In this document: piece by piece, positions 1 through 64,000 of the stretch
Layout of the letters: each line of letters opens with the position of its first letter
Position numbering within the stretch: the first letter of the stretch is position 1
Source of the DNA: Asticcacaulis solisilvae
GTDB taxonomy: Bacteria; Pseudomonadota; Alphaproteobacteria; Caulobacterales; Caulobacteraceae
Direction of reading: 5' to 3'
Length of the DNA: 64,000 nt
Assembly: GCF_017875235.1 (NCBI RefSeq)
Contig: NZ_JAGGMI010000003.1
Location: 1 to 64,000, forward strand
Program-made: the position numbers and the translations under genes
Notes under the pieces: generated by a model
Told to the model about the DNA's origin: nothing
Seen by the model: the letters and a program-made list of their open reading frames with translations, nothing else
Databases searched by the model: none

Positions 1-13
1 GGCGTGCCGCCGA

Positions 14-44
14 TGTCCGGGAAGGCTGCATACCTTCCCGGACA
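14..44. repeat. Perfect 12-bp inverted repeat, 7-nt loop
   Basis: TGTCCGGGAAGG at 14-25 pairs exactly with CCTTCCCGGACA at 33-44. It lies about 110 nt beyond the end of the CusF-like gene in that gene's direction. No T-tract follows on either strand, so it is a poor intrinsic terminator; it may be an mRNA 3' stabilising hairpin or a protein site. Confidence 0.6.
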
Positions 45-153
45 CCATCGCTTCAGTACAACTCAGCGACCTTGTCCAGATACAAGGGGGACCGCCAGCG
101 CCGCGAAGCGACGGCGCAGCGGTGGAGGGGTCCGTCTCCAGCGGCGTTACCGC

Positions 154-495
154 CTACTTCCGTATCCCCGTAATCACCGGCTTGTTGTCGGTTACGGTCA
201 CGTCGAACGTCACCGTCTGCCCGGCCACGACGCCGTCAAGCAAGGACGGCGGCGTCACCGGAAAGTTCATGGTCATCGCGCCCCAGCCGACCGCCGCGAT
301 CGGCTCATGGTCGATGGTCACCGTCCCCGCCTTCGCATCGATAGCCTTCACGACGCCCGTACCAGTGCCGGTCTTGACCACCGCGGCCTGGGAAACGGTG
401 GACATCTCCATTCCCCCATGCGCGCCCTCCTGCGACGGCGCGGGATTGCAGCCGCTCAAAACCACGGCCGCGACCGCCAGACATATATACCGCAT
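154..495 (-). CDS. CusF-like periplasmic copper-binding lipoprotein
   Basis: A 113-residue protein. Residues 1-16 form a lipoprotein signal ending in the lipobox L-S-G-C (Cys16). The mature part is a small beta-barrel-type domain with His63, Trp71, Met74 and Met76. These have exactly the spacing of the E. coli CusF copper site (His36, Trp44, Met47, Met49; constant offset of 27), where one Cu(I) or Ag(I) is held by His and two Met with a Trp cation-pi contact. It probably chaperones periplasmic copper to an efflux pump, but no CusABC or CopA gene is nearby. The ATG at 495 was chosen over a longer frame (to 567) because GGGAGG sits just upstream and the signal peptide starts there. It follows the MFS gene in the same direction across a palindrome at 523-570. 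Confidence 0.88.
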   Translation of the reverse strand: MRYICLAVAAVVLSGCNPAPSQEGAHGGMEMSTVSQAAVVKTGTGTGVVKAIDAKAGTVTIDHEPIAAVGWGAMTMNFPVTPPSLLDGVVAGQTVTFDVTVTDNKPVITGIRK

Positions 496-522
496 CCAAT
501 CCTCCCTTGGTTTTGATTTATC

Positions 523-570
523 GCGATGTTCAAGCGGAAAACCGCTTACACTTTTCCGCTTGAACATCGC
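523..570. repeat. 19-bp palindrome, short member of dispersed repeat family A
   Basis: A 19-bp perfect inverted repeat (523-541 and 552-570) around the 10-nt loop CCGCTTACAC. The flanking ATCGCGAT...ATCGCTCTA sequence and the CCGCTTACACTTTTC centre recur in the larger repeats at 39729-39832 and elsewhere. It starts directly after the MFS stop codon, so in the transcript it would form a strong hairpin between the MFS and CusF-like genes. Confidence 0.75.
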
Positions 571-571
571 T

Positions 572-2155
572 CTAGTGATCGCGCGGCTTTTCCAGATCGC
601 GCAAGTCCAGCCCGCGTGTCTCCTTGCCGTAGCGCATGATCAGTCCCAGAGCGAGCGCGATCGGCGCCATGATCATCAGCGCCGCCATGCCCAGGGCGGG
701 CACCAGCGCGGTGATGCTCAAGGATTGCGCCAGCACGCCGCCGGCCTTGGTGCAGGCCGCCACCCAGCCCGTCGCCCGCCCGCGCACCTTGAGCGGATAG
801 CATTCGGACGTGTAGGGCAAAAGGATTGCCAGCAACCCGTTCGAGCCCACGATCAGCAGCGCCACCGGAAAGACCGGGCTGCCGCCGAACATCTCAAGGC
901 CCAGCACCCAGGCCAGGCCCGCGAACGTCACGGCGATCGCGGCGGTCAGCGCCCATTTCGTGCTCCAGCGGCTGTACAGGAACGCGCAGAGAAACACGGT
1001 CGGAAAGGCGATCAGCGCCGATGAGGCCAGCAGTTTCGACGACGTGCCCATGTCATAGCCGCGTTCGACCAGGTCGGCCGGCAGCCACAGCAGAAGCCCG
1101 AAATTGATCAGTCCCCAGGCGATGGCCGCGATCGAGAGCGCCGCCGTCTCGCCGATCAGGCCGGGCGTCCACAGCTTGGGCTGCGGGCCGTCGTGATGAC
1201 CGTGGGCAAAGGTGTCGGCCTCGTCCTCCTCGCCTTCGGACAGGGTATGGCTCTTGGTGCCAAAGCGCGCCATCACCTTATAAGCCTCATCCCGCCGGCC
1301 GCGCGACAGCAGGAACTTGGCCGATTCTGGGATCAGTCCGCCCATAAGCACCAGGACCAGACCGGTCGGCAGGTTCAGAAGCCACAGGATGCGCCAGCTC
1401 CAGTCGGGCACCAACAGGGCCGAAAAGCCCGACGCCGCGAAATAGCCGCCGACGCCGCCAAGCCCGCCGACCAGGACCAGCGCCCACCCACGGTGCTTCG
1501 ACGGCATGGTCTCGGCCAGCAGCGCATAGGTGACGGGCAGCATGCCGCCGGCGCCCGCCCCCATCAGGAAGCACATGCCGATGTTCCAGCCGAGCGACGG
1601 CATGGCGCCGCAGATCGAAGTGCCGACAAAGACCACCGCCGACAAGAGGATCGACGCCTTGCGGCCATAGATGTCGGCGATGATCCCCCACAGGATCGAG
1701 CCGGTGACCGTACCGACGAGCGCGAAGAACGGCACCAGAGCGGCCTGCGACTTCGGCACGCCGTATTCGTGCGTCATGCCCGGCATGACGAAGCCCAGAC
1801 TGGCCGGCTTCATGACGTCGATGACCAGGGCGACCGTCAGCACCACCATCAGGCCCCAGTGGGCCGGGCTCAAAGGCGCGTCTTCCGGGGCATGGACCGA
1901 AATGCGTGACGCGGCCTCCATCTGGTCTCCGACGGCTTTCGGCAGCAGGCCGTAGGCAGCGACGCCGATACCCGCGACGATCAGGAACATGCCCAGGATC
2001 ATATCCCAGCCCATGGCCATGCCGGCCAGGTGGAAGCCCATGTCCTTACCCATCCAGAACATGGGGATGTGCATCAGCACACCGACGGTGACGAATACGC
2101 ACCCCAGCGCAAAGGCCCATACGCCCCTGCGGTCCATAAAAACTTTTGCGTCCAT
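572..2155 (-). CDS. MFS transporter (sugar/organic-solute type), substrate unknown
   Basis: A 527-residue polytopic membrane protein. Residues 8-75 hold two extra hydrophobic segments (V-W-A-F-A-L-G and W-D-M-I-L-G-M-F-L) separated by a short hydrophilic stretch from the MFS core, which starts near residue 95. The signature loop between core TM2 and TM3 is visible as G-I-I-A-D-I-Y-G-R-K (near 165-175), and the C-terminal half has R-G-R-A-T-G followed by an E-T-R-G ending typical of the sugar-porter branch. A His/Asp/Glu-rich central loop (E-G-E-E-D-E-A-D...H-G-H-H-D) lies near 305-325 and could bind metal. The start at 2155 has GGGAG upstream. The tandem CusF-like lipoprotein and the His-rich loop hint at a metal link, but this is inference. 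Confidence 0.8.
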   Translation of the reverse strand: MDAKVFMDRRGVWAFALGCVFVTVGVLMHIPMFWMGKDMGFHLAGMAMGWDMILGMFLIVAGIGVAAYGLLPKAVGDQMEAASRISVHAPEDAPLSPAHWGLMVVLTVALVIDVMKPASLGFVMPGMTHEYGVPKSQAALVPFFALVGTVTGSILWGIIADIYGRKASILLSAVVFVGTSICGAMPSLGWNIGMCFLMGAGAGGMLPVTYALLAETMPSKHRGWALVLVGGLGGVGGYFAASGFSALLVPDWSWRILWLLNLPTGLVLVLMGGLIPESAKFLLSRGRRDEAYKVMARFGTKSHTLSEGEEDEADTFAHGHHDGPQPKLWTPGLIGETAALSIAAIAWGLINFGLLLWLPADLVERGYDMGTSSKLLASSALIAFPTVFLCAFLYSRWSTKWALTAAIAVTFAGLAWVLGLEMFGGSPVFPVALLIVGSNGLLAILLPYTSECYPLKVRGRATGWVAACTKAGGVLAQSLSITALVPALGMAALMIMAPIALALGLIMRYGKETRGLDLRDLEKPRDH

Positions 2156-2179
2156 AAGCTCCCAGCCTTTTTTGTTTTG

Positions 2180-2544
2180 AGGAGGCTAGCGGTTTATGCG
2201 CAAAAATAAAGCTTAATTATCATGAGCTTAGCAGCATAAAGCTGAGGGCAGCCAGTTGCTACGTAGCAACATAGTACGATTTCAAGGTCTTGAGACGCGA
2301 AACCGGCAGAGTGCTACCGCCCCTTCGTTGGCGGCGGCCGGCCGATCCGGCGGGCGCTGACAGGGTCCGCTTCCACCGCGCGGACGGATATCGACGCCTG
2401 ATGGCCGCCGCCGCGTAAGCGACCGGAATCGGGCCGTACGACTGTTTCGCCAAGATCATAGATTTGATGTGTATTTGTCAGCTCGCATAAGACCAGTCCG
2501 CCTCTCCCTAGGGGTGGAGTTAGCCAACAAACAGTCATGGCCCC
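2180..2544. other. Intergenic region with no convincing gene; candidate plus-strand RNA
   Basis: About 365 nt between the MFS start and the protease gene. Both neighbours lie on the minus strand, yet a textbook terminator ends this region on the plus strand. Local hairpins are visible, for example GTCCGC/GCGGAC at about 2365-2383 and CTCTCCC/GGGGTGGAG at about 2502-2518. A 74-codon minus-strand frame (2314-2538) lacks a ribosome binding site and resembles no family I know; it may be a gene remnant. I did not find the conserved boxes of tmRNA, SRP RNA, RNase P or cobalamin riboswitches. Confidence 0.35.
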
Positions 2545-2578
2545 AAGCCTTCAGGTCAGGGACCTGAAGGCTTTTTTT
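2545..2578 (+). terminator. Rho-independent terminator on the plus strand
   Basis: AAGCCTTCAGGTC at 2545-2557, a 3-nt AGG loop, and GACCTGAAGGCTT at 2561-2573 form a perfect 13-bp stem followed by T to 2578. Read on the minus strand the stem is followed by TGGGG rather than a T run. It therefore suits plus-strand transcription, although it also lies only 15 nt beyond the minus-strand protease stop codon. Confidence 0.85.
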
Positions 2579-2587
2579 GCACCGCGG

Positions 2588-3280
2588 TTACGACGGCAGG
2601 CTTGGAACCGACGGTTTCGCCGGCAGCCCCCTCAGGACTGTCAGAGTGTCTCCGAAAGGCAGATAGCCGGTAATGGCGTCGATAGGTGTTATGATGGTGT
2701 GCCGTTCGACGCCCCAGGTTTCGCCGGGGTCCGTCACGGCCACCACCATGCCAACCGCCTGTCCCTGCCCATTCAGGGCGATCGCACCACTGTCGCCGCT
2801 GGCGCTAAACTGTTCGCGGCAAATGATCTGTTTACGGTAAAGCGTGTCGCGCACCCATCCGCCCGCGCCGGTTACGTGGACGGTGACGTCGGCGCGCGCT
2901 TCGATAGTCGAGACGCGGGGATTGCCGATGGTGAAGATCGACAACTCCGTACCGATCCCGCTCCGGGTCGCGGCCCCGGCCGGTACCCCCAACCCCATGA
3001 TGTCGATGCCGATCCGCGCCGGATCGATCCACACCAGGGCGGCGTCGATATCTATCTGGTCGGTGAAGGCGGCCCAGGTTTCCAGCCGCCCCAGCGCCTT
3101 GCCGGTCGCGTCGTCGAAGATGAGATCGCCCTGCGTGGCCGAGCTGCTGACCAGCCCGTGGCAGACACTCAACAGCAGAACCTTGTCCGGTTGATGGGAA
3201 TAGGTGACCAGACACCCCGCCGTACAGACATCGGTGGAATCCCCACGGCGGATACGCGTACCGCAGCTAGGCTTCAGCAT
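2588..3280 (-). CDS. Trypsin-like serine protease without signal peptide
   Basis: A 230-residue protein with a chymotrypsin-fold arrangement: candidate catalytic His41 (in S-V-C-H-G-L), Asp79 (in D-I-D-A-A-L-V) and Ser164 (in S-A-S-G-D-S-G-A). The first residues (M-L-K-P-S-C-G-T) are not a signal peptide, so the protease is probably cytoplasmic. The ATG at 3280 is preceded by GGGAGG and overlaps the 3' end of the upstream membrane-protein gene by 14 nt. This indicates translational coupling, and it rejects the longer frame beginning at 3475. It is the last gene of a three-gene minus-strand unit (lipoprotein, membrane protein, protease). The function is unknown; signal-less trypsin domains are known in stress and conflict systems, where they act on partner proteins after activation. 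Confidence 0.72.
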   Translation of the reverse strand: MLKPSCGTRIRRGDSTDVCTAGCLVTYSHQPDKVLLLSVCHGLVSSSATQGDLIFDDATGKALGRLETWAAFTDQIDIDAALVWIDPARIGIDIMGLGVPAGAATRSGIGTELSIFTIGNPRVSTIEARADVTVHVTGAGGWVRDTLYRKQIICREQFSASGDSGAIALNGQGQAVGMVVAVTDPGETWGVERHTIITPIDAITGYLPFGDTLTVLRGLPAKPSVPSLPS

Positions 3281-4322
3281 CCTTGCCTCCCTTGCGGCTC
3301 GCGGCCGGCTTATCGCTACCGGTCTTCGGTGCGACGTTCGCGGGTGCGGCCGGCGGAGGCGACGCGGGTGCGCCGGCCGCCTGCACGCCCTGCCCCGGGC
3401 CGGCATAGGCCACCAGTCCTTCGCGCGCCTGCTCTCCAGGCTTCGGCGCCGCCTTGTAGGCCAGGTAGCCGGCATGGCTGATGCCCAGGAGGGTCAGCAT
3501 GCCGGCGGAGACGCCGGGCATGGCCGCCACCGCGCCGAAGGCGGCGGAATCGCGGAACAGGTCGAACAGCATCACCAGGTAATAGCCCACAAGGATGACG
3601 GTCAGCATCAGGTTCTGGACCTTGCTGAGGTCGATGGCGCCGGCCGATCCGGTGTCGTCGCCCTTGATCAGGTCCTCGAAGCGCGCTTCCCGCGACGTCG
3701 CCCGGTAGACGACCCGGCCGCGCACGAAGGCCATGCCGCGCAGACGGGAGCGGAAGGTCGCCACCGGCGGATAGCCGGTATCGTCCCGGGTCTGCAGGGT
3801 CAGGATGGCGGGCGTCACCGCCGCCGAGCCGAAGGCTATGCCCATGACCGCAAGCAGGTTGCCGTCCAGGTCGATCGACAGGGCATTGCCGGGACCGGCG
3901 TCAGTGACGCCCGGAAACATCCCCCAGGCGCGCACGGTGGCCAGCGCCATCAGGGCGCTCAGGATCAGCCAGGTCCACAGCACCATCTGCAGGCGCGACA
4001 GGCTGAAGGTGTTGCGCCCGCCCAGCATGATGCCGCGCCGAAGACCGGTGATGCTGATGCCCGCGCCGATCATGAACAGAGCGCTGCCGGTCAGCGTACC
4101 CAGCAGGACGGCGGGCGCGAGGGTAAGCAACTTCCCATCGACCAGCAAGGTGGGCGTGAGCCAAGGGATCACAACCAGGGCCACCAGCCAGCAGATGGCG
4201 CCCAAGATGTACCAGGCGCCGCCGGACATGGGATAATCGGGAAACAGCGGCCGGCGTGGCGACCCGGCGGCGCGGGCCGGGACTCCGGGTGGTGGCGGGG
4301 GAACGGACGCGGATGTCTGCAT
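3267..4322 (-). CDS. Polytopic membrane protein of unknown function
   Basis: A 351-residue protein. A proline-rich N-terminal tail (residues 1-30) is followed by hydrophobic segments near 37-55, 67-92, 113-130, 150-172, 238-258 and 268-285. A basic, soluble loop carrying R-G-R-V-V-Y-R lies near 195-225, and a Pro/Ala/Lys-rich C-terminal tail follows from about 290. Two local motifs look conserved-type: S-L-S-R-L-Q-M-V-L-W-T-W at the start of TM3 and L-L-G-I-S-H-A-G-Y-L in the last TM. I associate this pattern with uncharacterised membrane proteins but cannot name a family. The start has AAAGGAGG at good spacing. It sits 11 nt after the lipoprotein gene and overlaps the protease gene, so the three should be co-expressed. 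Confidence 0.65.
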   Translation of the reverse strand: MQTSASVPPPPPGVPARAAGSPRRPLFPDYPMSGGAWYILGAICWLVALVVIPWLTPTLLVDGKLLTLAPAVLLGTLTGSALFMIGAGISITGLRRGIMLGGRNTFSLSRLQMVLWTWLILSALMALATVRAWGMFPGVTDAGPGNALSIDLDGNLLAVMGIAFGSAAVTPAILTLQTRDDTGYPPVATFRSRLRGMAFVRGRVVYRATSREARFEDLIKGDDTGSAGAIDLSKVQNLMLTVILVGYYLVMLFDLFRDSAAFGAVAAMPGVSAGMLTLLGISHAGYLAYKAAPKPGEQAREGLVAYAGPGQGVQAAGAPASPPPAAPANVAPKTGSDKPAASRKGGKDAEA

Positions 4323-4333
4323 CGCCGCCTCCT

Positions 4334-6037
4334 TTATTGGCTGGCCGGTTGTGCGCCACCCGTCGTAGGCGGCGGAGGTGGCGGCGGGCCTGGGTTGCCA
4401 CTATCCGCAGGTGCGGGAGCCGGAGCCGGCGCAGGGGCCGGAGCCGGAGGCGGAGGCGGAGGCGGCGCTGCCTGTGCTTCCTTCACCGTCAGGGCAATTT
4501 CCCCGGACTTCGAACCCGCGACATTGAACAGCCGGAAGCGTTTGGTCCCGGCCTTGGCGCTGTCCCCGGCCTTCAGTTCAAGCGCATCCCCGGCGGCATT
4601 GAAGGCGGTCGTCACGCCGTCGGGCTGTCCGTCCAGCCATTGCACGCCATAGGGCGCGTCGCCGTCCAGCTTGACGGACGCCCCCTCCCCCTTGGCAGTG
4701 ATCTCGACCACCTTGGGATCAACGCCGATGGGCGCCGCGTCGTCAGCCGAGAACACGCAGCGGTCAAGCGGCGTATAGTCCTGATCGGCGGTCACCACCG
4801 GCAGTTCGGCAAGGTCGCCGCGCAGGGTCTTCAGACTGACGTTCAACATGACCAGATGGGTACGGGCGTTGTCCCGGGCGATCTTCAGCCTGCGCAGCGC
4901 GTCCGCCTGGCCGGCGGTAAGCCTCACCCCCTCGCCGCCGGCGGGCGCCGAGCCACGCGACGCGGTCGACGCCGCGGTCATCCCCTTGCGGGCCTCGGTC
5001 TCGGCCTTGACGATGTCGGTTCCGAACGCATAGTAACTCGCGAATACTTTTGCCGAGGCCTTGATGTCCTGGATGTCGGGAGAGCGCCGGATGGCCTCCT
5101 TTGACACGGCGGATACGGTCCGCTGGACGCTGCCGCTCAATCGCCGTCCCATGTCGTCCCGCGTTAACGCCGTCCGGATGTTGGTGAGCGCCGCAGCGGC
5201 GCTTTGCGAAGCCGACTGGCCGGCATTGAGCGCCGTCGTCAGGTCGTTGTCCACCGGATCGGATGGCGCGGTTATCCCCAGCTCGGCGACCTTCGCCTTC
5301 GCGTCCATGATCCTGCGGACATCGTCCCTGACGACGGCCAGGCCGTTTTCCACCGCGACGATACTGTTGTTGGTTTTAGCCGCTCCGGCTTCGAACTGCC
5401 GGTTGAATGTCGCTGGATCATTTTGCGGATGCGCGGTGATGCCAAAATACTTCCTGGCGTGAATGATGCCCGACTGGATGTGCAGGGCGGTATCGTGGAT
5501 GCAATCAAGCGTGTCGACACCGGCGCGGTAGGCCAGCGCGACGCGGATCGGCTTGACGTCCTGATTGAGTTTGTCGCTCGCCGCCGCCAGGGTCAAAAAG
5601 TTGAGCACCGGATCGTTGGAATTCTTGGTCGGCGCCTTCAGGACCGCGCCGAAAAGACCGATGTCGACGCCGACCTTGGTCACGGTATCGAAGGTTTCGC
5701 GATGCGCCGCCTTCTTGATCATCGTCAGTCGCGCCGCCAGCAAGTAACTCATGGCCTCATTGAAACCCACCGCCTCGCCCTTGGCCGCCGGATTGAGCAG
5801 CTTGCCGGGCGCCTTCTCATAGGTCACGGCGCGATAGAGCTTGTCGGACGTGTCGACCGGAGAAACGCGCTGAGGCGAAGCATGGGTCTCGTTATATTCG
5901 GCCCTCGCCCTCTCCGGGTCGTCGGTATAGCCTTCGACATTGACGCCGGCGCACCCCGTCAAAAGAGCCACGGAAGACACGGCCGCAGCCACGATAATGG
6001 CGCGCGCGCAATGGCGCACCGCAAGAAATGATATCAC
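4334..6037 (-). CDS. Large lipoprotein, helical body, Pro-rich tail
   Basis: A 567-residue protein with a lipoprotein signal ending L-T-G-C (Cys29). Residues 30-430 are mostly predicted helix, Ala-rich, with few aromatic residues. Residues about 440-520 look like a small beta domain (V-E-I-T-A-K-G-E-G-A ... G-E-I-A-L-T-V), possibly an Ig-like fold. The last 45 residues are a low-complexity Pro/Ala tail of P and AP runs, as seen in proteins spanning or anchoring to the cell wall. There are no catalytic motifs that I recognise. It is the first gene of the unit with the membrane protein and cytoplasmic protease. A periplasmic sensor or adaptor role is inference from that order. Confidence 0.65.
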   Translation of the reverse strand: MISFLAVRHCARAIIVAAAVSSVALLTGCAGVNVEGYTDDPERARAEYNETHASPQRVSPVDTSDKLYRAVTYEKAPGKLLNPAAKGEAVGFNEAMSYLLAARLTMIKKAAHRETFDTVTKVGVDIGLFGAVLKAPTKNSNDPVLNFLTLAAASDKLNQDVKPIRVALAYRAGVDTLDCIHDTALHIQSGIIHARKYFGITAHPQNDPATFNRQFEAGAAKTNNSIVAVENGLAVVRDDVRRIMDAKAKVAELGITAPSDPVDNDLTTALNAGQSASQSAAAALTNIRTALTRDDMGRRLSGSVQRTVSAVSKEAIRRSPDIQDIKASAKVFASYYAFGTDIVKAETEARKGMTAASTASRGSAPAGGEGVRLTAGQADALRRLKIARDNARTHLVMLNVSLKTLRGDLAELPVVTADQDYTPLDRCVFSADDAAPIGVDPKVVEITAKGEGASVKLDGDAPYGVQWLDGQPDGVTTAFNAAGDALELKAGDSAKAGTKRFRLFNVAGSKSGEIALTVKEAQAAPPPPPPPAPAPAPAPAPAPADSGNPGPPPPPPPTTGGAQPASQ

Positions 6038-6366
6038 GTCTTCGCCCCCGAAGCTGAAACGCAGTTATTGAAAAGATTGAAAAATGCACTCAAAAGTTGA
6101 TGTTATGAGCAAATAAACCCTGAGTCAATCCATCATTAACCATTAAGGCGAAAAAGTGTCACGCGCTGCTGTTCACATGGCCGCAAGGATGCCGGCGCAG
6201 GCCAGCGCCGCATAGGTCGCCTTTTCCAGCCCGCCCCGCACAACCGGCTAGGCCAGGTTATACACGAACAGCCTGCCCCACGGCGTCCGGCGCGATCCAC
6301 CATCGCGTCCGGTATTAGGCTTGTCGCAACCGTTTTACGGTAAGGCGTGGCGTGAGGGGATTTTGC
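6038..6366. other. Intergenic, promoter region of the lipoprotein unit and of the DUF922 gene
   Basis: The stretch at 6055-6150 is clearly more AT-rich than its surroundings and lies between divergent genes, so it probably carries both promoters. I see no RNA gene, strong hairpin with T-tract or small gene with a ribosome binding site. Confidence 0.5.
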
Positions 6367-7074
6367 ATGAGCTTTGGCCGCCGACAGGACCGTTCCAATC
6401 CGCCCGCGACCGCGCGCGGCCCGGTCTACACCACCGTCGTCGTGGTCCTGCTGGGCCTCGCCGCCTGGCGGATCGTCGCCATGCTGGGCGCCAACGCGCC
6501 CGATGCCGCCCTGAAGCCACCCGAAACGTCGCCGGAAACTGCGGCTGACGCGACGTCCGAACCGGACCTGTCGCGGCTCAAACGCTTTCCCAATGTCACC
6601 ATCACCTGGTACGACGTCCCCGGCACTGACGGGAAGGCCATATTCGACTACATGGCGGCCCACGGCCCGGTCGACAAGCGCGATGGCTTCCGCGCCCACG
6701 GCACCACCACCTGGCGGATGAACTGGGAATATGCCGGCCGCGCCGATGGCTCAGGCTGCGACACGGCGCGGGTGAAGATGCGGTTTGGCGGCACCGTCCT
6801 TTTGCCGCGCCTGACCCAGTACGATGAGTTGTCGCCGCGTGACCGCGTCGCCTGGAACAGGACCCAGGCAGGCCTGATCGCCCACGAGGAAGGCCACCTG
6901 CACATCGCCTACAGCCAGATGGAGACGGTCGCCCAGGCCATCCGCCACAGCGACTGCGCCGGTGCGCGCGCGGCCGCCGACGCGGTCTTCGCGCGCATCG
7001 ACGCCCGCAATGCTGAATATGACCGGGAAACGCAGCACGGCCTGGTCGAAAGCGACAAGTTTCCGACATTATAG
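6367..7074 (+). CDS. DUF922-type membrane-anchored zinc protease
   Basis: A 235-residue protein with one N-terminal transmembrane segment (about residues 20-41, Y-T-T-V-V-V-V-L-L-G-L-A) and a periplasmic domain. The zincin motif H-E-E-G-H is at residues 173-177, inside A-H-E-E-G-H-L-H-I-A. This and the preceding W-Y-D-V and W-R-M-N-W-E-Y-segment fit the DUF922 family of secreted Zn-dependent proteases. ATG 6367 was chosen over the GTG at 6352 because GAGGGG lies 7 nt upstream of the ATG. A single Cys pair (C-D-T-A-R and S-D-C-A-G) could form a disulfide. It is divergent from the lipoprotein unit. The substrate is unknown. Confidence 0.82.
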   Translation: MSFGRRQDRSNPPATARGPVYTTVVVVLLGLAAWRIVAMLGANAPDAALKPPETSPETAADATSEPDLSRLKRFPNVTITWYDVPGTDGKAIFDYMAAHGPVDKRDGFRAHGTTTWRMNWEYAGRADGSGCDTARVKMRFGGTVLLPRLTQYDELSPRDRVAWNRTQAGLIAHEEGHLHIAYSQMETVAQAIRHSDCAGARAAADAVFARIDARNAEYDRETQHGLVESDKFPTL

Positions 7075-7194
7075 GGGGCCCGGCAGCACCACGTATCAGT
7101 ACAATAATACCAAAGCCAAAGCGGTAAGCATATGGAAACATTGCCATGTTACCCTATACGGCCAAAGTAACAATTTTCCAGAGTTCGTCGCGTC

Positions 7195-8337
7195 ATGGAT
7201 CACGTATCGTCATTGGCCCTGCTGCCGCGTTACCGCAAGCTCGAAGCCGGTGACCCCGCGCCGTGGTTCCGCCAGGCGGCGACCTGCCACCCGCAGTTCG
7301 ATTTTTCGTCGCTGGGCGGCCGCTATATCCTGCTGGGCTTCTTCGGCAGCGCCGGCGATGACACCGCCCAGGCGCAACTGAAGCTGATCGAAGCGCGCGC
7401 TTCACTTTTCGATGACGCCAATGTCTGCTTCTTCGGCGTCTCGGCCGATCCCACCGACCAGAGCGAGGGCCGGCTGAAGGAGGTCCTGCCAGGGCAAAGG
7501 CATTTCTGGGACTTCGACCGGACGATTTCCAAACTCTACGGCACCGCCGCCATCGGCGGCCAGGAGAACGCCTATCGCCGTTACTGGGTGCTGGTCGATC
7601 CGACCTTGCGCGTCATGAAGACCTGGCCGATGGAGCCCGACGCCGGCAATCTTGGCGCCATACTCGACATGATCGCCGCCCTGCCCCCGCCCGGCCGCTT
7701 CGCCGGTCCGGAGATCATGGCGCCCGTCCTCTACCTGCCGAACGTCGTCCCGCCGGAGCTGTGCCAGCAACTGATCGGCGCTTATGAGGCCGGCGCCCCC
7801 CAGGACAGCGGCTTCATGCGCGAGGAAGACGGCCTGACCAAGGTCGTCCACGACCATGGCTTCAAACGCCGGCGCGACTTCCTCATCGAGGACGAAGCCA
7901 CCATGCACGCCTTGCGGACGTGCGTGCACAAACGGATAAGGCCTGAAATCCTCAAGGCATTTCACTTCGACGTCACGCGCATGGAGCGCTACATCGTCGC
8001 CTGCTACACCGCCGAGGATGGCGGCCACTTCCGGCCGCACCGCGACAACACTACCAAGGGCACGGCCCACCGCAAGTTCGCCGTGTCGATCAACCTCAAC
8101 GCCGATTTCGACGGCGGCGACCTGACCTTCCCGGAATATGGCACGCGCAGCTTCCGGCCGCCGGTCGGCGGCGCGGTCGTGTTTTCCTGCTCACTGCTGC
8201 ACACGGTGTCGAAGGTGACGCGGGGACAGCGCTACGCCTTTCTGCCCTTCCTGTACGACGACGCGGCGGCCAAGCTGCGCGAAGCCAACAACGCCTTCCT
8301 CGACGGCTCTGTCACACCGTACGTTGAGGGTGAATAG
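7195..8337 (+). CDS. Fusion of degenerate peroxiredoxin-like domain and 2OG-Fe(II) dioxygenase
   Basis: A 380-residue protein. Residues 1-165 look like an AhpC/TSA thioredoxin fold (A-G-D-P-A-P-W-F, then Y-I-L-L-G-F-F-G-S-A). The position where a peroxidatic Cys would stand is filled by Gly-Ser-Ala-Gly, so the domain is probably not a peroxidase. Residues 170-370 are a prolyl-4-hydroxylase-like dioxygenase: iron ligands His282 and Asp284 (R-P-H-R-D-N), distal His336 (L-L-H-T-V), and Arg346 ten residues later for the 2-oxoglutarate carboxylate. The enzyme would hydroxylate an unknown protein or small molecule in the cytoplasm. There is no clear ribosome binding site before the ATG; the 120 nt upstream are AT-rich and may hold the promoter. 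The TadE/G-like gene starts 61 nt downstream. Confidence 0.82.
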   Translation: MDHVSSLALLPRYRKLEAGDPAPWFRQAATCHPQFDFSSLGGRYILLGFFGSAGDDTAQAQLKLIEARASLFDDANVCFFGVSADPTDQSEGRLKEVLPGQRHFWDFDRTISKLYGTAAIGGQENAYRRYWVLVDPTLRVMKTWPMEPDAGNLGAILDMIAALPPPGRFAGPEIMAPVLYLPNVVPPELCQQLIGAYEAGAPQDSGFMREEDGLTKVVHDHGFKRRRDFLIEDEATMHALRTCVHKRIRPEILKAFHFDVTRMERYIVACYTAEDGGHFRPHRDNTTKGTAHRKFAVSINLNADFDGGDLTFPEYGTRSFRPPVGGAVVFSCSLLHTVSKVTRGQRYAFLPFLYDDAAAKLREANNAFLDGSVTPYVEGE

Positions 8338-8398
8338 GTTCGGTTTCCGAAATCTTCACCGTTTTGCTGCTTTTCTGTCACAAACGACAAGAGAGTTA

Positions 8399-9619
8399 AT
8401 GCGTACGCTTACAGGCTTTGGAAAAGACAGGACGGGCAATGTCGCCACGGTGATGGCGCTGTGTGCCGTGCCGGTCCTGTTTGCGGCCTTCGGTGCGCTT
8501 GAGATGGTCAACACGCACGCGGAACGCGCCCGGCTTCAGGACGCGGTCGATGCCGGGGCTCTGGCTGGGGCCGGACGATTGTCGGTAGCGTCCACCACCG
8601 ACCAGGGACCTGTCGGCACGGCGATTGCCACCGCGCAACGCGCCATCACGGACGCCGGCATAAAATCCGATGTCCACTTCGTCGCCACGGTCGCCACCGA
8701 CCGTCAGTCGATCACGGTCGACGCGACGGCCGACCATAAGGCCATTGCCGGCTTCATGGGCTTCGGCGACGCACAAATCAAGGTCACCGCCACCGCCGAA
8801 AACCTGGGCTCGGTCCCCTTGTGCGTGCTTCAGACCGCCAGCAAGGGCAAGGGCGGGATCGACATCAACGATCAGGCGCGCGTCCGCGCCACGGGCTGCG
8901 CCATCCACGCCAATACGAACGTGACCGTCAAGTCGGGCGCCATGATCCAGGCCACCAAGACCCAGGCGGTGGGCACGGTCACCGGCCCTGTGTCACCTCA
9001 GGGCAATGCCGGCGCCATGGCCATCCCCGACCCCTTCGCTGCGATGAACCTGAACCCCTCGACGGAATGCGAAGGCAAGCCTAAAAAGATCAAGGAAGAA
9101 AAGGGCACGACCATCTTCCTCCCGGCGGGCGTCCACTGCGAACACTACATCGTCGACCAGGACGCCACCCTGGTCCTGCAACCGGGCGAACACTGGTTCA
9201 TGGACGACCTGGAAGCGAAGAAAAACGCCACTCTTCGCGGCGACGACGTGACTCTGATCTTCGGCTCGACCAAGAAAATCACCTTCGCCGACCGTGCGGT
9301 CGTGCAATTGGGCGCGCGCAGGTCAGGCCCATTCGCCGGCTTCCTGCTGGTGACGACGCGCGATAATACCCAATCGTTCAGCATCGCTTCGGACCACGTC
9401 TCGAAGCTTCTCGGCACCATCTACATTCCGGGCGCCGAGCTGAAGGTCTCGACTGCCGGCAATGTCGCGCAGGACTCGGCGTGGAGCATCATCGTCGCCG
9501 ACACGATTACGGTCGAGAAGAACCCGGTGCTGGTGATCAACAGCGGCTATGGCGGTTCGGGCGTGCCGGTACCCGACGGCGTCGGCCCGAGACGCAACAA
9601 CGCGACCCTGTCGAAATAG
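8399..9619 (+). CDS. TadE/G-like (Flp pilus assembly type) membrane-anchored protein
   Basis: A 406-residue protein. The N-terminus reads G-F-G-K-D-R-T-G-N-V-A-T-V-M-A-L, the start pattern of Tad pilus TadE/TadG-like proteins (a D-R-x-G-N-V/A box followed by a hydrophobic helix of residues 12-35), then A-R-L-Q-D-A-V-D-A-G-A-L-A-G-A of the same family. The remainder (about 150-390) is beta-rich with repeats such as G-G-I-D-I-N-D-Q-A-R-V and L-P-A-G-V-H-C, suggesting an extracytoplasmic beta-helix domain. The ATG at 8399 (GAGAG upstream) is preferred over the upstream frame that overlaps the previous gene. No tad operon (cpaA-F) is in the window, so this is an orphan. Confidence 0.78.
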   Translation: MRTLTGFGKDRTGNVATVMALCAVPVLFAAFGALEMVNTHAERARLQDAVDAGALAGAGRLSVASTTDQGPVGTAIATAQRAITDAGIKSDVHFVATVATDRQSITVDATADHKAIAGFMGFGDAQIKVTATAENLGSVPLCVLQTASKGKGGIDINDQARVRATGCAIHANTNVTVKSGAMIQATKTQAVGTVTGPVSPQGNAGAMAIPDPFAAMNLNPSTECEGKPKKIKEEKGTTIFLPAGVHCEHYIVDQDATLVLQPGEHWFMDDLEAKKNATLRGDDVTLIFGSTKKITFADRAVVQLGARRSGPFAGFLLVTTRDNTQSFSIASDHVSKLLGTIYIPGAELKVSTAGNVAQDSAWSIIVADTITVEKNPVLVINSGYGGSGVPVPDGVGPRRNNATLSK

Positions 9620-9652
9620 CAGTCTACGACAACCGTGGACCGCGCCAGCCCG

Positions 9653-10027
9653 TCAGGACGTGGCCAGCCGCGCGTGCATGGTGGTGAACAGGGCCATCAG
9701 GTTGCGGAAATCGACGCCCTTGACGAAGAAGGCGTGGCAGCCGGCCGCTTTCGCCTTCTGGCGCAGGGCGGTGTCGGAAAAGGCGGTGTGGGCGACGACG
9801 GTCGCCTGGGCTGTTTCCGCATCGGCGCGTACTGTCCGGCAGACTTCGGTGCCGTCCATGTCAGGCAGTTCCATGTCCACGACCACGAGATCGGGCTGGA
9901 TGGCGCGCGCCGTGGCAATGGCGTCGCGGCCATTGTGACAGACGCGGGCTTCGTCGCCCTGCTCTTCGGCGACCCACATCAGGGTCTGGGCCAGCATCTG
10001 GTCATCTTCGACAATCAGCACGCGCAT
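9653..10027 (-). CDS. Stand-alone response-regulator receiver domain (CheY-like)
   Basis: A 124-residue single-domain protein. The acidic pocket is Glu7-Asp8-Asp9, the phosphoacceptor Asp51 (V-V-V-D-M-E-L-P-D-M-D-G), the switch Thr81 (A-H-T-A) and the conserved Lys103 (F-F-V-K-G), so all functional residues are present. The tail after residue 105 is short and no output domain follows. It would relay phosphate or bind a partner directly. No histidine kinase gene is adjacent. It converges with the TadE/G-like gene with a 33-nt gap. Confidence 0.88.
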   Translation of the reverse strand: MRVLIVEDDQMLAQTLMWVAEEQGDEARVCHNGRDAIATARAIQPDLVVVDMELPDMDGTEVCRTVRADAETAQATVVAHTAFSDTALRQKAKAAGCHAFFVKGVDFRNLMALFTTMHARLATS

Positions 10028-10033
10028 AAGCAA

Positions 10034-10396
10034 AAGTCCCCTTGTGGCGATTCGCTTTCAAGGTAGCCATATGCCCGTAAGTTTGCAGCGCCGCGCGTCC
10101 GCCACTTTATAGCGAAGCCCTAAGCGCCGAATATTCGGATATTTTATGAAATATACCGGCGGTCTTATTTCCGGATAACGGGAATATTTTTAGCTTGTCC
10201 TGACAACGGTTTGCAAGGCGCGAGCAAATGCTTATGGCCGCGCCACCATCACCACATCGCGTCTTTACGGCGGACCGTCCGATGATGGCGATGCGTCCCG
10301 ACTCTGGTGACGCTTCCTCACTGGCGGCCCGGGTCTTTAGCCCCCCTCAGCATCCGGGCCGCCAGCTGAGACGCTCAAGTTAATCGAGGAACCGAC
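10034..10396. other. AT-rich intergenic region with palindromes
   Basis: This stretch of roughly 360 nt holds no recognisable gene. It contains the perfect palindrome CCGAATATTCGG at 10127-10138 and the dyad TTGTC-CT-GACAA at 10195-10206, in an AT-rich block (10105-10205) that contrasts with the local GC-rich DNA. It probably carries the promoters of the receiver gene (minus) and of the small-protein pair (plus). Confidence 0.5.
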
Positions 10397-10504
10397 GTGG
10401 CCGACGCCCTGACACCCGACCTGACCGCATGGCTCGATTGTGCCTGGCTGGTCGGCGCCGCCATGCTGGCCACGGCCAGCCGCTTCATCGAACCGAGAGA
10501 GTAA
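10397..10504 (+). CDS. Predicted 35-residue membrane micro-protein
   Basis: GTG start with GAGGA six nt upstream. The 35-residue product begins (M)ADALTPDLTAW and has a central hydrophobic stretch L-D-C-A-W-L-V-G-A-A-M-L-A-T-A (about residues 13-27), enough for one membrane helix, then a charged end R-F-I-E-P-R-E. The stop codon is 3 nt before the start of the next small gene, whose ribosome binding site (GAGAGAG) lies in this gene's last codons, indicating coupled translation. Family unknown. Confidence 0.5.
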   Translation: MADALTPDLTAWLDCAWLVGAAMLATASRFIEPRE

Positions 10505-10507
10505 CGC

Positions 10508-10786
10508 GTGCGCGCCGGAGCCGGGACCGCCTACGGACTTATGGACCCGCCTGAGGCGGCGATCGCCGCGCCTCAGGACGATTTCGCCGACAGCCCCGAA
10601 GCCATCGCGCGCGGCCAGCGTTACCTGGCGTGGTCTGCGGGCGCGGCCTTGAGCTTCGTCCTGGCCGCGACGGTGAGCGTGCACGTCGCCCGTGAGAAAC
10701 ACGAACGCGCGGTTTATGCATCGAACCAGAACGCGGTCATGCTGGCGATCGGCAGCGGCATGGCGCAGCCGTTTCCGATGCCCTGA
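10508..10786 (+). CDS. Small single-pass membrane protein
   Basis: A 92-residue product from GTG 10508 with GAGAGAG upstream (an in-frame ATG at residue 12 is the alternative start). A hydrophilic N-terminal half (D-P-P-E-A-A-I-A-A-P-Q-D-D-F) precedes one transmembrane helix near residues 40-60 (W-S-A-G-A-A-L-S-F-V-L-A-A-T-V), then a basic segment (R-E-K-H-E-R) and a short tail. It is coupled to the 35-residue gene before it. I do not recognise the family. The pair resembles small regulatory or chaperone-like membrane subunits. Confidence 0.55.
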   Translation: MRAGAGTAYGLMDPPEAAIAAPQDDFADSPEAIARGQRYLAWSAGAALSFVLAATVSVHVAREKHERAVYASNQNAVMLAIGSGMAQPFPMP

Positions 10787-10799
10787 GGGGATTGCAGAA

Positions 10800-10985
10800 G
10801 TACCCCTCCCCCTTCGGCGTCCCTCTCCCCAGTGCGTGGGGAGGAGGGAGTGTGCGGCCCCGCTTCAGGCGAAACGCTTCCCTGAATACAGAAGGTGGCT
10901 CCCCACCTCCCCATGCCAATGGGGAGGTGGCGCGGCGCGTCTGAAGGACGAACGTCCTGAGGACATAGCCGTGACGGAGGGGTAA
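10800..10985. repeat. Dispersed repeat family B, copy 1
   Basis: Pattern ACCCCTCC...CCCTCTCCCC...GGGGAGGAGGG, then CACCTCCCCAT...ATGGGGAGGTGG and finally GACGGAGGGGTA. The same blocks in the same arrangement recur at 28337-28470, 28522-28640 and 53358-53505. Strongly foldable, non-coding, always between genes. Confidence 0.75.
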
Positions 10986-11113
10986 ATCCGCTCTATCCGC
11001 GAACCTTGGAACGGGCCATAGGGCACCACCAAAAAAAAATTGATGGCCTTGTCGATCCGGCGTATCGCCGTTCGTTGTCCTGATATCAGCCACTCAGAAA
11101 CAGGACCATCGCC

Positions 11114-12040
11114 ATGCTGAAATCCATCCTCCCCTTCGGCTTCGCCGCGCTCTTCATGGCCGCGGCGGTCACCACCCCCGCCATCGCCGCCCCCGCCGAG
11201 GCCACGCAGGCCGCCGTCAAGGCCGGCTACAAGCAGATCAACGGCATCAACTACTACTATGAGATCCACGGCCAGGGCGAGCCGCTCCTGCTGCTGCATG
11301 GCGGCCTCGGCTCGATCGACATGTTCGATCCCATCCTGCCGCTTCTGACCCAAAGCCGCCAGGTCATCGCCGTCGACCTGCAGGGCCACGGCCGCACCGC
11401 CCTCGGTGACCGGGCCATCAATCCTGCGGACATCGGCAGGGACATGGCCGAGCTGACCAAGGCGCTCGGCTACAAGCAGGTCGACGTGCTGGGCTATTCC
11501 TTCGGCGGCATGACGGCGGTCAACATGGCCGCCCATGCGCCGCAAAGCGTCCGCCGGCTGGTGGTCGTGTCAGCCCCGTTCAGCCGCGAAGGCTTCTTCG
11601 CCGAGATGCTGCCGCAACAGGCGCAGGTCTCGGCGGCCATGGCGCCCTTTATGAAGGACACGCCGATGTACACGACCTACGCCGCCGTCGCCCCCAGGCC
11701 CGAGGACTTCCCGAAGCTGCTCGACGCCATGGGCGCGATGATGCGCGAACCCTATGACTATACTCCCGCCGTCCGGGCGCTCAACATGCCTGTCATGCTG
11801 ATCTACGGCGACAGCGACATGGTCCGCCCGGAGCACGTCGTCGACTTCTACAAGATGCTGGGCGGCGGCCTTATGGACGCTGGCTGGCAGCGCGAACACA
11901 TGGCGAAGAACCGCCTGGCCATCGTGCCCGACCTGACGCACTACGAGATGTTCCTGGCGCCGCAGGTTTTCACGACCGCCATGCCGTTTCTCAACGGCGA
12001 AAGCGGTGCGAAAAGCTGGGCGGGGGCGGTGACAAAGTAG
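11114..12040 (+). CDS. Secreted alpha/beta-hydrolase
   Basis: A 308-residue protein with a signal peptide (residues 1-25, cleavage after A-I-A-A). The alpha/beta-hydrolase fold shows the oxyanion H-G-G-L-G motif, nucleophile Ser129 (G-Y-S-F-G-G), an acid at Asp233 or Asp235 (I-Y-G-D-S-D) and His276 (L-T-H-Y-E). It is closest in pattern to esterase/epoxide-hydrolase-like or haloperoxidase-like members. The substrate is unknown. AGGA precedes the ATG. It stands alone between a family B repeat and a family A repeat. Confidence 0.85.
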   Translation: MLKSILPFGFAALFMAAAVTTPAIAAPAEATQAAVKAGYKQINGINYYYEIHGQGEPLLLLHGGLGSIDMFDPILPLLTQSRQVIAVDLQGHGRTALGDRAINPADIGRDMAELTKALGYKQVDVLGYSFGGMTAVNMAAHAPQSVRRLVVVSAPFSREGFFAEMLPQQAQVSAAMAPFMKDTPMYTTYAAVAPRPEDFPKLLDAMGAMMREPYDYTPAVRALNMPVMLIYGDSDMVRPEHVVDFYKMLGGGLMDAGWQREHMAKNRLAIVPDLTHYEMFLAPQVFTTAMPFLNGESGAKSWAGAVTK

Positions 12041-12052
12041 AAACCAACTGGT

Positions 12053-12167
12053 TAGAGCGATATGGCGAAAAGTGCCAAGAAGCGTCTTTGGGGTTTTCGC
12101 CTTAATATCGCGACAAAACAAAAACTTAGATCGGTATGATGTTTCCACTTAAAATCATACCGATCTA
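12053..12167. repeat. Dispersed repeat family A, copy 2 (two-hairpin form)
   Basis: The unit runs from TAGAGCGATATGGCGAAAA to ATACCGATCTA. Hairpin 1 pairs GCGATATGGCGAAAA with TTTTCGCCTTAATATCGC. Hairpin 2 pairs AGATCGGTATGAT with ATCATACCGATCT around TTTCCACTTAA. The linker is ACAAAACAAAAACT. Copies lie at 17698, 20917, 37262 and 39729, with a reduced form at 523. Confidence 0.88.
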
Positions 12168-12246
12168 GAACTGGCCCCCGGACGCCGGCTTGAACACCGG
12201 CCGGCGATCCCAGCGGCCCGAGGCGTCGTGTCCAGAACTGAGCGTC

Positions 12247-13008
12247 CTAGATCGCCCCGGTCGAAAAGGTCTTGCGCATCGCCGGCCTAAGGGACGGATC
12301 GAAATATCCTTCCATCCGATTGAAACAGGTGCCGCCACGCACCGGAGATTCGGCAACAAGGTTCACGCTGTAATGTTTCTCCACACCCGCCGCCTGGACG
12401 AGTGTGTCGAAGCGCAGGATGGCGGCCATCAGGTGCGGATTGCGGAAATCACTGTCCGCCATGTCGAAGGGCGATAGCGTGGTCCCGTCGCGGAAGGTCA
12501 GCCTGTAGGACGGCACGGCCCAGCCCGGCCGCCGCTTTGCCAGACGCATGCGCTCATGGCAGCCGACCTCGACGCTGACGACGTCCGAGGCGCGATACTC
12601 CCGGATGTCGAGGCCGCTTAAAGGCGAACGCAGCGCGATGCGGTCGTCGTAAATGGCATAGCCGGTATAGAGGTCGCGTCCGACCAGGAGCAGCAGATAG
12701 ACGGCCGGCAGGATCAGCGGCACCCACGGATATTTGCGGACGAATTTGTAGATGCCGTCATAGGTCTGGGAGACGATGTACCAGACGATATAGATCACAA
12801 AGCCGATGACGAAGGTCTCCCAGGCGCTGAGGTGCACCCAGCGGTGCCAGTAGCCATAGCCCTTGTCGCGCAAAGCCTTTTCGAACAGCGATGGCAGCCA
12901 CCAGAAGGCTTCCTCGTGGGCGAAAACGTAGAAGACGGCGATGATCAGCAGCACGCCAACGACGGCCGATGCGATGGGCGTGGGTGACAATCTGTTGACG
13001 CGGCTCAT
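12247..13008 (-). CDS. Membrane protein of unknown function
   Basis: A 253-residue protein with hydrophobic segments near residues 12-30, 62-80 and 93-112 (I-A-S-A-V-V-G-V-L-L, F-V-I-G-F-V-I-Y-I, L-I-L-P-A-V-Y-L-L-L). A soluble C-terminal half follows, with a PH-like or DUF-type pattern (Y-A-I-Y-D-D-R-I-A-L-R, then S-Y-R-L-T-F-R-D-G-T). ATG 13008 has GAGGGG and GAGGGG-type purine upstream. It lies 61 nt after the EamA transporter gene in the same direction. I do not recognise a function. Confidence 0.6.
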   Translation of the reverse strand: MSRVNRLSPTPIASAVVGVLLIIAVFYVFAHEEAFWWLPSLFEKALRDKGYGYWHRWVHLSAWETFVIGFVIYIVWYIVSQTYDGIYKFVRKYPWVPLILPAVYLLLLVGRDLYTGYAIYDDRIALRSPLSGLDIREYRASDVVSVEVGCHERMRLAKRRPGWAVPSYRLTFRDGTTLSPFDMADSDFRNPHLMAAILRFDTLVQAAGVEKHYSVNLVAESPVRGGTCFNRMEGYFDPSLRPAMRKTFSTGAI

Positions 13009-13069
13009 CTTCACCCCTCCCCTCGTTTCCGGGAGGGTATGCCCGATCCGCCCTGCGCGCAAGCGATGG

Positions 13070-13987
13070 TTAACGCGGCTTTTCCGCCCCGTGCAGCGAG
13101 ATGAAGGCCGCCGTCAGCATGACCGCCATGCCGATCCAGCTCAGCCATTCAATGCGCTCGCCCAGGACCACCGCGCCGGCGATGACGGCGATGGCCGGCG
13201 AGACAAAGGCGAAATTGCCGGACTTGGAGGCGCCCAGGTCGCGCAGCAGCTGCATATAGAGCGCGAAGGCGATCAGCGAACCGAACAGCATCAGGTACAG
13301 CCAGCCCATCCACGCCCGGAAGCCCCAAGTGAGGTCGAGCGCCGCCACCGCGCCAGGCTCGAACCCCAGCGACACGCCAAGCAGGATCGCGCCGCCGATC
13401 AGCGTCGTCAGTCCGGAAAGAAGCGTGGTCGAATAGATTTTCAGCAACGGCTTGGCGATGACCGAGCCGAAGGCATAGGTAAAGGCCGCCGAAGCGGTCA
13501 CAAGCCCGCCGATGATCCGCATGCCGCCGCTACCCGCCGCCGTCAGGCGGCTAAGGTCGGGCAGGAACATGATGACAACGCCCGCTACGCCCAGGATCAG
13601 GGCGAAGATCTTGCGCGGCGTCGCCTCTTCCTGGCGCATGGCAACGGCGCAGACCAGCAGCGCCACCGGCGTCAGCGACATGTCGATCACCGCCGCCAGG
13701 CCGGATTCGATGAACTGCATGGCCCAGAACAACGGCCCGTAGCACAGGACGATCATGAACAGGGTCGCAACCAGCAGCCGGCCGGCGTCGGCGCGGCGAA
13801 ACGGAAGGTCCCCGTTGCGCGGCCAGCTTACGGCGGTCATGATCAGCCCCGCCACGACAAAGCGCGTCCCGGCCATGAACAGCGGCGGCATGGTCTCAAG
13901 CGCGACCTTGGTCGCCAGCCACGTCGTTCCCCAGATGAAGCACAGGATCGCGAAGGCCGTCAGCGGGCGGTTGTCGAAGAGTTTCAT
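13070..13987 (-). CDS. EamA/DMT-superfamily transporter
   Basis: A 305-residue inner membrane protein with about ten hydrophobic segments in two homologous halves, the layout of the drug/metabolite transporter superfamily. The start pattern F-A-I-L-C-F-I-W-G-T-T-W-L-A-T-K is diagnostic of the first EamA domain. These proteins export amino acids, nucleosides or drugs. ATG 13987 lies at the canonical N-terminus; a TTG ten codons earlier is possible, and neither has a strong ribosome binding site. The gene is divergent from the GH42 gene. Confidence 0.82.
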   Translation of the reverse strand: MKLFDNRPLTAFAILCFIWGTTWLATKVALETMPPLFMAGTRFVVAGLIMTAVSWPRNGDLPFRRADAGRLLVATLFMIVLCYGPLFWAMQFIESGLAAVIDMSLTPVALLVCAVAMRQEEATPRKIFALILGVAGVVIMFLPDLSRLTAAGSGGMRIIGGLVTASAAFTYAFGSVIAKPLLKIYSTTLLSGLTTLIGGAILLGVSLGFEPGAVAALDLTWGFRAWMGWLYLMLFGSLIAFALYMQLLRDLGASKSGNFAFVSPAIAVIAGAVVLGERIEWLSWIGMAVMLTAAFISLHGAEKPR

Positions 13988-14114
13988 GGCGAAGCCATGC
14001 CGGATTATCGGCACCAAGAAAAGCCGCCCGCCGTCGCCAATGCAAGAATGGCAGGATTTGTACGCTCGCTGACAGCTTTAGCCCTGAAGTCCCAGCGTTT
14101 CAGCGGCTTGCAAA

Positions 14115-14127
14115 ATAGTCTGACAAA
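14115..14127. promoter_or_regulatory. Putative operator, GH42 promoter
   Basis: ATAGTC-T-GACAAA is an imperfect dyad 58 nt before the GH42 start. It matches 16 of 18 positions with ATAGTC-A-GACAAT before the GH31 gene (34193), including the flanking TGCG. A related box stands before GH27 (31504). Shared regulator is inference. Confidence 0.45.
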
Positions 14128-14184
14128 TGCGACGGTCGCGGCAAAACGCGTGGCGCCGCCATATCGAACATCGGGAAGAAACGG

Positions 14185-16272
14185 GTGAAAAAGCTCCTCA
14201 TCATCGCCGGCATGCTGCTGGCCGCCGCCCCTGCCCTGGCCCAGTCGCAGGCGAAAACGCCCGACACGATCCTCTACGGCGTCGCCTATTACGACGAATA
14301 CATGCCCGTCGACCGGCTGGAGACCGACGTGGCCATGATGAAGGCCGCCAACATCACCGTCGTGCGCGTAGCCGAATCGACCTGGGGCACGCTGGAAACC
14401 GCGCCGGGCGTCTTTGATTTCAAGCACGTCGACCGCGTGCTCAACGCCATGGACAAGGCCGGCATCAAGGTCATCGTCGGCACGCCGACCTACGCCGTCC
14501 CGACCTGGCTGGTGCGCGAACATCCGGACGTGCTGGCGCAAACCCCGCGCGGCCCGAACCAGTATGGCCCGCGCCAGAACATGGACATCACCAATCCCGA
14601 ATACCGCAAGGCGTCGGAGCGCGTGATCGTCGCACTGGTCCGCCACGTCAAGGACCACCCGGCGGTCATCGGCTATCAGGTCGACAACGAGACCAAGCCC
14701 TACGACACCAGCGGCCCCAATGTGCAGGCCGCCTTCCAGGTGTGGATCAGGAAGCGCTTTCCCGACCTCGATACGCTGAACCACGCCTACGGCCTGAACT
14801 ACTGGAGCAACCGCATCAACCGCTGGGAGGATTTTCCGTCGGTCAACGCCTCTATCAATGCGTCCTTAAGCGGCGCCTTCGCCGAATTCCAGCGTGAGCT
14901 GGTGACCGACTTCCTCGGCTGGCAGGCCGGGCTCGTCCGCGCCAATGCCCGCCCGGGCCAGTTCATCACGCACAATTTCGACCTGGACTGGCGCGGCGCC
15001 TCCTACGGCGTCCAGTCCGTCGTCAACCATTTCGACGCGGCGAAAGCGCTCGATATCGCCGGAGTCGACATCTACCATCCCGGCCAGGCCCAGCTCACCG
15101 GCACGGAGATCGCCTTCGGCGGCGACCTGACGCGGTCGCTGAAGCACGGCAAGAACTATCTGGTGCTGGAAACCCAGGCCATGGGCTTTCCCAACTGGAC
15201 GCCCTATCCCGGACAGTTGCGCCTGCAGGCCTTCAGCCACGTCGCTTCGGGCGCCAACATGGTCGAATACTGGCACTGGGGCACCACCGCCAACGCCATC
15301 GAAACCTACTGGCGCGGGCTGCTGGCGCAGGACTACCAGCCCAACCCGACCTATGACGAAGCGAAAGTGATCGGCGCCGAGTTCAAACGCCTTGGGCCGA
15401 AACTGGTCGACATGACAAAGGCGAACAAGGTCGCCATCTATGTCAGCAATCGCGCGCTGACCGGCGTCAATGCCTTCCGGTTCGGCCCGAACGGCCAGAC
15501 CGGCTATAACGATGTGGTGCGCGGGCTTTACGATCCGCTTTACCGCATGAATGTCGAGGTCGACTTTCTCGATCCGTCGACGACCGATTTTTCAGGCTAC
15601 AAACTGATCATCGTGCCGGCGCTCTATGTCGCCTCCGACGCGGAGATCAAGCGGCTGAACGACTTCGCCAAGGCGGGCGGGCACGTCCTCTATACCTTCA
15701 AGAGCGGCTTCTCGGACGAGAACGTCAAGGTGCGCTATGACCGGCAACCCGGCGCCATCGCCGAAGCCGCCGGCGTCACCTACAGCCAGTTCACTACGCC
15801 CGAGCGCATGACGCTTGAGGGCGATCCGTACAAGGTTGGCGCAGAGGCCAATGCCGTGCGGTGGTGGGCCGAACTGCTGACGCCGACCACGGCCGAGGTT
15901 GTGGCGCGCTACGACCATCCGGCATGGAAGAATTACGCGGCGATCACGCGCAACCGTCATGGCAAGGGCGAGGTCACCTATATGGGCTTCATGCCGTCCG
16001 AGGCGCTGGCTGAAAAAATCCTGGCGGAAACAGTGAAGCGCGCCGGCCTGTGGAGCGAGGTCAACGAGACGGGCTATCCGCTGGTGATCCGCAGCGGCGT
16101 GTTGAAAAGCGGCAAGCCCGTGCGCTATTTCCTGAATTATTCCGACCAGGCGCGCGAGGTCCGCTATGGCTTCGCGCCGGGCCGCGAACTGATCGGCGGC
16201 ACAGGCGTCAAGTCCGGCGACACGCTCAGGCTCGATCCGTGGGGCGTGGCCATCGTCGAACAGGGGAAGTGA
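14185..16272 (+). CDS. Secreted beta-galactosidase, glycoside hydrolase family 42
   Basis: A 695-residue protein with a signal peptide (residues 1-20, A-L-A-Q cleavage). The GH42 fold is visible: G-V-A-Y-Y-D-E-Y start of the TIM barrel, R-V-A-E-S-T-W, acid/base Glu169 in Q-V-D-N-E, nucleophile Glu329 in L-V-L-E-T-Q-A, then a trimerisation-like domain (about 400-610) and a C-terminal beta domain. GH42 enzymes release terminal beta-galactose from oligosaccharides. Export suggests action on polymer-derived galactosides in the periplasm or outside. The start is GTG 14185 with a GGGAAG-type site upstream. The promoter region carries a dyad shared with the GH31 gene. It is not adjacent to the GH27/GH31 cluster but probably belongs to the same regulon. 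Confidence 0.9.
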   Translation: MKKLLIIAGMLLAAAPALAQSQAKTPDTILYGVAYYDEYMPVDRLETDVAMMKAANITVVRVAESTWGTLETAPGVFDFKHVDRVLNAMDKAGIKVIVGTPTYAVPTWLVREHPDVLAQTPRGPNQYGPRQNMDITNPEYRKASERVIVALVRHVKDHPAVIGYQVDNETKPYDTSGPNVQAAFQVWIRKRFPDLDTLNHAYGLNYWSNRINRWEDFPSVNASINASLSGAFAEFQRELVTDFLGWQAGLVRANARPGQFITHNFDLDWRGASYGVQSVVNHFDAAKALDIAGVDIYHPGQAQLTGTEIAFGGDLTRSLKHGKNYLVLETQAMGFPNWTPYPGQLRLQAFSHVASGANMVEYWHWGTTANAIETYWRGLLAQDYQPNPTYDEAKVIGAEFKRLGPKLVDMTKANKVAIYVSNRALTGVNAFRFGPNGQTGYNDVVRGLYDPLYRMNVEVDFLDPSTTDFSGYKLIIVPALYVASDAEIKRLNDFAKAGGHVLYTFKSGFSDENVKVRYDRQPGAIAEAAGVTYSQFTTPERMTLEGDPYKVGAEANAVRWWAELLTPTTAEVVARYDHPAWKNYAAITRNRHGKGEVTYMGFMPSEALAEKILAETVKRAGLWSEVNETGYPLVIRSGVLKSGKPVRYFLNYSDQAREVRYGFAPGRELIGGTGVKSGDTLRLDPWGVAIVEQGK

Positions 16273-16293
16273 GACCGGCGTCGCTTCCCCGCC

Positions 16294-16322
16294 TTGACTC
16301 CCGCTCATCTTCCCGGTTAAAG
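16294..16322 (+). promoter_or_regulatory. Sigma-70-type promoter of the asd leader
   Basis: TTGACT (16294-16299), a 17-nt spacer and TTAAAG (16317-16322). The predicted transcription start is 16328-16331, essentially at the A of the leader-peptide ATG, so the leader would be translated from a leaderless or near-leaderless mRNA. Confidence 0.65.
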
Positions 16323-16330
16323 GCCCGTCC

Positions 16331-16405
16331 ATGACCTTCGTCACGCGCACAACAACAACGATGAAAACCAAGGCCCAGGGGCCGGGGATAATCGCGCGCG
16401 CGTAA
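16331..16405 (+). CDS. Threonine-rich leader peptide of the asd attenuator
   Basis: 24 codons, beginning M-T-F-V-T-R-T-T-T-T-M-K-T-K and ending I-I-A-R-A. Seven of the first 13 codons are threonine, four of them consecutive, as in the thr operon leader of E. coli (thrL). Met, Lys and Ile codons, the other aspartate-family products, also occur. Transcription is predicted to begin at or next to the ATG, and no ribosome binding site is present. Leaderless translation of trpL has been described in Sinorhizobium. Downstream is an intrinsic terminator and then asd, whose product feeds threonine, methionine, isoleucine and lysine synthesis. Confidence 0.75.
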   Translation: MTFVTRTTTTMKTKAQGPGIIARA

Positions 16406-16439
16406 ACGACATCACGCTCACAGCTCAATCTCCGAAGTC

Positions 16440-16467
16440 GCCCCGTCCGTCCGGCCGGGGCTTTTTT
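16440..16467 (+). terminator. Attenuator terminator before asd
   Basis: GCCCCG (16440-16445), a 10-nt loop and CGGGGC (16456-16461), then TTTTTT. It is 35 nt beyond the leader stop and 22 nt before the asd start. The GGGGC at 16378-16382 inside the leader can pair with the left arm GCCCC instead, giving an antiterminator when the ribosome stalls at the threonine codons. Confidence 0.72.
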
Positions 16468-16489
16468 ATTGCCTGAAAGGACCCCCAAC

Positions 16490-17494
16490 ATGCACAACAA
16501 GACCGTCGCCATTGTCGGCGCCACCGGAGCCGTCGGTCGTGAATTCATCGGCTGTATCGAGCGCCGCGGCATTCCGCTGAAAGGCCTGAAGCTGCTCGCC
16601 TCGGCGCGCTCGGCTGGGCAGACCGCCACGTTTCGCGGCGAGGCACTGACGGTCGAGGAAACGACCGACGCGGCGTTCGACGGCGTCGATATCGCGCTCT
16701 TTTCCGCCGGCAGTGGCATCTCGAAGCAGTTTGCGTCCATCGCCATCAAGGCCGGAGCGGTCGTGGTCGATAACTCCTCGGCCTTCCGCGCCGATCCGGA
16801 AATCCCGCTGGTCATTCCGGAAATCAACGCTCAGGAGATCAGGAACCACAGGGGCATTATCGCCAATCCGAACTGCGCGGCGATCACGACCCTGGTGCCG
16901 CTGTGGCCGATCCATTCCGTCAATCCGGTGAAGCGCCTGATCGTCTCGACCTACCAGGCGGCGTCGGGCGGCGGCGCGGCCCTGATGGAGGAACTCGAGG
17001 AATCGACCCGCGCCTATCTCGATGGCCGCGAATACGCCCCCAACGTCGTCAAATACCCCTATGCCTTCAACCTCTTCAGCCACAATACGGCGATCGATCC
17101 GGAAACCGGCTACAACGACGAAGAAACCAAGGTGATCAAGGAGACCAGGAAGATCCTGAACGATGCGGCCATCAACGTTTCCGCCACCTGCGTGCGCGTG
17201 CCGGTCCTGCGGGCGCACTCGGTATCGATGACGTTTGAATGCGAACGGCCCATCTCGCCCGAAGAGGTCCGCGAGCTTCTGGGCCGCGCGCCTGGCGTGC
17301 GGCTGATCGACGACTGGGAAAACAACTATTTCCCCATGCCCAAGGACGCTTCGGGCCAGGACGACGTGCTGGCCGGCCGCATCCGCCGCGACCTGTCGGA
17401 CCCGTCGGGCCGCTCGATCTCGATGTTCGTCGCCGCCGACCAACTTCTTAAGGGCGCCGCGTTGAACGCGGTGCAGATCGCGGAGCTGCTGTAG
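16490..17494 (+). CDS. asd: Aspartate-semialdehyde dehydrogenase
   Basis: A 334-residue enzyme that reduces aspartyl phosphate to aspartate semialdehyde with NADPH. This is the branch point to diaminopimelate/lysine, methionine, threonine and isoleucine. The nucleotide site is G-A-T-G-A-V-G (residues 8-14), the catalytic Cys129 is in N-P-N-C, and the His243 base is in L-R-A-H-S. Length is normal for the proteobacterial family. ATG 16490 follows GAAAGGA; a TTG seven codons earlier is inside the terminator T-run and unlikely. Expression is probably controlled by the threonine attenuator directly upstream. A hairpin follows the stop codon. Confidence 0.96.
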   Translation: MHNKTVAIVGATGAVGREFIGCIERRGIPLKGLKLLASARSAGQTATFRGEALTVEETTDAAFDGVDIALFSAGSGISKQFASIAIKAGAVVVDNSSAFRADPEIPLVIPEINAQEIRNHRGIIANPNCAAITTLVPLWPIHSVNPVKRLIVSTYQAASGGGAALMEELEESTRAYLDGREYAPNVVKYPYAFNLFSHNTAIDPETGYNDEETKVIKETRKILNDAAINVSATCVRVPVLRAHSVSMTFECERPISPEEVRELLGRAPGVRLIDDWENNYFPMPKDASGQDDVLAGRIRRDLSDPSGRSISMFVAADQLLKGAALNAVQIAELL

Positions 17495-17501
17495 GCCCCT
17501 T

Positions 17502-17528
17502 GCCTCCCTGTGCGCGGTGCAGGGAGGC
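17502..17528 (+). terminator. Hairpin after asd (weak terminator)
   Basis: GCCTCCCTG (17502-17510) and CAGGGAGGC (17520-17528) form a perfect 9-bp stem eight nt after the asd stop. No T run follows, so it may act as a 3' stabiliser or rho-assisted terminator. Confidence 0.45.
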
Positions 17529-17697
17529 GTCGCTCGCGGTCGCGGGCCAAGACCATGGGCGGTGCTCCTACGATTGGGATCGCGGCGCGGATCAGCTACG
17601 ATATAGAGACGTTCCCAAGGGATTCGGCCATGCACGCCATTTTCGCCGGCGCACCCAGGCAAGAAGGCAGAATGATTTCCTGCCTTGGCTGCCCGCT

Positions 17698-17801
17698 TAG
17701 AGCAATATGCCAAAAAGTGTGCAGCGGCTTTTGGCTAAATATCGCGACAAAACAAAAACTTAGATCGGTATGATGTTTCCACTTAAAATCATACCGATCT
17801 A
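17698..17801. repeat. Dispersed repeat family A, copy 3
   Basis: TAGAGCAATATGCCAAAAAG...TTTGGCTAAATATCGC followed by the linker ACAAAACAAAAACTTAG and the ATCGGTATGAT/ATCATACCGAT hairpin. A tail AAAGCATGATAGCG...CGCATCACAATCTAG (to about 17841) matches in kind the tail next to copies 4 and 6. The rest of 17530-17697 shows nothing recognisable. Confidence 0.87.
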
Positions 17802-17837
17802 AAGCATGATAGCGATTCGATTTAAACGCATCACAAT

Positions 17838-20342
17838 CTAGATGAAGAACAGGTCTTCCTTCGTCACCGCCGTGCCGCCCGAGACCAGGGCCAGTTCATA
17901 GGCTGCGCCCGCGCCATCACCGTCGGCATCCCACCACAGTCTTTGCGCCGCACCGTCCCAGACGAACTGCGCGGCGGAGCCGACCGCTACAGTGCCGGCG
18001 GTAAACTCCGCCGCCGTAAGGGTATGACCGGCTGCAAAGCCATAGTCAGCGCCATTGAAGACCAGGCGATCGACGCCGTGCTCGAAATCGACCACATGAT
18101 CGTGCCCGTTGTCGGCAGCCGACCGGAAGACGAAGTCATCCGAACCCGTGCCACCGCCCACGACGTCGTTGCCCATGCCGCCGACCAGGGTGTCGTTGCC
18201 GTTGCCGCCGGACAGGCGGTCATGATCGGCATCGCCTTTCAGGTTGTCATTGCCGTCCCAGCCGTAGAGGCTGTCATTGCCAAGGCCGCCCGACAGGAAA
18301 TTGTTGCCGCTGGTGCCGTTCATGCTGTTGCCGAGGCCGTTGCCGAGGCCCGAGACCGCCGTGCCGGTCAGGTACAGGATTTCGACATTGGCCGCCATCA
18401 TATAGTCGATCGATGCCTTGACTGTGTCGGTCGTGTACAGCGGGCTGGACCAGGCGTCCTCGTCTTCGTAGACGCGGTCGCCGATATGGTCGACGACGTA
18501 GGTGTCGCTGCCGTGGCCGCCATACATGGCGTCGTTCTCGGTCCCGCCGTCCAGCGTGTCGTTGCCATAGCCTCCGACCAGGGTGTCCCAGCGCGCGCCG
18601 CCCGACAGTTGGTCGTCGCCGAAGCCGCCGTCAAGCGAATCCGAGCCCGCCTGGCCCGACAGGGTGTCGTTGCCGAAATCGCCGACCAAGGTATCGTGGC
18701 CGTCGGCGCCGCTGATCAGGTCGTCGCCGAAGTCGCCGAACACCGAGTCGTCGCCCTTGCCGGCATAGATGGCCTCGTCGCTGATCGTGCCGGTGATGCT
18801 GTCCGCGCCGCCCGTGCCGTACTGTTCGGCGGTCTTTGCCGGAAGGGCATAGCCGCTGAAATTGTCGGCGGTCAGCTGAGCGGCGTTGACGTCCTTGAGA
18901 ATGGCGATGGTATGGAAGCGCGTGCCGCTTTCATTCAGTTGCAGCAGCACGTCGCCGCCGGTCTGGAGCAGGCGCACCGTGCCGTTGTCGAACGGATTGC
19001 CGCTTTCCGGCAGGCCGGCGTGCAGTCGCAGATAGGCAATGTCAATATTGTCACCGCCGTTGCCCGCAGCAAAGTCGGTGACGGTGATGACGGTCTCGAA
19101 GCCCCGGATTTGATATGTGTCGCGGCCGGTGCCGCCGGTAATCACCATGCCCTTGTTGTAGGAACCGTAAGTCTCGATCGTGTCATCGCCGGCGCCGGCA
19201 TTGATGATGCCGTAGCCGGTGGTGTAGGCAGCGGCCCACATCAGGTCATCGCCGTCGCCACCGCTGATCGTGAAGCTCTCGCCGACGCCCGCGTCGCTCG
19301 ACACCACGTCGTTGCCGGCACCGCCCGACAAGACGTTCGAGCCTTCCTGGTCGTAGAGGGCGTCGTCACCATCGTCGCCGTTCACGGTATCGTTGCCATA
19401 GCCGCCAAAGATGGTATCGCCGCCGGTCCCGCCGCTCACCTTGTCGCGGCCGTCGCCGGCCTGCATATAGTCGTTGCCGTCATTGCCGCTCAGCGTATCG
19501 CTGCCGATCCCGCCGCTGATGTAGTCATTGTACGCCGTGCCGGTATCGACGATGCCTGCGGGCGCCGCACCATTGAGCGCATATCCGCCGAAATTGGCCG
19601 CCGACAGGTCCGTCAGGGTGACGCCTTGCAGCACGGCCAGGGTGGTGTAGGCAAAACCGTTGGCTGCGCCGTCGACATCGAGATCGATCAGCGTATCGGC
19701 GCCGGACTGCACCAGGCGCAGATGGCCGGTGCCGAACGGATTGGTGTCGTTGTAATTGCTAAGCTTGGACAGCAAGACGCCCTGATGCGGATCGGTTGGA
19801 TCGTAGAACAGGTAATCGCCGCCGTCCCCGGCTTCGAAATCGGTAATGGTCACGCTGCCCCAGACAGCGGCAAAATTATCGGCCTGGGGGTTTATTTTAA
19901 AGATGTCCCGCCCGGCGCCGCCGGTCGCGGTGACGCTGCCGCTCCATCGCGCTTCGATGAACAATGCGTCGTCGCCATCGCCGCCGTTGACGGAGATCAT
20001 GCCGCCATTGTTCGCGCTGACCTGGACGAAGTCGTTGCCGGCGCCGGCATCAACCGTGGTCTGGCCTGCTGCCGTAATGAACGCAATGATGAAGTCATTG
20101 CCAGCGCCGCCGCTCAACGCGCCGCCGCCTATCTGATCGTAAATGCTATCGTTGCCTTCGCCGCCTTCGATCGTGTCGTTGCCGTCACCGCCATCCAGGA
20201 AATCGTCGCCGTCGCCGCCGTCCAGCAGGTCGTCTCCGCCGCCGCCTCTCAGCGTGTCACGGCCTTCGAAGCCGAGCGCGGTATCGGCCTCGTCCAGGCC
20301 GGTAAAGGTATTGTCGTTCGTGTCACCGGTATATGTGGCCAT
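17838..20342 (-). CDS. RTX calcium-binding protein 1
   Basis: An 834-residue protein dominated by GGxGxDxLx nonapeptides in several blocks (about residues 25-90, 300-360, 480-620 and 660-720), each forming a calcium-loaded parallel beta-roll. Between them are two copies of a 100-residue module that contains I-T-D-F-E-A-G-D-G-G-D-Y-type and T-L-A-V-L-Q-G-V sequences. The C-terminal 100 residues (D-D-F-V-F...H-D-H-V-V-D-F-E-H-G...T-K-E-D-L-F-F-I) form the block shared with four other RTX proteins here. There is no signal peptide, so type I secretion is expected. ATG 20342 was chosen because A-T-Y-T-G-D-T-N-D-N starts the typical RTX N-terminus and GGGGGGA precedes it. No enzymatic domain was seen; likely a surface or secreted structural protein. 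Confidence 0.9.
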   Translation of the reverse strand: MATYTGDTNDNTFTGLDEADTALGFEGRDTLRGGGGDDLLDGGDGDDFLDGGDGNDTIEGGEGNDSIYDQIGGGALSGGAGNDFIIAFITAAGQTTVDAGAGNDFVQVSANNGGMISVNGGDGDDALFIEARWSGSVTATGGAGRDIFKINPQADNFAAVWGSVTITDFEAGDGGDYLFYDPTDPHQGVLLSKLSNYNDTNPFGTGHLRLVQSGADTLIDLDVDGAANGFAYTTLAVLQGVTLTDLSAANFGGYALNGAAPAGIVDTGTAYNDYISGGIGSDTLSGNDGNDYMQAGDGRDKVSGGTGGDTIFGGYGNDTVNGDDGDDALYDQEGSNVLSGGAGNDVVSSDAGVGESFTISGGDGDDLMWAAAYTTGYGIINAGAGDDTIETYGSYNKGMVITGGTGRDTYQIRGFETVITVTDFAAGNGGDNIDIAYLRLHAGLPESGNPFDNGTVRLLQTGGDVLLQLNESGTRFHTIAILKDVNAAQLTADNFSGYALPAKTAEQYGTGGADSITGTISDEAIYAGKGDDSVFGDFGDDLISGADGHDTLVGDFGNDTLSGQAGSDSLDGGFGDDQLSGGARWDTLVGGYGNDTLDGGTENDAMYGGHGSDTYVVDHIGDRVYEDEDAWSSPLYTTDTVKASIDYMMAANVEILYLTGTAVSGLGNGLGNSMNGTSGNNFLSGGLGNDSLYGWDGNDNLKGDADHDRLSGGNGNDTLVGGMGNDVVGGGTGSDDFVFRSAADNGHDHVVDFEHGVDRLVFNGADYGFAAGHTLTAAEFTAGTVAVGSAAQFVWDGAAQRLWWDADGDGAGAAYELALVSGGTAVTKEDLFFI

Positions 20343-20636
20343 GGTCGTCCCCCCAAAAAGCAGTGTCGTAAAGGCGCGGCGACCATAGCCATATTTGCCA
20401 CTACAGTAATACCACCTGCGCGCGATACGCGAAATTAACCGAGAACCTGGACGGCGTGTTTCAAGATAGGGCTTCGCAGATCGCCGAATGACTATAAGGC
20501 CCTCCGCCTCCATGCGCGCGGCGCAGGGAAGTATCATGGCTGATGCCCGTTAACCGCGTCTCTCAGCACACCCTTAAGCATTTGGCAGGATTATCCACAG
20601 GCCGGAACCCGAACCGGCTTGTAAAAGGTGCGTACC

Positions 20637-20855
20637 ATGAATGCTTTAAATGCCGCCGCCGCAGGTGTCACAAACGCCATGCAGATGTTCGACCGTTCCG
20701 CCGTCAAGATCGCCCAAAGCTCCGCGACCGACATTGGCAGTGTCGCCGAGGCCGTGGTCGCACAAAAGCAGGCCGAGGTCGCTGTGGCCGCCAATGTCGC
20801 CGTCATGAAAAGCGCCAAGGAAGCGACCGGACAACTGCTCGACCTCTTCGTTTGA
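20637..20855 (+). CDS. Mini flagellar-rod-like protein (72 residues)
   Basis: Residues 1-12 (M-N-A-L-N-A-A-A-A-G-V) resemble the N-terminal D0 helix of flagellar rod/hook proteins. The C-terminus (V-V-A-Q-K-Q-A-E-V-A-V-A-A-N-V-A-V-M-K then L-L-D-L-F-V) resembles their C-terminal D0 helix pattern (Q-x-x-Y/F-x-A-N ... L-L-D/N). All of the middle rod domains are absent. YjfB-type putative motility proteins are an alternative family match. AAAAGG lies before ATG 20637. No other flagellar gene is in the window. Confidence 0.62.
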   Translation: MNALNAAAAGVTNAMQMFDRSAVKIAQSSATDIGSVAEAVVAQKQAEVAVAANVAVMKSAKEATGQLLDLFV

Positions 20856-20916
20856 GGTTGCCTGTCCGCTTAGGGGGCGTCATTTTGAAACCGCAGCGGA
20901 GGTTTTGCTGAGGCCG

Positions 20917-21020
20917 CTAGACCATGATGCGTTTAGGTCGAACCACCATCATGCTCTAGGTTTTTGTTTTATCGCGATATTTAGCCAAAACCGCTGCACA
21001 CTTTTTGGCATATCGCTCTA
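20917..21020. repeat. Dispersed repeat family A, copy 4 (variant arm)
   Basis: Inverted orientation relative to copy 2: CTAGACCATGATGCG...CATCATGCTCTAGG replaces the ATCGGTATGAT hairpin, then TTTTTGTTTTATCGCGATATTTAGCCAAAA...TTTTTGGCATATCGCTCTA. It shows that the two hairpins are exchangeable modules. Confidence 0.82.
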
Positions 21021-21056
21021 ACGGCGCCGTACGGAGTGCTGCACTTTTCGGCAAGG

Positions 21057-22868
21057 TTATCCCGGTGCAAATTCGGCGCTTTCGACGCGACCATCTTCAT
21101 TTAGGCGGATGAATATTCGCAAAGGGTTCTGGACGAATTCACCGCGATATTCGTCGCGGCCATTGGCATCGACCTGCACGAACTTTAGACTTTTCAGTTC
21201 ACCTAGCCACTTCAACCATTGCTGCAAGCCGGGCAACTGCTGGCTAATAGAGTCTGCCAATGCCGGTCTCATGTTGCGGTAGTCCGGCTTGCCCGCGGTG
21301 ATGCCGGCAAGAAGTGCGCGGACCGCCGCCTCGGACTCAGGCGAGGCGGCCTGCGCTTGAAACCGACGCTCGGTGGAATCGAGCCATGCAAAGACCTTTT
21401 GCGATCGCGCCTCCGTAAGTCGCATTCCGCGCCGTTCGGTCTCCCCCACACCGAGTTGCATTTCCGTCACCTTGTCGTCGATGCCCTTAAAGTCGACGAC
21501 GAGGTCGACGTCCCGTGCGAACACCTCATGGTCGGACGACGGGAACAGGTTCACGGGTGCCTGGCCAAGTTCGTGCCCCACCAAACGCTCCGCGTAACGA
21601 CGCACGACGTAGACCGAGCCGTCGTCAAACTGGTAGACGCCAACCAATCGCTCCAGTCTCTCGGGCTTTACATCCACGAGCGTGCGGAGGGAGGGGGCGA
21701 AATCCGGCCACCCATAAGCAGATGCGACGCTGCGCATGACTTCCTGCGCCAGCACGCCGCCATTGTCGCTGTTGGTCATGACCACGGCGCCTTCGCCATC
21801 CTCGTATACCACCATCAGGCAACGGTAGCCGTCGTTACCGCCATCATGCGCGAAGTAGATTCTAGGCATTCTTCCACCAACTCGCGGCCCGAGACCGTGA
21901 TGATTCAGCACCGGAGTCAGCATGATGCGCGCCATGGGAGCTGAAAGGATCGCGCCGTCTTCACCCTTAAGTGCCGCGATGACGCCAAGTGCATAGCGCG
22001 AAAGATCCGTGGGCGTGGTCCAAAGACCGGCGGCAGCCTGCTCAGGATAGACCCGCGCCCCCCCTTCAACTTGCGAGCCGTCAGCCCGGTAAGCCATGGC
22101 GATTTCCGCAGCGCGCGAGGCGGGCAAAGGTTGCTCGAACGTGCTGTCCTTCATACCTAAGGGTTGTAGCAAAACTTTTTGCAGGTACTGAGCGGCCGGC
22201 TCTCCCGTCAGGTCCTGAAGCGCCGCCTGTGCAACGACATATCCGCCGCCGGAATAGCGGTATCGATTTCCCGGCATGGTATCGACGCGAACCGGGCTGT
22301 TGTTCGCTGGCGACTGGCCATCGAGAATCTGAGTGAGGGTTGGTAATGTTAATGCCGGCTCGTAGCCCCGGAAGCCATGCACAGTGGTTCCGGCTGTATG
22401 CGACAACAATGCGCGCAACGTCACTGGCGTCTGGCTTGTGAAAGCGCTGTCGGGCACCTTCCAGCTTGTCAGGTAGTCGTTGACATTGGCTTGCAAGTCC
22501 AACTGTCCCGTGTCGGCCAGACGTAAAACCGCAAGTGCAAACACTGGCTTGCTGATGGACGCAGCCTGAAACAACGTATGCTGAGTGACGGACGGTCCGT
22601 TCCACCGCGTCACCCCAAATCCATGCGCCCACTCGATGCGCCCCTTGTGAATCACAGCGATGCTCACCGCCGGGACGCGGAGCTCCGCCATACGTATGTC
22701 CAGGGAGGTCACTTTGGGCTTCTCGCCACGCACCAAAACCGGCGGAGGCATTTGCTGTGTAACCTGTTGAATATGGGTATCGACCAATACATCGGCGGCA
22801 GACGGATTTGCGGGCGAAACCGCGAGCATCACAGCGGAGAGCGCGGCGGCGGGACAAAGTCGGTTCAA
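21057..22868 (-). CDS. Serine hydrolase of the beta-lactamase/class C family
   Basis: A 603-residue protein. The TTG at 22868 is chosen as start: GAGGAG stands seven nt upstream and it opens a clean signal peptide (N-R-L-C-P-A-A-A-L-S-A-V-M-L-A-V). Alternatively an ATG at 22934 overlaps the upstream stop as ATGA, adding 22 residues. The catalytic S-x-x-K is Ser104-Ile-Ser-Lys107, the Y-x-[NG] motif is Tyr205-Ser-Gly (in Y-S-G-G-G-Y), and H-D-G-G replaces H-T-G near residue 395. The last 170 residues are an extra beta domain common in secreted family members. It may be an esterase, D-amino peptidase or penicillin-binding-type enzyme; substrate unproven. It follows a second family member in the same unit. 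Confidence 0.86.
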   Translation of the reverse strand: MNRLCPAAALSAVMLAVSPANPSAADVLVDTHIQQVTQQMPPPVLVRGEKPKVTSLDIRMAELRVPAVSIAVIHKGRIEWAHGFGVTRWNGPSVTQHTLFQAASISKPVFALAVLRLADTGQLDLQANVNDYLTSWKVPDSAFTSQTPVTLRALLSHTAGTTVHGFRGYEPALTLPTLTQILDGQSPANNSPVRVDTMPGNRYRYSGGGYVVAQAALQDLTGEPAAQYLQKVLLQPLGMKDSTFEQPLPASRAAEIAMAYRADGSQVEGGARVYPEQAAAGLWTTPTDLSRYALGVIAALKGEDGAILSAPMARIMLTPVLNHHGLGPRVGGRMPRIYFAHDGGNDGYRCLMVVYEDGEGAVVMTNSDNGGVLAQEVMRSVASAYGWPDFAPSLRTLVDVKPERLERLVGVYQFDDGSVYVVRRYAERLVGHELGQAPVNLFPSSDHEVFARDVDLVVDFKGIDDKVTEMQLGVGETERRGMRLTEARSQKVFAWLDSTERRFQAQAASPESEAAVRALLAGITAGKPDYRNMRPALADSISQQLPGLQQWLKWLGELKSLKFVQVDANGRDEYRGEFVQNPLRIFIRLNEDGRVESAEFAPG

Positions 22869-22930
22869 GAAGGTCTCCTCGAAAAAAGGGCTGAGGCGCG
22901 TGAGGGCGCAAGCAGGCGAGACCTGCTGTC

Positions 22931-24124
22931 TCATTGCTGAGAAGCCAGATACTCGGAGACAGATGTCCCTTGGCCGATGATCGCGGCTATCTCGCGATAT
23001 AGCCGTCCCCCCTCCGCGCCGCTTGTCAGAACGACAACACCGTCCTGGCGCCTGGGGTCGAAGTAAGCCAGGGTGCGCTCGCCGCCGGGGCGATCGTTGG
23101 AGCCCGTGTGCATGAAAACAGGACCGTCGGCGAATTCCAGACGTCTCCAGCCGAGCGCCACCTTCAATGTTCGCGGGCACACAGTCACCGGCGCGGCGTC
23201 ACACGTCCACTCAGGTTGCGGGCCACGCATCGGACGCAGGCGCTCGAACGCTAATTCTGGCGTCAACCCTTCGCCCTTCATCACACTGGCAAGGAACCGC
23301 GCATAGTCCCCGGCAGTTGTGATCAAATTGTTGGCCGCGTTCCACTGCCCCGCCCTCTCTACCTGCGGTCCGCCCCAGCGGCCGTCGATGTCGAGAGGCA
23401 CGGCAAGCCGCCCCTCCATCCATTCTCGCGATGAAAACGACGTACTGGACATGCGAAGAGGATCGAAGACCTGTTCTTGCGCCAGATCTTCGAAACCGCG
23501 CCCGAGCTTACGTTCTGCGTAGCGTGCGGCATAGTTATAGCCTTCGCCAGAATATCCGTATGCGCTACCGGGAGAGAAGGCGAAGGCAAGCTTTCCATCC
23601 GGGTTGTGGCCGCGCCAGTTTGGGAGCCCTGTTTGGTGGCTCAACGCCATGCGAAGCGTCAGCTGCTGGTGACGCGGGTCCGATGCGATGTCGGGATCGA
23701 CCCAGTACTGTGACATCGGCTCATCGAGTGAAAGCCGGTCTGCGGCGACAAGGCGCAACAATACCTCTGCGGTGACAGGTTTGGTAACGGACGCGAGGTT
23801 GTAGAGTGTGGCGGGCGTGGCGCGGACCCCATCTGACTGTTCCCCGTAGCTCCGTTCGAGGACCATGCGTGCGTCAGCAACAAGGGCGATGCTGACTGAG
23901 GCAACACCATGCTCCCTGAGAAGCGCGGGAACCTGGGTCTCCAGCGCAGCCTGAACAGATGATATCTTTCCACGGCCTGAAGATGCCGTCGCAAGGCTCG
24001 GCAGTGGTTCATCGAAATCCCGACCGTAAGTCCATGTGGGAAGCGTCGCTAAGATCGCGGTCCCGCCCGCCACGCGAAGGATGTGGCGTCTGGTTTGGGG
24101 CTTCTCGTCGCCTTCAGTGTGCAT
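22931..24124 (-). CDS. Serine hydrolase, beta-lactamase family, Tat-type signal
   Basis: A 397-residue protein. T-R-R-H-I-L-R-V-A-G-G (residues 11-21) with a hydrophobic stretch is a twin-arginine-like signal. The catalytic S-x-x-K is Ser112-Val-Thr-Lys115, Y-S-G starts at Tyr191 (Y-S-G-E-G-Y), and H-T-G near residue 336 completes the class C triad of motifs. Paralogue of the downstream gene, with which it overlaps or nearly overlaps at 22931-22934. It is divergent from a LysR regulator across 236 nt holding a CTAAT...ATTAG dyad, the arrangement of ampC and ampR. A role in beta-lactam or ester hydrolysis is inference. Confidence 0.86.
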   Translation of the reverse strand: MHTEGDEKPQTRRHILRVAGGTAILATLPTWTYGRDFDEPLPSLATASSGRGKISSVQAALETQVPALLREHGVASVSIALVADARMVLERSYGEQSDGVRATPATLYNLASVTKPVTAEVLLRLVAADRLSLDEPMSQYWVDPDIASDPRHQQLTLRMALSHQTGLPNWRGHNPDGKLAFAFSPGSAYGYSGEGYNYAARYAERKLGRGFEDLAQEQVFDPLRMSSTSFSSREWMEGRLAVPLDIDGRWGGPQVERAGQWNAANNLITTAGDYARFLASVMKGEGLTPELAFERLRPMRGPQPEWTCDAAPVTVCPRTLKVALGWRRLEFADGPVFMHTGSNDRPGGERTLAYFDPRRQDGVVVLTSGAEGGRLYREIAAIIGQGTSVSEYLASQQ

Positions 24125-24185
24125 TTGGCCGCCCTAAGATGACGATTAAGGGTACGTGTTTATCGCCCGCTGACAATTGTTCAAA

Positions 24186-24203
24186 TCTAATGCTGTCATT
24201 AGA
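24186..24203. promoter_or_regulatory. Candidate LysR operator with GcvA-type CTAAT half-sites
   Basis: TCTAATG-CTGT-CATTAGA is a perfect 7-bp inverted repeat between the divergent serine-hydrolase and LysR genes. The arms contain CTAAT and ATTAG, the half-site described for GcvA-type LysR proteins. A second dyad TGACAATTGTTCA lies at 24171-24183. Confidence 0.6.
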
Positions 24204-24360
24204 ATATCTTTGGGCTGAAGCTTCGGTGCCGGCGTCTCGCTGTATCTTGCAAGGACCACGGCCTACCTCGCGCGAGTGTCTTGGAACGGTACGTATCCAT
24301 CGCGTTCCAGGGACCTGAGTGTTCATGTACCGCCTTCGCTTAAACATGGGAGTTTTGAGA

Positions 24361-25356
24361 ATGGCCGGTAAAATGGGTGAAGAGGATGTCCAGGGCTATC
24401 GGGTCGATGCACAGCTGTTGTCCGATTTATGGATTTTCCGCATGGCCGCGCGCGTTGGGTCAATAACAGGTGCGGCCAGTCGGCTGGGTGTAACCCAGGG
24501 CGCCGTCAGCCAGCGCGTCATCCGCCTCGAAGGCCGACTTGGCACGACCCTGTTTTCCCGAAAGAAGGGCCGCCTGGTCCTGACGTCCGCAGGCGAAAAC
24601 CTTCTCGGTACGATGAATGAAGTGGCGACGAAACTGAACGGCGCGCTGAGCCGGTTCGACCGTGTGCGACGCTCCTCTCTCGTGGTCAGCTGCCTGCCTT
24701 CATTGGCCATGGAGTGGCTGGTCCCACGTTTACAAGGCTTCTACCAGGAAAACCCGGATATTGAGCTGTTCATTCGCGGCGAGTTCAACCAGGCGACGGC
24801 AGAGCGCATGGAAGACAAGGGCATCGACGTGCTCATTTGCTACCAGAATGCGCCAACTGAAGACGTATATGAACTCGGATCATTCCAGGAGATGATCGTT
24901 CCAGTCTGCTCCAGGTCCTATAAGAACGCTATGAACGCAGAAACCGAGGATACACAATTCATCCGCCTTCATGACGACGCGCCGTGGGACGATGTACCGT
25001 GGCAAGGCCGCCCGACGGAAGTGGAATGGGAATCGTGGCAATCAGCCCGCCCGCAATGGCGCGGCCAGATTGTCGGCGACCGCCATTTCAACCTGTCGCA
25101 TCTCGCTTATCACGCGGCACTAAGCGATCAAGGCGTGGCCATCGGACGCACTGTCCTCGTCAACCGTCTTATCAACCGTGGCGAACTGATCGCGGCGACT
25201 TCGCTGAAGCCCGCTCCCGGGGGAAAATACCGGATTGTCGCAAACCGCCCAGGCGATGCACGGTCCGCCGTGCGAAAGTTCGCCAATTGGGTCGTTCAGG
25301 CCATGAAAGATACGCAGAAAGAAACCTTGTCCAAGATGGCCTCCGCCGCCGAATAG
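24361..25356 (+). CDS. LysR-family regulator of the GcvA/AmpR type
   Basis: A 331-residue protein. The helix-turn-helix is residues about 18-78 (W-I-F-R-M-A-A-R-V-G-S-I-T-G-A-A with L-G-V-T-Q-G-A-V-S-Q), followed by a linker helix and an effector domain. F-N-L-S-H-L-A-Y-H-A-A-L-S-D-Q-G-V-A-I-G resembles the GcvA/AmpR effector-domain segment. Several in-frame starts exist (24319 GTG, 24325, 24346, 24361, 24373); 24361 has GGGAG upstream. Its position suggests it controls the two divergent beta-lactamase-family genes, in the way AmpR controls ampC with cell-wall fragments as signal. That is inference. Confidence 0.87.
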   Translation: MAGKMGEEDVQGYRVDAQLLSDLWIFRMAARVGSITGAASRLGVTQGAVSQRVIRLEGRLGTTLFSRKKGRLVLTSAGENLLGTMNEVATKLNGALSRFDRVRRSSLVVSCLPSLAMEWLVPRLQGFYQENPDIELFIRGEFNQATAERMEDKGIDVLICYQNAPTEDVYELGSFQEMIVPVCSRSYKNAMNAETEDTQFIRLHDDAPWDDVPWQGRPTEVEWESWQSARPQWRGQIVGDRHFNLSHLAYHAALSDQGVAIGRTVLVNRLINRGELIAATSLKPAPGGKYRIVANRPGDARSAVRKFANWVVQAMKDTQKETLSKMASAAE

Positions 25357-25448
25357 CTCAAACGGCAATAGCTGCGGCGAATGTCCGCTTAGGGAAGATT
25401 CACTTGCTGGAGCACAATGTCCGCTACTGGCGCCATCTCCCCGTCCCC

Positions 25449-26747
25449 TCACCGCGCCTCGAACACCAGCACCTCACCCGTTGCGGTGACGGCGATCAGC
25501 CGGCCATCGACAAGGATCGGTGACGCCACGAACGCCCCCAGCGCCTTGACCTCTTCGACCCCGGCCTGGAGCTGGCGGCCAGGGCCGAACAGGCGGGCAT
25601 CGCGCAACTTGCCCGCATCATCAAGGATATCATCCACGTCAAGTCGGCTTTCCGGCGTCCGCCAGGTCCATGTCGTTTCCCCCGTTTCCGTATCGAATGT
25701 ATAAAGCGCACCCGTCATCGTCCCGGTGATGACCGAACGCCCCGCCACCACCGGCGAGGCGTAGGTCCACACGCCCGTCCGGCTGCGAAAACGCTCATGG
25801 CCCGTGTGTTTGTCGAGCGCCACGAGCAGCCCCGTATCCGACGTGCCGAAGTAGATGTTGCGGTCGTCAATGGCGGCGGTCGCCAGCACCCAGCTTCCCG
25901 ATGCGTCATACTTCCACTTCACCGCGCCGGTTCCGGCATTGAGCGCATAGACGAAGCCGTCGCGCGCCCCGGCATAGACGGTGTCTCCATCGACCGACGG
26001 CGCGGCGGTGATCCCCAGCATGACGCTCATCTTGTGGTCGGCGCCGCCCTGGAAGGCCCAGGCCTCAACGCCGGTCTTCGCATCCAGCGCCAGCAGCCGC
26101 GTTCCCCACGTGCCGACCACGATCTTTCCGTCGGCCCAGGCCGGGGAGGAATGGATCGGATCAACAGCGTCATGCGCCCACAACAGCTTGCCTGTCGCGG
26201 CGTCGAGCGCGCGGACGTGTCCGTCGCTGCTGCCGAAATAGACGACGCCGTCGCGCACCAGGGGCGACGACTGATAGAGGTCCCACGGATCGGGCACCGG
26301 CCCGAGGCTGGCGTCCAGGCCGTAGCCGCCGACCGCGGCGAAACGGTGCTCCCCTCCCGTCCGGAACCGCCACAACAACTGCCCGTCCAGCGACAGGGCG
26401 TAGAAGACGCCGTCGCGGCTGAGGAAATGAACGCGGCCATCGGCCACCGCCGGGGTCGAGGCGATGGCGCCTTCGCTATGGAAGAGCCACGCGACCTTAA
26501 GCGTCGTCATGTCGAGCGCGTAGAGGTTGCCGTTTTCCGCCGCCACGAACAGCCGCCCATTCGCTACCACCGGCGATGCGCTGACCGGGGCATGGAGGGC
26601 GCGCGTCCGTGACAGTTTCAAGTCGCGGATCCGCGCTGCCTCTACCCGTCCGCTCCGCGCCGCGTCGTGCATGAAGGTCGGCCAATCTTCGGCGCGCGCT
26701 CCGAAGGCGACGCAGGACAGGACAAGGGCAGTGATCAGGGGTTTCAT
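25449..26747 (-). CDS. Secreted PQQ-type beta-propeller protein
   Basis: A 432-residue protein with a signal peptide (residues 1-19, G-A-R-A cleavage). About seven blades of the PQQ-repeat type follow, each with Y-A-L-D/A-L-D-x-x-T-G-x-x-x-W, e.g. L-Y-A-L-D-M-T-T, R-A-L-D-A-A-T-G, L-A-L-D-A-K-T-G, Y-A-L-N-A-G-T-G and Y-T-F-D-T-E-T-G. It lacks the methanol-dehydrogenase catalytic segment and is probably a binding or scaffold protein related to BamB. It lies 80 nt after the ToxR-like regulator in the same direction. Confidence 0.8.
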   Translation of the reverse strand: MKPLITALVLSCVAFGARAEDWPTFMHDAARSGRVEAARIRDLKLSRTRALHAPVSASPVVANGRLFVAAENGNLYALDMTTLKVAWLFHSEGAIASTPAVADGRVHFLSRDGVFYALSLDGQLLWRFRTGGEHRFAAVGGYGLDASLGPVPDPWDLYQSSPLVRDGVVYFGSSDGHVRALDAATGKLLWAHDAVDPIHSSPAWADGKIVVGTWGTRLLALDAKTGVEAWAFQGGADHKMSVMLGITAAPSVDGDTVYAGARDGFVYALNAGTGAVKWKYDASGSWVLATAAIDDRNIYFGTSDTGLLVALDKHTGHERFRSRTGVWTYASPVVAGRSVITGTMTGALYTFDTETGETTWTWRTPESRLDVDDILDDAGKLRDARLFGPGRQLQAGVEEVKALGAFVASPILVDGRLIAVTATGEVLVFEAR

Positions 26748-26827
26748 CGGCTTCCACCTGGGTTGAACGTGGCGGCACGATGGCTGGGGCTCAAGGCAGT
26801 CGCCAAGTAAAGGAAGCTGAAGAAAGT

Positions 26828-28315
26828 CTAATCGACAGGTGTCTTCATGTTCGCCGCCCACGCCTGGAAGCGCGGATCGTCGCGCACACCGGCATAGGCT
26901 GGATCGACATTGGCCCAAAGCAACGGTATCTGGTTCTGCGCAAAGGCCTGTTCCAGGTGGATCATGGCCTCGTCGGTCCGCCCGGCCTCCAGCGCATAGC
27001 GCGCCCACGACAGCGGGGGCGTGTAATGGCCGAGGTCTTTCGTCTCTTTCCGCGCCAGCAGCCAGCCAAAGACCGCCTTCATCCCGCCGGCGGTCAGCGC
27101 CGCCCGTGCCGACGCGACGTCCGCGTCGCCATAGCCTTGGGCGCGCATCAGCCATTCCAGGTGCGCAAACGCCTCGGCATCGCGTCCGGCCCTGGTGTAG
27201 AGGCGCAACGCCGAAACATGGAAGGCCTTGTCGCCCGCCCCGCCACTTTCGATGCGCCGCAACTCATGCAAGGCCAGATCGTCGCGGCCGTGCATCTGAT
27301 AGAGCCAGACCGCCATGGTGCCCGAATAGTGGAGCGGATTGAGACGCCGCGCGTCCTTTATCTGTGCCAGCGACTCGTCGAAGCGCCCCTGCGCCAGCAG
27401 AAAGCCGGAATAGCCCAGCGCCGTGTAGTCATGACGCGGACTGACGCGCCGCGCCGTGCGGTAATCCGCTTCGGCGCCCGCCATGTCATGGCGACAGAGG
27501 AAGCGTCCGTCAGCGCGCCGCTTGTAGGCCCAATTATGCCGCGGCTCCATACTTATCGCCTTGTCAAGCAGGCCAATGACCTCCCGGCAGTTGTCGGGCT
27601 CGACCAAGGCGTCGCCCAGAAGCCGTATCTTGGCGTCGGCCAACCTGGCAAAGGCCTCGGCCGAGGGCTCCCGCGCAGCCAGTGCATGCAGGTCGCGCAC
27701 GACCTCCCTCTGCCGGGCGGGGTCGCCGGTGTCCAGTCTTGCCTCGATATCGGCGTAGAAAGCGATCTTGGACTTCGGCTGCGTACTCTGGACAGCGAAG
27801 CCCACGCCCACCAGGGCCAACGCCGCTATGGGCAGGACGATCCCCCAGCGGACCGGCCAACGGGCCCACGGTTCCTGGCTACGCAGGGCAGGCGCTTCGA
27901 TACGCCCGGCCTCGGCCACCAGTTGATAACCCTTGCCGGGCACGGTCTTGATGTAGGATGGCGCGCGCGGATCATCGCCCAACGCCTTGCGCACCTGGCT
28001 GATGGCGACCGTCAGGCTCTCGTCGGTCACGGTCCGGCCGGCCCACACGGTTTTCAGCAGCCAGTCCTTGGGCAGGACCTCGCCGCGATGGTCGGCAAAG
28101 GCGATAAGCAGGTAGACCAGGCGGCTTTCCAGCTCGACCTGGACGTCGGCTTGCACCAGCCGGTTGGTGCGCGTGCACAGTGTCCAGGCGCCGATGCGAT
28201 ACGACGCGCCGGACGCTTCGGGACTGTAGGAAGGCTCCACCATAGGCCGTGAATATGGCGGGATATCGTTGGCGTCAATGGGGAGTGATGGAGCTTCGGG
28301 GCGGTACGTTGTCAC
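26828..28315 (-). CDS. Membrane-bound ToxR/CadC-like regulator with TPR domain
   Basis: A 495-residue protein. Residues about 38-115 are an OmpR-type winged helix (L-E-S-R-L-V-Y-L-L-I-A-F and S-Y-I-K-T-V-P-G-K-G-Y-Q-L), a transmembrane helix lies at about 155-178 (G-I-V-L-P-I-A-A-L-A-L-V-G-V), and the periplasmic part from about 200 is a TPR-like helical repeat domain. This one-component layout binds DNA from the membrane. The start is uncertain: GTG 28315 gives the full frame, ATG 28243 is 24 codons shorter, neither has a good ribosome binding site. The target may be the PQQ-type propeller gene next in line. Confidence 0.82.
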   Translation of the reverse strand: MTTYRPEAPSLPIDANDIPPYSRPMVEPSYSPEASGASYRIGAWTLCTRTNRLVQADVQVELESRLVYLLIAFADHRGEVLPKDWLLKTVWAGRTVTDESLTVAISQVRKALGDDPRAPSYIKTVPGKGYQLVAEAGRIEAPALRSQEPWARWPVRWGIVLPIAALALVGVGFAVQSTQPKSKIAFYADIEARLDTGDPARQREVVRDLHALAAREPSAEAFARLADAKIRLLGDALVEPDNCREVIGLLDKAISMEPRHNWAYKRRADGRFLCRHDMAGAEADYRTARRVSPRHDYTALGYSGFLLAQGRFDESLAQIKDARRLNPLHYSGTMAVWLYQMHGRDDLALHELRRIESGGAGDKAFHVSALRLYTRAGRDAEAFAHLEWLMRAQGYGDADVASARAALTAGGMKAVFGWLLARKETKDLGHYTPPLSWARYALEAGRTDEAMIHLEQAFAQNQIPLLWANVDPAYAGVRDDPRFQAWAANMKTPVD

Positions 28316-28336
28316 GCCGCCGAACGTTATGGCCTT

Positions 28337-28470
28337 CCCTCCTGCCTACGACGTGGGGGAGGTGGCGTCGAGCGTAAATGAAGCTGACGGAGGCACGCTA
28401 CGGACCGGGAATACCCCTCCACCGCCTTCGGCGGTCCCCCTCCCCACCTTCGGTAGGGAGGAGAGAGCAA
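28337..28470. repeat. Dispersed repeat family B, copy 2
   Basis: CTCCTGCCTACGACGTGGGGGAGGTGGCG, then GACGGAGG, ACCCCTCC and CCCTCCCCACC...GGTAGGGAGGA. Same block order as the other copies, with point differences. Confidence 0.7.
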
Positions 28471-28521
28471 CCTGAATCGCCTTAACTAAGCAGGCGAGGG
28501 ATTGCTTGAGACCTGTCAACG

Positions 28522-28640
28522 TCTACCCTCCTCCCTAGCGCGAAGCGATGGGGAGGTGGCGTCAAGCGTAAGCGAAGACGACGGAGGGGTATTACGGTCG
28601 GTGATTACCTATCCGTCGTCTTCGGTAGGGATGAAGTTTT
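28522..28640. repeat. Dispersed repeat family B, copy 3
   Basis: CCCTCCTCCCTAGCGCGAAGC-GATGGGGAGGTGGCGTC, then GACGGAGGGGTATTACGG and a distal TCGGTAGGGATG arm. Nearly identical over its first half to copy 4 at 53358. Tandem with copy 2 behind katG; nothing else lies in 28471-28521. Confidence 0.72.
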
Positions 28641-28652
28641 TTGGCGCAATCC

Positions 28653-30932
<2,280 letters not shown>

Positions 30933-30946
30933 CTACGGAACACCTT

Positions 30947-31273
30947 TTACGTCATCAGGGTAGACCAGACAGGTGTCACCAGGGCATGGCCATGGGCGAT
31001 TTCGGCGAGGACGTCGAACACAGTGGCCTGGATCGGCGCGATACAGGTGGCGTCGGAGGTGTCGATGCGGATGGTGATGCCCTCCGCGGCCGTCCTGAGC
31101 GTGATGATGGTCACCTCGGACAAGGTAATGATCGTGCCATTGGCGGTGACGCGGACCTCGAACCTGTGCGCCCAGTGTTCAGCCAGTTGAAGCACGTACA
31201 CCGCCCCCTGTGTCGTGTGGATCAGCGCTTCGCTGGTAATCACGGTATTGGGCACGAATCTACTCCAGGGCAT
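30947..31273 (-). CDS. DUF2218-family small protein
   Basis: A 108-residue protein. S-E-A-L-I-H-T-T near the start, Y-V-L-Q-L-A-E-H-W-A-H-R-F-E-V and a C-terminal V-L-A-E-I-A-H-G match the DUF2218 pattern (S-E-A ... Y-x-x-Q-L-x-x-H-x-A-H). DUF2218 proteins occur near siderophore or haem genes in many bacteria, though their biochemistry is not known. ATG 31273 lacks a strong ribosome binding site; a longer frame reaches 31441 but enters non-coding-looking DNA. It sits upstream of katG on the same strand. Confidence 0.65.
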   Translation of the reverse strand: MPWSRFVPNTVITSEALIHTTQGAVYVLQLAEHWAHRFEVRVTANGTIITLSEVTIITLRTAAEGITIRIDTSDATCIAPIQATVFDVLAEIAHGHALVTPVWSTLMT

Positions 31274-31503
31274 ATGCAATCGTTTTCGCCCTGCGTACAC
31301 GTGTGCACTCAGATAACAAGCGTTTCCTGAAAATATCAAAATTTTTGCGCGCGAAAGGACCTGATGTAATTTTCTGCAAATGTTTGCAAAGTTGTGCTTG
31401 GCACGAAAAACGCCATACCCGAAGGACATGGCGTTGAACAACCAGCAGCATCCCTAAAAGCCCATCAAGGGAAATTTCGGGTGGATCCGCATTTGCATCG
31501 GCA

Positions 31504-31518
31504 AATTGTATGACATAT
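31504..31518. promoter_or_regulatory. Putative operator, GH27 promoter
   Basis: AATTGTATGACATAT, 42 nt before the GH27 start. It shares A-[AT]-TTGT-N-N-GAC with the reverse complement of the boxes before GH31 (34193) and GH42 (14115). Confidence 0.4.
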
Positions 31519-31559
31519 GCTGGCCATAAAACATCACAAAACACATTTGGGGAGGTAGC

Positions 31560-33467
31560 ATGCGCCTGTCGCATCTTATTGCCGTATCGTGCGCGGCCTT
31601 GCTTTTTTCCGGCGTCTGCCACGCCCAGTCCACGGATCCGCTGAAACCCACGGGCCAGTGGAGCGCGCCGCGCATCGGCGCCGCCGCGACGCCTCCCATG
31701 GGCTGGAATTCGTGGAACGCCTTCCACACCGAGGTTGATGAGACCAAGGTGATGGGCGCGGCTCAGGCCCTGGTCGATACCGGCCTCTCGAAGCTCGGCT
31801 ACCGCTATGTCAATATAGACGACGGCTGGTGGCTGAAGCGCCGCCAATCGGATCAGCGCGTCGAAATCCGCACCTCCATCTTCCCCAGTGCCAAGACCAG
31901 CGACGGCAAAACCAGCTTCAAGCCCTATGTCGACCGGCTGCACGCCATGGGCCTCAAGGCCGGCATCTATACCGATGTCGGCCGCAACGCGTGCTCGCAG
32001 GCCTATGACCTGCATTCCCCGAACCTGCCCGAAGGCACGACGGCCGAACGCGAGGTGGGGCTCTATGGCCACGTCGACGGCGATATCCGCACCTATTTCA
32101 AGGACTGGGGCTTCGACTATATCAAGGTCGACGCCTGCGGCATCGCCGACTATGCCGCCGACCGCACGCACGTGAAGGACAAGGCTTATCAGCCGTTCGC
32201 ACCGATCATGGTCCGCGCTCAACCGGCCCTGACCGACGTTGCCGCCGTGCGCAATCTCTACGAAGAGGTCGGCGCGGCGCTCAAGACATACAATCCCGAC
32301 GGCGACTACGTCTATTCGATCTGCAACTGGGGCCAGGCCGATGTCCGCCAGTGGGGCCAGCGCGTCGGCAACAGCTGGCGGACCAGCGACGACATCTATG
32401 CGCGCTGGTCGCGCATGCTGCACAGCTTCGACAGCGCCGCTACCCGCAGCCTCTACAGCCATCCCGGCGCGTGGAACGACCCGGACATGCTGTTCATCGG
32501 CACGGGGGATTTCGACGCCAACCACCTGATCGAGGCGCGCTCGCACTTTACCCTGTGGGCGATGATCAATGCGCCGCTCCTGATCGGCTACGATCTGCGT
32601 GGCGCCCCGAAGTCTCTGATCGATATCCTCGGCAATGCCGACCTCATCGCCGCCAACCAGGACCCGGCGGGCAATCAGGCGGTTCTGGCGCACCGGTCCG
32701 ACGACGTCGACATCCTGGTCAAGACGCTGTCGAACGGGCGCAAGGCCGTAGTGCTGTTCAACCGCGGGCTGGAACCCTACGACATCACGCTTACAGCGGC
32801 GCAGCTCAAGTACGACGCCGCGGCGCCCATCACCCTGACCGACATGTGGACCAAGACCAAAGAGGCGCCGTTCACGCGCGAGAAGACGTTCAAGCTGGCG
32901 CCGCGCGAAAGCCGCGCCTTCTACGCCGACGGCACGCGCGCCTTGGCCGAAGGCCTCTACCTGTCGGAAATGACCGGCAGCATCCACGTCGCCGCCGATG
33001 GCGTCCCCTTCCCCGAGCCCGATCCGGAAATCCACCGCCCCAGCGGCTGGGGCAGCACGCGCAGCAGCGGCGAATGGCCAGGCTACCCCGGCTGGGGCGG
33101 CGCCCAGGCCGACGCCAGCCCATACAGCACGGGCCTTGCCATCGGCCGTGAGCGCTTCGACACCGGCATTGGCATCCTGTCCAATTCGCGCCTCGAAGTC
33201 CGCGCCGGCCGCAAGGCCACGCGCTTCGCAGCCACGGCCGGCGTCGACAACGCCACGCGCAACCGCACAAGCAAGGTCCGCTTCGAGGTCTATGGCGACG
33301 GCAGGCTTTTGAGCCAATCCGAATGGCTTGGCTTTGGCATGGCGCCGCAAGCGCTGTCCGCCGACGTCACTGGCATCGATATCGTCGAACTGGTCGTCCG
33401 CCAGCAGGACGCGTCCGGCCCCGTCGCCACGACCTGGGGCAAGGCAGCGCTGCTGAAAGGCCAGTAA
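31560..33467 (+). CDS. Secreted alpha-galactosidase GH27 with C-terminal NPCBM
   Basis: A 635-residue protein with a signal peptide (residues 1-22, C-H-A-Q). The GH27 barrel begins P-P-M-G-W-N-S-W-N-A-F and holds Y-V-N-I-D-D-G-W-W, nucleophile Asp191 (Y-I-K-V-D-A-C-G), the acid/base Asp near 278 (W-R-T-S-D-D-I) and W-N-D-P-D-M-L at 305-311. A beta-sandwich (about 385-465) follows. Residues 480-630 resemble an NPCBM carbohydrate-binding module (I-G-I-L-S-N-S-R-L-E-V, V-R-F-E-V-Y-G-D-G). The enzyme removes alpha-1,6-galactose from galactomannan or raffinose-type sugars. Start has GGGGAGG upstream. First gene of the sugar cluster with the hydrolase four nt behind. Confidence 0.93.
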   Translation: MRLSHLIAVSCAALLFSGVCHAQSTDPLKPTGQWSAPRIGAAATPPMGWNSWNAFHTEVDETKVMGAAQALVDTGLSKLGYRYVNIDDGWWLKRRQSDQRVEIRTSIFPSAKTSDGKTSFKPYVDRLHAMGLKAGIYTDVGRNACSQAYDLHSPNLPEGTTAEREVGLYGHVDGDIRTYFKDWGFDYIKVDACGIADYAADRTHVKDKAYQPFAPIMVRAQPALTDVAAVRNLYEEVGAALKTYNPDGDYVYSICNWGQADVRQWGQRVGNSWRTSDDIYARWSRMLHSFDSAATRSLYSHPGAWNDPDMLFIGTGDFDANHLIEARSHFTLWAMINAPLLIGYDLRGAPKSLIDILGNADLIAANQDPAGNQAVLAHRSDDVDILVKTLSNGRKAVVLFNRGLEPYDITLTAAQLKYDAAAPITLTDMWTKTKEAPFTREKTFKLAPRESRAFYADGTRALAEGLYLSEMTGSIHVAADGVPFPEPDPEIHRPSGWGSTRSSGEWPGYPGWGGAQADASPYSTGLAIGRERFDTGIGILSNSRLEVRAGRKATRFAATAGVDNATRNRTSKVRFEVYGDGRLLSQSEWLGFGMAPQALSADVTGIDIVELVVRQQDASGPVATTWGKAALLKGQ

Positions 33468-33471
33468 CGGC

Positions 33472-34158
33472 GTGCCCTATACCACCCGAACCCTGGCGAC
33501 AGGCGGAGACGCCTTCGACATCGACGTCTACGAAGTGCGCGCCCCCGCCCGCACGATCATGTTCGCGGCCGGGCGCGGCGGCAGCCCCGCCCGCCACCGC
33601 GGACTGCTGGACCGGCTGGCCGGGGCGGGCCTTTTCGTTGTCGCCCCGCACTTCGACATGATCACCTCGCCCATGGCCGGCGCGGACGACCTGCGCCAAC
33701 GCCTGAAGCGGCTCGAAAAGGCGATCGCGGCCTTCGCACCGGACGGCGTTCCGATCGTCGGCGCCGGACATTCGATTGGCGGAAGTCTCCTGCTGGTGAT
33801 GGCCGGCGCCACCGCCTGGACCTTTTCCCGCGAGTCCGTATCGGCCACGACAAGGACGGATTTCCGCCGGCTCATCCTGTTCGCGCCGCCCACCCAGTTC
33901 TTCCGGGGTCCCGGCGCGCTGGACGGCGTGAACGTGCCCGTCACCGTCTGGTCGGGCGGGCGCGACGACATCACCCCGCCCGAACAGGCGACGTTCCTGA
34001 AAGACGCCATCGGCGCCGAGGTCCGCCTGGCTGAGGACGCGGGCCACTTCACCTTCATGGACGATCTGCCACCGCAGGTCAGCGATCCACACCCCGACCG
34101 GCCAGCCTTCCTGGCGGCTCTGGTGGACGAGGTTCGCCGGCTGGCCACGGAGGTGTGA
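33472..34158 (+). CDS. Alpha/beta-hydrolase, dienelactone/serine-hydrolase type
   Basis: A 228-residue protein with the nucleophile elbow G-H-S-I-G-G, acid D-D-I-T-P (in G-G-R-D-D-I) and His of A-G-H-F-T-F. No signal peptide, so cytoplasmic. GTG start at 33472, four nt after the GH27 stop (the GH27 end AAAGGCCAGTAACG may supply the ribosome binding site), so it is co-transcribed with it. The substrate may be an acetylated sugar or unrelated. Confidence 0.75.
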   Translation: MPYTTRTLATGGDAFDIDVYEVRAPARTIMFAAGRGGSPARHRGLLDRLAGAGLFVVAPHFDMITSPMAGADDLRQRLKRLEKAIAAFAPDGVPIVGAGHSIGGSLLLVMAGATAWTFSRESVSATTRTDFRRLILFAPPTQFFRGPGALDGVNVPVTVWSGGRDDITPPEQATFLKDAIGAEVRLAEDAGHFTFMDDLPPQVSDPHPDRPAFLAALVDEVRRLATEV

Positions 34159-34192
34159 CAGCGCGTCCCTCTGACGAATCCCATAAAATGAT

Positions 34193-34205
34193 ATAGTCAG
34201 ACAAT
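34193..34205. promoter_or_regulatory. Putative operator, GH31 promoter
   Basis: ATAGTC-A-GACAAT, 120 nt before the GH31 start, followed by TGCG. The near-perfect dyad of the same kind before GH42 suggests one repressor or activator. Confidence 0.45.
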
Positions 34206-34224
34206 TGCGGGGACGCAGCAATGA

Positions 34225-34238
34225 TGTTACCGGTACCT
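34225..34238. promoter_or_regulatory. LacI-type operator-like palindrome before GH31
   Basis: TGTTACCGGTACCT has the central CG and ACCGGT core typical of LacI-family operators and lies 87 nt before the GH31 start. Only one copy was seen in the window. Confidence 0.45.
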
Positions 34239-34324
34239 TCCGCGCCGGGACATGGGCGCAATCAATGGGCGCAGCGATAAGACGCCCGGCCTGTCGCGCA
34301 GGCGGCATGATGCGGAGGAAATAT

Positions 34325-37240
34325 ATGAGAGTGTCCGTCGGTATATCGACCCTGGCCCTTCTGGCCGCCCTGGCCGGGAACGTCGAGGCCAAAACCCCGA
34401 GCGGCCTGGATGCCCGCGGTCATCTGGCCGCCGTCGTTTCCCCCTCGCCGTCAAGCTTCGCGTTTTCCAGGGTCGAAGGCGGCGTCCAGGTCCGCGTCGG
34501 CGCGGTCACCAAGAACATCCTCTTCTACGGCCCGAAGACCGTGCGGGTGAACACGACGCTCGGTGAAAACTACTGGAAGCACCCCAGCCTCGCCGTCATC
34601 GACACACCCGACGCCATCGCCTTCAAGACGCGCGAGACGCCGGCCACCCTGACGCTGGAAAGCGCGGCACTGCACGTTGTCATCGACAAAACCTCAGGCG
34701 CCGTCACCTTCAAGGACCCTAAGGGCAAGGTCTTCAGCCAGGAAAAGCAGGCCGCGCCGCAGGTCCTGACCAGGACGGAGATTTCCGGCGCGCCGACCTA
34801 CGAAGCCAGCAACACCTTTACGCTGAAGCCCGACGAAGCCATCTACGGCTTCGGTTTCGTCGGCCAGGGCGAGATCAACCGCCGCAACAAGGAACTGCTG
34901 CTGGTCCAGACCAATATCGGCATCGTCATCCCGGTCATGGTGTCGTCGGAACGTTACGGCATCCTGTGGGACACCTATTCCAAGATGCGTTTCAAGGACT
35001 CGGCGGACGGCGCCAATCTGTGGGCCGAAAGCGCGCCGGGCGGAGTCGACTACTACTTCATGGCCGGCGACACGGTGGACGAGGTCATCCACGGCTATCG
35101 CGACCTGACCGGCGACGCGCCCATGGTTCCGAAACAAGCGTTCGGCCTGTTCATGAGCAAGGAGCGCTACCAGACGCAACAGCGGCTGCTTGAGGTGGCC
35201 GAGACCTTCCGCAAGGAACGGTTCCCGCTCGATTACATCGTCCAGGACTGGCAGTACTGGGGCGGCGACAAGGACGGCACCTGGAGCGGCATGATCTGGA
35301 ATCCCGAACGGTTCCCCGACCCCAAGGGCACGATCGACAGGCTGCACGACATGCACCTCAAGCTGATGATTTCGATCTGGCCATCGATCGGCAACGATAC
35401 CGCATTGGCCCACGAACTGGACCAGCACAAGCTGCGCTTCGAGCCCCTGCACTGGATCTCGAAAAAGGCGCGCATCTATGACGCCTTCAGCCCCCTCGGC
35501 CGGCAGATCTATTTCAAGCACGTCAAGAAAGGCCTGCTCGATGTCGGGGTCGACGCCCTGTGGATGGACGGAACCGAGGTCGAGGTCGGCACCGCCGTCC
35601 ACGACGCGGGCGAAACCGAACGCGACATTAAGCTGCTGGGCGATAACGCCATGGGCGACTTCACGCGCTATCTCAATCCCTATTCGCTGATGACGACGTT
35701 GGGGACCTATGAAGGCCAGCGCGCGACCAGCAACAAACGCGCGCTAACCCTGACACGGTCGGCCTGGGCCGGGGCGCAGAGGACGGCGGCGGCTTCATGG
35801 TCGGGCGACACGACGGCCAGCTGGAAAACCTTCGCCGAACAGATCAACGGCGGCGTCAACGTCACCATCGCCGGCACGCCCTACTGGACGCAGGACACCG
35901 GCGGCTTCTTCGTCGCCGGTCAATACGCCGGCGGCGAAAAGAACCCGGCTTACCGCGAGCTCTTCGCGCGCTGGACGCAGTACGCGGCCTTCAACCCCCT
36001 GATGCGCATCCACGGCACCGACATCGAGCGCGAGCCCTACATCTTCAAGACGCTGGACCCTGAGGTCTACACGTCGCTGCGCACCTCGGTCGACCTGCGC
36101 TACCGCCTGATGCCCTATATCTACAGCCAGAGCTGGCAGGTCACGCACAACGACTACACGATGATGCGCGCCCTCCCGATGGACTTCCCGGACGATCAGG
36201 GCGTTCACAATATCAATGACGCCTTCATGTTCGGGCCGTCCTTCCTGGTCCATCCGGTGACGCGTCCGATGTTCCGCTTCCTGCCGCCGCCGGCCGCGAC
36301 GATTCCGGCTTCGGCGCTGCGCACGCCGGACGGCAAGCCGGGCCTGGCCGGGCAGTACTTCGAAGGGATGAACTTCGAAACGCCCAAGGGCAAGACCATC
36401 GACACGACCATCGACCTGCGCTGGCCCGGGCCGCCGCTAACCGACATTCCGGCGGGGCTGTCCGGCCTCAACGACTTCTCCGCGCGCTGGCAGGGTACTG
36501 TGACCGCGCCCGAAGACGGCGAATACGAACTGGGCGTCGAAGGCGACGACGGCTACCGGCTGTTCGTCGACGGCAAGCTGCTGGTCGAAGACTGGACCAT
36601 GGGCGCCGCCCGTTACAAGGGCGGCAAGGTCACGCTTAAAAAGGGCCAGAGCGTCCCCGTCACCCTGGAATTCTTCCAGGCCAGCGGCGGACGCAGCCTG
36701 CGGCTGGCCTGGCGCACGCCCAGCCAGATCGCCGAACTTGCGAACACCAAGGTCGAGATCGACGCCAGCATGCGCACCTACCTGCCCAAGGGCGCGGCCT
36801 GGTACGACTTCTGGACGCACGAACGTTTCGACGGCGGCGCGACCGTGACCAAGACCGTGCCCCTGGATATCCTGCCGCTCTATGTCCGCGCCGGATCGAT
36901 CGTACCAATGGGGCCGACCCTCCAGTATGCGACCGAGCATCCTGAGGCCGACTACGAAATCCGCATCTATCCCGGCGCCGATGGCACCTTCACCGTCTAT
37001 GAGGACGACAACGAGACCTACGACTACGAAAAGGGCCAGTACGCGACCTATGAGCTGAACTGGAACGATGCCACCCGCACCCTGTCGGTCGGCGCGCGCA
37101 AGGGCGATTATCCGGGGCTTACGGAGACACGAAAGTTGAATTTCGTCCTGGCAACCCCAGCGAACGCCACCGCCATCGCACCGGCCGCGGCGACGAAATC
37201 GGTCATCTATACCGGCAAGCCGGTGTCCGTGAAGTTCTGA
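34325..37240 (+). CDS. Secreted alpha-xylosidase-type GH31 with PA14 insertion
   Basis: A 971-residue protein with a signal peptide ending near residue 22 (N-V-E-A). A GH31 N-domain precedes the barrel with nucleophile Asp415 (W-M-D-G-T-E) and acid/base Asp495 (W-S-G-D-T-T). Residues about 673-800 are an inserted PA14 domain (G-L-A-G-Q-Y-F-E-G ... G-D-D-G-Y-R-L-F-V-D-G) and the tail is a DUF5110-type beta domain (I-R-I-Y-P-G-A-D-G-T-F-T-V-Y-E-D). This architecture is that of xyloglucan alpha-xylosidases such as Cellvibrio Xyl31A, which remove xylose from xyloglucan oligosaccharides. GGAGGA lies five nt before ATG 34325, preferred over upstream ATGs. Clustered with GH27. Confidence 0.92.
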   Translation: MRVSVGISTLALLAALAGNVEAKTPSGLDARGHLAAVVSPSPSSFAFSRVEGGVQVRVGAVTKNILFYGPKTVRVNTTLGENYWKHPSLAVIDTPDAIAFKTRETPATLTLESAALHVVIDKTSGAVTFKDPKGKVFSQEKQAAPQVLTRTEISGAPTYEASNTFTLKPDEAIYGFGFVGQGEINRRNKELLLVQTNIGIVIPVMVSSERYGILWDTYSKMRFKDSADGANLWAESAPGGVDYYFMAGDTVDEVIHGYRDLTGDAPMVPKQAFGLFMSKERYQTQQRLLEVAETFRKERFPLDYIVQDWQYWGGDKDGTWSGMIWNPERFPDPKGTIDRLHDMHLKLMISIWPSIGNDTALAHELDQHKLRFEPLHWISKKARIYDAFSPLGRQIYFKHVKKGLLDVGVDALWMDGTEVEVGTAVHDAGETERDIKLLGDNAMGDFTRYLNPYSLMTTLGTYEGQRATSNKRALTLTRSAWAGAQRTAAASWSGDTTASWKTFAEQINGGVNVTIAGTPYWTQDTGGFFVAGQYAGGEKNPAYRELFARWTQYAAFNPLMRIHGTDIEREPYIFKTLDPEVYTSLRTSVDLRYRLMPYIYSQSWQVTHNDYTMMRALPMDFPDDQGVHNINDAFMFGPSFLVHPVTRPMFRFLPPPAATIPASALRTPDGKPGLAGQYFEGMNFETPKGKTIDTTIDLRWPGPPLTDIPAGLSGLNDFSARWQGTVTAPEDGEYELGVEGDDGYRLFVDGKLLVEDWTMGAARYKGGKVTLKKGQSVPVTLEFFQASGGRSLRLAWRTPSQIAELANTKVEIDASMRTYLPKGAAWYDFWTHERFDGGATVTKTVPLDILPLYVRAGSIVPMGPTLQYATEHPEADYEIRIYPGADGTFTVYEDDNETYDYEKGQYATYELNWNDATRTLSVGARKGDYPGLTETRKLNFVLATPANATAIAPAAATKSVIYTGKPVSVKF

Positions 37241-37261
37241 CCGGCGGTAGGCGGGAGCGCC

Positions 37262-37377
37262 TAGAGCGATATGGCGAAAAGTGCCAAGATGCGTTTTTTG
37301 GGGTTTTCGCCTTAAATATCGCGACAAAACAAAAACTTAGATCGGTATGATGTTTCCACTTAAATCATACCGATCTA
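37262..37377. repeat. Dispersed repeat family A, copy 5
   Basis: TAGAGCGATATGGCGAAAA...TTTTCGCCTTAAATATCGC, linker ACAAAACAAAAACT, AGATCGGTATGAT...ATCATACCGATCTA. Nearly identical to copy 2 (12053-12167), differing by a T insertion in the first loop. Confidence 0.88.
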
Positions 37378-37453
37378 ATGAAAAGCGCTCCCGCCACGTG
37401 TCAGGCACGAACCTCGGCCGCCAGGCCCGCTCATGATGCCTCGCCAATCCGCG

Positions 37454-38101
37454 TCATCCGGCTGGCCGGCGCGCCACGATAAACGGCCGGGTGTCCTTCC
37501 CCTTGGTGCCGTGGCGGGCGATCTCGACGATCTCGAACCCTGCCGCCACAATCGTCGCCTCGAGCTGCCGCGCCGTAAAGGTCGACACCTTGGGCGCCTT
37601 GCCGAACAGCTGCATGACCGGGATCGCGGCGCGGATGAACGGGCTCATGTCGCCCAGGCACGGCGTCTTGGAGATGAACAGCCCGCCGGGCTTCACCAGG
37701 CGCCGGACGCGCCACAGACAGTCGTTCACATCATGCATCAGGTGCACGGCGTTGAACCCCAGCACCACGTCGAAGGCCCCTTCGGGATAGTCGAGCTGCT
37801 CCAGGGTGGCGCGGACGAATGCGAGCCGGCCGGCCAGGGCCGATTCCGCCGAGCGCTTTTCATTGGCAATGGCGATCATTTCACTCGAAATATCGCTGGC
37901 GACCATCGTGCCTGTGAACGGCGCCAGCCTGAGCGCCGTCGTGCCCGTCCCGCAGCCGAATTCCAGCACGGCGTCGGTGGGCTTCAGATACGTCTTCGTC
38001 CGCGCCAGGGTGCGCTCATAGCCGGCTTCGTCGGCGATCTTGTCGGCGGCGTATTTGCGCGCCAGGCGGTCCCAGAAGCGGGCGTCTTGCTGGATGCTCA
38101 T
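37454..38101 (-). CDS. Class I SAM-dependent methyltransferase
   Basis: A 215-residue enzyme. The SAM motif I E-F-G-C-G-T-G-T-T lies at residues 47-55, S-D-I-S-S-E-M-I near 70 and the motif-IV F-D-V-V-L-G-F-N-A near 112. The layout is UbiE/Coq5-like or methyltransferase type 11. ATG 38101 is preceded by AAGGGGGA. Divergent from a LysR gene, which may control it. Substrate not visible in the sequence. Confidence 0.87.
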   Translation of the reverse strand: MSIQQDARFWDRLARKYAADKIADEAGYERTLARTKTYLKPTDAVLEFGCGTGTTALRLAPFTGTMVASDISSEMIAIANEKRSAESALAGRLAFVRATLEQLDYPEGAFDVVLGFNAVHLMHDVNDCLWRVRRLVKPGGLFISKTPCLGDMSPFIRAAIPVMQLFGKAPKVSTFTARQLEATIVAAGFEIVEIARHGTKGKDTRPFIVARRPAG

Positions 38102-38130
38102 CAATATCCCCCTTTGTCCCGCCGGACATA

Positions 38131-38189
38131 GCATATGCACAGAATGAGGGAATTGCGAAAAATTGCACATACGTTATGCGTATATGCAT
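38131..38189. promoter_or_regulatory. Divergent promoter with two GCATATGC-type palindromes
   Basis: GCATATGC at 38131-38138 and ATGCGTATATGCAT at 38176-38189, 45 nt apart, between the methyltransferase and LysR genes. The second overlaps the LysR start codons, so binding would give autorepression. Regulator assignment is inference. Confidence 0.45.
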
Positions 38190-39066
38190 GGACGATCTCG
38201 ACTGGAACCAGCTGCGCGCCTTCTACACCACCGCTGTCGCGGGCTCGCTATCGGCGGCGGCGCGCGAAATTGGCCTGACCCAACCCACCCTGTCGCGCCA
38301 GATCGCGGCGCTGGAAGACAGTCTGAAGGTGACGCTGTTCGAACGCATCGGCAAGCGGCTGGTGCTGACGGAAACCGGCCAGCAACTGCTGGAGCACGTG
38401 CGGGTCATGGGCGACGCGGCCGTGACGACGCGGCTGTCGGCGTCAGCGTCCGCCGCCGCGGTCGAAGGGCCGGTGAGCATTTCAGCCACCGACGGCTACG
38501 CCGCCTACATCCTGCCGGACATCATCGCGCGCATCCGCGAGGCGGCGCCGCAGATCACCGTGACGATCATCGCCTCCAACAAGCTGAGCGACCTCAGGCG
38601 GCGCGAGGCGGATATCGCACTGCGTCACCTGAGGCCCGGAGACCCAGACCTGATCGGGCGGCTGGCGCGGTCGTCGGCGGCCGGCGTCTATGCCAGCCGG
38701 GGCTGGGTGGAGCGCCACGGCCTGCCGCGCGAACCGGCCGATATCGTTCCCCACCTGATCGGCTTCGACGACATCGAAGCCTTCACGGCGCATCTGCGCA
38801 GCTTGGGCATTCCCGCTGAATCCTCGGATATCCGCCTGATTTCGGGCAGTTCGGTCACGGTCTGGGAAATGGTCCGGCGCGGCATGGGCGTCTCATTCAT
38901 GCTGGAGGAAATCGCCAGCCGGACGCCCGACATGGTCCGCATATTGCCGGACCTGCCCGCCTTCGAAGTACCGTTGTGGCTGGTCACCCACCGCGAACTG
39001 CGCACCAGCCGCCGCATCCGGCTGGTCTTCGACATCCTGATCGCCGAACTGGCGCGGCTGGGGTGA
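38188..39066 (+). CDS. LysR-family transcriptional regulator
   Basis: A 292-residue protein. Helix-turn-helix about residues 3-62 (F-Y-T-T-A-V-A-G-S-L-S-A-A-A-R-E-I-G and T-Q-P-T-L-S-R-Q-I) and an effector domain with I-L-P-D-I-I-A-R-I-R-E-A-A-P and a final L-W-L-V-T-H-R-E-L. ATG 38176 gives four extra residues; neither ATG has a ribosome binding site and the mRNA may be short-leadered. Divergent from the methyltransferase gene. Confidence 0.88.
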   Translation: MDDLDWNQLRAFYTTAVAGSLSAAAREIGLTQPTLSRQIAALEDSLKVTLFERIGKRLVLTETGQQLLEHVRVMGDAAVTTRLSASASAAAVEGPVSISATDGYAAYILPDIIARIREAAPQITVTIIASNKLSDLRRREADIALRHLRPGDPDLIGRLARSSAAGVYASRGWVERHGLPREPADIVPHLIGFDDIEAFTAHLRSLGIPAESSDIRLISGSSVTVWEMVRRGMGVSFMLEEIASRTPDMVRILPDLPAFEVPLWLVTHRELRTSRRIRLVFDILIAELARLG

Positions 39067-39143
39067 CGTCGCGTCGATAAGCTTGCGGCATTAGCGGTTT
39101 CGCAAGGAAAACGCGCTTATAAGACAGTTTGGGGAGTGTGCGT

Positions 39144-39611
39144 ATGCGGGCAGAGTATAGAGCCAGGCTGACCTTCATGGCTAATCCGGAGCGCAGGATC
39201 ATCATCCTGCGGCCGATCGGCGACGTGTCGGCGCGCGACTTCATCGACCAGGCGTTCGAGCACTACGCCCAGATCGACGAACCGTGGACCTATAACCGCC
39301 TGACCGACGTCCGGCGCTTTACCGGCTACCTCAGCGACGCCGACGTGGCCGAAATGGCCGCGCGCTGGCGCGACCTGACCGCTGGCCACGACTATCATGC
39401 CCACGTCGCCGTCGTGTCGCTGGATGTCATCGACCGCGTGCGTATTCCGTCGGTCTCGCCGATGTTTCCCAATGAGACCATCTGCCTGTTTTCGGACTAT
39501 CACGAAGCCATCGGCTGGCTGAGCGCCGTCGACCGCGCGCGTTACCTGTCCGAACTGGGCCCGCTGGTGGCCGCCCGCCATGGCGGCGGCGACGCCCTGC
39601 ATATCGACTAA
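39144..39611 (+). CDS. Conserved-type hypothetical protein
   Basis: A 155-residue soluble protein from ATG 39144 (GGGGAG at 39131-39136). Beta-strand-helix pattern (R-R-I-I-I-L-R-P-I-G-D-V-S-A-R-D-F-I, then Y-H-A-H-V-A-V-V-S-L-D-V) suggests a small alpha/beta domain similar to the SpoIIAA/STAS-like group, but no motif is decisive. I cannot assign a function. Confidence 0.6.
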   Translation: MRAEYRARLTFMANPERRIIILRPIGDVSARDFIDQAFEHYAQIDEPWTYNRLTDVRRFTGYLSDADVAEMAARWRDLTAGHDYHAHVAVVSLDVIDRVRIPSVSPMFPNETICLFSDYHEAIGWLSAVDRARYLSELGPLVAARHGGGDALHID

Positions 39612-39653
39612 GGCCTGTCAGGCGTTCCGAAGCGTCGCAACGCGATATGACAA

Positions 39654-39681
39654 AAGGGCAGACAACGTCTTGTCCGCCCTT
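39654..39681 (+). terminator. Hairpin after the hypothetical gene
   Basis: AAGGGC-A-GACAA pairs with TTGTC-C-GCCCTT around CGTC, 43 nt after the stop, followed by CTTATCG. An imperfect intrinsic terminator. Confidence 0.55.
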
Positions 39682-39728
39682 CTTATCGCCGCGAGAGTCG
39701 TGCGGTGGATGCCATTGTGTCCAGACGC

Positions 39729-39832
39729 TAGATCGGTATGATTTTAAGTGGAAACATCATACCGATCTAAGTTTTTGTTTTGTCGCGATATTTAAGGCGA
39801 AAACCGCTTACACTTTTCGCCATATCGCTCTA
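39729..39832. repeat. Dispersed repeat family A, copy 6
   Basis: Reverse orientation of copies 2, 3 and 5: TAGATCGGTATGAT...ATCATACCGATCTA, GTTTTTGTTTTGTCGC, GATATTTAAGGCGAAAACCGC...TTTTCGCCATATCGCTCTA. A tail AAAGCATGCTGCGAAAGTGG...CGAGCATGCG follows to 39880, comparable to the tail of copy 3. Confidence 0.88.
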
Positions 39833-39890
39833 AAGCATGCTGCGAAAGTGGAAACCTGTTTTTCGACCGAGCATGCGACCACTCCGAAAT

Positions 39891-42800
39891 CTAGAAGAAA
39901 CTTCCGTCGTCGAAGATCAGCCTGTTTTCGTAGGCGCCGTACATCAGGTAGTGGGTCAGCGGATTGATCCCGGCCGCGGCGACATCGGCATGGGCCTTCA
40001 GGTAATCGCTGGTGTCGAAGGCGCCCGACGGATCGCGGCCTTCCCTCCAGCCGAAGCGGTTGTAATGATCCAGCGGATTGACGCCGGCGGCGGCGACATC
40101 GGTATAGGCCGCGAGATAGGCCGAGGTATCGAAGAAGGCGTTCGGATCGCGCCCCTCCTTCCAGCCGAACCGGTTGTAATGCTTCAGCGGATCGGCGCCG
40201 GCGGCAGCGACATCGGGGTTGGCCAGCAGGTAGTATTCCGCGTCAAAGCCGTTGCCCCTGATCTTTTCCCCAATTGCGGCATAGGCTTCGCGGCCCTCGA
40301 AGCGGCCGGTTTCGAGATAGTGCGCGAACGGGTTGACGCCGGAGGCGGCGACATCGGGGTTATGCTGAAGGTATAGCCGCGTATCGAATGCGATCGACGG
40401 ATCGCGGCCTTCGCGCCAGCCCACGGTGTTGTAGTGCGTCAGCGGGTCGAGGCCGGTCCGGATGTCGGGATTGGCCTCCAGATAGGCCGTCGTCGAGAAG
40501 AAGGCGTTGGGATCACGGCCTTCACGCCACCCGGTTTCCGTGTAGTGGGCGTCCGCGTCGATGCCGGCCTCGAACACCTCACCGTACTGTCCGAAATAAA
40601 AGAGATCGTCGACCAGCGGATTGCTGTCCACCAGATCCACCGCGCCGTCAGAGAAGACCAGCCTTTCGATACCGGTGAGGCTGTCGACGCCATCGGGACC
40701 GCTCACTGTCAGCGAGTTCGGCGTCAGGTGCTGCAAACTGGCCTCAGCCAGTGTGTATGAGAACACGGCCGAATCGACACCGGCGCCGCCATCAAGGACA
40801 TCGTCGCCTTCACCGCCGGCCAGCGTGTCGGCGCCCGCCTTGCCGTCGAGGATATTGTTTGCGCCATTGCCGGTCAGGAGGTTGTTCAGCGCGTTGCCCG
40901 TCGCCGAGGCGCCGCCTGCGACTTCGGCGACTTCCAGGTTCTCGATATTGTCGGCCAGGGTATGGCTGGACAAGGCGATGACCTTGTCCGTGCCTTCACT
41001 GGCCAGTTCGACGAAGGTCTGGATCGACTCTCCAAACGGTCCGAAATACAGATAGGTGTCGTCGTCCGCGCCGCCGGCCAGGGTGCCATAGCCGGCGAGT
41101 GTATCATTGCCCGCATCGCCGCGCAGCGTGCCGCTACCGGTCAGCTCGTCGTTGCCCGCGCCGCCGGACGCGTCGATGAACAGGATATCGAAATAGTTCT
41201 GCGGGGCGATATGGTCGTCGCCGTCGCCCCCCAGAACGGTCGTGACGGAATGGTCGAGATTGCTGTGGAGCGCCAGCGTATCGTCACCCAGGCCGCCATC
41301 GATCGTCTTGCCGCCGGCAAATATCCAATCATTGCCGTCGCCGCCCAGGACATGCGCGCCATCGCCGTAGGAGATCACGAAGTCGTCGCCGGTCCCGCCG
41401 CTCAGGGTATCGTCGTCGGCGTTCAATCCCCAGCCGCCGACGTCATCACCGGACAGGGTGTCGTTGCCCGCGCCGCCGTCGATACTGTCATTACCATCGC
41501 TGCCGATCAGGTCATCGTCGCCGTCGCCGCCGGACACGGTGTCGTTGCCGGCTTCACCGTCGATCCAGTCGTCGCCCGCACCGCCGGACAGTCCATCCGC
41601 GCCATCGCCGCCCGCCACGACATCGACGCCGGCGCCGGCATCGACGCTGTCATCATCCGCGCCACCCGACAGGGTGTCATCGCCGTCATTGCCGGAAACC
41701 GTATCATTGCCACCGTGGCCGTCGATCAGGTCGCCGCCGGCCTCGCCATGCAGCACGTCAGCGCCGCTGCCGCCCTTGATCGTGTCGGCGCCGGCATCGC
41801 CATGAACCGTGTCATCGCCGCCATTGCCATTGATCGAGTCCGGTTCGATTGTGCCGGTCAGGCTGTCATTGCCCGGCCCGCCAACCAGCGCATATTTGAC
41901 GGCCAGATCCGACACCGCGATCGTCTGGTCGTTGAAGCGGATATATTCGATGCCGCTGATGGCCACTTCGTAAGCGCCGTTGGCGACCTTGGTCTCGCCA
42001 CCACCGACGATGGCGATAAAGCCGTCGCGATTGGCCGACACGACCAGCGTGTCACTGCCGGCGCCGCCGATGACCATGCCCCCCGTCGTGGTGGACAGCG
42101 TGTCGTCGCCATCACCGCCGTCGAGCGTGTCCATGCCCGCGCCGCCGCCATCCAGGGTGTCGTTGCCGAGCCAGCCCTGGATGTGGTTATCGGAGGCGTC
42201 GCCCGTAATGGCGTCGCCTAAAGACGAACCAATGATGTTCTCGATGCTGTAGCCGCCATAGCTGAAATTGGTCGAAACCGCGTATAAGGCGTCCTGCAGG
42301 TTCAGCGTGTCATTGCCGTCGCCGCCGCTGAGCGGGCTGTAATAGATGCCGGTGGCGTAGATCAGGTCGTCGCCGTCCCCGCCCCGAACGGTGTCGCTGT
42401 TCTGGCCGGCGCGAATGGTGTCATTGCCGCTGCCGCCTTCCAGCACCTCCTGGCCGATACCGCCTTCGATCAGGTCGTTACCGTCGCCGCCGCTGATCGT
42501 ATTGTCGCCGTCGCCGCCATGGAGGCTGTCATTGCCCGCGCCGCCATCGATCTCATCGCCGCCCGCAGCACCAATCAGGCTGTCATCGCCGTCGCCCCCC
42601 AGCAGGATGTCGTTGCCGCTGTCGCCGGACACCGTGTCCGCGCCGTCACCGGCCACGATGGAATCGTCCCAGGCGCCGCCCGAAAGCGCTTCGCCCGCCA
42701 CCGTTCCCGTAATCACGCTGCCGGTCTGTGCCAGGTCGATCAGGCCGTGGCCCTGCAGGAAGACCTGCTCGACATTCCTGATGATTTCGACGGTCTTCGC

Positions 42801-45134
42801 CGGTCCGCCCGAATTCGGATAGGGGCGCGTCACGAAGGCATAGCCTTCCGATCCACCCAGATTGATGATCGATGCGCTGCCACGGCTGTAAGAAGCATTC
42901 GTCGCCAGGGCGTAGTCGTTGCCGTCACCGCCATCGAGCGTATTGTTGCCGTCACCGCCATACAGGCTGTCATCGCCCGCGCCGCCCAGCAGCAGGTCGT
43001 CCGTCCGTGCATATCCGATGTTGCCGTAGAGGGAATCGTTGCCGGCCCCGCCCGCCAGCGTTCCGACACCGGTCAGCCAGTCATTGCCATTGCCGCCGTC
43101 CAGCGAAACCAGCCACTCGCCGCCCCCGCCGGTGATGGTGTCGTCACCCTCGCCACCGTTTGCCGTCCCCGTCGGGTCGAACTCGACAAAGCCGCGCTGA
43201 AGCACGATCGTGTCGTTGCCGAGGCCCCCTTGCAACGTGCCGGAAGCTTCGATGCTGTCATTGCCTTCGCCGCCATCGACGGTGTTCGCGCCATTGACGT
43301 CGCCAATGCGGTCATTGCCCAGGCCGCCATTGATAGCGTCGCTGCCGAAGCCGCCATAAACCGCGTCATTACCGTCGCCGGCATTGATCGTGTCATTGCC
43401 GTCTTCGCCAGAGATATAGTCGCTGTAGGCCGTCCCGGTCAGGCTGTCGGCCGCCGCGGTGCCCGCGAAGATTTCACCGATGCCGGCCGTGGCGACGTCG
43501 ACCGTCACGTCGCTGAATTGCAGGTTTTCGATGCCGCTGATCGACGTCGCGTATTGCAGACCATAGCTGTTTCGGACGACAAGCACGTCCGCGCCGCTGC
43601 GGACGAGTGTAAATTCGCTGGCGTTGCTGCGGAAGACGGCCGTATCGTTACCCGATCCGCCAATGATTTGCGACGCGCCTTCGGAGGTAATGATATCGTC
43701 GCCGGCGCCGCCGTCCAGCGTGCCGTTGCCCATGAGGATGTCGTTGCCGTCACCGCCGTCCAGGCTCGAATTGTCATAGACATTGGACCAGCCGCTGCTC
43801 GAGGTCAGCGTATCGTTCCCCGCCCCGCCCAGCAGCGTGTCCTCGGAATTTAGTGAATCGACGTAGTCATCGCCGTCGCCGCCGATGATATAGTCCCGGC
43901 CACCGTTCGTGCCATAGATCCGGTCGTTACCGATGCCGCCGTCCAGCGTATTGGGGCCAAGTGTGGAAGGCGATATCTGTCCGCCACTCAGGGTGTCATC
44001 GCCCGCCTCGCCATACAGGGCGTCCGGCGTGGTCAACTGGTCAGGATCGTAGGTGTAGGTATTGCCGGACAGGACATCCGAACCGTCGCCACCGTAGAGC
44101 GTGCCCGAACCACCGACGGTGTCGTTTCCCGCGCCGCCGTACAGGGTATTGGTTCCCACGAAGTCCTCAATGGCGTCCGCGCCCTCACCGCCGGTCAGGC
44201 TGTCATCGCCCTTCCCGCCCCGCAGCGAGTCGTTGCCGTCGTTACCGCTGATCGTGTCATTACCGGCCTTGCCATCCAGCCAGTCGGCGTAGACGGTGCC
44301 GGTCAGGCTGTCATTGCCGGATGTGCCTTCGATCAGATCACCCAGGGCGCCATGGCTGAGGATGACATCGCCGCCGTCGAAACGCACGGCTTCGACGCCG
44401 GTAAGCGACGTGCGCTCGCTGCCCCAGCGCAGCGCCAGGTAGTCGCCGCCATTGTTGAGCAGCGTATAGCTGCTTTCCGCGCCGTTGAAGTCGACCGTGT
44501 CGCTGCCGGCTCCGCCGCTGACCGTGGCGTTGCCCCACTGCTGGCTGTTGATGAAATCGTTACCCTCACCGCCTTCGATGAAGCTGCCACCGCTGTAATA
44601 GGCGGTGATGACGTCGTCGCCATCGCCGCCGCGCAGGGTTCCCGCGTCGTTGCCGGCAATCGTGTCGTTGCCGAGATCGCCCGACACCTCCGCGGTGCCA
44701 AAGAGCGAGTCGTCGCCGTCGCCTCCGGTTACGGTATCCTTGTAGCCGTGGCTGTGGACCAGGTCATTGCCCGCCCCCCCGTCGAAAAGATTCAGCCCGC
44801 CGCTCCACGCTTCGAGGCTGTCGTTGCCATCGCCCCCCAGCAGGGTGTTGCCGCCGCCCGCGCCTATCAGCGAGTCGTTGCCGATCCCGCCGCTTAGATA
44901 GCCCTTGAGCAGGATAAAATCGTCGCCGTCCTCGCCGTAGCCGGTGTTGCTTTCGGTATAGCTGTAGACATCGCCGAAGTCGGCCAGGGTGTCGTTGCCG
45001 ACGCCGCCGATCAGGGTATCACTCCCCTGGTAGGAGACCACGCTGTCGTTCCCGCCCAGCGCGCTGATGCTGTCATCGCCCGTCGTATCGGACAGGGTGT
45101 CGTTGCCGGGCGTGCCGGTGATGAGATTGGCCAT
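39891..45134 (-). CDS. Giant RTX protein 2 with six C-terminal EGRDP repeats
   Basis: A 1747-residue protein. Residues 1-1510 hold some 15-20 GGxGxD tracts separated by modules ending V-E-A-V-R-F-D-G-G/I-E-N-L-Q-F-S-D-type. The C-terminal 230 residues differ from all other RTX genes here: six repeats of about 40 residues with H-Y-x-x-x-G-W-R-E-G-R-D-P, then F-D-T-x-x-Y-L, then P-D-V-A-A-A-G-x-x-P-L. The last ends L-I-F-D-D-G-S-F-F. There is no signal peptide, so type I export is expected. ATG 45134 follows TAAGGGGGGA. Divergent from RTX protein 3 across 257 nt. A giant surface or matrix protein is likely. Confidence 0.9.
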   Translation of the reverse strand: MANLITGTPGNDTLSDTTGDDSISALGGNDSVVSYQGSDTLIGGVGNDTLADFGDVYSYTESNTGYGEDGDDFILLKGYLSGGIGNDSLIGAGGGNTLLGGDGNDSLEAWSGGLNLFDGGAGNDLVHSHGYKDTVTGGDGDDSLFGTAEVSGDLGNDTIAGNDAGTLRGGDGDDVITAYYSGGSFIEGGEGNDFINSQQWGNATVSGGAGSDTVDFNGAESSYTLLNNGGDYLALRWGSERTSLTGVEAVRFDGGDVILSHGALGDLIEGTSGNDSLTGTVYADWLDGKAGNDTISGNDGNDSLRGGKGDDSLTGGEGADAIEDFVGTNTLYGGAGNDTVGGSGTLYGGDGSDVLSGNTYTYDPDQLTTPDALYGEAGDDTLSGGQISPSTLGPNTLDGGIGNDRIYGTNGGRDYIIGGDGDDYVDSLNSEDTLLGGAGNDTLTSSSGWSNVYDNSSLDGGDGNDILMGNGTLDGGAGDDIITSEGASQIIGGSGNDTAVFRSNASEFTLVRSGADVLVVRNSYGLQYATSISGIENLQFSDVTVDVATAGIGEIFAGTAAADSLTGTAYSDYISGEDGNDTINAGDGNDAVYGGFGSDAINGGLGNDRIGDVNGANTVDGGEGNDSIEASGTLQGGLGNDTIVLQRGFVEFDPTGTANGGEGDDTITGGGGEWLVSLDGGNGNDWLTGVGTLAGGAGNDSLYGNIGYARTDDLLLGGAGDDSLYGGDGNNTLDGGDGNDYALATNASYSRGSASIINLGGSEGYAFVTRPYPNSGGPAKTVEIIRNVEQVFLQGHGLIDLAQTGSVITGTVAGEALSGGAWDDSIVAGDGADTVSGDSGNDILLGGDGDDSLIGAAGGDEIDGGAGNDSLHGGDGDNTISGGDGNDLIEGGIGQEVLEGGSGNDTIRAGQNSDTVRGGDGDDLIYATGIYYSPLSGGDGNDTLNLQDALYAVSTNFSYGGYSIENIIGSSLGDAITGDASDNHIQGWLGNDTLDGGGAGMDTLDGGDGDDTLSTTTGGMVIGGAGSDTLVVSANRDGFIAIVGGGETKVANGAYEVAISGIEYIRFNDQTIAVSDLAVKYALVGGPGNDSLTGTIEPDSINGNGGDDTVHGDAGADTIKGGSGADVLHGEAGGDLIDGHGGNDTVSGNDGDDTLSGGADDDSVDAGAGVDVVAGGDGADGLSGGAGDDWIDGEAGNDTVSGGDGDDDLIGSDGNDSIDGGAGNDTLSGDDVGGWGLNADDDTLSGGTGDDFVISYGDGAHVLGGDGNDWIFAGGKTIDGGLGDDTLALHSNLDHSVTTVLGGDGDDHIAPQNYFDILFIDASGGAGNDELTGSGTLRGDAGNDTLAGYGTLAGGADDDTYLYFGPFGESIQTFVELASEGTDKVIALSSHTLADNIENLEVAEVAGGASATGNALNNLLTGNGANNILDGKAGADTLAGGEGDDVLDGGAGVDSAVFSYTLAEASLQHLTPNSLTVSGPDGVDSLTGIERLVFSDGAVDLVDSNPLVDDLFYFGQYGEVFEAGIDADAHYTETGWREGRDPNAFFSTTAYLEANPDIRTGLDPLTHYNTVGWREGRDPSIAFDTRLYLQHNPDVAASGVNPFAHYLETGRFEGREAYAAIGEKIRGNGFDAEYYLLANPDVAAAGADPLKHYNRFGWKEGRDPNAFFDTSAYLAAYTDVAAAGVNPLDHYNRFGWREGRDPSGAFDTSDYLKAHADVAAAGINPLTHYLMYGAYENRLIFDDGSFF

Positions 45135-45157
45135 GATAGTCCCCCCTTAGTCGTACG

Positions 45158-45171
45158 CTGTAGGCTTACAG
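45158..45171. promoter_or_regulatory. Perfect palindrome between divergent RTX genes
   Basis: CTGTA-GGCT-TACAG, 24 nt upstream of RTX gene 2 and about 220 nt upstream of RTX gene 3. The rest of 45172-45391 contains AT-rich promoter-like DNA near 45290-45345. Confidence 0.4.
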
Positions 45172-45391
45172 TCGAAGTGCGGCAATGTGCACTCCTAGCC
45201 GGACAAGCGTCCAGGCGCAATCGCAAGTCCGTGCTTGCGCGCATATTTTACCGTCAGCCTTCGCGACGCAGCCCGGCATATTGTAACATCCGATCACAAA
45301 TAAAGCTTCACGCGCTGTTGTGAATTGACCTGACGAAACGCTCGCCTAAGTTGCGCGCCGGTATTTCATGCTTCAACACAGCGAGGGTGAG

Positions 45392-47554
45392 ATGGCGAGT
45401 ATCACAGGAACTCCGGGCAATGACAGCCTGACCGCGCCGGCCAGCGACACGGACCTGTACGGTTTGGCCGGCAATGACAGCCTTTATGGCCTGGGTGGCG
45501 TACTGGATGGCGGCGACGGCGACGACGTCATCCAGAATGACGCCAACTCCGCCACCGTCGAGGGCGGCGCCGGCAACGACTACGTGTTCATGTACGGGGG
45601 GCAGTACGATTACCTGATCGACGGCGGCGAAGGCAACGACTCCATCCAGTCCGAAGGCGGCCGGGTCTACGGCGGCAGCGGCAACGATACCATCGAGAGC
45701 TGGGGCGGTCCGACGTCGGTCCATGGCGGCGACGGCGACGATTTCCTGCGGGTTTACGGGAATGACAGCTTTACCGTCGATGGCGGCGCCGGCAGCGACA
45801 CCATCCGGGCCTTCGAGTTCGCCGATGGGACGATTACCGGCGGCACGGGCAGCGACAGGTTTGTTCTCGAAAACTGGAACGCGGTTCATATTACCGACTT
45901 TACCGCCGGCGCCGGCGGCGACATCCTGGACCTCGATTTCTACGACGGTGACTGGCATCCCGGCAATCCGTTCGGCGTCGGCTTTGCGCTTGAGCGCCAA
46001 GGCAGCGACGTACTGGTTCGCCTGGGCTATGCTCCCGAAAGCCGGATCACCCTCGCCGTTCTCGACAACGTCGACATCAATGCCCTGACAGCGGCAAACT
46101 TCGGCGGCTATGACCCGGTCGTGCGCACGACAGGCACCTCCGGGCACGACACGCTGAACGGCAGCGACTTGGGTGACGTGATCGATGGCCTGGGAGGCAA
46201 TGACGTCATCAATGGCTTCGATGGCAAGGACACGCTTTCCGGCGCTGGTGGCAACAACGCCCTCGACGGCGGCGGCGGCGATGACCATCTCGATGCCCTT
46301 GGCGGCGACGACACCCTGCTGGGTGGAGACGGAAACGACATAGTTGTCGCCAGCAATGGCCAAGACCGGCTGGACGGTGGCGCCGGCCTGGACCTCGTCG
46401 CCTATGCCGGGTTGGGATACGGTTTAAATATCAACCTAACGACCGGACTTGTCGTGAAGTTACACGCATCCGGCGGCACTGATACCATCTCCGGCTTCGA
46501 AGAGGTCTATGGCGGTGAGTATAATGACGTCTTCACAGGATCGGCCGGAGCGGACAGATATGTCGGCGGCCTCGGCGGAATTGACACCGTCTCTGGCGAA
46601 GACGGTAATGACCAGTTGAGCGGCGGGGGCCTGTTCGACGGTGGCGCAGGTAACGACCATATACGACTCGGCATGGGCCAGAACACCGTTTACGGCGGAA
46701 CGGGCGACGACACAGTCCTAAGTGGCTACGGCACCGACCTGATTTACGGCGAGAACGGCTCGGATTCTCTCGAGGGCGATGACTACAACGACTACCTGAA
46801 CGGCGGCGCGCGCTGGGATACACTGGACGGCGGCATCGGCGACGATACGCTGGACGGCGGCGCGGACAATGACCGCATGTGGGGCGGGAACGGACAGGAC
46901 CTTTACTACGTCGATCATATCGGCGACCGGGTGTACGAGAATTTCGAGGAAGGCAGCGACACCGTCAGATCTTCGATCAGCTACGCCCTAACGCCCAATG
47001 TCGAGAACCTGCAGCTGATCACCGGCGCCGGCGACATCGGCGGCACGGGCAACGGCCTGAACAACAGCATCGACGGCAACCTGCAGAACAACGCACTTGC
47101 GGGCGGGCTCGGCAATGACAGCCTCTACGGCTGGGCGGGCAATGACGCGCTTGACGGCGGCGAAGGCCATGACCGGCTGTCGGGCGGCGACGGAATGGAC
47201 ACGCTGACCGGCGGTGCGGGCAACGACCAGTTGGGTGGCGGCGCCGGCGCGGACGACTTTGTCTTCGGCTCGACCGCGACCAATGGCCACGACCACGTCC
47301 TCGATTTCCAGCACGGCCTCGACCGCCTGGTCTTTTCGGGCGCCGACTACGGCTTTGCGAGCGGCCATGTGCTGACGGCGGCTCAGTTCACTACCGGCAC
47401 GTCGGCTGTCGGTTCGGCGGCGCAGTTCATCTGGGACAGCGCGGGCCAGCATCTCTACTTCGACGCCGATGGCTCAGGCGGCGCGGCGGCCGTCGAACTG
47501 GCGCTTATCTCGGGCGGCGCGACGATCACCAAGGATGACCTGGTGATCGTCTGA
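45392..47554 (+). CDS. RTX calcium-binding protein 3
   Basis: A 720-residue protein. Nonapeptides start at residue 10 (T-G-T-P-G-N-D-S-L-T). An A-D-F-T-A-G-A-G-G-D-I-L-type module lies near 175-240, GGxGxD blocks at about 240-330 and 400-500, and the shared C-terminal block from about 500. It ends A-T-I-T-K-D-D-L-V-I-V. ATG 45392 is preceded by GAGGGTGAG; an ATG 24 nt upstream is less likely. It is the only one of the six RTX genes on the plus strand. It converges on RTX gene 4. Confidence 0.88.
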   Translation: MASITGTPGNDSLTAPASDTDLYGLAGNDSLYGLGGVLDGGDGDDVIQNDANSATVEGGAGNDYVFMYGGQYDYLIDGGEGNDSIQSEGGRVYGGSGNDTIESWGGPTSVHGGDGDDFLRVYGNDSFTVDGGAGSDTIRAFEFADGTITGGTGSDRFVLENWNAVHITDFTAGAGGDILDLDFYDGDWHPGNPFGVGFALERQGSDVLVRLGYAPESRITLAVLDNVDINALTAANFGGYDPVVRTTGTSGHDTLNGSDLGDVIDGLGGNDVINGFDGKDTLSGAGGNNALDGGGGDDHLDALGGDDTLLGGDGNDIVVASNGQDRLDGGAGLDLVAYAGLGYGLNINLTTGLVVKLHASGGTDTISGFEEVYGGEYNDVFTGSAGADRYVGGLGGIDTVSGEDGNDQLSGGGLFDGGAGNDHIRLGMGQNTVYGGTGDDTVLSGYGTDLIYGENGSDSLEGDDYNDYLNGGARWDTLDGGIGDDTLDGGADNDRMWGGNGQDLYYVDHIGDRVYENFEEGSDTVRSSISYALTPNVENLQLITGAGDIGGTGNGLNNSIDGNLQNNALAGGLGNDSLYGWAGNDALDGGEGHDRLSGGDGMDTLTGGAGNDQLGGGAGADDFVFGSTATNGHDHVLDFQHGLDRLVFSGADYGFASGHVLTAAQFTTGTSAVGSAAQFIWDSAGQHLYFDADGSGGAAAVELALISGGATITKDDLVIV

Positions 47555-47591
47555 CGGCAAGGCGCGGGAGGCCTGCGAGGCCGCCCCTGCC

Positions 47592-49094
47592 CTACGCCGT
47601 AAAGATAAGATCGTCCTTCGTGAGGTTCGTCCCCGTGACGATGGCCAGCTCGAACGCGGCGCCCGAACCCGTGCCATCGGCATCCCACCACAGCTTGTCC
47701 GCCGCGGCATCCCAGATGAACTGCGCGCCCGTACCCGCGGCCGACGCTCCCAAGGTGAACTGCGCCGCCGTCAGCACATGCCCCGCGGCGAACCCATAGT
47801 CCACACCCCTGAACACCAGCTGGTCGATGCCGTGTTCGAAGTCGAGGATGTGGTCGTGGCCATTGACCGCCGTGCCCGCGAAGACGAAGTCATCCGCGCC
47901 CGCGGCGCCCCCCAGCTGGTCGTTGCCGCCGCCGCCGATAAGCGTGTCATTGCCATTGCCGCCCGACAGCCGGTCATGGTCCGCTCCGCCATCCAGCCGG
48001 TCATTGCCATCCCAGCCATACAGGCTGTCATTGCCCACGCCGCCCAGGAGGCGGTTGTCGCTGGAATTGCCGGTCATGGTGTTGCTGAGGCTGTTGCCGG
48101 TGCTCACCGCCTTGACGGACCCGGTGAATACCACCGCCTCGACATTGGCCGTCATGTTCCAGCTGATCGAAGCATAGACCCGGTCATTGCCTTCGTTGAC
48201 GGTGGTCTTTTCATAGACGCGGTCGCCGGAATTATCGACGTAATAGATGTCGTCGCCCAGGCCGCCGAACATCTGGTCGTTGTCGATGCCGCCGTCCATC
48301 GTGTCATTGCCGTCGCCGCCGTAAAGCGTATCGCCCAGCGCGCCGCCCGCAAGCCTGTCATTGCCCGCGCCGCCTTCCAGCCGGTCCGCCTCGGCGCCGC
48401 CCGTCAGCCGGTCGGCCAGCCTTGAGCCCAGCAGCGTATTGCCGGCGTCCGAGGCATAGGCGATGACGCCCTGCAGCGCGCGGAAATCGGCCACGCCGGC
48501 ATCGGCCAGGCGGAACCAGCTGCCACCCGACGCGCCGCCGTATTCGCCGGTATAGGAGATGCCCGTAAAGCCCTTGAGCTGGGCGGTCGTGGCCTTCAGC
48601 TCATAGCCGCCGGCGGTGACGACCAGGTATTCGACGGCCCTGACGGCCGCCGCCGACATGTCGCCGGCGCCGATGACGGTGTCCAGGCCCGTGCCGCCGT
48701 CGATGATTTCGCTGGCCTGGAAATCGTTGAAGATGCGGTCGTTGTTCTCGCCGCCATAGATGGTGTCGCGGCCCGCCAGGCTGTAGATGACGTCATTGCC
48801 TTCGTTGCCGGTGACATAGTCCTTGCCACCCTCGGCCAGGATGGTGTCGTTGCCCGCGCCGCCCAGGATAGTGTTATCGCCGCCGCCGGCATTGGCATAA
48901 TCGTCACCCAGGCCGGCGCTGATGCCGTCGCTGCCCCGGCCTGAGGAAATGGTGTCATTGCCCTCTTCGCCGAAAATGGTGTCGTTGCCGAAGTCGTCGG
49001 TGATGAAGTCGTCGCCGCCCAGGGCGTAGATACTGTCACTGCCGATACCGCCGATAAGCGTATCGTTTCCGCTGGTTCCGTTAAATCCCGCCAT
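47592..49094 (-). CDS. RTX calcium-binding protein 4
   Basis: A 500-residue protein, the shortest of the set. GGxGxD tract at residues 8-130, then a 95-residue module (V-R-A-V-E-Y-L-V-V-T-A-G-G ... S-D-A-G-N-T-L-L-G) of a kind also seen in RTX protein 6, then the shared C-terminal block, ending N-L-T-K-D-D-L-I-F-T-A. ATG 49094 has GGAGAA upstream; the longer frame to 49157 lacks support. Converges with RTX gene 3 over a 37-nt gap. Confidence 0.9.
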   Translation of the reverse strand: MAGFNGTSGNDTLIGGIGSDSIYALGGDDFITDDFGNDTIFGEEGNDTISSGRGSDGISAGLGDDYANAGGGDNTILGGAGNDTILAEGGKDYVTGNEGNDVIYSLAGRDTIYGGENNDRIFNDFQASEIIDGGTGLDTVIGAGDMSAAAVRAVEYLVVTAGGYELKATTAQLKGFTGISYTGEYGGASGGSWFRLADAGVADFRALQGVIAYASDAGNTLLGSRLADRLTGGAEADRLEGGAGNDRLAGGALGDTLYGGDGNDTMDGGIDNDQMFGGLGDDIYYVDNSGDRVYEKTTVNEGNDRVYASISWNMTANVEAVVFTGSVKAVSTGNSLSNTMTGNSSDNRLLGGVGNDSLYGWDGNDRLDGGADHDRLSGGNGNDTLIGGGGNDQLGGAAGADDFVFAGTAVNGHDHILDFEHGIDQLVFRGVDYGFAAGHVLTAAQFTLGASAAGTGAQFIWDAAADKLWWDADGTGSGAAFELAIVTGTNLTKDDLIFTA

Positions 49095-49211
49095 AACGTT
49101 CTCCAATGTGTCAGACGGAGGCGTCTTATAATGCACGCGGGCACACTTGGCATCCATTAAGGTGAATCGAACGCCGCTATCTCAACTATCTGGTTAAACG
49201 GACATTAACCT

Positions 49212-51521
49212 TTACTTGCTTGCGGCGTTCCAGTCTGGCGTCGCCTCCCCCTGCAAATGCCGGACGAAGAAATCGTACTGGCGGCGAAGGCCATAGGTTA
49301 TATCGCCCGTGGTACGCAGCGCGCCGTGGCCGTCATTGGGCGCCACGATCAGGTCGAAGTCCTTGCGCGCCTTGATCAGCGCGTTGACGACCTGAAGCGT
49401 CGAAGCCGGATCGACATTCATGTCGAGTTCGCCAACGACCAGCAGTACGTGCCCCGTGAGCTTGTGAGCATTGTCGACGCCCGATGCGCGCGAATAGCTC
49501 TCGTCGATCGGCCAGCCCATCCAGGCTTCGTTCCAGCCGATCTTGTCCATGCGGTTGTCGAAGCAGCCGGCATAGGCGACGCCGGCCTTATAGAAGTCGG
49601 GGAATTCCTCAAGGGCGCTCAGCGTGTTCTGGCCGCCGGCCGAACCGCCATAGATGCCGACGCGGCTGATGTCGTAGGACGGATACTTCGCCGCGGCCGC
49701 CTTGTGCCAGGCGATGCGATCCGGGAAGCCGGCGTCCTGGAGGTTTTTCCACGCCACGTCATGAAAGGCCTTTGAGCGGTTGAGCGTGCCCATGCCGTCG
49801 ATCTGGACGACGATGAAGCCCATATCGGCCAGGGATTGCATGCCGATGACCTTGTCGCCGCTGGAATGGGGTCCGAACGGCCAGAAGGTCTTGGGCACAA
49901 ACGACGAGTGCGGCCCGGCATAGATGTTCTCGATGACCGGGTACGTCTTGTTAGGATCGAAATTCTGGGGGCGGACGATGACGCCCCAGATGTCGGTCTT
50001 GCCGTCGCGGCCTTTGGCGGTGAAGACTTCCGGCGGACGGAAGCCGGCGGCTGTCAGGCGGCTGATATCGCTGTGTTCGAGCTGGGTGACCAGCCCCAAG
50101 TCCTTCGTACGGCGCAACTCGGCGACATTGGGCATGTCGACGCGCGAATAGGTGTCGACATAGAAGCTCATGTCGCTCGAGAAGGCCACGTCATGGAAGG
50201 CTGGCGCGGTCGTGACGGGCGTCAAATTGCGGCCGTCGAAGTCAATGCGATAGACGTGCTGGAAGTACGGGTCCTCATTCCTGCGCATGCCGTTGGCGGC
50301 GAACCAGATCTGGCGGGCCTTGTCATCGACCTTGAGCACGGAGCGGACGACGAACTCTCCCCTGGTGATCTGGTTCTTCACCTTTCCGGTTGTCGCGTCA
50401 TAGAGATAAAGGTGGTTCCAGCCGTCGCGCTCCGACATCCAGATGACCTCCTTGCCCTCACCGCCGACGTCGTTGGCGAAGCGGCGGCTATAGGCGTTGA
50501 TGAAGGTCTTGCTGGTGTCCTCGGCGACGACGCGCGGCTTGCCCGTGGCCGCATCGACCTCGATCAGGCGATAGAGCTGGTGGCCGCGCTGATCGTACTC
50601 GAAACGTAGCGCCTTGCCGTCCTTGCGCCACTGAAGATCGGTAACGCGCATCGGATTGGGGAAGAGATCATAGGGGATATGAGTCTGCTTTTTCGTCGCG
50701 ACGTCGAACAGGACCGGCCGGTCGATATCGACCGCGTCACCCGGCTTGACGTAGAGCTGGGTATCGACCTTGGGCTGGACCTGGTCGGCGGGCGACGAGA
50801 TGACGCGCACGACCTGGCGCGCATAGCCCGGCTGGACGCGATAGGCGGCGATCCTGGACGAATCCGGCGACCAGACGATGGATTCGGGATCGTAGAACAG
50901 GCCTTCGGACCCGTCGGTCGACAGACGAATGGTCGCGCCGCCCGCGGCGGGCCTTACCGCGATATTGTGGTTTTCGACAAAGGCCAGCCACTTGCCGTCG
51001 GGTGAAGGATGCGGCGTATTGTCGGCCGGGCTCTTCAGGTCGCGCACCACGCCTGAGAAGCCGCGGTCCTGCTTGGGCGTACCCGCCGGCTTGGCGCAGG
51101 TGTATGCGACCAGCGAACACAGCCATTCGGTTTCATTGGCGCGGATGGTAACGGCCCGTCCGCCATCGCTGAATACAGCGGTCGTAAACGGCGCGGTAAA
51201 CGGCAGGGCCAGGCCGGTTGTCTTCGCTCCAGTCGCCAGGTTGTAAGCCGCCGCCAGTTTGTCATGATCGAATGCCAGGCGTTTGGTTTGGGTATCCGCA
51301 TCCAGCAGAATGAACTGGAAACCGCCCTCGACCGTCTTGCGATAGATGTACAGGTGCGTGTCCGGTACCCACTGGCCGGGCTCGGCGATGTCGCGCGTCA
51401 GGCCCGACCACGCCGCCCTGAGGCCGATGGCGCGATCGTAATCCTGAGGCGTTGGCGTCGCCCAGGCGGCATGCGCCAAAGCCATCATCCCCAGTGCAGC
51501 CGCAATCACAGTCCTTGTCAT
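49212..51521 (-). CDS. Secreted S9 prolyl-oligopeptidase-family peptidase (DPP IV type)
   Basis: A 769-residue protein with a signal peptide (residues 1-21, A-A-W-A). Residues 40-510 form the beta-propeller N-domain of dipeptidyl peptidase IV, with H-P-S-P-D-G-K-W-L-A-F and W-S-P-D-S-S-R-I-A. The alpha/beta-hydrolase domain has nucleophile Ser627 in G-G-S-A-G-G (the family more often has G-W-S-Y-G-G), Asp700 in G-E-L-D-M and His732 in N-D-G-H-G. It would remove N-terminal dipeptides from peptides in the periplasm or outside. ATG 51521 has AGGGGA upstream. Divergent from the DUF885 metallopeptidase gene; both probably share one regulator. Confidence 0.9.
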   Translation of the reverse strand: MTRTVIAAALGMMALAHAAWATPTPQDYDRAIGLRAAWSGLTRDIAEPGQWVPDTHLYIYRKTVEGGFQFILLDADTQTKRLAFDHDKLAAAYNLATGAKTTGLALPFTAPFTTAVFSDGGRAVTIRANETEWLCSLVAYTCAKPAGTPKQDRGFSGVVRDLKSPADNTPHPSPDGKWLAFVENHNIAVRPAAGGATIRLSTDGSEGLFYDPESIVWSPDSSRIAAYRVQPGYARQVVRVISSPADQVQPKVDTQLYVKPGDAVDIDRPVLFDVATKKQTHIPYDLFPNPMRVTDLQWRKDGKALRFEYDQRGHQLYRLIEVDAATGKPRVVAEDTSKTFINAYSRRFANDVGGEGKEVIWMSERDGWNHLYLYDATTGKVKNQITRGEFVVRSVLKVDDKARQIWFAANGMRRNEDPYFQHVYRIDFDGRNLTPVTTAPAFHDVAFSSDMSFYVDTYSRVDMPNVAELRRTKDLGLVTQLEHSDISRLTAAGFRPPEVFTAKGRDGKTDIWGVIVRPQNFDPNKTYPVIENIYAGPHSSFVPKTFWPFGPHSSGDKVIGMQSLADMGFIVVQIDGMGTLNRSKAFHDVAWKNLQDAGFPDRIAWHKAAAAKYPSYDISRVGIYGGSAGGQNTLSALEEFPDFYKAGVAYAGCFDNRMDKIGWNEAWMGWPIDESYSRASGVDNAHKLTGHVLLVVGELDMNVDPASTLQVVNALIKARKDFDLIVAPNDGHGALRTTGDITYGLRRQYDFFVRHLQGEATPDWNAASK

Positions 51522-51562
51522 GACGGTATCCCCTGAACTCTCTGGTTGCTTTTTGAAGCATA

Positions 51563-51587
51563 ATTGTATCAAGTATACAATATACAA
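51563..51587. promoter_or_regulatory. TTGTATACAAT-type palindrome between two peptidase genes
   Basis: ATTGTATCAAGTATACAATATACAA contains GTATACAAT, ATATACAA and ATTGTAT. This is the kind of half-site array bound by GntR-family repressors. It lies 42 nt from the S9 start and 21 nt from the DUF885 start, inside the divergent promoter. No regulator gene is adjacent. Confidence 0.5.
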
Positions 51588-51607
51588 ACTATCATGGAGG
51601 CGATGCG

Positions 51608-53356
51608 ATGTCGATAAGATGGATCCGGGCCGCCGGCCTGACCGCGGTAATCCTTGCCTGCTCAGGCCCTGCCCTGGCCCAAAGCCAGGCAGGTACGGCC
51701 GATGCGGCGTTCAGAACCCTCTATGAGACCGAGTGGACCTGGCGCCAGTCGCTCGACCCCGGCGGCGAGGACGACAACACCGTCCCCGACCGCCTGGCCG
51801 ACGTATCGCAGGCTGCGCACGATGCACGGCTCAAACGCTGGCAAGCAGTGATGATCCAGCTCGACGCCATCGATCCCAAGACCCTGTCGCCGGCTGAGCA
51901 GATCAACTACACGGTCTACCGCAATCAAATATCAACATTGATTGCAGACGAGACCTTCCGCAGCCACGAGATGAACTGGGGCTTCTGGAACCGGCTCGGC
52001 TGGGCGTCGCAGAAGAGCCTGCGCACCGAGGAGGACTATCGCAACCGGATTGCGTGGCTTAACGACGTGCCGCGCTTCTTCGACCAGAACCTGGCCAATA
52101 TGGCCGCGGGCCTGAAGCGCGGTTTCACTGCGTCGCGGGTGTCGATCGCGGGCCGCGACTCGTCGATCACCATCCCCTATGAAGGCAAGGCGACAGAGGA
52201 GACGACCTTCTACGCGCCGTTCAAGACCATGCCGGCGTCGATCCCGGCCGACAGACAGGCAGAGTTGCGACGCCTGGCAAAGGAAGCCATCGAGACGCGC
52301 GTCATCCCGGCGCACAAACGCGTCCTGGCCTTTGTCCGGACGGAATATATGCCGAAGGCGCGCGCCACCATCGCCGCCGAAAGCCTGCCCGACGGCAAGG
52401 CCTATTATCGCGCGCTGATCCGCGAATATGTAACGCTGGACCTGACGCCCGACCAGATCCACCAGATCGGCCTGGACGAAGTCGCCAAGATCGAAGCCGA
52501 GATGCACTTGGTCATGAAACAAGTCGGCTTCACCGGCACGCTTCAGCAGTTCAACGACAAGCTCCGCACCGATCCGCAATTCTACGTCGACACGCCGCAG
52601 AAGTTCCTCGATCGCGGTGCGTGGATATCGAAAGAGTTCGACGGCAAGGCTTCCGACTGGTTCGGCCGCCTGCCGCGCCAGCGCTTCGCCGTTATCCCCA
52701 CGCCTGAAGCCATCGCGCCCTACAATACCGGCGGCAATGGCGGGCCGGGCGTGCTGATCCTCAACACCTATAACCTGAAGGCGCGGCCGCTCTATACCCT
52801 GCCCGCCCTGGTGCTGCACGAAGGCGCGCCGGGCCACGCCTTCCAGATGCCATTCGCGCTCGAGAACAAGGCGCTGCCTGAGTTCCGGCAATCGACCTAT
52901 ATCTCGGCCTATGGCGAAGGCTGGGCGCTCTATACCGAACGGCTGGGCGTCGAAATGGGCATGTACCACACGCCCTATGAGCATTTCGGCATGCTGACCT
53001 ATCAGATGTGGCGCGCCTGCCGGCTGGTGGTCGATACGGGCATGCACGCGAAAGGCTGGTCGCGCGAGAAGGCCCTGGGATATCTGCGCGATCATACGGC
53101 GCTCAGCGAGCACGAGGTCACCACCGAGACCGACCGCTATATCAATTCGCCGGGCCAGGCCTTGAGCTACTATCTCGGCGAGATGGCGATCTGGAAAGCG
53201 CGCCATCGCGCCGAAGCGGCCTTGGGGGAGCGGTTCGATATCCGCAACTTCCACGACGCGGTCCTGGACCTGGGGTCGGTGCCTTTGTCGGTCGTGGAGT
53301 TGCGCACCGACCAGTTTATCGCCGATGGCGGCAGGAGTCCTTACGCAGGAGAATGA
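51608..53356 (+). CDS. Secreted DUF885-family metallopeptidase-like protein
   Basis: A 582-residue protein with a signal peptide (residues 1-24, G-P-A-L-A-Q). The DUF885 signature H-E-G-A-P-G-H is at residues 404-410 (His404, Glu405, His410 as zinc ligand and general base candidates), with F-R-Q-S-T-Y-I-S-A-Y-G-E-G-W-A-L-Y downstream supplying the third ligand region. The family is predicted to act on peptides. GGAGG precedes ATG 51608. Divergent from the S9 peptidase, suggesting a joint peptide-degrading function. Confidence 0.88.
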   Translation: MSIRWIRAAGLTAVILACSGPALAQSQAGTADAAFRTLYETEWTWRQSLDPGGEDDNTVPDRLADVSQAAHDARLKRWQAVMIQLDAIDPKTLSPAEQINYTVYRNQISTLIADETFRSHEMNWGFWNRLGWASQKSLRTEEDYRNRIAWLNDVPRFFDQNLANMAAGLKRGFTASRVSIAGRDSSITIPYEGKATEETTFYAPFKTMPASIPADRQAELRRLAKEAIETRVIPAHKRVLAFVRTEYMPKARATIAAESLPDGKAYYRALIREYVTLDLTPDQIHQIGLDEVAKIEAEMHLVMKQVGFTGTLQQFNDKLRTDPQFYVDTPQKFLDRGAWISKEFDGKASDWFGRLPRQRFAVIPTPEAIAPYNTGGNGGPGVLILNTYNLKARPLYTLPALVLHEGAPGHAFQMPFALENKALPEFRQSTYISAYGEGWALYTERLGVEMGMYHTPYEHFGMLTYQMWRACRLVVDTGMHAKGWSREKALGYLRDHTALSEHEVTTETDRYINSPGQALSYYLGEMAIWKARHRAEAALGERFDIRNFHDAVLDLGSVPLSVVELRTDQFIADGGRSPYAGE

Positions 53357-53357
53357 A

Positions 53358-53505
53358 CCACCCTCCTCCCTAGCGCGCAGCGGTGGGGAGGTGGCATTTG
53401 CGACAGCAAATGACGGAGGGGTACAACTGAACCGTAATACCCCTCCGTCAGCGACGCTCCGCGCGCTGCCACCTCCCCATCTTCGATAGGGAGGAGGGAA
53501 TGCAA
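53358..53505. repeat. Dispersed repeat family B, copy 4
   Basis: CACCCTCCTCCCTAGCGCG-CAGCGGTGGGGAGGTGGC, TTTGCGACAGCAAA, TGACGGAGGGGTA, then the reversed half ACCCCTCCGTCA...GCCACCTCCCCATC...GGGAGGAGGG. Best preserved copy; the two halves are inverted repeats of each other. Confidence 0.78.
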
Positions 53506-53570
53506 CGCCCCCTTGCGTCGGCACACATCGTCACGATATCAAGGCGCCACACCTCTCTCCGGACGCCGCC

Positions 53571-54356
53571 ATGCACGCCGACACCTTCCGCCTCGACGCC
53601 TATCTGAAGCGCATCGGCTTCATTGGCACGCCCGCGCCAGACTTCGCCACCTTGAAACAGATGATGCAGCGCCAGCTGCGCACCGTGCCTTTCGAAAACC
53701 TCGATGTCCGTGCGGGCAAGATCGTGTCCATCGACCTCGACGACATCGTTGCCAAGATCATCCCAACACAGCGCGGCGGCTATTGCTACGAGGTCAACAG
53801 CCTGTTCGCCATGGCGCTTTCCGCCATCGGCACCCCCTACACGCTGGCGGGCGCCCGGCCGATGACCTTCCCCGAGCGGCGGGCACGCACCCACATGGTC
53901 ATCATCGCCACCATCGAAGGCAAACAGTACCTGTGCGACACCGGCTACGGCCGGCTGGCCATCCGCGAGCCGATGGACCTCGACCTGATCGACACCCCTG
54001 TCCTGCAAGACCACGACACCTACCGTCTGATCCTCAAGGACGGCGAATATATCGCCCAGGCGCGGATGCCCGATGGCTGGGACAATCTCTACAGCTTCAA
54101 TCTCGACCGCTTTGAGCTGGTCGACTTCGTCCCGGCCAACTGGTTCAACTCGACCTCGCCGGACGCGATCTTCACGCAGACAACGCTTCTGATGCGCCAC
54201 ACCGATGACGGCCGCATCCTGCTGGTCGATGATTACCTGCGCGTCTATGCCGGCGGCGAGGTGATCGAGCGCACCGTGGCGGCGGAGGACCTGCCCGTCG
54301 TGATCGAGGACCTGTTCGGCATTACACCGACCGAGGATACTTCTGCGCGTCTATGA
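53571..54356 (+). CDS. nat: Arylamine N-acetyltransferase
   Basis: A 261-residue enzyme that transfers acetyl from acetyl-CoA to arylamines and hydrazines. The catalytic triad is complete: Cys72 in R-G-G-Y-C-Y-E, His108 in R-T-H-M and Asp123 in C-D-T-G-Y-G. Length is normal. No strong ribosome binding site; the ATG follows CGCCGCC. It lies directly behind a family B repeat and overlaps the following convergent gene by 6 nt. Confidence 0.92.
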   Translation: MHADTFRLDAYLKRIGFIGTPAPDFATLKQMMQRQLRTVPFENLDVRAGKIVSIDLDDIVAKIIPTQRGGYCYEVNSLFAMALSAIGTPYTLAGARPMTFPERRARTHMVIIATIEGKQYLCDTGYGRLAIREPMDLDLIDTPVLQDHDTYRLILKDGEYIAQARMPDGWDNLYSFNLDRFELVDFVPANWFNSTSPDAIFTQTTLLMRHTDDGRILLVDDYLRVYAGGEVIERTVAAEDLPVVIEDLFGITPTEDTSARL

Positions 54357-54944
54357 TGCCGCGTTCGCCGCGTCAAACGCCTCCGAAATCACAGGTCCCA
54401 GTTCCACCATGGCCGCGTCGACGGAAATTCCGGTCTCCCAAAAAAGGCGCTGCAGCAATTTGACGTCGGCCTCGGACAAGGCCCTGATTTGCGGATCTTC
54501 TACAAATGCTTTTCTGTAGGACGTCTTGTCGCTGTCCGAGCGCACCGCCAACGCCGTTCCAGCCTTATAGCGCTCGATAGCCGGGATCGCACAAATCCGC
54601 CTGAGCTTGGTAACCTCTTCGTCGCTGAAAGCCTTCGCGGCCCTCCCCATGACGAGGTCGATAACAGCCTCCCGCCGGCTATCAACGCCGCGGTCCAGCT
54701 CAGCCGCCAATTTTGCCTGCCATTTGGCCGGCATTTGCGAAGTTTCGGGAGTTTTCCGAACCTGCTGACTGAGGATCGCCTTGATATTGTCAATCAGATG
54801 GAGGGGCTCAGCCAGCTTGCGAAACTCGGCGTAGCTGGCGCGCGCCATCTCAGTCTGCGCAGGCTTGGCCATGACCGGCGCAGCCATGCTGCCAGCCAGC
54901 AATCCTGCGATCAGCGCGTATTTAATGAAGCCAAAGCGTCCCAT
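54351..54944 (-). CDS. Exported helical protein (DUF2059-like)
   Basis: A 197-residue protein with a signal peptide (residues 1-27, P-V-M-A). The mature part is helical with the pattern Y-A-E-F-R-K-L-A-E-P-L and F-S-D-E-E-V-T-K-L-R-R-I, similar to DUF2059 proteins, which have an unknown exported role. ATG 54944 has GGTGGGGGA upstream. Family assignment is tentative. Confidence 0.55.
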   Translation of the reverse strand: MGRFGFIKYALIAGLLAGSMAAPVMAKPAQTEMARASYAEFRKLAEPLHLIDNIKAILSQQVRKTPETSQMPAKWQAKLAAELDRGVDSRREAVIDLVMGRAAKAFSDEEVTKLRRICAIPAIERYKAGTALAVRSDSDKTSYRKAFVEDPQIRALSEADVKLLQRLFWETGISVDAAMVELGPVISEAFDAANAAS

Positions 54945-55003
54945 GTTCCCCCACCGCAATGCGACCATATAACGTCACAAATGCTCTGGAAACAAGTCAA
55001 CAG

Positions 55004-55135
55004 CTATCCATCGGTGCGTCGTACACGCCGCCAGAACATTAAGACACGCAGCAGTTTGCGCAGCAACGCATCCAATCCATCAGTCATAGCCTTGTGATGT
55101 TCGGCCCATTCAGCCGAGAGATAATCGTCGCGCAT
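55004..55135 (-). CDS. Predicted 43-residue basic micro-protein
   Basis: ATG 55135 with GGGAG six nt upstream. The sequence starts M-R-D-D-Y-L-S-A-E-W-A-E-H-H-K and its second half is a Leu/Arg-rich amphipathic helix (L-L-R-K-L-L-R-V-L-M-F-W-R-R-V-R-R). It lies between the exported helical protein and the divergent LysR gene. Function unknown. Confidence 0.45.
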   Translation of the reverse strand: MRDDYLSAEWAEHHKAMTDGLDALLRKLLRVLMFWRRVRRTDG

Positions 55136-55231
55136 CTTGCACTCCCATGCGTTTGCAGCGATTATTCCCAGATACCGGCGTTCGCGTCCAATCAGGACCG
55201 TGCACCTATCCATAAGCTGGACTGATAGATC

Positions 55232-56164
55232 ATGGCCCGTAAGCTCCCGCCCCTGATGGCCGTCCGCGCCTTCGAGGCCGCCGCGCGTCTCGGTAGCTTC
55301 ACCCGCGCCGCCGAAGAGCTCAACATGACCCAGTCCGGCATCAGCTACCAGGTCCGCCAGCTCGAAGACCTGGTCCAAGGCCCGCTCTTCACCAAGCGCG
55401 GCCGGGGCGTCGAACTGACAAGCCTGGGCGAAAAGCTGGCCCCATCCCTCACCCTGGCTCTGGACGGCATCGCCAAGGCCTTTTCCGACCTTAAGGCCGA
55501 CGACACCCAGGTGCTTACGGTCGCATGTTCGCAGGTCTTTGGCGCCAACTGGCTGGCGCCGCGCATCGGCCGCTTTCAGTTAAGCCACCCCGGCCTGGCC
55601 GTGCGCGTCATGGCGTCGGACGCCCTGGCCGATCTGGAACAGGGCGACGCAGATATCGCTATCCGCAGCGCAGCGCACGCCTGGCCGGGCCTCAGTTCGG
55701 CGCGGCTGACGGGCGCGTTGATCGTTCCCATGGCCACTCCCGCTTTCCTGGCGCGGCATCGTCCCGCCACGCCGGACGAAGTGCTGAAACTGCCGCGCAC
55801 CTCGGCCGACGACATCTGGTGGCAGGTCTGGCACGAGCAGGTCACGGGCCTGCCCTATGACGACACCGAACGGGCGCCGCTGCGGTTCGACAGCCAGCTG
55901 CTCGACGGCAATGCCGCCATAGCCGGCCACGGTGCGGCCATGCTCAACCCGTTCATGTGGCAAGCGCAGATCGAGCAGAACCTGCTGGTTCCGGTAGCGC
56001 CGCACTGGGCGGTGGCGAAGGGCAGTGCGTGGTTCTGTTGCCTGCCGCGCCGCGGGGATGAGCGCAAGATTCGCGCCTTCCGTGCCTGGCTCGAGCGCGA
56101 GGTGGCGGAGACGCTTCAGTGGCTGCGCGGCCGCTTCGGCCACCACGCCGACGCCCTGGGCTGA
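55232..56164 (+). CDS. LysR-family regulator, GcvA type
   Basis: A 310-residue protein. Helix-turn-helix within residues 5-65 (A-F-E-A-A-A-R-L-G-S-F-T-R-A-A-E-E-L and M-T-Q-S-G-I-S-Y-Q-V-R), effector domain with A-D-I-A-I-R-S-A-A-H-A-W-P-G-L, as in GcvA and glycine-cleavage or AmpR-type regulators. Target not evident; the divergent neighbour is a 43-residue micro-protein gene. The intergenic CTATC-N13-GATAG (about 55208-55230) is a weak candidate operator. Confidence 0.88.
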   Translation: MARKLPPLMAVRAFEAAARLGSFTRAAEELNMTQSGISYQVRQLEDLVQGPLFTKRGRGVELTSLGEKLAPSLTLALDGIAKAFSDLKADDTQVLTVACSQVFGANWLAPRIGRFQLSHPGLAVRVMASDALADLEQGDADIAIRSAAHAWPGLSSARLTGALIVPMATPAFLARHRPATPDEVLKLPRTSADDIWWQVWHEQVTGLPYDDTERAPLRFDSQLLDGNAAIAGHGAAMLNPFMWQAQIEQNLLVPVAPHWAVAKGSAWFCCLPRRGDERKIRAFRAWLEREVAETLQWLRGRFGHHADALG

Positions 56165-56308
56165 ACCGCTGTTTATTCCCATTTTTCAGAAATATCATTC
56201 GCGGCCAATTCGCTTTATCGGGAATAACCTTGTGCCTGACGGCGCGGCGATGATTTTCCTCATATGGACGTATTTTGCCCGGGGCGGCAACCGTGTAGAC
56301 ATACGACG

Positions 56309-56788
56309 ATGAGCGTAGCCTTTACCAAAGACGAAGACCACGAATCCGCCGCGGCCAACCTGCCGGATCGCCCCATCTCGCCACACCCGAACCTGGTGAC
56401 GCCGTCCGGGCTGGCCCAGTTGGAGGCCGCCTTCGCCGAGGCCAAGGCCGCGTGGACGGCCGCGCAAGCCGCCGGCACCGTCAACGAGGACCGCACCGCC
56501 ATGGCGCGGGCGACACGCGACCTGCGCTATTACACGGCGCGCCTGGCCTCGGCCCAGCGCATCGATCCCGTGCCCGATCCGGACCGCGTCGTCTTCGGCT
56601 GCACGGTGACGATCGAACGCGAAGACGGCCGTGTCCAGACCTTCCGCATCGTCGGCGAGGACGAAGCCGATCCGGCCGCCGGCAGCGTGTCCTATGTCTC
56701 GCCGCTGGCCCGCGCGGTCATGGGCAAGGCGGTGGACGAAGAGGTCACGCTGGACGGCGCGGACATCGCTATCATCGCGATCAGGTAA
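56309..56788 (+). CDS. GreA/GreB-family transcription factor-like protein
   Basis: A 159-residue protein. Residues 20-38 are a hydrophilic extension, 40-95 a helical hairpin starting L-V-T-P-S-G-L-A-Q-L-E (as in Gre N-domains), and 98-155 the FKBP-like Gre C-domain with F-G-C-T-V-T-I, F-R-I-V-G-E-D-E-A-D and S-P-L-A-R-A-V-M-G-K. The acidic pair at the coiled-coil tip of GreA (Asp-Leu-Ser-Glu) is not clear here; T-V-N-E-D occupies that place. It may bind RNA polymerase secondary channel without canonical cleavage activity. ATG 56309 lacks a strong ribosome binding site. The 3' end overlaps RTX gene 5 by 8 nt, convergently. Confidence 0.8.
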   Translation: MSVAFTKDEDHESAAANLPDRPISPHPNLVTPSGLAQLEAAFAEAKAAWTAAQAAGTVNEDRTAMARATRDLRYYTARLASAQRIDPVPDPDRVVFGCTVTIEREDGRVQTFRIVGEDEADPAAGSVSYVSPLARAVMGKAVDEEVTLDGADIAIIAIR

Positions 56789-59700
56789 AGTAGAGATCGT
56801 CCTTCGTGACGCTTCCGCTGATCTGCGCCAGATCGACGGCCGCGCTCGCGCCCGTGCCATCGGCGTCCCAGTAAAGGTGGCCCGTGCCAGCGTCCCAGAT
56901 GAACTGGGCGCCGGATCCCACTGCAGACGCGCCCACGGTAAACTGGGCGTTGGTGAGCTTGTGCCCACTGCCGAAGCCATAGTCGCTGCCCGTGAACACC
57001 AGCCGGTCAATAGCATGGACAAAGTCGGTGAGGCTGTCCGCGCCGTTTCCGGCCGCCGCCGCGAAGACAAAATCGTCCCGGCCCGTGCCGCCGGTCAGGC
57101 TGTCGTCGCCCTGCCCGCCTGTCAGCGTATCGTTGCCGTTGCCGCCGTCCAGGGTATTGGCCACGGCATTGCCAGTGATCCGGTTGTTCAGGCCGTTGCC
57201 GGTGCCGCTGACCGCCGCTCCCGTCAGGATCAGGTCCTCGACATTGGCCCACAGGGCAAAGTCAACCGATGCATAAACCGTGTCGGCGCCTTCATTGGCG
57301 TTTTCCAGCGCGCGGTCGCCGGCGTGGTCGACGTAATAGGTGTCGTTGCCCGCCCCGCCCGACATGCGGTCGTTTTCAGTCCCGCCGTCCAGCACGTCGT
57401 CGCCCGCCCCGCCGGTCAGGGTATCCCAGCGCTGGCCGCCAAGGAGCGTGTCATTGCCCTTGCCGCCGTCCAGCACGTCCGAGTCGATGCCGCCGTCGAG
57501 ATAGTCATCGCCGTCGCCGCCACTGATCGTGTCGTGGCCCGCCCCGCCGACAAGCGTCTGGCTGCCATAGGTGCTGGTCATGGTGTTGTGCAGGCTGTTG
57601 CCGACGATGGTAATGTCGTTGCCCGACACAAGGACCGCCTCGATATTGGCCGTCATGTTCCAGCTTATCTGCGCCGAGACCAGGTCGAACCCTTCGTTGA
57701 CCGCCGCGTTCTCAAACACCCGGTCGCCGACGTGATCGACCGAATAGTGGTCATTGCCCTTGCCGCCGTACATGACGTCGTTCCCTTCGCCGCCATAGAG
57801 GGTGTCATCGCCGTCGCCGCCGTAAAGCGTATCCCAGCGCGAACCACCTTCCAGACGGTCGTTGCCTTCGTTGCCGGTAAGCAGATCCGAACCCTCGTCG
57901 CCATAGAGGGTGTCGCTGCCCCAGCTGCCGGTCACGGTGTCGTGTCCCGCGCCACCGTTTAGCGCCACGTTCCCGTCGCCGCTCGAAGTCATGCTGTCAT
58001 TGCCGTCGTCACCGAAGGCGTAGGCTGACCAAGGGGTGGCAATATGGATGCTGTCGTCACCCGCGCCACCCCGCAGCCAGGTTGCCTGCCTGATGGCGTC
58101 GCTGGGCAGGCTGGTATCGCTGAAGGCCAGAAGACTGTCGTCGCCGTCGCCGCCCACCAGGGTCGCGTCATCGCCAGCCATCAGGGTGTCGTTGCCCGCG
58201 CCGCCTTCGAGAATATTGGTGCCGGGACTGACGCCGTATTCACCGCCGATATCGAACAGGACGTCATTGCCGTCGCCGCCCGTCAGCGTATCGCTGCCAA
58301 AGCCGCCCTCCAGGCTGTCGTCGCCGCCGAAGCCGGAAATGACGTCGTCGCCCGCAAAACCGGTCAGGGTGTCATTGTCCTCCGTGCCGTTGATGACCGT
58401 AGCGATCAGATTGATCATCCGGTCGTCGAAGTCCAGGTATTCGATGCCCGACACGGTCATCTGGCCTTCGTCCCAGGTAAGCACGTAGGTTTCATCGCCG
58501 GTCTGCGCGATGCCGTACTGCGTACTGTCGCCGGCCAGCACGGCCACGTCGTCACCCTCGCCGCCGATAACGGTCGAACCGTCTCCGCTCAGGAAAACCG
58601 TGCCGAAGTCCGGGGACCAGTAGGCGCTGGCGACTATGCTGTCGTTGCCCGCGCCGCCGTCCAGCAGATGCTCGTAGCCCGGCGCCGCGATCAAATCGTC
58701 GCCCTCACCGCCCAGAAGCGTCCCGAAGCCGTACAGCGTGTCATTGCCCGCGCCACCATCGCCACGGCCTGCGACATCGATATAGTCATCGCCCTCGCCG
58801 CCCGTCAGGATGCCGCCCCCCAGGTAGTCACCCAGCATGTCGTTGCCGTCACCACCGTTCAGGGTGTCAAAGCCCTCGCCGCCATACAGGCTGTCGTCAC
58901 CGCCCAGACCGTTGATGATGTTGACGAAAGCATCGCCCACCAGGAAGTCGCCGTCTTCCGTGCCGTCGATGATTCCGATGCCGTCGAGCGCGATCGTGTC
59001 GTCATCGAAGGCCACGAATTCGACGCCTGAAAGGGCCGCGCCCTCTACGGTGTTTTCGCCGATGCGGAAGCTGTCGGCGCCGGTGCGTACGATGACGAAG
59101 TCCGCGCTGTTGCCCGCAACCACGAGCGTGTCACTGCCCTCACCGCCCGTCACGGTCGAGCCGATCAGACCGTTCAGGGAGACAAGATCGTCGCCCTCAC
59201 CACCGTCGATCACAAAACCATCTCTCTCCACAGCGATGACGTCATTGCCATCGCCGCCCATAAGGGTGGTCGCATAGCTGGCCGACAGGGTGTCGTCGCC
59301 CGCCCCGCCCGACAGCACACCGACGCCCGACAGCGAGTCATTGCCGTCGCCGCCGCTGACGAAATTGACCTCGCTGGACTCGGTGATCCAGATACCGACC
59401 GTGTCGTCGCCAAGCCCGCCGTCCAGACTGGCCCCGCCCAGCCATGCACCCTCAATGACATCATTGCCGTCGCCGCCCAACAGGGTGTCACGGTCGGAAA
59501 AATAGACCCTGATGCTGTCATTGCCGATGCCGCCGTCGATGCGGTTGTCGCCGCCATCGGCCGACAAGGTGTCGTTCCCCGCGCCGCCACTGACGACGCT
59601 GCCACCATTCAGCCAGCCGACGGCGAAGTCGTCCCCGTCATCGCCATTCAGGACATCGCCGAGCGCCTGCCCGCGTATCGCGTCGTGACCGTCGCCGCCC

Positions 59701-60635
59701 GATATGCTTCCGCTGGCGTAGACGGTGTCGTTGCCGGCCCCGGCCAGCACGCAGTTGCCGCCACTGGCGTGCGTGTACAGTTCGTCATTGCCGTCGCCGC
59801 CGAACAGGGTGTCCGAGCCCGAATAGCCGCCGCTCAGCAGGTCGTCGCCACCCTTGCCATCCAGCCGGTCATTGTCCTCGCCGCCTGAGATCGTGTCATT
59901 GCCTTCGGTGCCGTCGCTGACGGTAAAGACCGCGCCGTTCAGCGCCACGGTGCGGTCAGCGAACTGAAGCGTCTCGACGCCCGATACCGGGATGACGCGT
60001 TCGCGGAACTGGACCGTATAGTCGCTGCCGTCGTTGCGGATGATGACCTCGCTGCTGTCGATCCACAGGAATTCGATCGTATCGTCGCCAAGCCCGCCAT
60101 TGATCGTCGCGGGCGCGACCCAACCGGTTTCGGGGACATAGAGGATGTGGTCATTGTCATTGCCGGCATCGACCTCGGTTGGACTTTGCGAGCTCATGGT
60201 AATCGAGTCGTCGCCATCGCCACCGATCATGGTGCTGCCTGTGTCGAGCCGGTCATTGCCGGCGCCACCATCGAGCCAGCCGTGGCCGTTCAACCAGTCA
60301 TTGCCTTCGCCGCCCGTAACGGTGCCGTCGGACGTACCCGAATGCCAGATCGTGTCGTCGCCCATCCCGCCGTCCAGGCTGGCGTCGTAAACGATGCCGC
60401 CAACCTCGATCCAGTCATTCCCCTCCCCGCCCAGCAAGGTAACATTCGTGACGGGGTTGTACATGCTGCTGCCGTTAAGCTTGAGCCGGTCATTGCCGTC
60501 GCCGCCGTCCAGAACATCGCCCGAGACACTGCCCCTGATGCTGTCGTCGCCGGCCAAGCCGTAAAAGCTGTCAGCCAGCGCATCGCCGTCGCCCACCAGT
60601 GTGTCGTTGCCGGGTGTGCCGTTGATATCTGCCAT
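56781..60635 (-). CDS. RTX calcium-binding protein 5
   Basis: A 1284-residue protein, mostly GGxGxD nonapeptides from residue 8 to about 1080, divided by 45-residue modules ending V-S-G-V-E-T-L-Q-F-A-D, G-V-E-F-V-A-F-D-D-D and G-I-E-Y-L-D-F-D-D-R, then a modified C-terminal block with N-G-A-D-S-L-T-D-F-V-H-A-I-D-R-L, ending S-V-T-K-D-D-L-Y-F-T. The start ATG 60635 is preceded by AGGGGGGA. Type I export expected. The downstream terminator belongs to RTX gene 6, not to this gene. Confidence 0.9.
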   Translation of the reverse strand: MADINGTPGNDTLVGDGDALADSFYGLAGDDSIRGSVSGDVLDGGDGNDRLKLNGSSMYNPVTNVTLLGGEGNDWIEVGGIVYDASLDGGMGDDTIWHSGTSDGTVTGGEGNDWLNGHGWLDGGAGNDRLDTGSTMIGGDGDDSITMSSQSPTEVDAGNDNDHILYVPETGWVAPATINGGLGDDTIEFLWIDSSEVIIRNDGSDYTVQFRERVIPVSGVETLQFADRTVALNGAVFTVSDGTEGNDTISGGEDNDRLDGKGGDDLLSGGYSGSDTLFGGDGNDELYTHASGGNCVLAGAGNDTVYASGSISGGDGHDAIRGQALGDVLNGDDGDDFAVGWLNGGSVVSGGAGNDTLSADGGDNRIDGGIGNDSIRVYFSDRDTLLGGDGNDVIEGAWLGGASLDGGLGDDTVGIWITESSEVNFVSGGDGNDSLSGVGVLSGGAGDDTLSASYATTLMGGDGNDVIAVERDGFVIDGGEGDDLVSLNGLIGSTVTGGEGSDTLVVAGNSADFVIVRTGADSFRIGENTVEGAALSGVEFVAFDDDTIALDGIGIIDGTEDGDFLVGDAFVNIINGLGGDDSLYGGEGFDTLNGGDGNDMLGDYLGGGILTGGEGDDYIDVAGRGDGGAGNDTLYGFGTLLGGEGDDLIAAPGYEHLLDGGAGNDSIVASAYWSPDFGTVFLSGDGSTVIGGEGDDVAVLAGDSTQYGIAQTGDETYVLTWDEGQMTVSGIEYLDFDDRMINLIATVINGTEDNDTLTGFAGDDVISGFGGDDSLEGGFGSDTLTGGDGNDVLFDIGGEYGVSPGTNILEGGAGNDTLMAGDDATLVGGDGDDSLLAFSDTSLPSDAIRQATWLRGGAGDDSIHIATPWSAYAFGDDGNDSMTSSGDGNVALNGGAGHDTVTGSWGSDTLYGDEGSDLLTGNEGNDRLEGGSRWDTLYGGDGDDTLYGGEGNDVMYGGKGNDHYSVDHVGDRVFENAAVNEGFDLVSAQISWNMTANIEAVLVSGNDITIVGNSLHNTMTSTYGSQTLVGGAGHDTISGGDGDDYLDGGIDSDVLDGGKGNDTLLGGQRWDTLTGGAGDDVLDGGTENDRMSGGAGNDTYYVDHAGDRALENANEGADTVYASVDFALWANVEDLILTGAAVSGTGNGLNNRITGNAVANTLDGGNGNDTLTGGQGDDSLTGGTGRDDFVFAAAAGNGADSLTDFVHAIDRLVFTGSDYGFGSGHKLTNAQFTVGASAVGSGAQFIWDAGTGHLYWDADGTGASAAVDLAQISGSVTKDDLYFT

Positions 60636-60759
60636 GGGAAATCCCCCCTGATCCATGTCGGGAAAAAGAAACGAGTTGTGCGGAAAAGCTTAGACACGCC
60701 CGAATCCGGGCTCCCGTCAGGATTGCGGAACATGGTTAACGAGAGATGACCAAGGCGGT

Positions 60760-60789
60760 AAAAAAAGGCCGCCGGAAACGCCGGCGGCC
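60760..60789 (-). terminator. Rho-independent terminator of RTX gene 6
   Basis: On the minus strand GGCCGCCGG and its partner form a 9-bp stem (60781-60789 and 60767-60775) with loop CGTTT, followed by a seven-T run (60760-60766). It is 28 nt past the stop codon of RTX gene 6. Confidence 0.88.
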
Positions 60790-60816
60790 CTTGTTTCATC
60801 AGTGTCAGGACTATTG

Positions 60817-63800
60817 TCACACGAAGTGGATGTCGTCCTTCGTCACGGTCGCGCCGCCCGAAATCATGGCCAGTTCGATCGCTTCGCCCGCGCCCAGGCC
60901 GTCGCTGTCGAAATAGAGGTGGTGCGTGACATTGTCCCAGATGAACTGCGCCGCCCATCCCACGGCCGCGGTGCCGACGGTGAATTCCGCCGCGGTCAGG
61001 CTGTAGCCAGCCGTAAAGCCGTAGTTCGTACCGACGAAGACCAGCCGGTCAGTGCCGTGCTGGAAATCAACGATGTGGTCGTGGCCGTTGACGGAGAGGG
61101 TCGAAAAGACGAAGTCGTCGGCGCCTGTGCCGCCGCCCAGCACGTCATTGCCGTGGCCACCGATGAGCGTATCGTTTCCATTCCCGCCCGACAGCCGGTC
61201 GTGGTCGTTGCCGCCCGACAGGTTGTCATTGCCGTCCCAGCCATAGAGGCTGTCATTGCCAAGCCCGCCCGACAGGCCGTTATTGCCGCTGTTGCCGTTG
61301 AGGCTGTTGCTCAGGCCGTTGCCGGTGCCGTTGATATTGGCGGTGCCGGTCAGGTTCAGGACCTCGACATCGGGCGTCAGGGCGTACGATATCGACGCCT
61401 TCACGGTATCGGTGCCCTCGTCATAATATTCATAGACGCGGTCGCCGACATGGTCGACGACATAGGTGTCGTTGCCGGCGCTGCCATACATCTGGTCGTT
61501 GTCGGCGCCGCCGTCGAGGATGTCGTCGCCATGACCGCCGTCCAGCGTATCCCAGCGCCCCCCGCCGTTCAGCTGGTCGTTGCCGCTGCCGCCGTCCAGA
61601 TAGTCCGAACCGTCGCCGCCCAGGACCGAGTCGTTGCCTTCGCCGCCTTCCAGTTCGTCATTACCCGCGCCGCCGTCGACCTTGTCATTGCCTTCCAGGG
61701 CCTTGAGCGAGTCGTTGCCCTCGGCGCCGGACAGGGTATTGTTGCCGCTGTTGCCGAAGAACAGGTTATCGAGCGCATTGCCATAGGCCGAGATATTGCC
61801 CGCGCCCAGATAGATGTTTTCGATATGGTCGCCCGCCTTGTAGTTGATCAGGGCGTAGACCGTGTCGATGCCCTGACCGGCCAGTTCGACGATCTTGTCG
61901 CCCGAAGCGTCGAGCGTATAGAAGTCGTCGCCCGCGCCGCCATACAGGGTGTCGTTGCCCGCGCCGCCGTCCAGTCCGTCATGGCCGCCGCCGCCGCGCA
62001 GGACGTCGTTGCCGCCCTTGCCGAACAGATGGTCCTCGCCCGTCCCGCCGTTGATCGTGTCGTTGAAACCCGCCCCCGCGATGAAGTTGCCGGCATCGGG
62101 GGCCTGGATCAGCGCGGCCGTGGACAACTTACCCGACAGGTCGGCGCCGCCGCTGCCCGCCAGCGTCAGGGAGCTTCCGGCGGCGAGGCCTATGGACGAC
62201 AACGCGCTGAGTTGCGCGGCGGTGACCTTCAGGTTGCCGCCGGTGACATAGAGCTGTTCGATGCCCGCCACGGTGGCCGCGCTGAGGTCGCCGTAGCCGC
62301 TGAGGGTGTCGACGCCATGGCCGCCGTCATAGACTTCACCGGCCTCGAAGGCATGTGTTTCCGAAATCTCGTCCTGGCCGTATCCGGCTTCGATCGTGTC
62401 TATACCCGCGCCGCCGGTCAGGGTGTCATCGCCGTGCAGGCCGCGGATCCAGTCATTGCCGCCCAGGCCGTCGATGCGGTTGCTTTCCCCGATCACCATC
62501 TTGTCGAGCAGGATGTCATTGCCGGCAGTCGCCACAAGGCTGGTGAAATTGGCCGGAACCAGATCGGCGACATTGACGTTCTTCAGCCTGACGACGGGCC
62601 TGCCTCCGCCCGGCAGGCCGTCGATATCGGCCCACAGGAAGGCGTTCATGCCGTCCGCCACCCAGTACAGATGGCCCGAGGCGAACGGATCGCCGCCCGG
62701 ATAGTTTTCCAGCACGGCAACCAGTTCGGACAGATCGAGCATGTCGCCGCCCGCGCCCGCCTGGAATTCCTCCACAGTGATGGCATTGCCACCAGGAGCA
62801 AAGACGGGATTAATAACCAGGGCGTCGCGCCCTTCGCCCAGGTGCATGCCGACCGGGGCCACGTCGGAGCGGATGACGTCATTGCCGAGCCCGCCCGAGA
62901 TGGCGCTTCCCGCTTCCGACGCACTGGCGATGATCGTGTCGTTGCCATGCCCGCCATCGAGAGAATTGTAGCCGTTGTTAAGCAGGTAGTCGTCACCGGA
63001 ACCGCCGCTTAAGGAATAGCCGTCTTCATCGCCATAGAGCGTGTCATTGCCTTCGCCCCCGATCAGCGTGTCGCCGCCGGGGCCGCCGTGAAGCACGTCG
63101 TTACCGTCGCCGCCGTCGAGGCTGTCATTGTCCGCGCCGCCGTAAAGCGTGTCGTCGCCCGCCAGTCCCTGGATAATATCGCGGCCTCCCAAGCCGTTGA
63201 CCGTGTCGTTGTCCGTCCCCGCCACCATCGTGTCATTGCCTTCGGTCGCGATCGGCGGGCCGTAATGGAACATCCGGGCGTGGATACTGGAACCGTCCTT
63301 GTCGTCCAGGCTGTTGACGCCACTCCAGACGATGACGAAGCTGCCATCGGCCAGCGCGGCCACGGTGGGCCACTGCCCACCTTCACCGGCCTGGGTGGGG
63401 ATTTCGAATTCGGGGGTCACCACACCGCCCGAAGCGTTGAAGACCTCCGCCTTGACCCTGCCGGTGCCCGTGTACCAGGTCACGGCATAACCGCCGCCGG
63501 CAAGAGGGGCAATGTCGGCGACACTGACATCGCGGGCCTCGAATTGCGCACGGACAGTGCCTGACGCGTTGAACACAGTCGACAGTCCGCTGGTGATGAC
63601 AAATCCGCCATCGGCCAGGCCGGCCATGTTCAGGTACCAGCCCGCATCGACATTGATCTCGCTGCCTGCCTTGTTGCCGGCGGCATCAAACATCTGAACC
63701 CGGGCGCCGATGACGACGCTGCCCGACGTCGGATCCATGTCGCCGCCATAGGTGTTCCACGCGATGGCAAAACCGCCATTGGCCAGACCGGCCACCTTGG

Positions 63801-64000
63801 CGTAGCCCTGGTTTCCCACCGTCGTGGTGTTGACCAGGAATTCCGCGCCGACCCTGTTACCCTCGGCATCGTATCTCTGCGCTCTGGTGTCCAGGTTGTC
63901 GGTCACGCCGTTTGTGTCGTGCCAGGTGATGACGAAGCCGCCGTCCGCGAGACCGGCGACCGCCGGCAGAAGTTGGGAACCGTTCGTCTGAGTGTTGACG
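60817..64000 (-). CDS. RTX calcium-binding protein 6, 5' end cut by window edge
   Basis: At least 1060 residues; the frame stays open to the right edge, so the true start lies outside. The visible N-terminal part holds five repeats of about 45 residues with the motif V-A-G-L-A-D-G-G-F-V-I-T-W, a beta-propeller-like array found in other RTX adhesins. GGxGxD tracts follow from about residue 270 of the visible part, with one internal module V-A-G-I-E-Q-L-Y-V-T-G-G...D-A-G-N-F-I-A-G like that in RTX protein 4. It ends with the shared C-terminal block (A-T-V-T-K-D-D-I-H-F-V). A GTG at 63906 is an in-frame codon, not a likely start. Confidence 0.9.
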   Translation of the reverse strand, partial: VNTQTNGSQLLPAVAGLADGGFVITWHDTNGVTDNLDTRAQRYDAEGNRVGAEFLVNTTTVGNQGYAKVAGLANGGFAIAWNTYGGDMDPTSGSVVIGARVQMFDAAGNKAGSEINVDAGWYLNMAGLADGGFVITSGLSTVFNASGTVRAQFEARDVSVADIAPLAGGGYAVTWYTGTGRVKAEVFNASGGVVTPEFEIPTQAGEGGQWPTVAALADGSFVIVWSGVNSLDDKDGSSIHARMFHYGPPIATEGNDTMVAGTDNDTVNGLGGRDIIQGLAGDDTLYGGADNDSLDGGDGNDVLHGGPGGDTLIGGEGNDTLYGDEDGYSLSGGSGDDYLLNNGYNSLDGGHGNDTIIASASEAGSAISGGLGNDVIRSDVAPVGMHLGEGRDALVINPVFAPGGNAITVEEFQAGAGGDMLDLSELVAVLENYPGGDPFASGHLYWVADGMNAFLWADIDGLPGGGRPVVRLKNVNVADLVPANFTSLVATAGNDILLDKMVIGESNRIDGLGGNDWIRGLHGDDTLTGGAGIDTIEAGYGQDEISETHAFEAGEVYDGGHGVDTLSGYGDLSAATVAGIEQLYVTGGNLKVTAAQLSALSSIGLAAGSSLTLAGSGGADLSGKLSTAALIQAPDAGNFIAGAGFNDTINGGTGEDHLFGKGGNDVLRGGGGHDGLDGGAGNDTLYGGAGDDFYTLDASGDKIVELAGQGIDTVYALINYKAGDHIENIYLGAGNISAYGNALDNLFFGNSGNNTLSGAEGNDSLKALEGNDKVDGGAGNDELEGGEGNDSVLGGDGSDYLDGGSGNDQLNGGGRWDTLDGGHGDDILDGGADNDQMYGSAGNDTYVVDHVGDRVYEYYDEGTDTVKASISYALTPDVEVLNLTGTANINGTGNGLSNSLNGNSGNNGLSGGLGNDSLYGWDGNDNLSGGNDHDRLSGGNGNDTLIGGHGNDVLGGGTGADDFVFSTLSVNGHDHIVDFQHGTDRLVFVGTNYGFTAGYSLTAAEFTVGTAAVGWAAQFIWDNVTHHLYFDSDGLGAGEAIELAMISGGATVTKDDIHFV

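Follow-up and report, generated by a model that had tools for sequence, protein, structure and literature searches.

A near-leaderless, threonine-rich leader upstream of a second asd gene in Asticcacaulis solisilvae: a probable transcription attenuator with relatives in other alphaproteobacteria

The window analyzed herein is a 64-kb stretch of the Asticcacaulis solisilvae genome, and all features described lie on its forward strand. Positions 16490-17494 encode an aspartate-semialdehyde dehydrogenase (asd), identified by TIGR01296 (394.4 bits, above the cut-off of 324.2) and by the Pfam domains PF01118 and PF02774. Asd catalyzes an early step towards threonine, located at the branch point for threonine, methionine, lysine, and cell-wall diaminopimelate. 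The preliminary description of this DNA placed an attenuator in control of asd; the identity of the gene stands, with the correction that it is a second copy (asd2). The other asd of the same genome (G000:C4:346658-347641) is 43% identical to it, and reading by eye the 300 nt upstream of that copy revealed no similar leader.

The element preceding asd2 begins with a promoter-like sequence (16294-16322) consisting of TTGACT (16294-16299), a spacer of 17 nt, and TTAAAG (16317-16322). The -10-like hexamer is weak, agreeing with the consensus at only three of six positions, and a simple promoter pattern scan listed no promoter at the leader stretch. Eight nucleotides downstream of the hexamer lies the ATG of a leader ORF at 16331, and the transcript is predicted to start at or near this AUG. 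The ORF comprises 24 codons (16331-16405, with the TAA at 16403-16405) and encodes MTFVTRTTTTMKTKAQGPGIIARA. Seven threonines fall within its first 13 codons, namely at codons 2, 5, 7-10, and 13, whereby codons 7-10 (ACA ACA ACA ACG, 16349-16360) form the uninterrupted run of putative regulatory codons. Among the 986 short frames of the window (ATG or GTG to stop, 15-40 codons, both strands, nested starts counted), this one alone has seven or more threonines in codons 1-13, and one other frame has six. Forty Markov-random sequences of 64 kb contained no frame with six threonines in these codons.

Within and behind the ORF, four regions can be distinguished. Region 1 (16372-16375) forms part of a small 1:2 hairpin inside the leader ORF, GGCC-CAGG-GGCC (16372-16383, -6.8 kcal/mol). 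Region 2 (GGGGCCGGGGA, 16378-16388) is the 5' strand of the predicted antiterminator and begins with GGGGC (16378-16382). Region 3, UCUCCG(AAGUC)GCCCC (16429-16444), is the strand pairing with it and overlaps the 5' arm of the 3:4 stem-loop (16440-16461), which is composed of GCCCCG (16440-16445) and CGGGGC (16456-16461). The stem-loop is followed by a tract of six T (16462-16467) that ends 22 nt before the asd2 ATG and completes a putative intrinsic terminator. This terminator is missing from the list of a simple pattern scan of the window because its loop of 10 nt exceeds the limit of eight set in that scan. A ribosome-binding-site-like AGGA (16478-16481) precedes asd2, without the stable hairpin found in the sister clades described below. 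The promoter-like pair with its spacing, the 24-codon frame with four threonines in a row, the stop codon, the GC-rich stem, the T-run, and the complementarity of GGGGC to 16440-16444 had all been noted in the preliminary description, and each is confirmed. The arrangement is that of the trp/thr/his-type attenuators: a short leader ORF carries a run of codons for an end product of the pathway, an intrinsic terminator (GC stem and T6, predicted from sequence) is situated between this ORF and the structural gene, and a mutually exclusive antiterminator, conserved in relatives and exclusive in five pairs, uses the 5' arm of the terminator.

The antiterminator had been described as GGGGC:GCCCC only. 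This helix (16378-16382 with 16440-16444) is present but incomplete, as it is extended by CGGGGA:UCUCCG (16383-16388 with 16429-16434). The extension helix is able to coexist with the terminator and GGGGC:GCCCC is not; hence, only five antiterminator pairs exclude the terminator in the window. The predicted energies are -14.5 kcal/mol for the full antiterminator and -11.6 kcal/mol for the terminator stem alone, or -15.8 kcal/mol with its inner pairs. A static fold of the window favors the terminator state over the antiterminator state by 6.3 kcal/mol; over 77 A-type sequences (defined below), this advantage averages 2.8 kcal/mol and ranges from -4.4 to 10.5. Because the terminator state is favored and only five pairs compete, antitermination would have to be kinetic, with pairing established before region 4 is made. 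The stability of the whole-leader fold equals that of shuffled sequences (minimum-free-energy test, z 0.10), a test that is uninformative here; support for the element comes from conservation rather than from the folding of a single sequence.

With considerable confidence, we regard the element as a transcription attenuator of the ribosome-mediated kind, with charged tRNA-Thr as its signal and the second asd gene as its target. In broad terms, this upholds the attenuator proposed in the preliminary description, with corrections. Transcription would start at or within a few nucleotides of the leader AUG; therefore, the leader would be translated as an almost leaderless message. When threonine is scarce, the ribosome would halt in the ACA-ACA-ACA-ACG run and cover region 1, leaving region 2 free to pair with region 3 before region 4 exists. 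The terminator would then be too late to form, and asd2 would be transcribed. When threonine is ample, the ribosome would continue to the UAA, region 2 would refold with region 1 while its 3' end is covered, and region 3 would pair with region 4, so that RNA polymerase stops at the U-tract. Asd2 would thus probably be switched on only when threonine is short. One step differs from the earlier proposal, in which the ribosome at the stop codon covers GGGGC. It would hardly do so, since 20 nt separate the end of GGGGC from the stop codon and a ribosome of usual footprint at the UAA would reach no further back than the 3' end of region 2. The 1:2 hairpin is therefore the more likely lock on GGGGC after passage of the ribosome.

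Conservation was followed in asd relatives with at least 70% identity, herein called A-type (84 rows representing 82 loci, the window included), which stem mostly from Bradyrhizobium and unclassified alphaproteobacterial MAGs. Loci were sampled as the best 80 of 166 relatives, 30 of 57 matches, and 30 of 56 matches; genes fetched twice (L056/L002, L057/L003, L136/L014, L144/L022, L149/L020, and L157/L023) were kept in the row counts, and thinned alignments comprise 28 (A1), 36 (A2), 25 (A3), and 25 (A4) sequences. A leader frame rich in threonine and lysine lies upstream of asd in all 84 A-type rows, with MFTTTKRTTKTTTAFGARGGVRA and MNMTTKRTTTKTKPFGAGIARA as examples and a GTG start in two leaders. 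The threonine content of residues 2-16 is 44% in these leaders compared with 4.2% in the asd proteins, a share somewhat inflated since a script selected the most threonine-rich short frame; lysine accounts for 16% compared with 4.5%. Every one of the 84 A-type rows has at least five T within the 8 nt that follow the hairpin. The distance from the end of the best-scoring -10-like hexamer to the leader start is 7-8 nt in 77 of 83 A-type rows, and likewise in 20 of 30 and 34 of 37 rows of the sister clades B and C, all counted without a shuffle control. Hence, the conservation on which the preliminary description made its reading depend is found: the threonine-rich frame, promoter-like pair, terminator, and antiterminator pairing recur in close relatives, and further families of the class also have similar leaders upstream of asd.

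With region 1 deleted and region 4 kept unpaired in the prediction, 76 of 77 distinct A-type sequences, the window's among them, fold so that the 5' terminator arm pairs with region 2 (without a shuffle control). In the A3 alignment, 81.6% of cells of the 2:3 helix are paired, as opposed to 26-57% in slid controls, and its covariation score was reached in none of 500 shuffles. The number of A3 pairs changed on both sides is two, which is not above shuffles (2.8). A null model of synonymous codons for the 2:3 pairing was beaten at p<=0.05 in 13 of 84 A-type, 8 of 28 B-type, and 28 of 37 C-type rows; for the pairing of leader and arm in the window, it was not (p 0.109). Read from the alignments, the extension helix varies between clades in a largely complementary manner: GGGGCUGGG:CCCAGCCCC in L060, GGGGCCUCGGG:CCCGAAGCCCC with a small internal loop in L073, CUGGGGGUUG:CAACCCCCAG in L034, and GGGACGUU:AACGUCCC in L010. 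Even within Asticcacaulis, CGGGGA:UCUCCG of the window is replaced by the compensated CGGGAG:CUUCCG in L004. Swapping 2:3 strands between leaders gave a modest preference for cognate strands (-23.4 vs -21.4 kcal/mol). An equivalent 4-bp 1:2 hairpin is present in 88% of cells of 25 A-type relatives, without covariation and with one slid control at 77%.

The sister clades contain comparable leaders, exemplified by MTAVMTITITLKTTRSGGASTGTCVV and MTKAITTKTTGFGGAVSGVRKV. B-type comprises 30 rows, 27 of them from genus g7, which may be Phenylobacterium. C-type comprises 37 rows from 33 loci belonging to other Asticcacaulis, genera g22 and g3 (perhaps Caulobacter and Brevundimonas), one g7 genome, and two genomes from another Caulobacterales family. 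L007 and L009, which lack a convincing leader, contribute to the 30 B-type rows in which T-tracts and promoters were counted and were left out of the pairing, composition, and Shine-Dalgarno (SD) tests (28 rows); the leader counts do not include L019, whose asd is C-type and has no leader. In the A2 alignment, the 2:3 helix is paired in 99.4% of cells (slid controls, 38-53%) and has changes on both sides at three pairs; the 3:4 hairpin is paired in 100%. The 1:2 hairpin has 5 bp here and is formed in 95.6% of cells of 36 leaders, with one pair changed on both sides. Fewer than five T follow the 3:4 hairpin in all 30 B-type and all 37 C-type rows; in L049, a T5 is present and absorbed in a longer stem.

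Two further regions are found in these clades. Region 5 can pair with region 4 in 99.2% of A2 cells, whereby the covariation of this 4:5 helix (score 0.090) is not beyond controls, with slid versions scoring up to 0.126 and 32 of 500 shuffles as high. Alternatively, region 5 can pair with region 6, the asd SD region, in 81.2% of cells; one mismatch in this helix is almost constant, and none of its pairs has changes on both sides. In our reading of the A2 alignment, part of the 5:6 figure derives from misaligned shorter variants. SD variants keep their partners: GGAGACG faces CGCCUCC (one mismatch) or CGUUUCC, GGAAACG faces CGUUUC (L142), and CCGGAG faces CUCCGG (L034). Cognate strands are modestly preferred in swap tests of 4:5 (-15.8 vs -13.5 kcal/mol) and 5:6 (-12.6 vs -10.6 kcal/mol). 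The SD is predicted to be paired in 28 of 28 B-type and 37 of 37 C-type rows, as opposed to 34 of 82 A-type rows. Compared with shuffles, masking ranks at <=0.05 in 12 of 28 B-type, 13 of 37 C-type, and 1 of 82 A-type rows; few rows beat the shuffles because GC-rich shuffles mask the site as well. These predicted folds suggest the pattern of a translational attenuator in the sister clades, which is less well supported than the A-type switch.

How far such leaders extend was examined with covariance models. The training set of R1, 25 A-type sequences, contains none from Asticcacaulis, and the model matches the window at 16331-16469 (60.6 bits, E 6.3e-13). In its own genome, the window locus is the best match (E 4.9e-11; next 0.007). 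Class-wide, R1 has matches at E<=1e-5 in 9 of 289 sampled genomes, seven of which lie before asd, one before thrS (TIGR00418, 463.7 bits; leader MNAMRQNPSTTTTTTASGGRSCGRAR), and one (L192) before genes without a recognized link to threonine. The seven asd loci include the window itself and G579, the genome of training row L065, and thus five further loci. R2, built from 25 sister-clade leaders, has matches in 9 of 240 genomes, all nine before asd; G060 among these was in the training set, and G526 is matched by both models. The match of R2 to the window is weak, with 18.3 bits and E 0.0012 in a search of the window and the fourth rank in a search of the genome. Among the other matches of the two models in this genome, the five inspected (L167, L168, L169, L195, and L196) showed no convincing leader. 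Rfam at gathering scores gave no match in the window and in seven other loci, and at E<=10 six matches, all far below threshold and none a threonine leader. A T-box or riboswitch was rejected, as no Rfam family matches and the conserved part includes an ORF.

The distribution of asd types is uneven. Window-type asd is found in 4 of the 25 Asticcacaulis genomes searched and a different second asd (C-type, E<=1e-105) in twelve others; at the thresholds used, none of the 25 has both. At least two asd-like matches are present in 10 of the 11 genomes behind the fetched A-type loci. A maximum-likelihood tree built from 95 asd rows groups the window type of Asticcacaulis as one clade (100/99), nested in a 17-row clade (100/99) and apart from the C-type of its relatives. 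The other members of the 17-row clade are from Rhizobiales/Hyphomicrobiales or are unclassified alphaproteobacterial MAGs. From this placement, leader and asd were therefore most likely transferred together horizontally, presumably arriving in Asticcacaulis from that side. The genes flanking asd2 in the window differ from those at the other A-type loci that were compared.

With the evidence from relatives at hand, other explanations can be weighed. As lysine occurs in as many A-type leaders as threonine, the signal may not be threonine alone. An attenuator sensing several amino acids of the aspartate family, that is, threonine with lysine or threonine with isoleucine, would fit the lysine found within residues 2-16 of 84 of 84 A-type, 28 of 28 B-type, and 35 of 37 C-type leaders, the 14.5% isoleucine in the same residues of B-type leaders, and the established biochemistry by which all three derive from the pathway fed by asd. 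We regard it as a tentative and rather unlikely reading, since no residue in A-type leaders comes close to threonine in enrichment (44% vs 16% for lysine), the window leader has seven threonines against two lysines, and the relative before thrS has six threonines in a row and no lysine. A different weight would be put on the product if the terminated leader acted mainly in trans, as small RNA or peptide, with regulation of asd being secondary. For the leaderless trpL of Sinorhizobium meliloti, functional RNA (rnTrpL) and peptide (peTrpL) products are described (PMC7298713; PMC10117765), and a GCGCG stretch before the leader stop contains several invariant columns in 28 A-type sequences. Such a role as the main one is improbable, as the link to asd persists in the class-wide searches and the pairings that are conserved are of the kind used by a cis-acting switch.

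The similar leaders of clades B and C, which face a hairpin over the SD, raise the thought that the output in the window is translational as well, the switch masking the asd ribosome site. This we judge very unlikely: the window has a T6 tract and lacks an SD-masking hairpin, and an unpaired probability of the SD below 0.3 is reached in 34 of 82 A-type rows compared with 28 of 28 B-type and 37 of 37 C-type rows. Equally little credence is given to a constitutive promoter with a chance threonine-rich ORF and an ordinary terminator fine-tuning asd without any sensing. The ordinary whole-leader fold (z 0.10) and the synonymous-codon null unbeaten in the window would agree with it; against it stand the threonine-rich frame without equal in the window, its retention in A-type rows and other families of the class, and the complementary changes of the competing helices. 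The threonine-sensing transcription attenuator hence remains the preferred reading for the window.

Threonine attenuation as such is a textbook feature of the gammaproteobacterial thrABC operon. The thrL attenuator of Escherichia coli shares with the window a threonine-rich leader peptide, a competing antiterminator and intrinsic terminator, and a pathway gene downstream. It differs in that the gene in the window is a second asd, the leader there starts almost at the predicted 5' end of the transcript, and the regulatory run has threonine and no isoleucine codons. Among alphaproteobacteria, trpL of Sinorhizobium is leaderless, with the AUG at the transcript start, and its rnTrpL attenuator is likewise a leader ORF upstream of an amino-acid gene, as described in PMC7298713 and PMC10117765; compared with it, the window has threonine instead of tryptophan codons, asd instead of trpE, and a predicted leaderless start. 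The closest report found is that of SEP5 from S. meliloti, a translated ORF that carries six threonine and three lysine codons and lies in the 5'-UTR of a gene named 'aspartate dehydrogenase'; PMC10117765 calls it 'possibly a leader peptide' and reports it as conserved only in Sinorhizobium. Compared by description only, SEP5 has its threonine cluster near the 3' end, and the passages on it in PMC10117765 describe no terminator or antiterminator. In the same bacterial family as the window, the ilv leader CDS of Caulobacter is subject to transcription attenuation in front of the branched-chain operon ilvIH rather than asd, and the passages of this C. crescentus paper on leader peptides and attenuation name the trpS and ilv leaders and not asd (PMC4117421). 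The main text of a study on transcription start sites in B. japonicum (PMC4842269) contains neither 'attenuat' nor 'leader peptide', 'threonine', or 'semialdehyde'. An asd attenuator was thus not found in the open-access literature, among the matches listed and the passages of these papers considered. The preliminary description was not aware of an asd attenuator of this form in this lineage; the form is, however, not peculiar to the lineage, and SEP5 had earlier been suggested as a leader peptide of this kind (PMC10117765). The principle is classical, and what is new is the target, a second asd, together with the predicted near-leaderless start and a probable change of output across the family.

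Taken over all clades, a family of near-leaderless threonine leaders appears to control asd in many alphaproteobacteria, with the same kind of sensor having changed its output. In the Bradyrhizobium-type clade, from which the window copy would have come by horizontal transfer, the output would be transcription termination; in the Caulobacterales sister clades, it would be translation control by alternative hairpins, whereby 2:3 and 4:5 free the ribosome site and 3:4 and 5:6 mask it. We favor this broader picture only slightly. With a single kind of sensor and the same target enzyme throughout, it would allow the shift between transcriptional and translational attenuation to be compared, and a regulator traveling with its own gene between orders to be studied. 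Threonine attenuation is herein tied to asd in alphaproteobacteria that keep another asd, and therefore a testable reason for the duplicate is offered: one basal copy and one copy that would be induced by threonine shortage.

The B-type asd leader of L049, a locus of genus g7 from a clade sister to the window-like asd genes, carries a T5 run at the 3′ end of its hairpin and, judged by its sequence, may represent an intermediate between transcriptional and translational output. Some Bradyrhizobium loci (such as L100, L111, and L120) contain palindromic elements, CGGAAAAGTGG...CCGGTTTTCCG, between the terminator and asd. Within the window, a CCAAAAAGTGTGCAGCGGCTTTTGG stretch that is loosely similar to these elements is located 3′ of asd at 17700–17760.

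A leader with a Thr run, MNAMRQNPSTTTTTTASGGRSCGRAR, followed by a terminator, is also found upstream of thrS on the minus strand of L193, a locus from another alphaproteobacterial family. Compared with the family profile, the threonyl-tRNA ligase gene of this locus is missing the part that corresponds to positions 1–171. The covariance model built from 25 A-type leaders (R1) further matches L192 with an E value of 1e-6, where the frame MSNKVARAAATTMSRSGGPGERARV and a hairpin are situated upstream of neither asd nor thrS. In the genome of A. solisilvae itself, a possible leader, MLNSRAFNVAVTTTAASGGAFCRCVALS, precedes a gene of the isochorismatase family (PF00857) at L198:1501-1587 (G000:C4:318420-318554); this locus matches a covariance model weakly (E 0.1).

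Near-leaderless frames, MNKSVRKVNFNHMTRFGWAVEGVAR and MIKSRKLDRRHVTRSCRAVGGVVR, are present at L184 and L185, in genomes that provided Bradyrhizobium loci, each followed by a terminator and a small gene, the product of which presumably resembles a DUF1127 protein. The A. solisilvae genome contains a Gln-rich near-leaderless leader, MTAMTIHTQQQQTRQLPARVRLAG, at L194:1501-1575 (G000:C22:4026-4144), followed by a terminator and the gene of a 145-aa protein, for which a Pfam search gave no match. With the most Gln-rich short frame picked at each homologous locus in relatives, QQQ leaders were found upstream of seven of the 19 (L205, L206, L207, L210, L213, L214, and L215), the Gln run of L210 being the variant QQTQ. 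In a single search of an open-access library, no report of a glutamine attenuator of this kind was listed. From its sequence, the Gln-rich leader with its terminator is a candidate glutamine attenuator.
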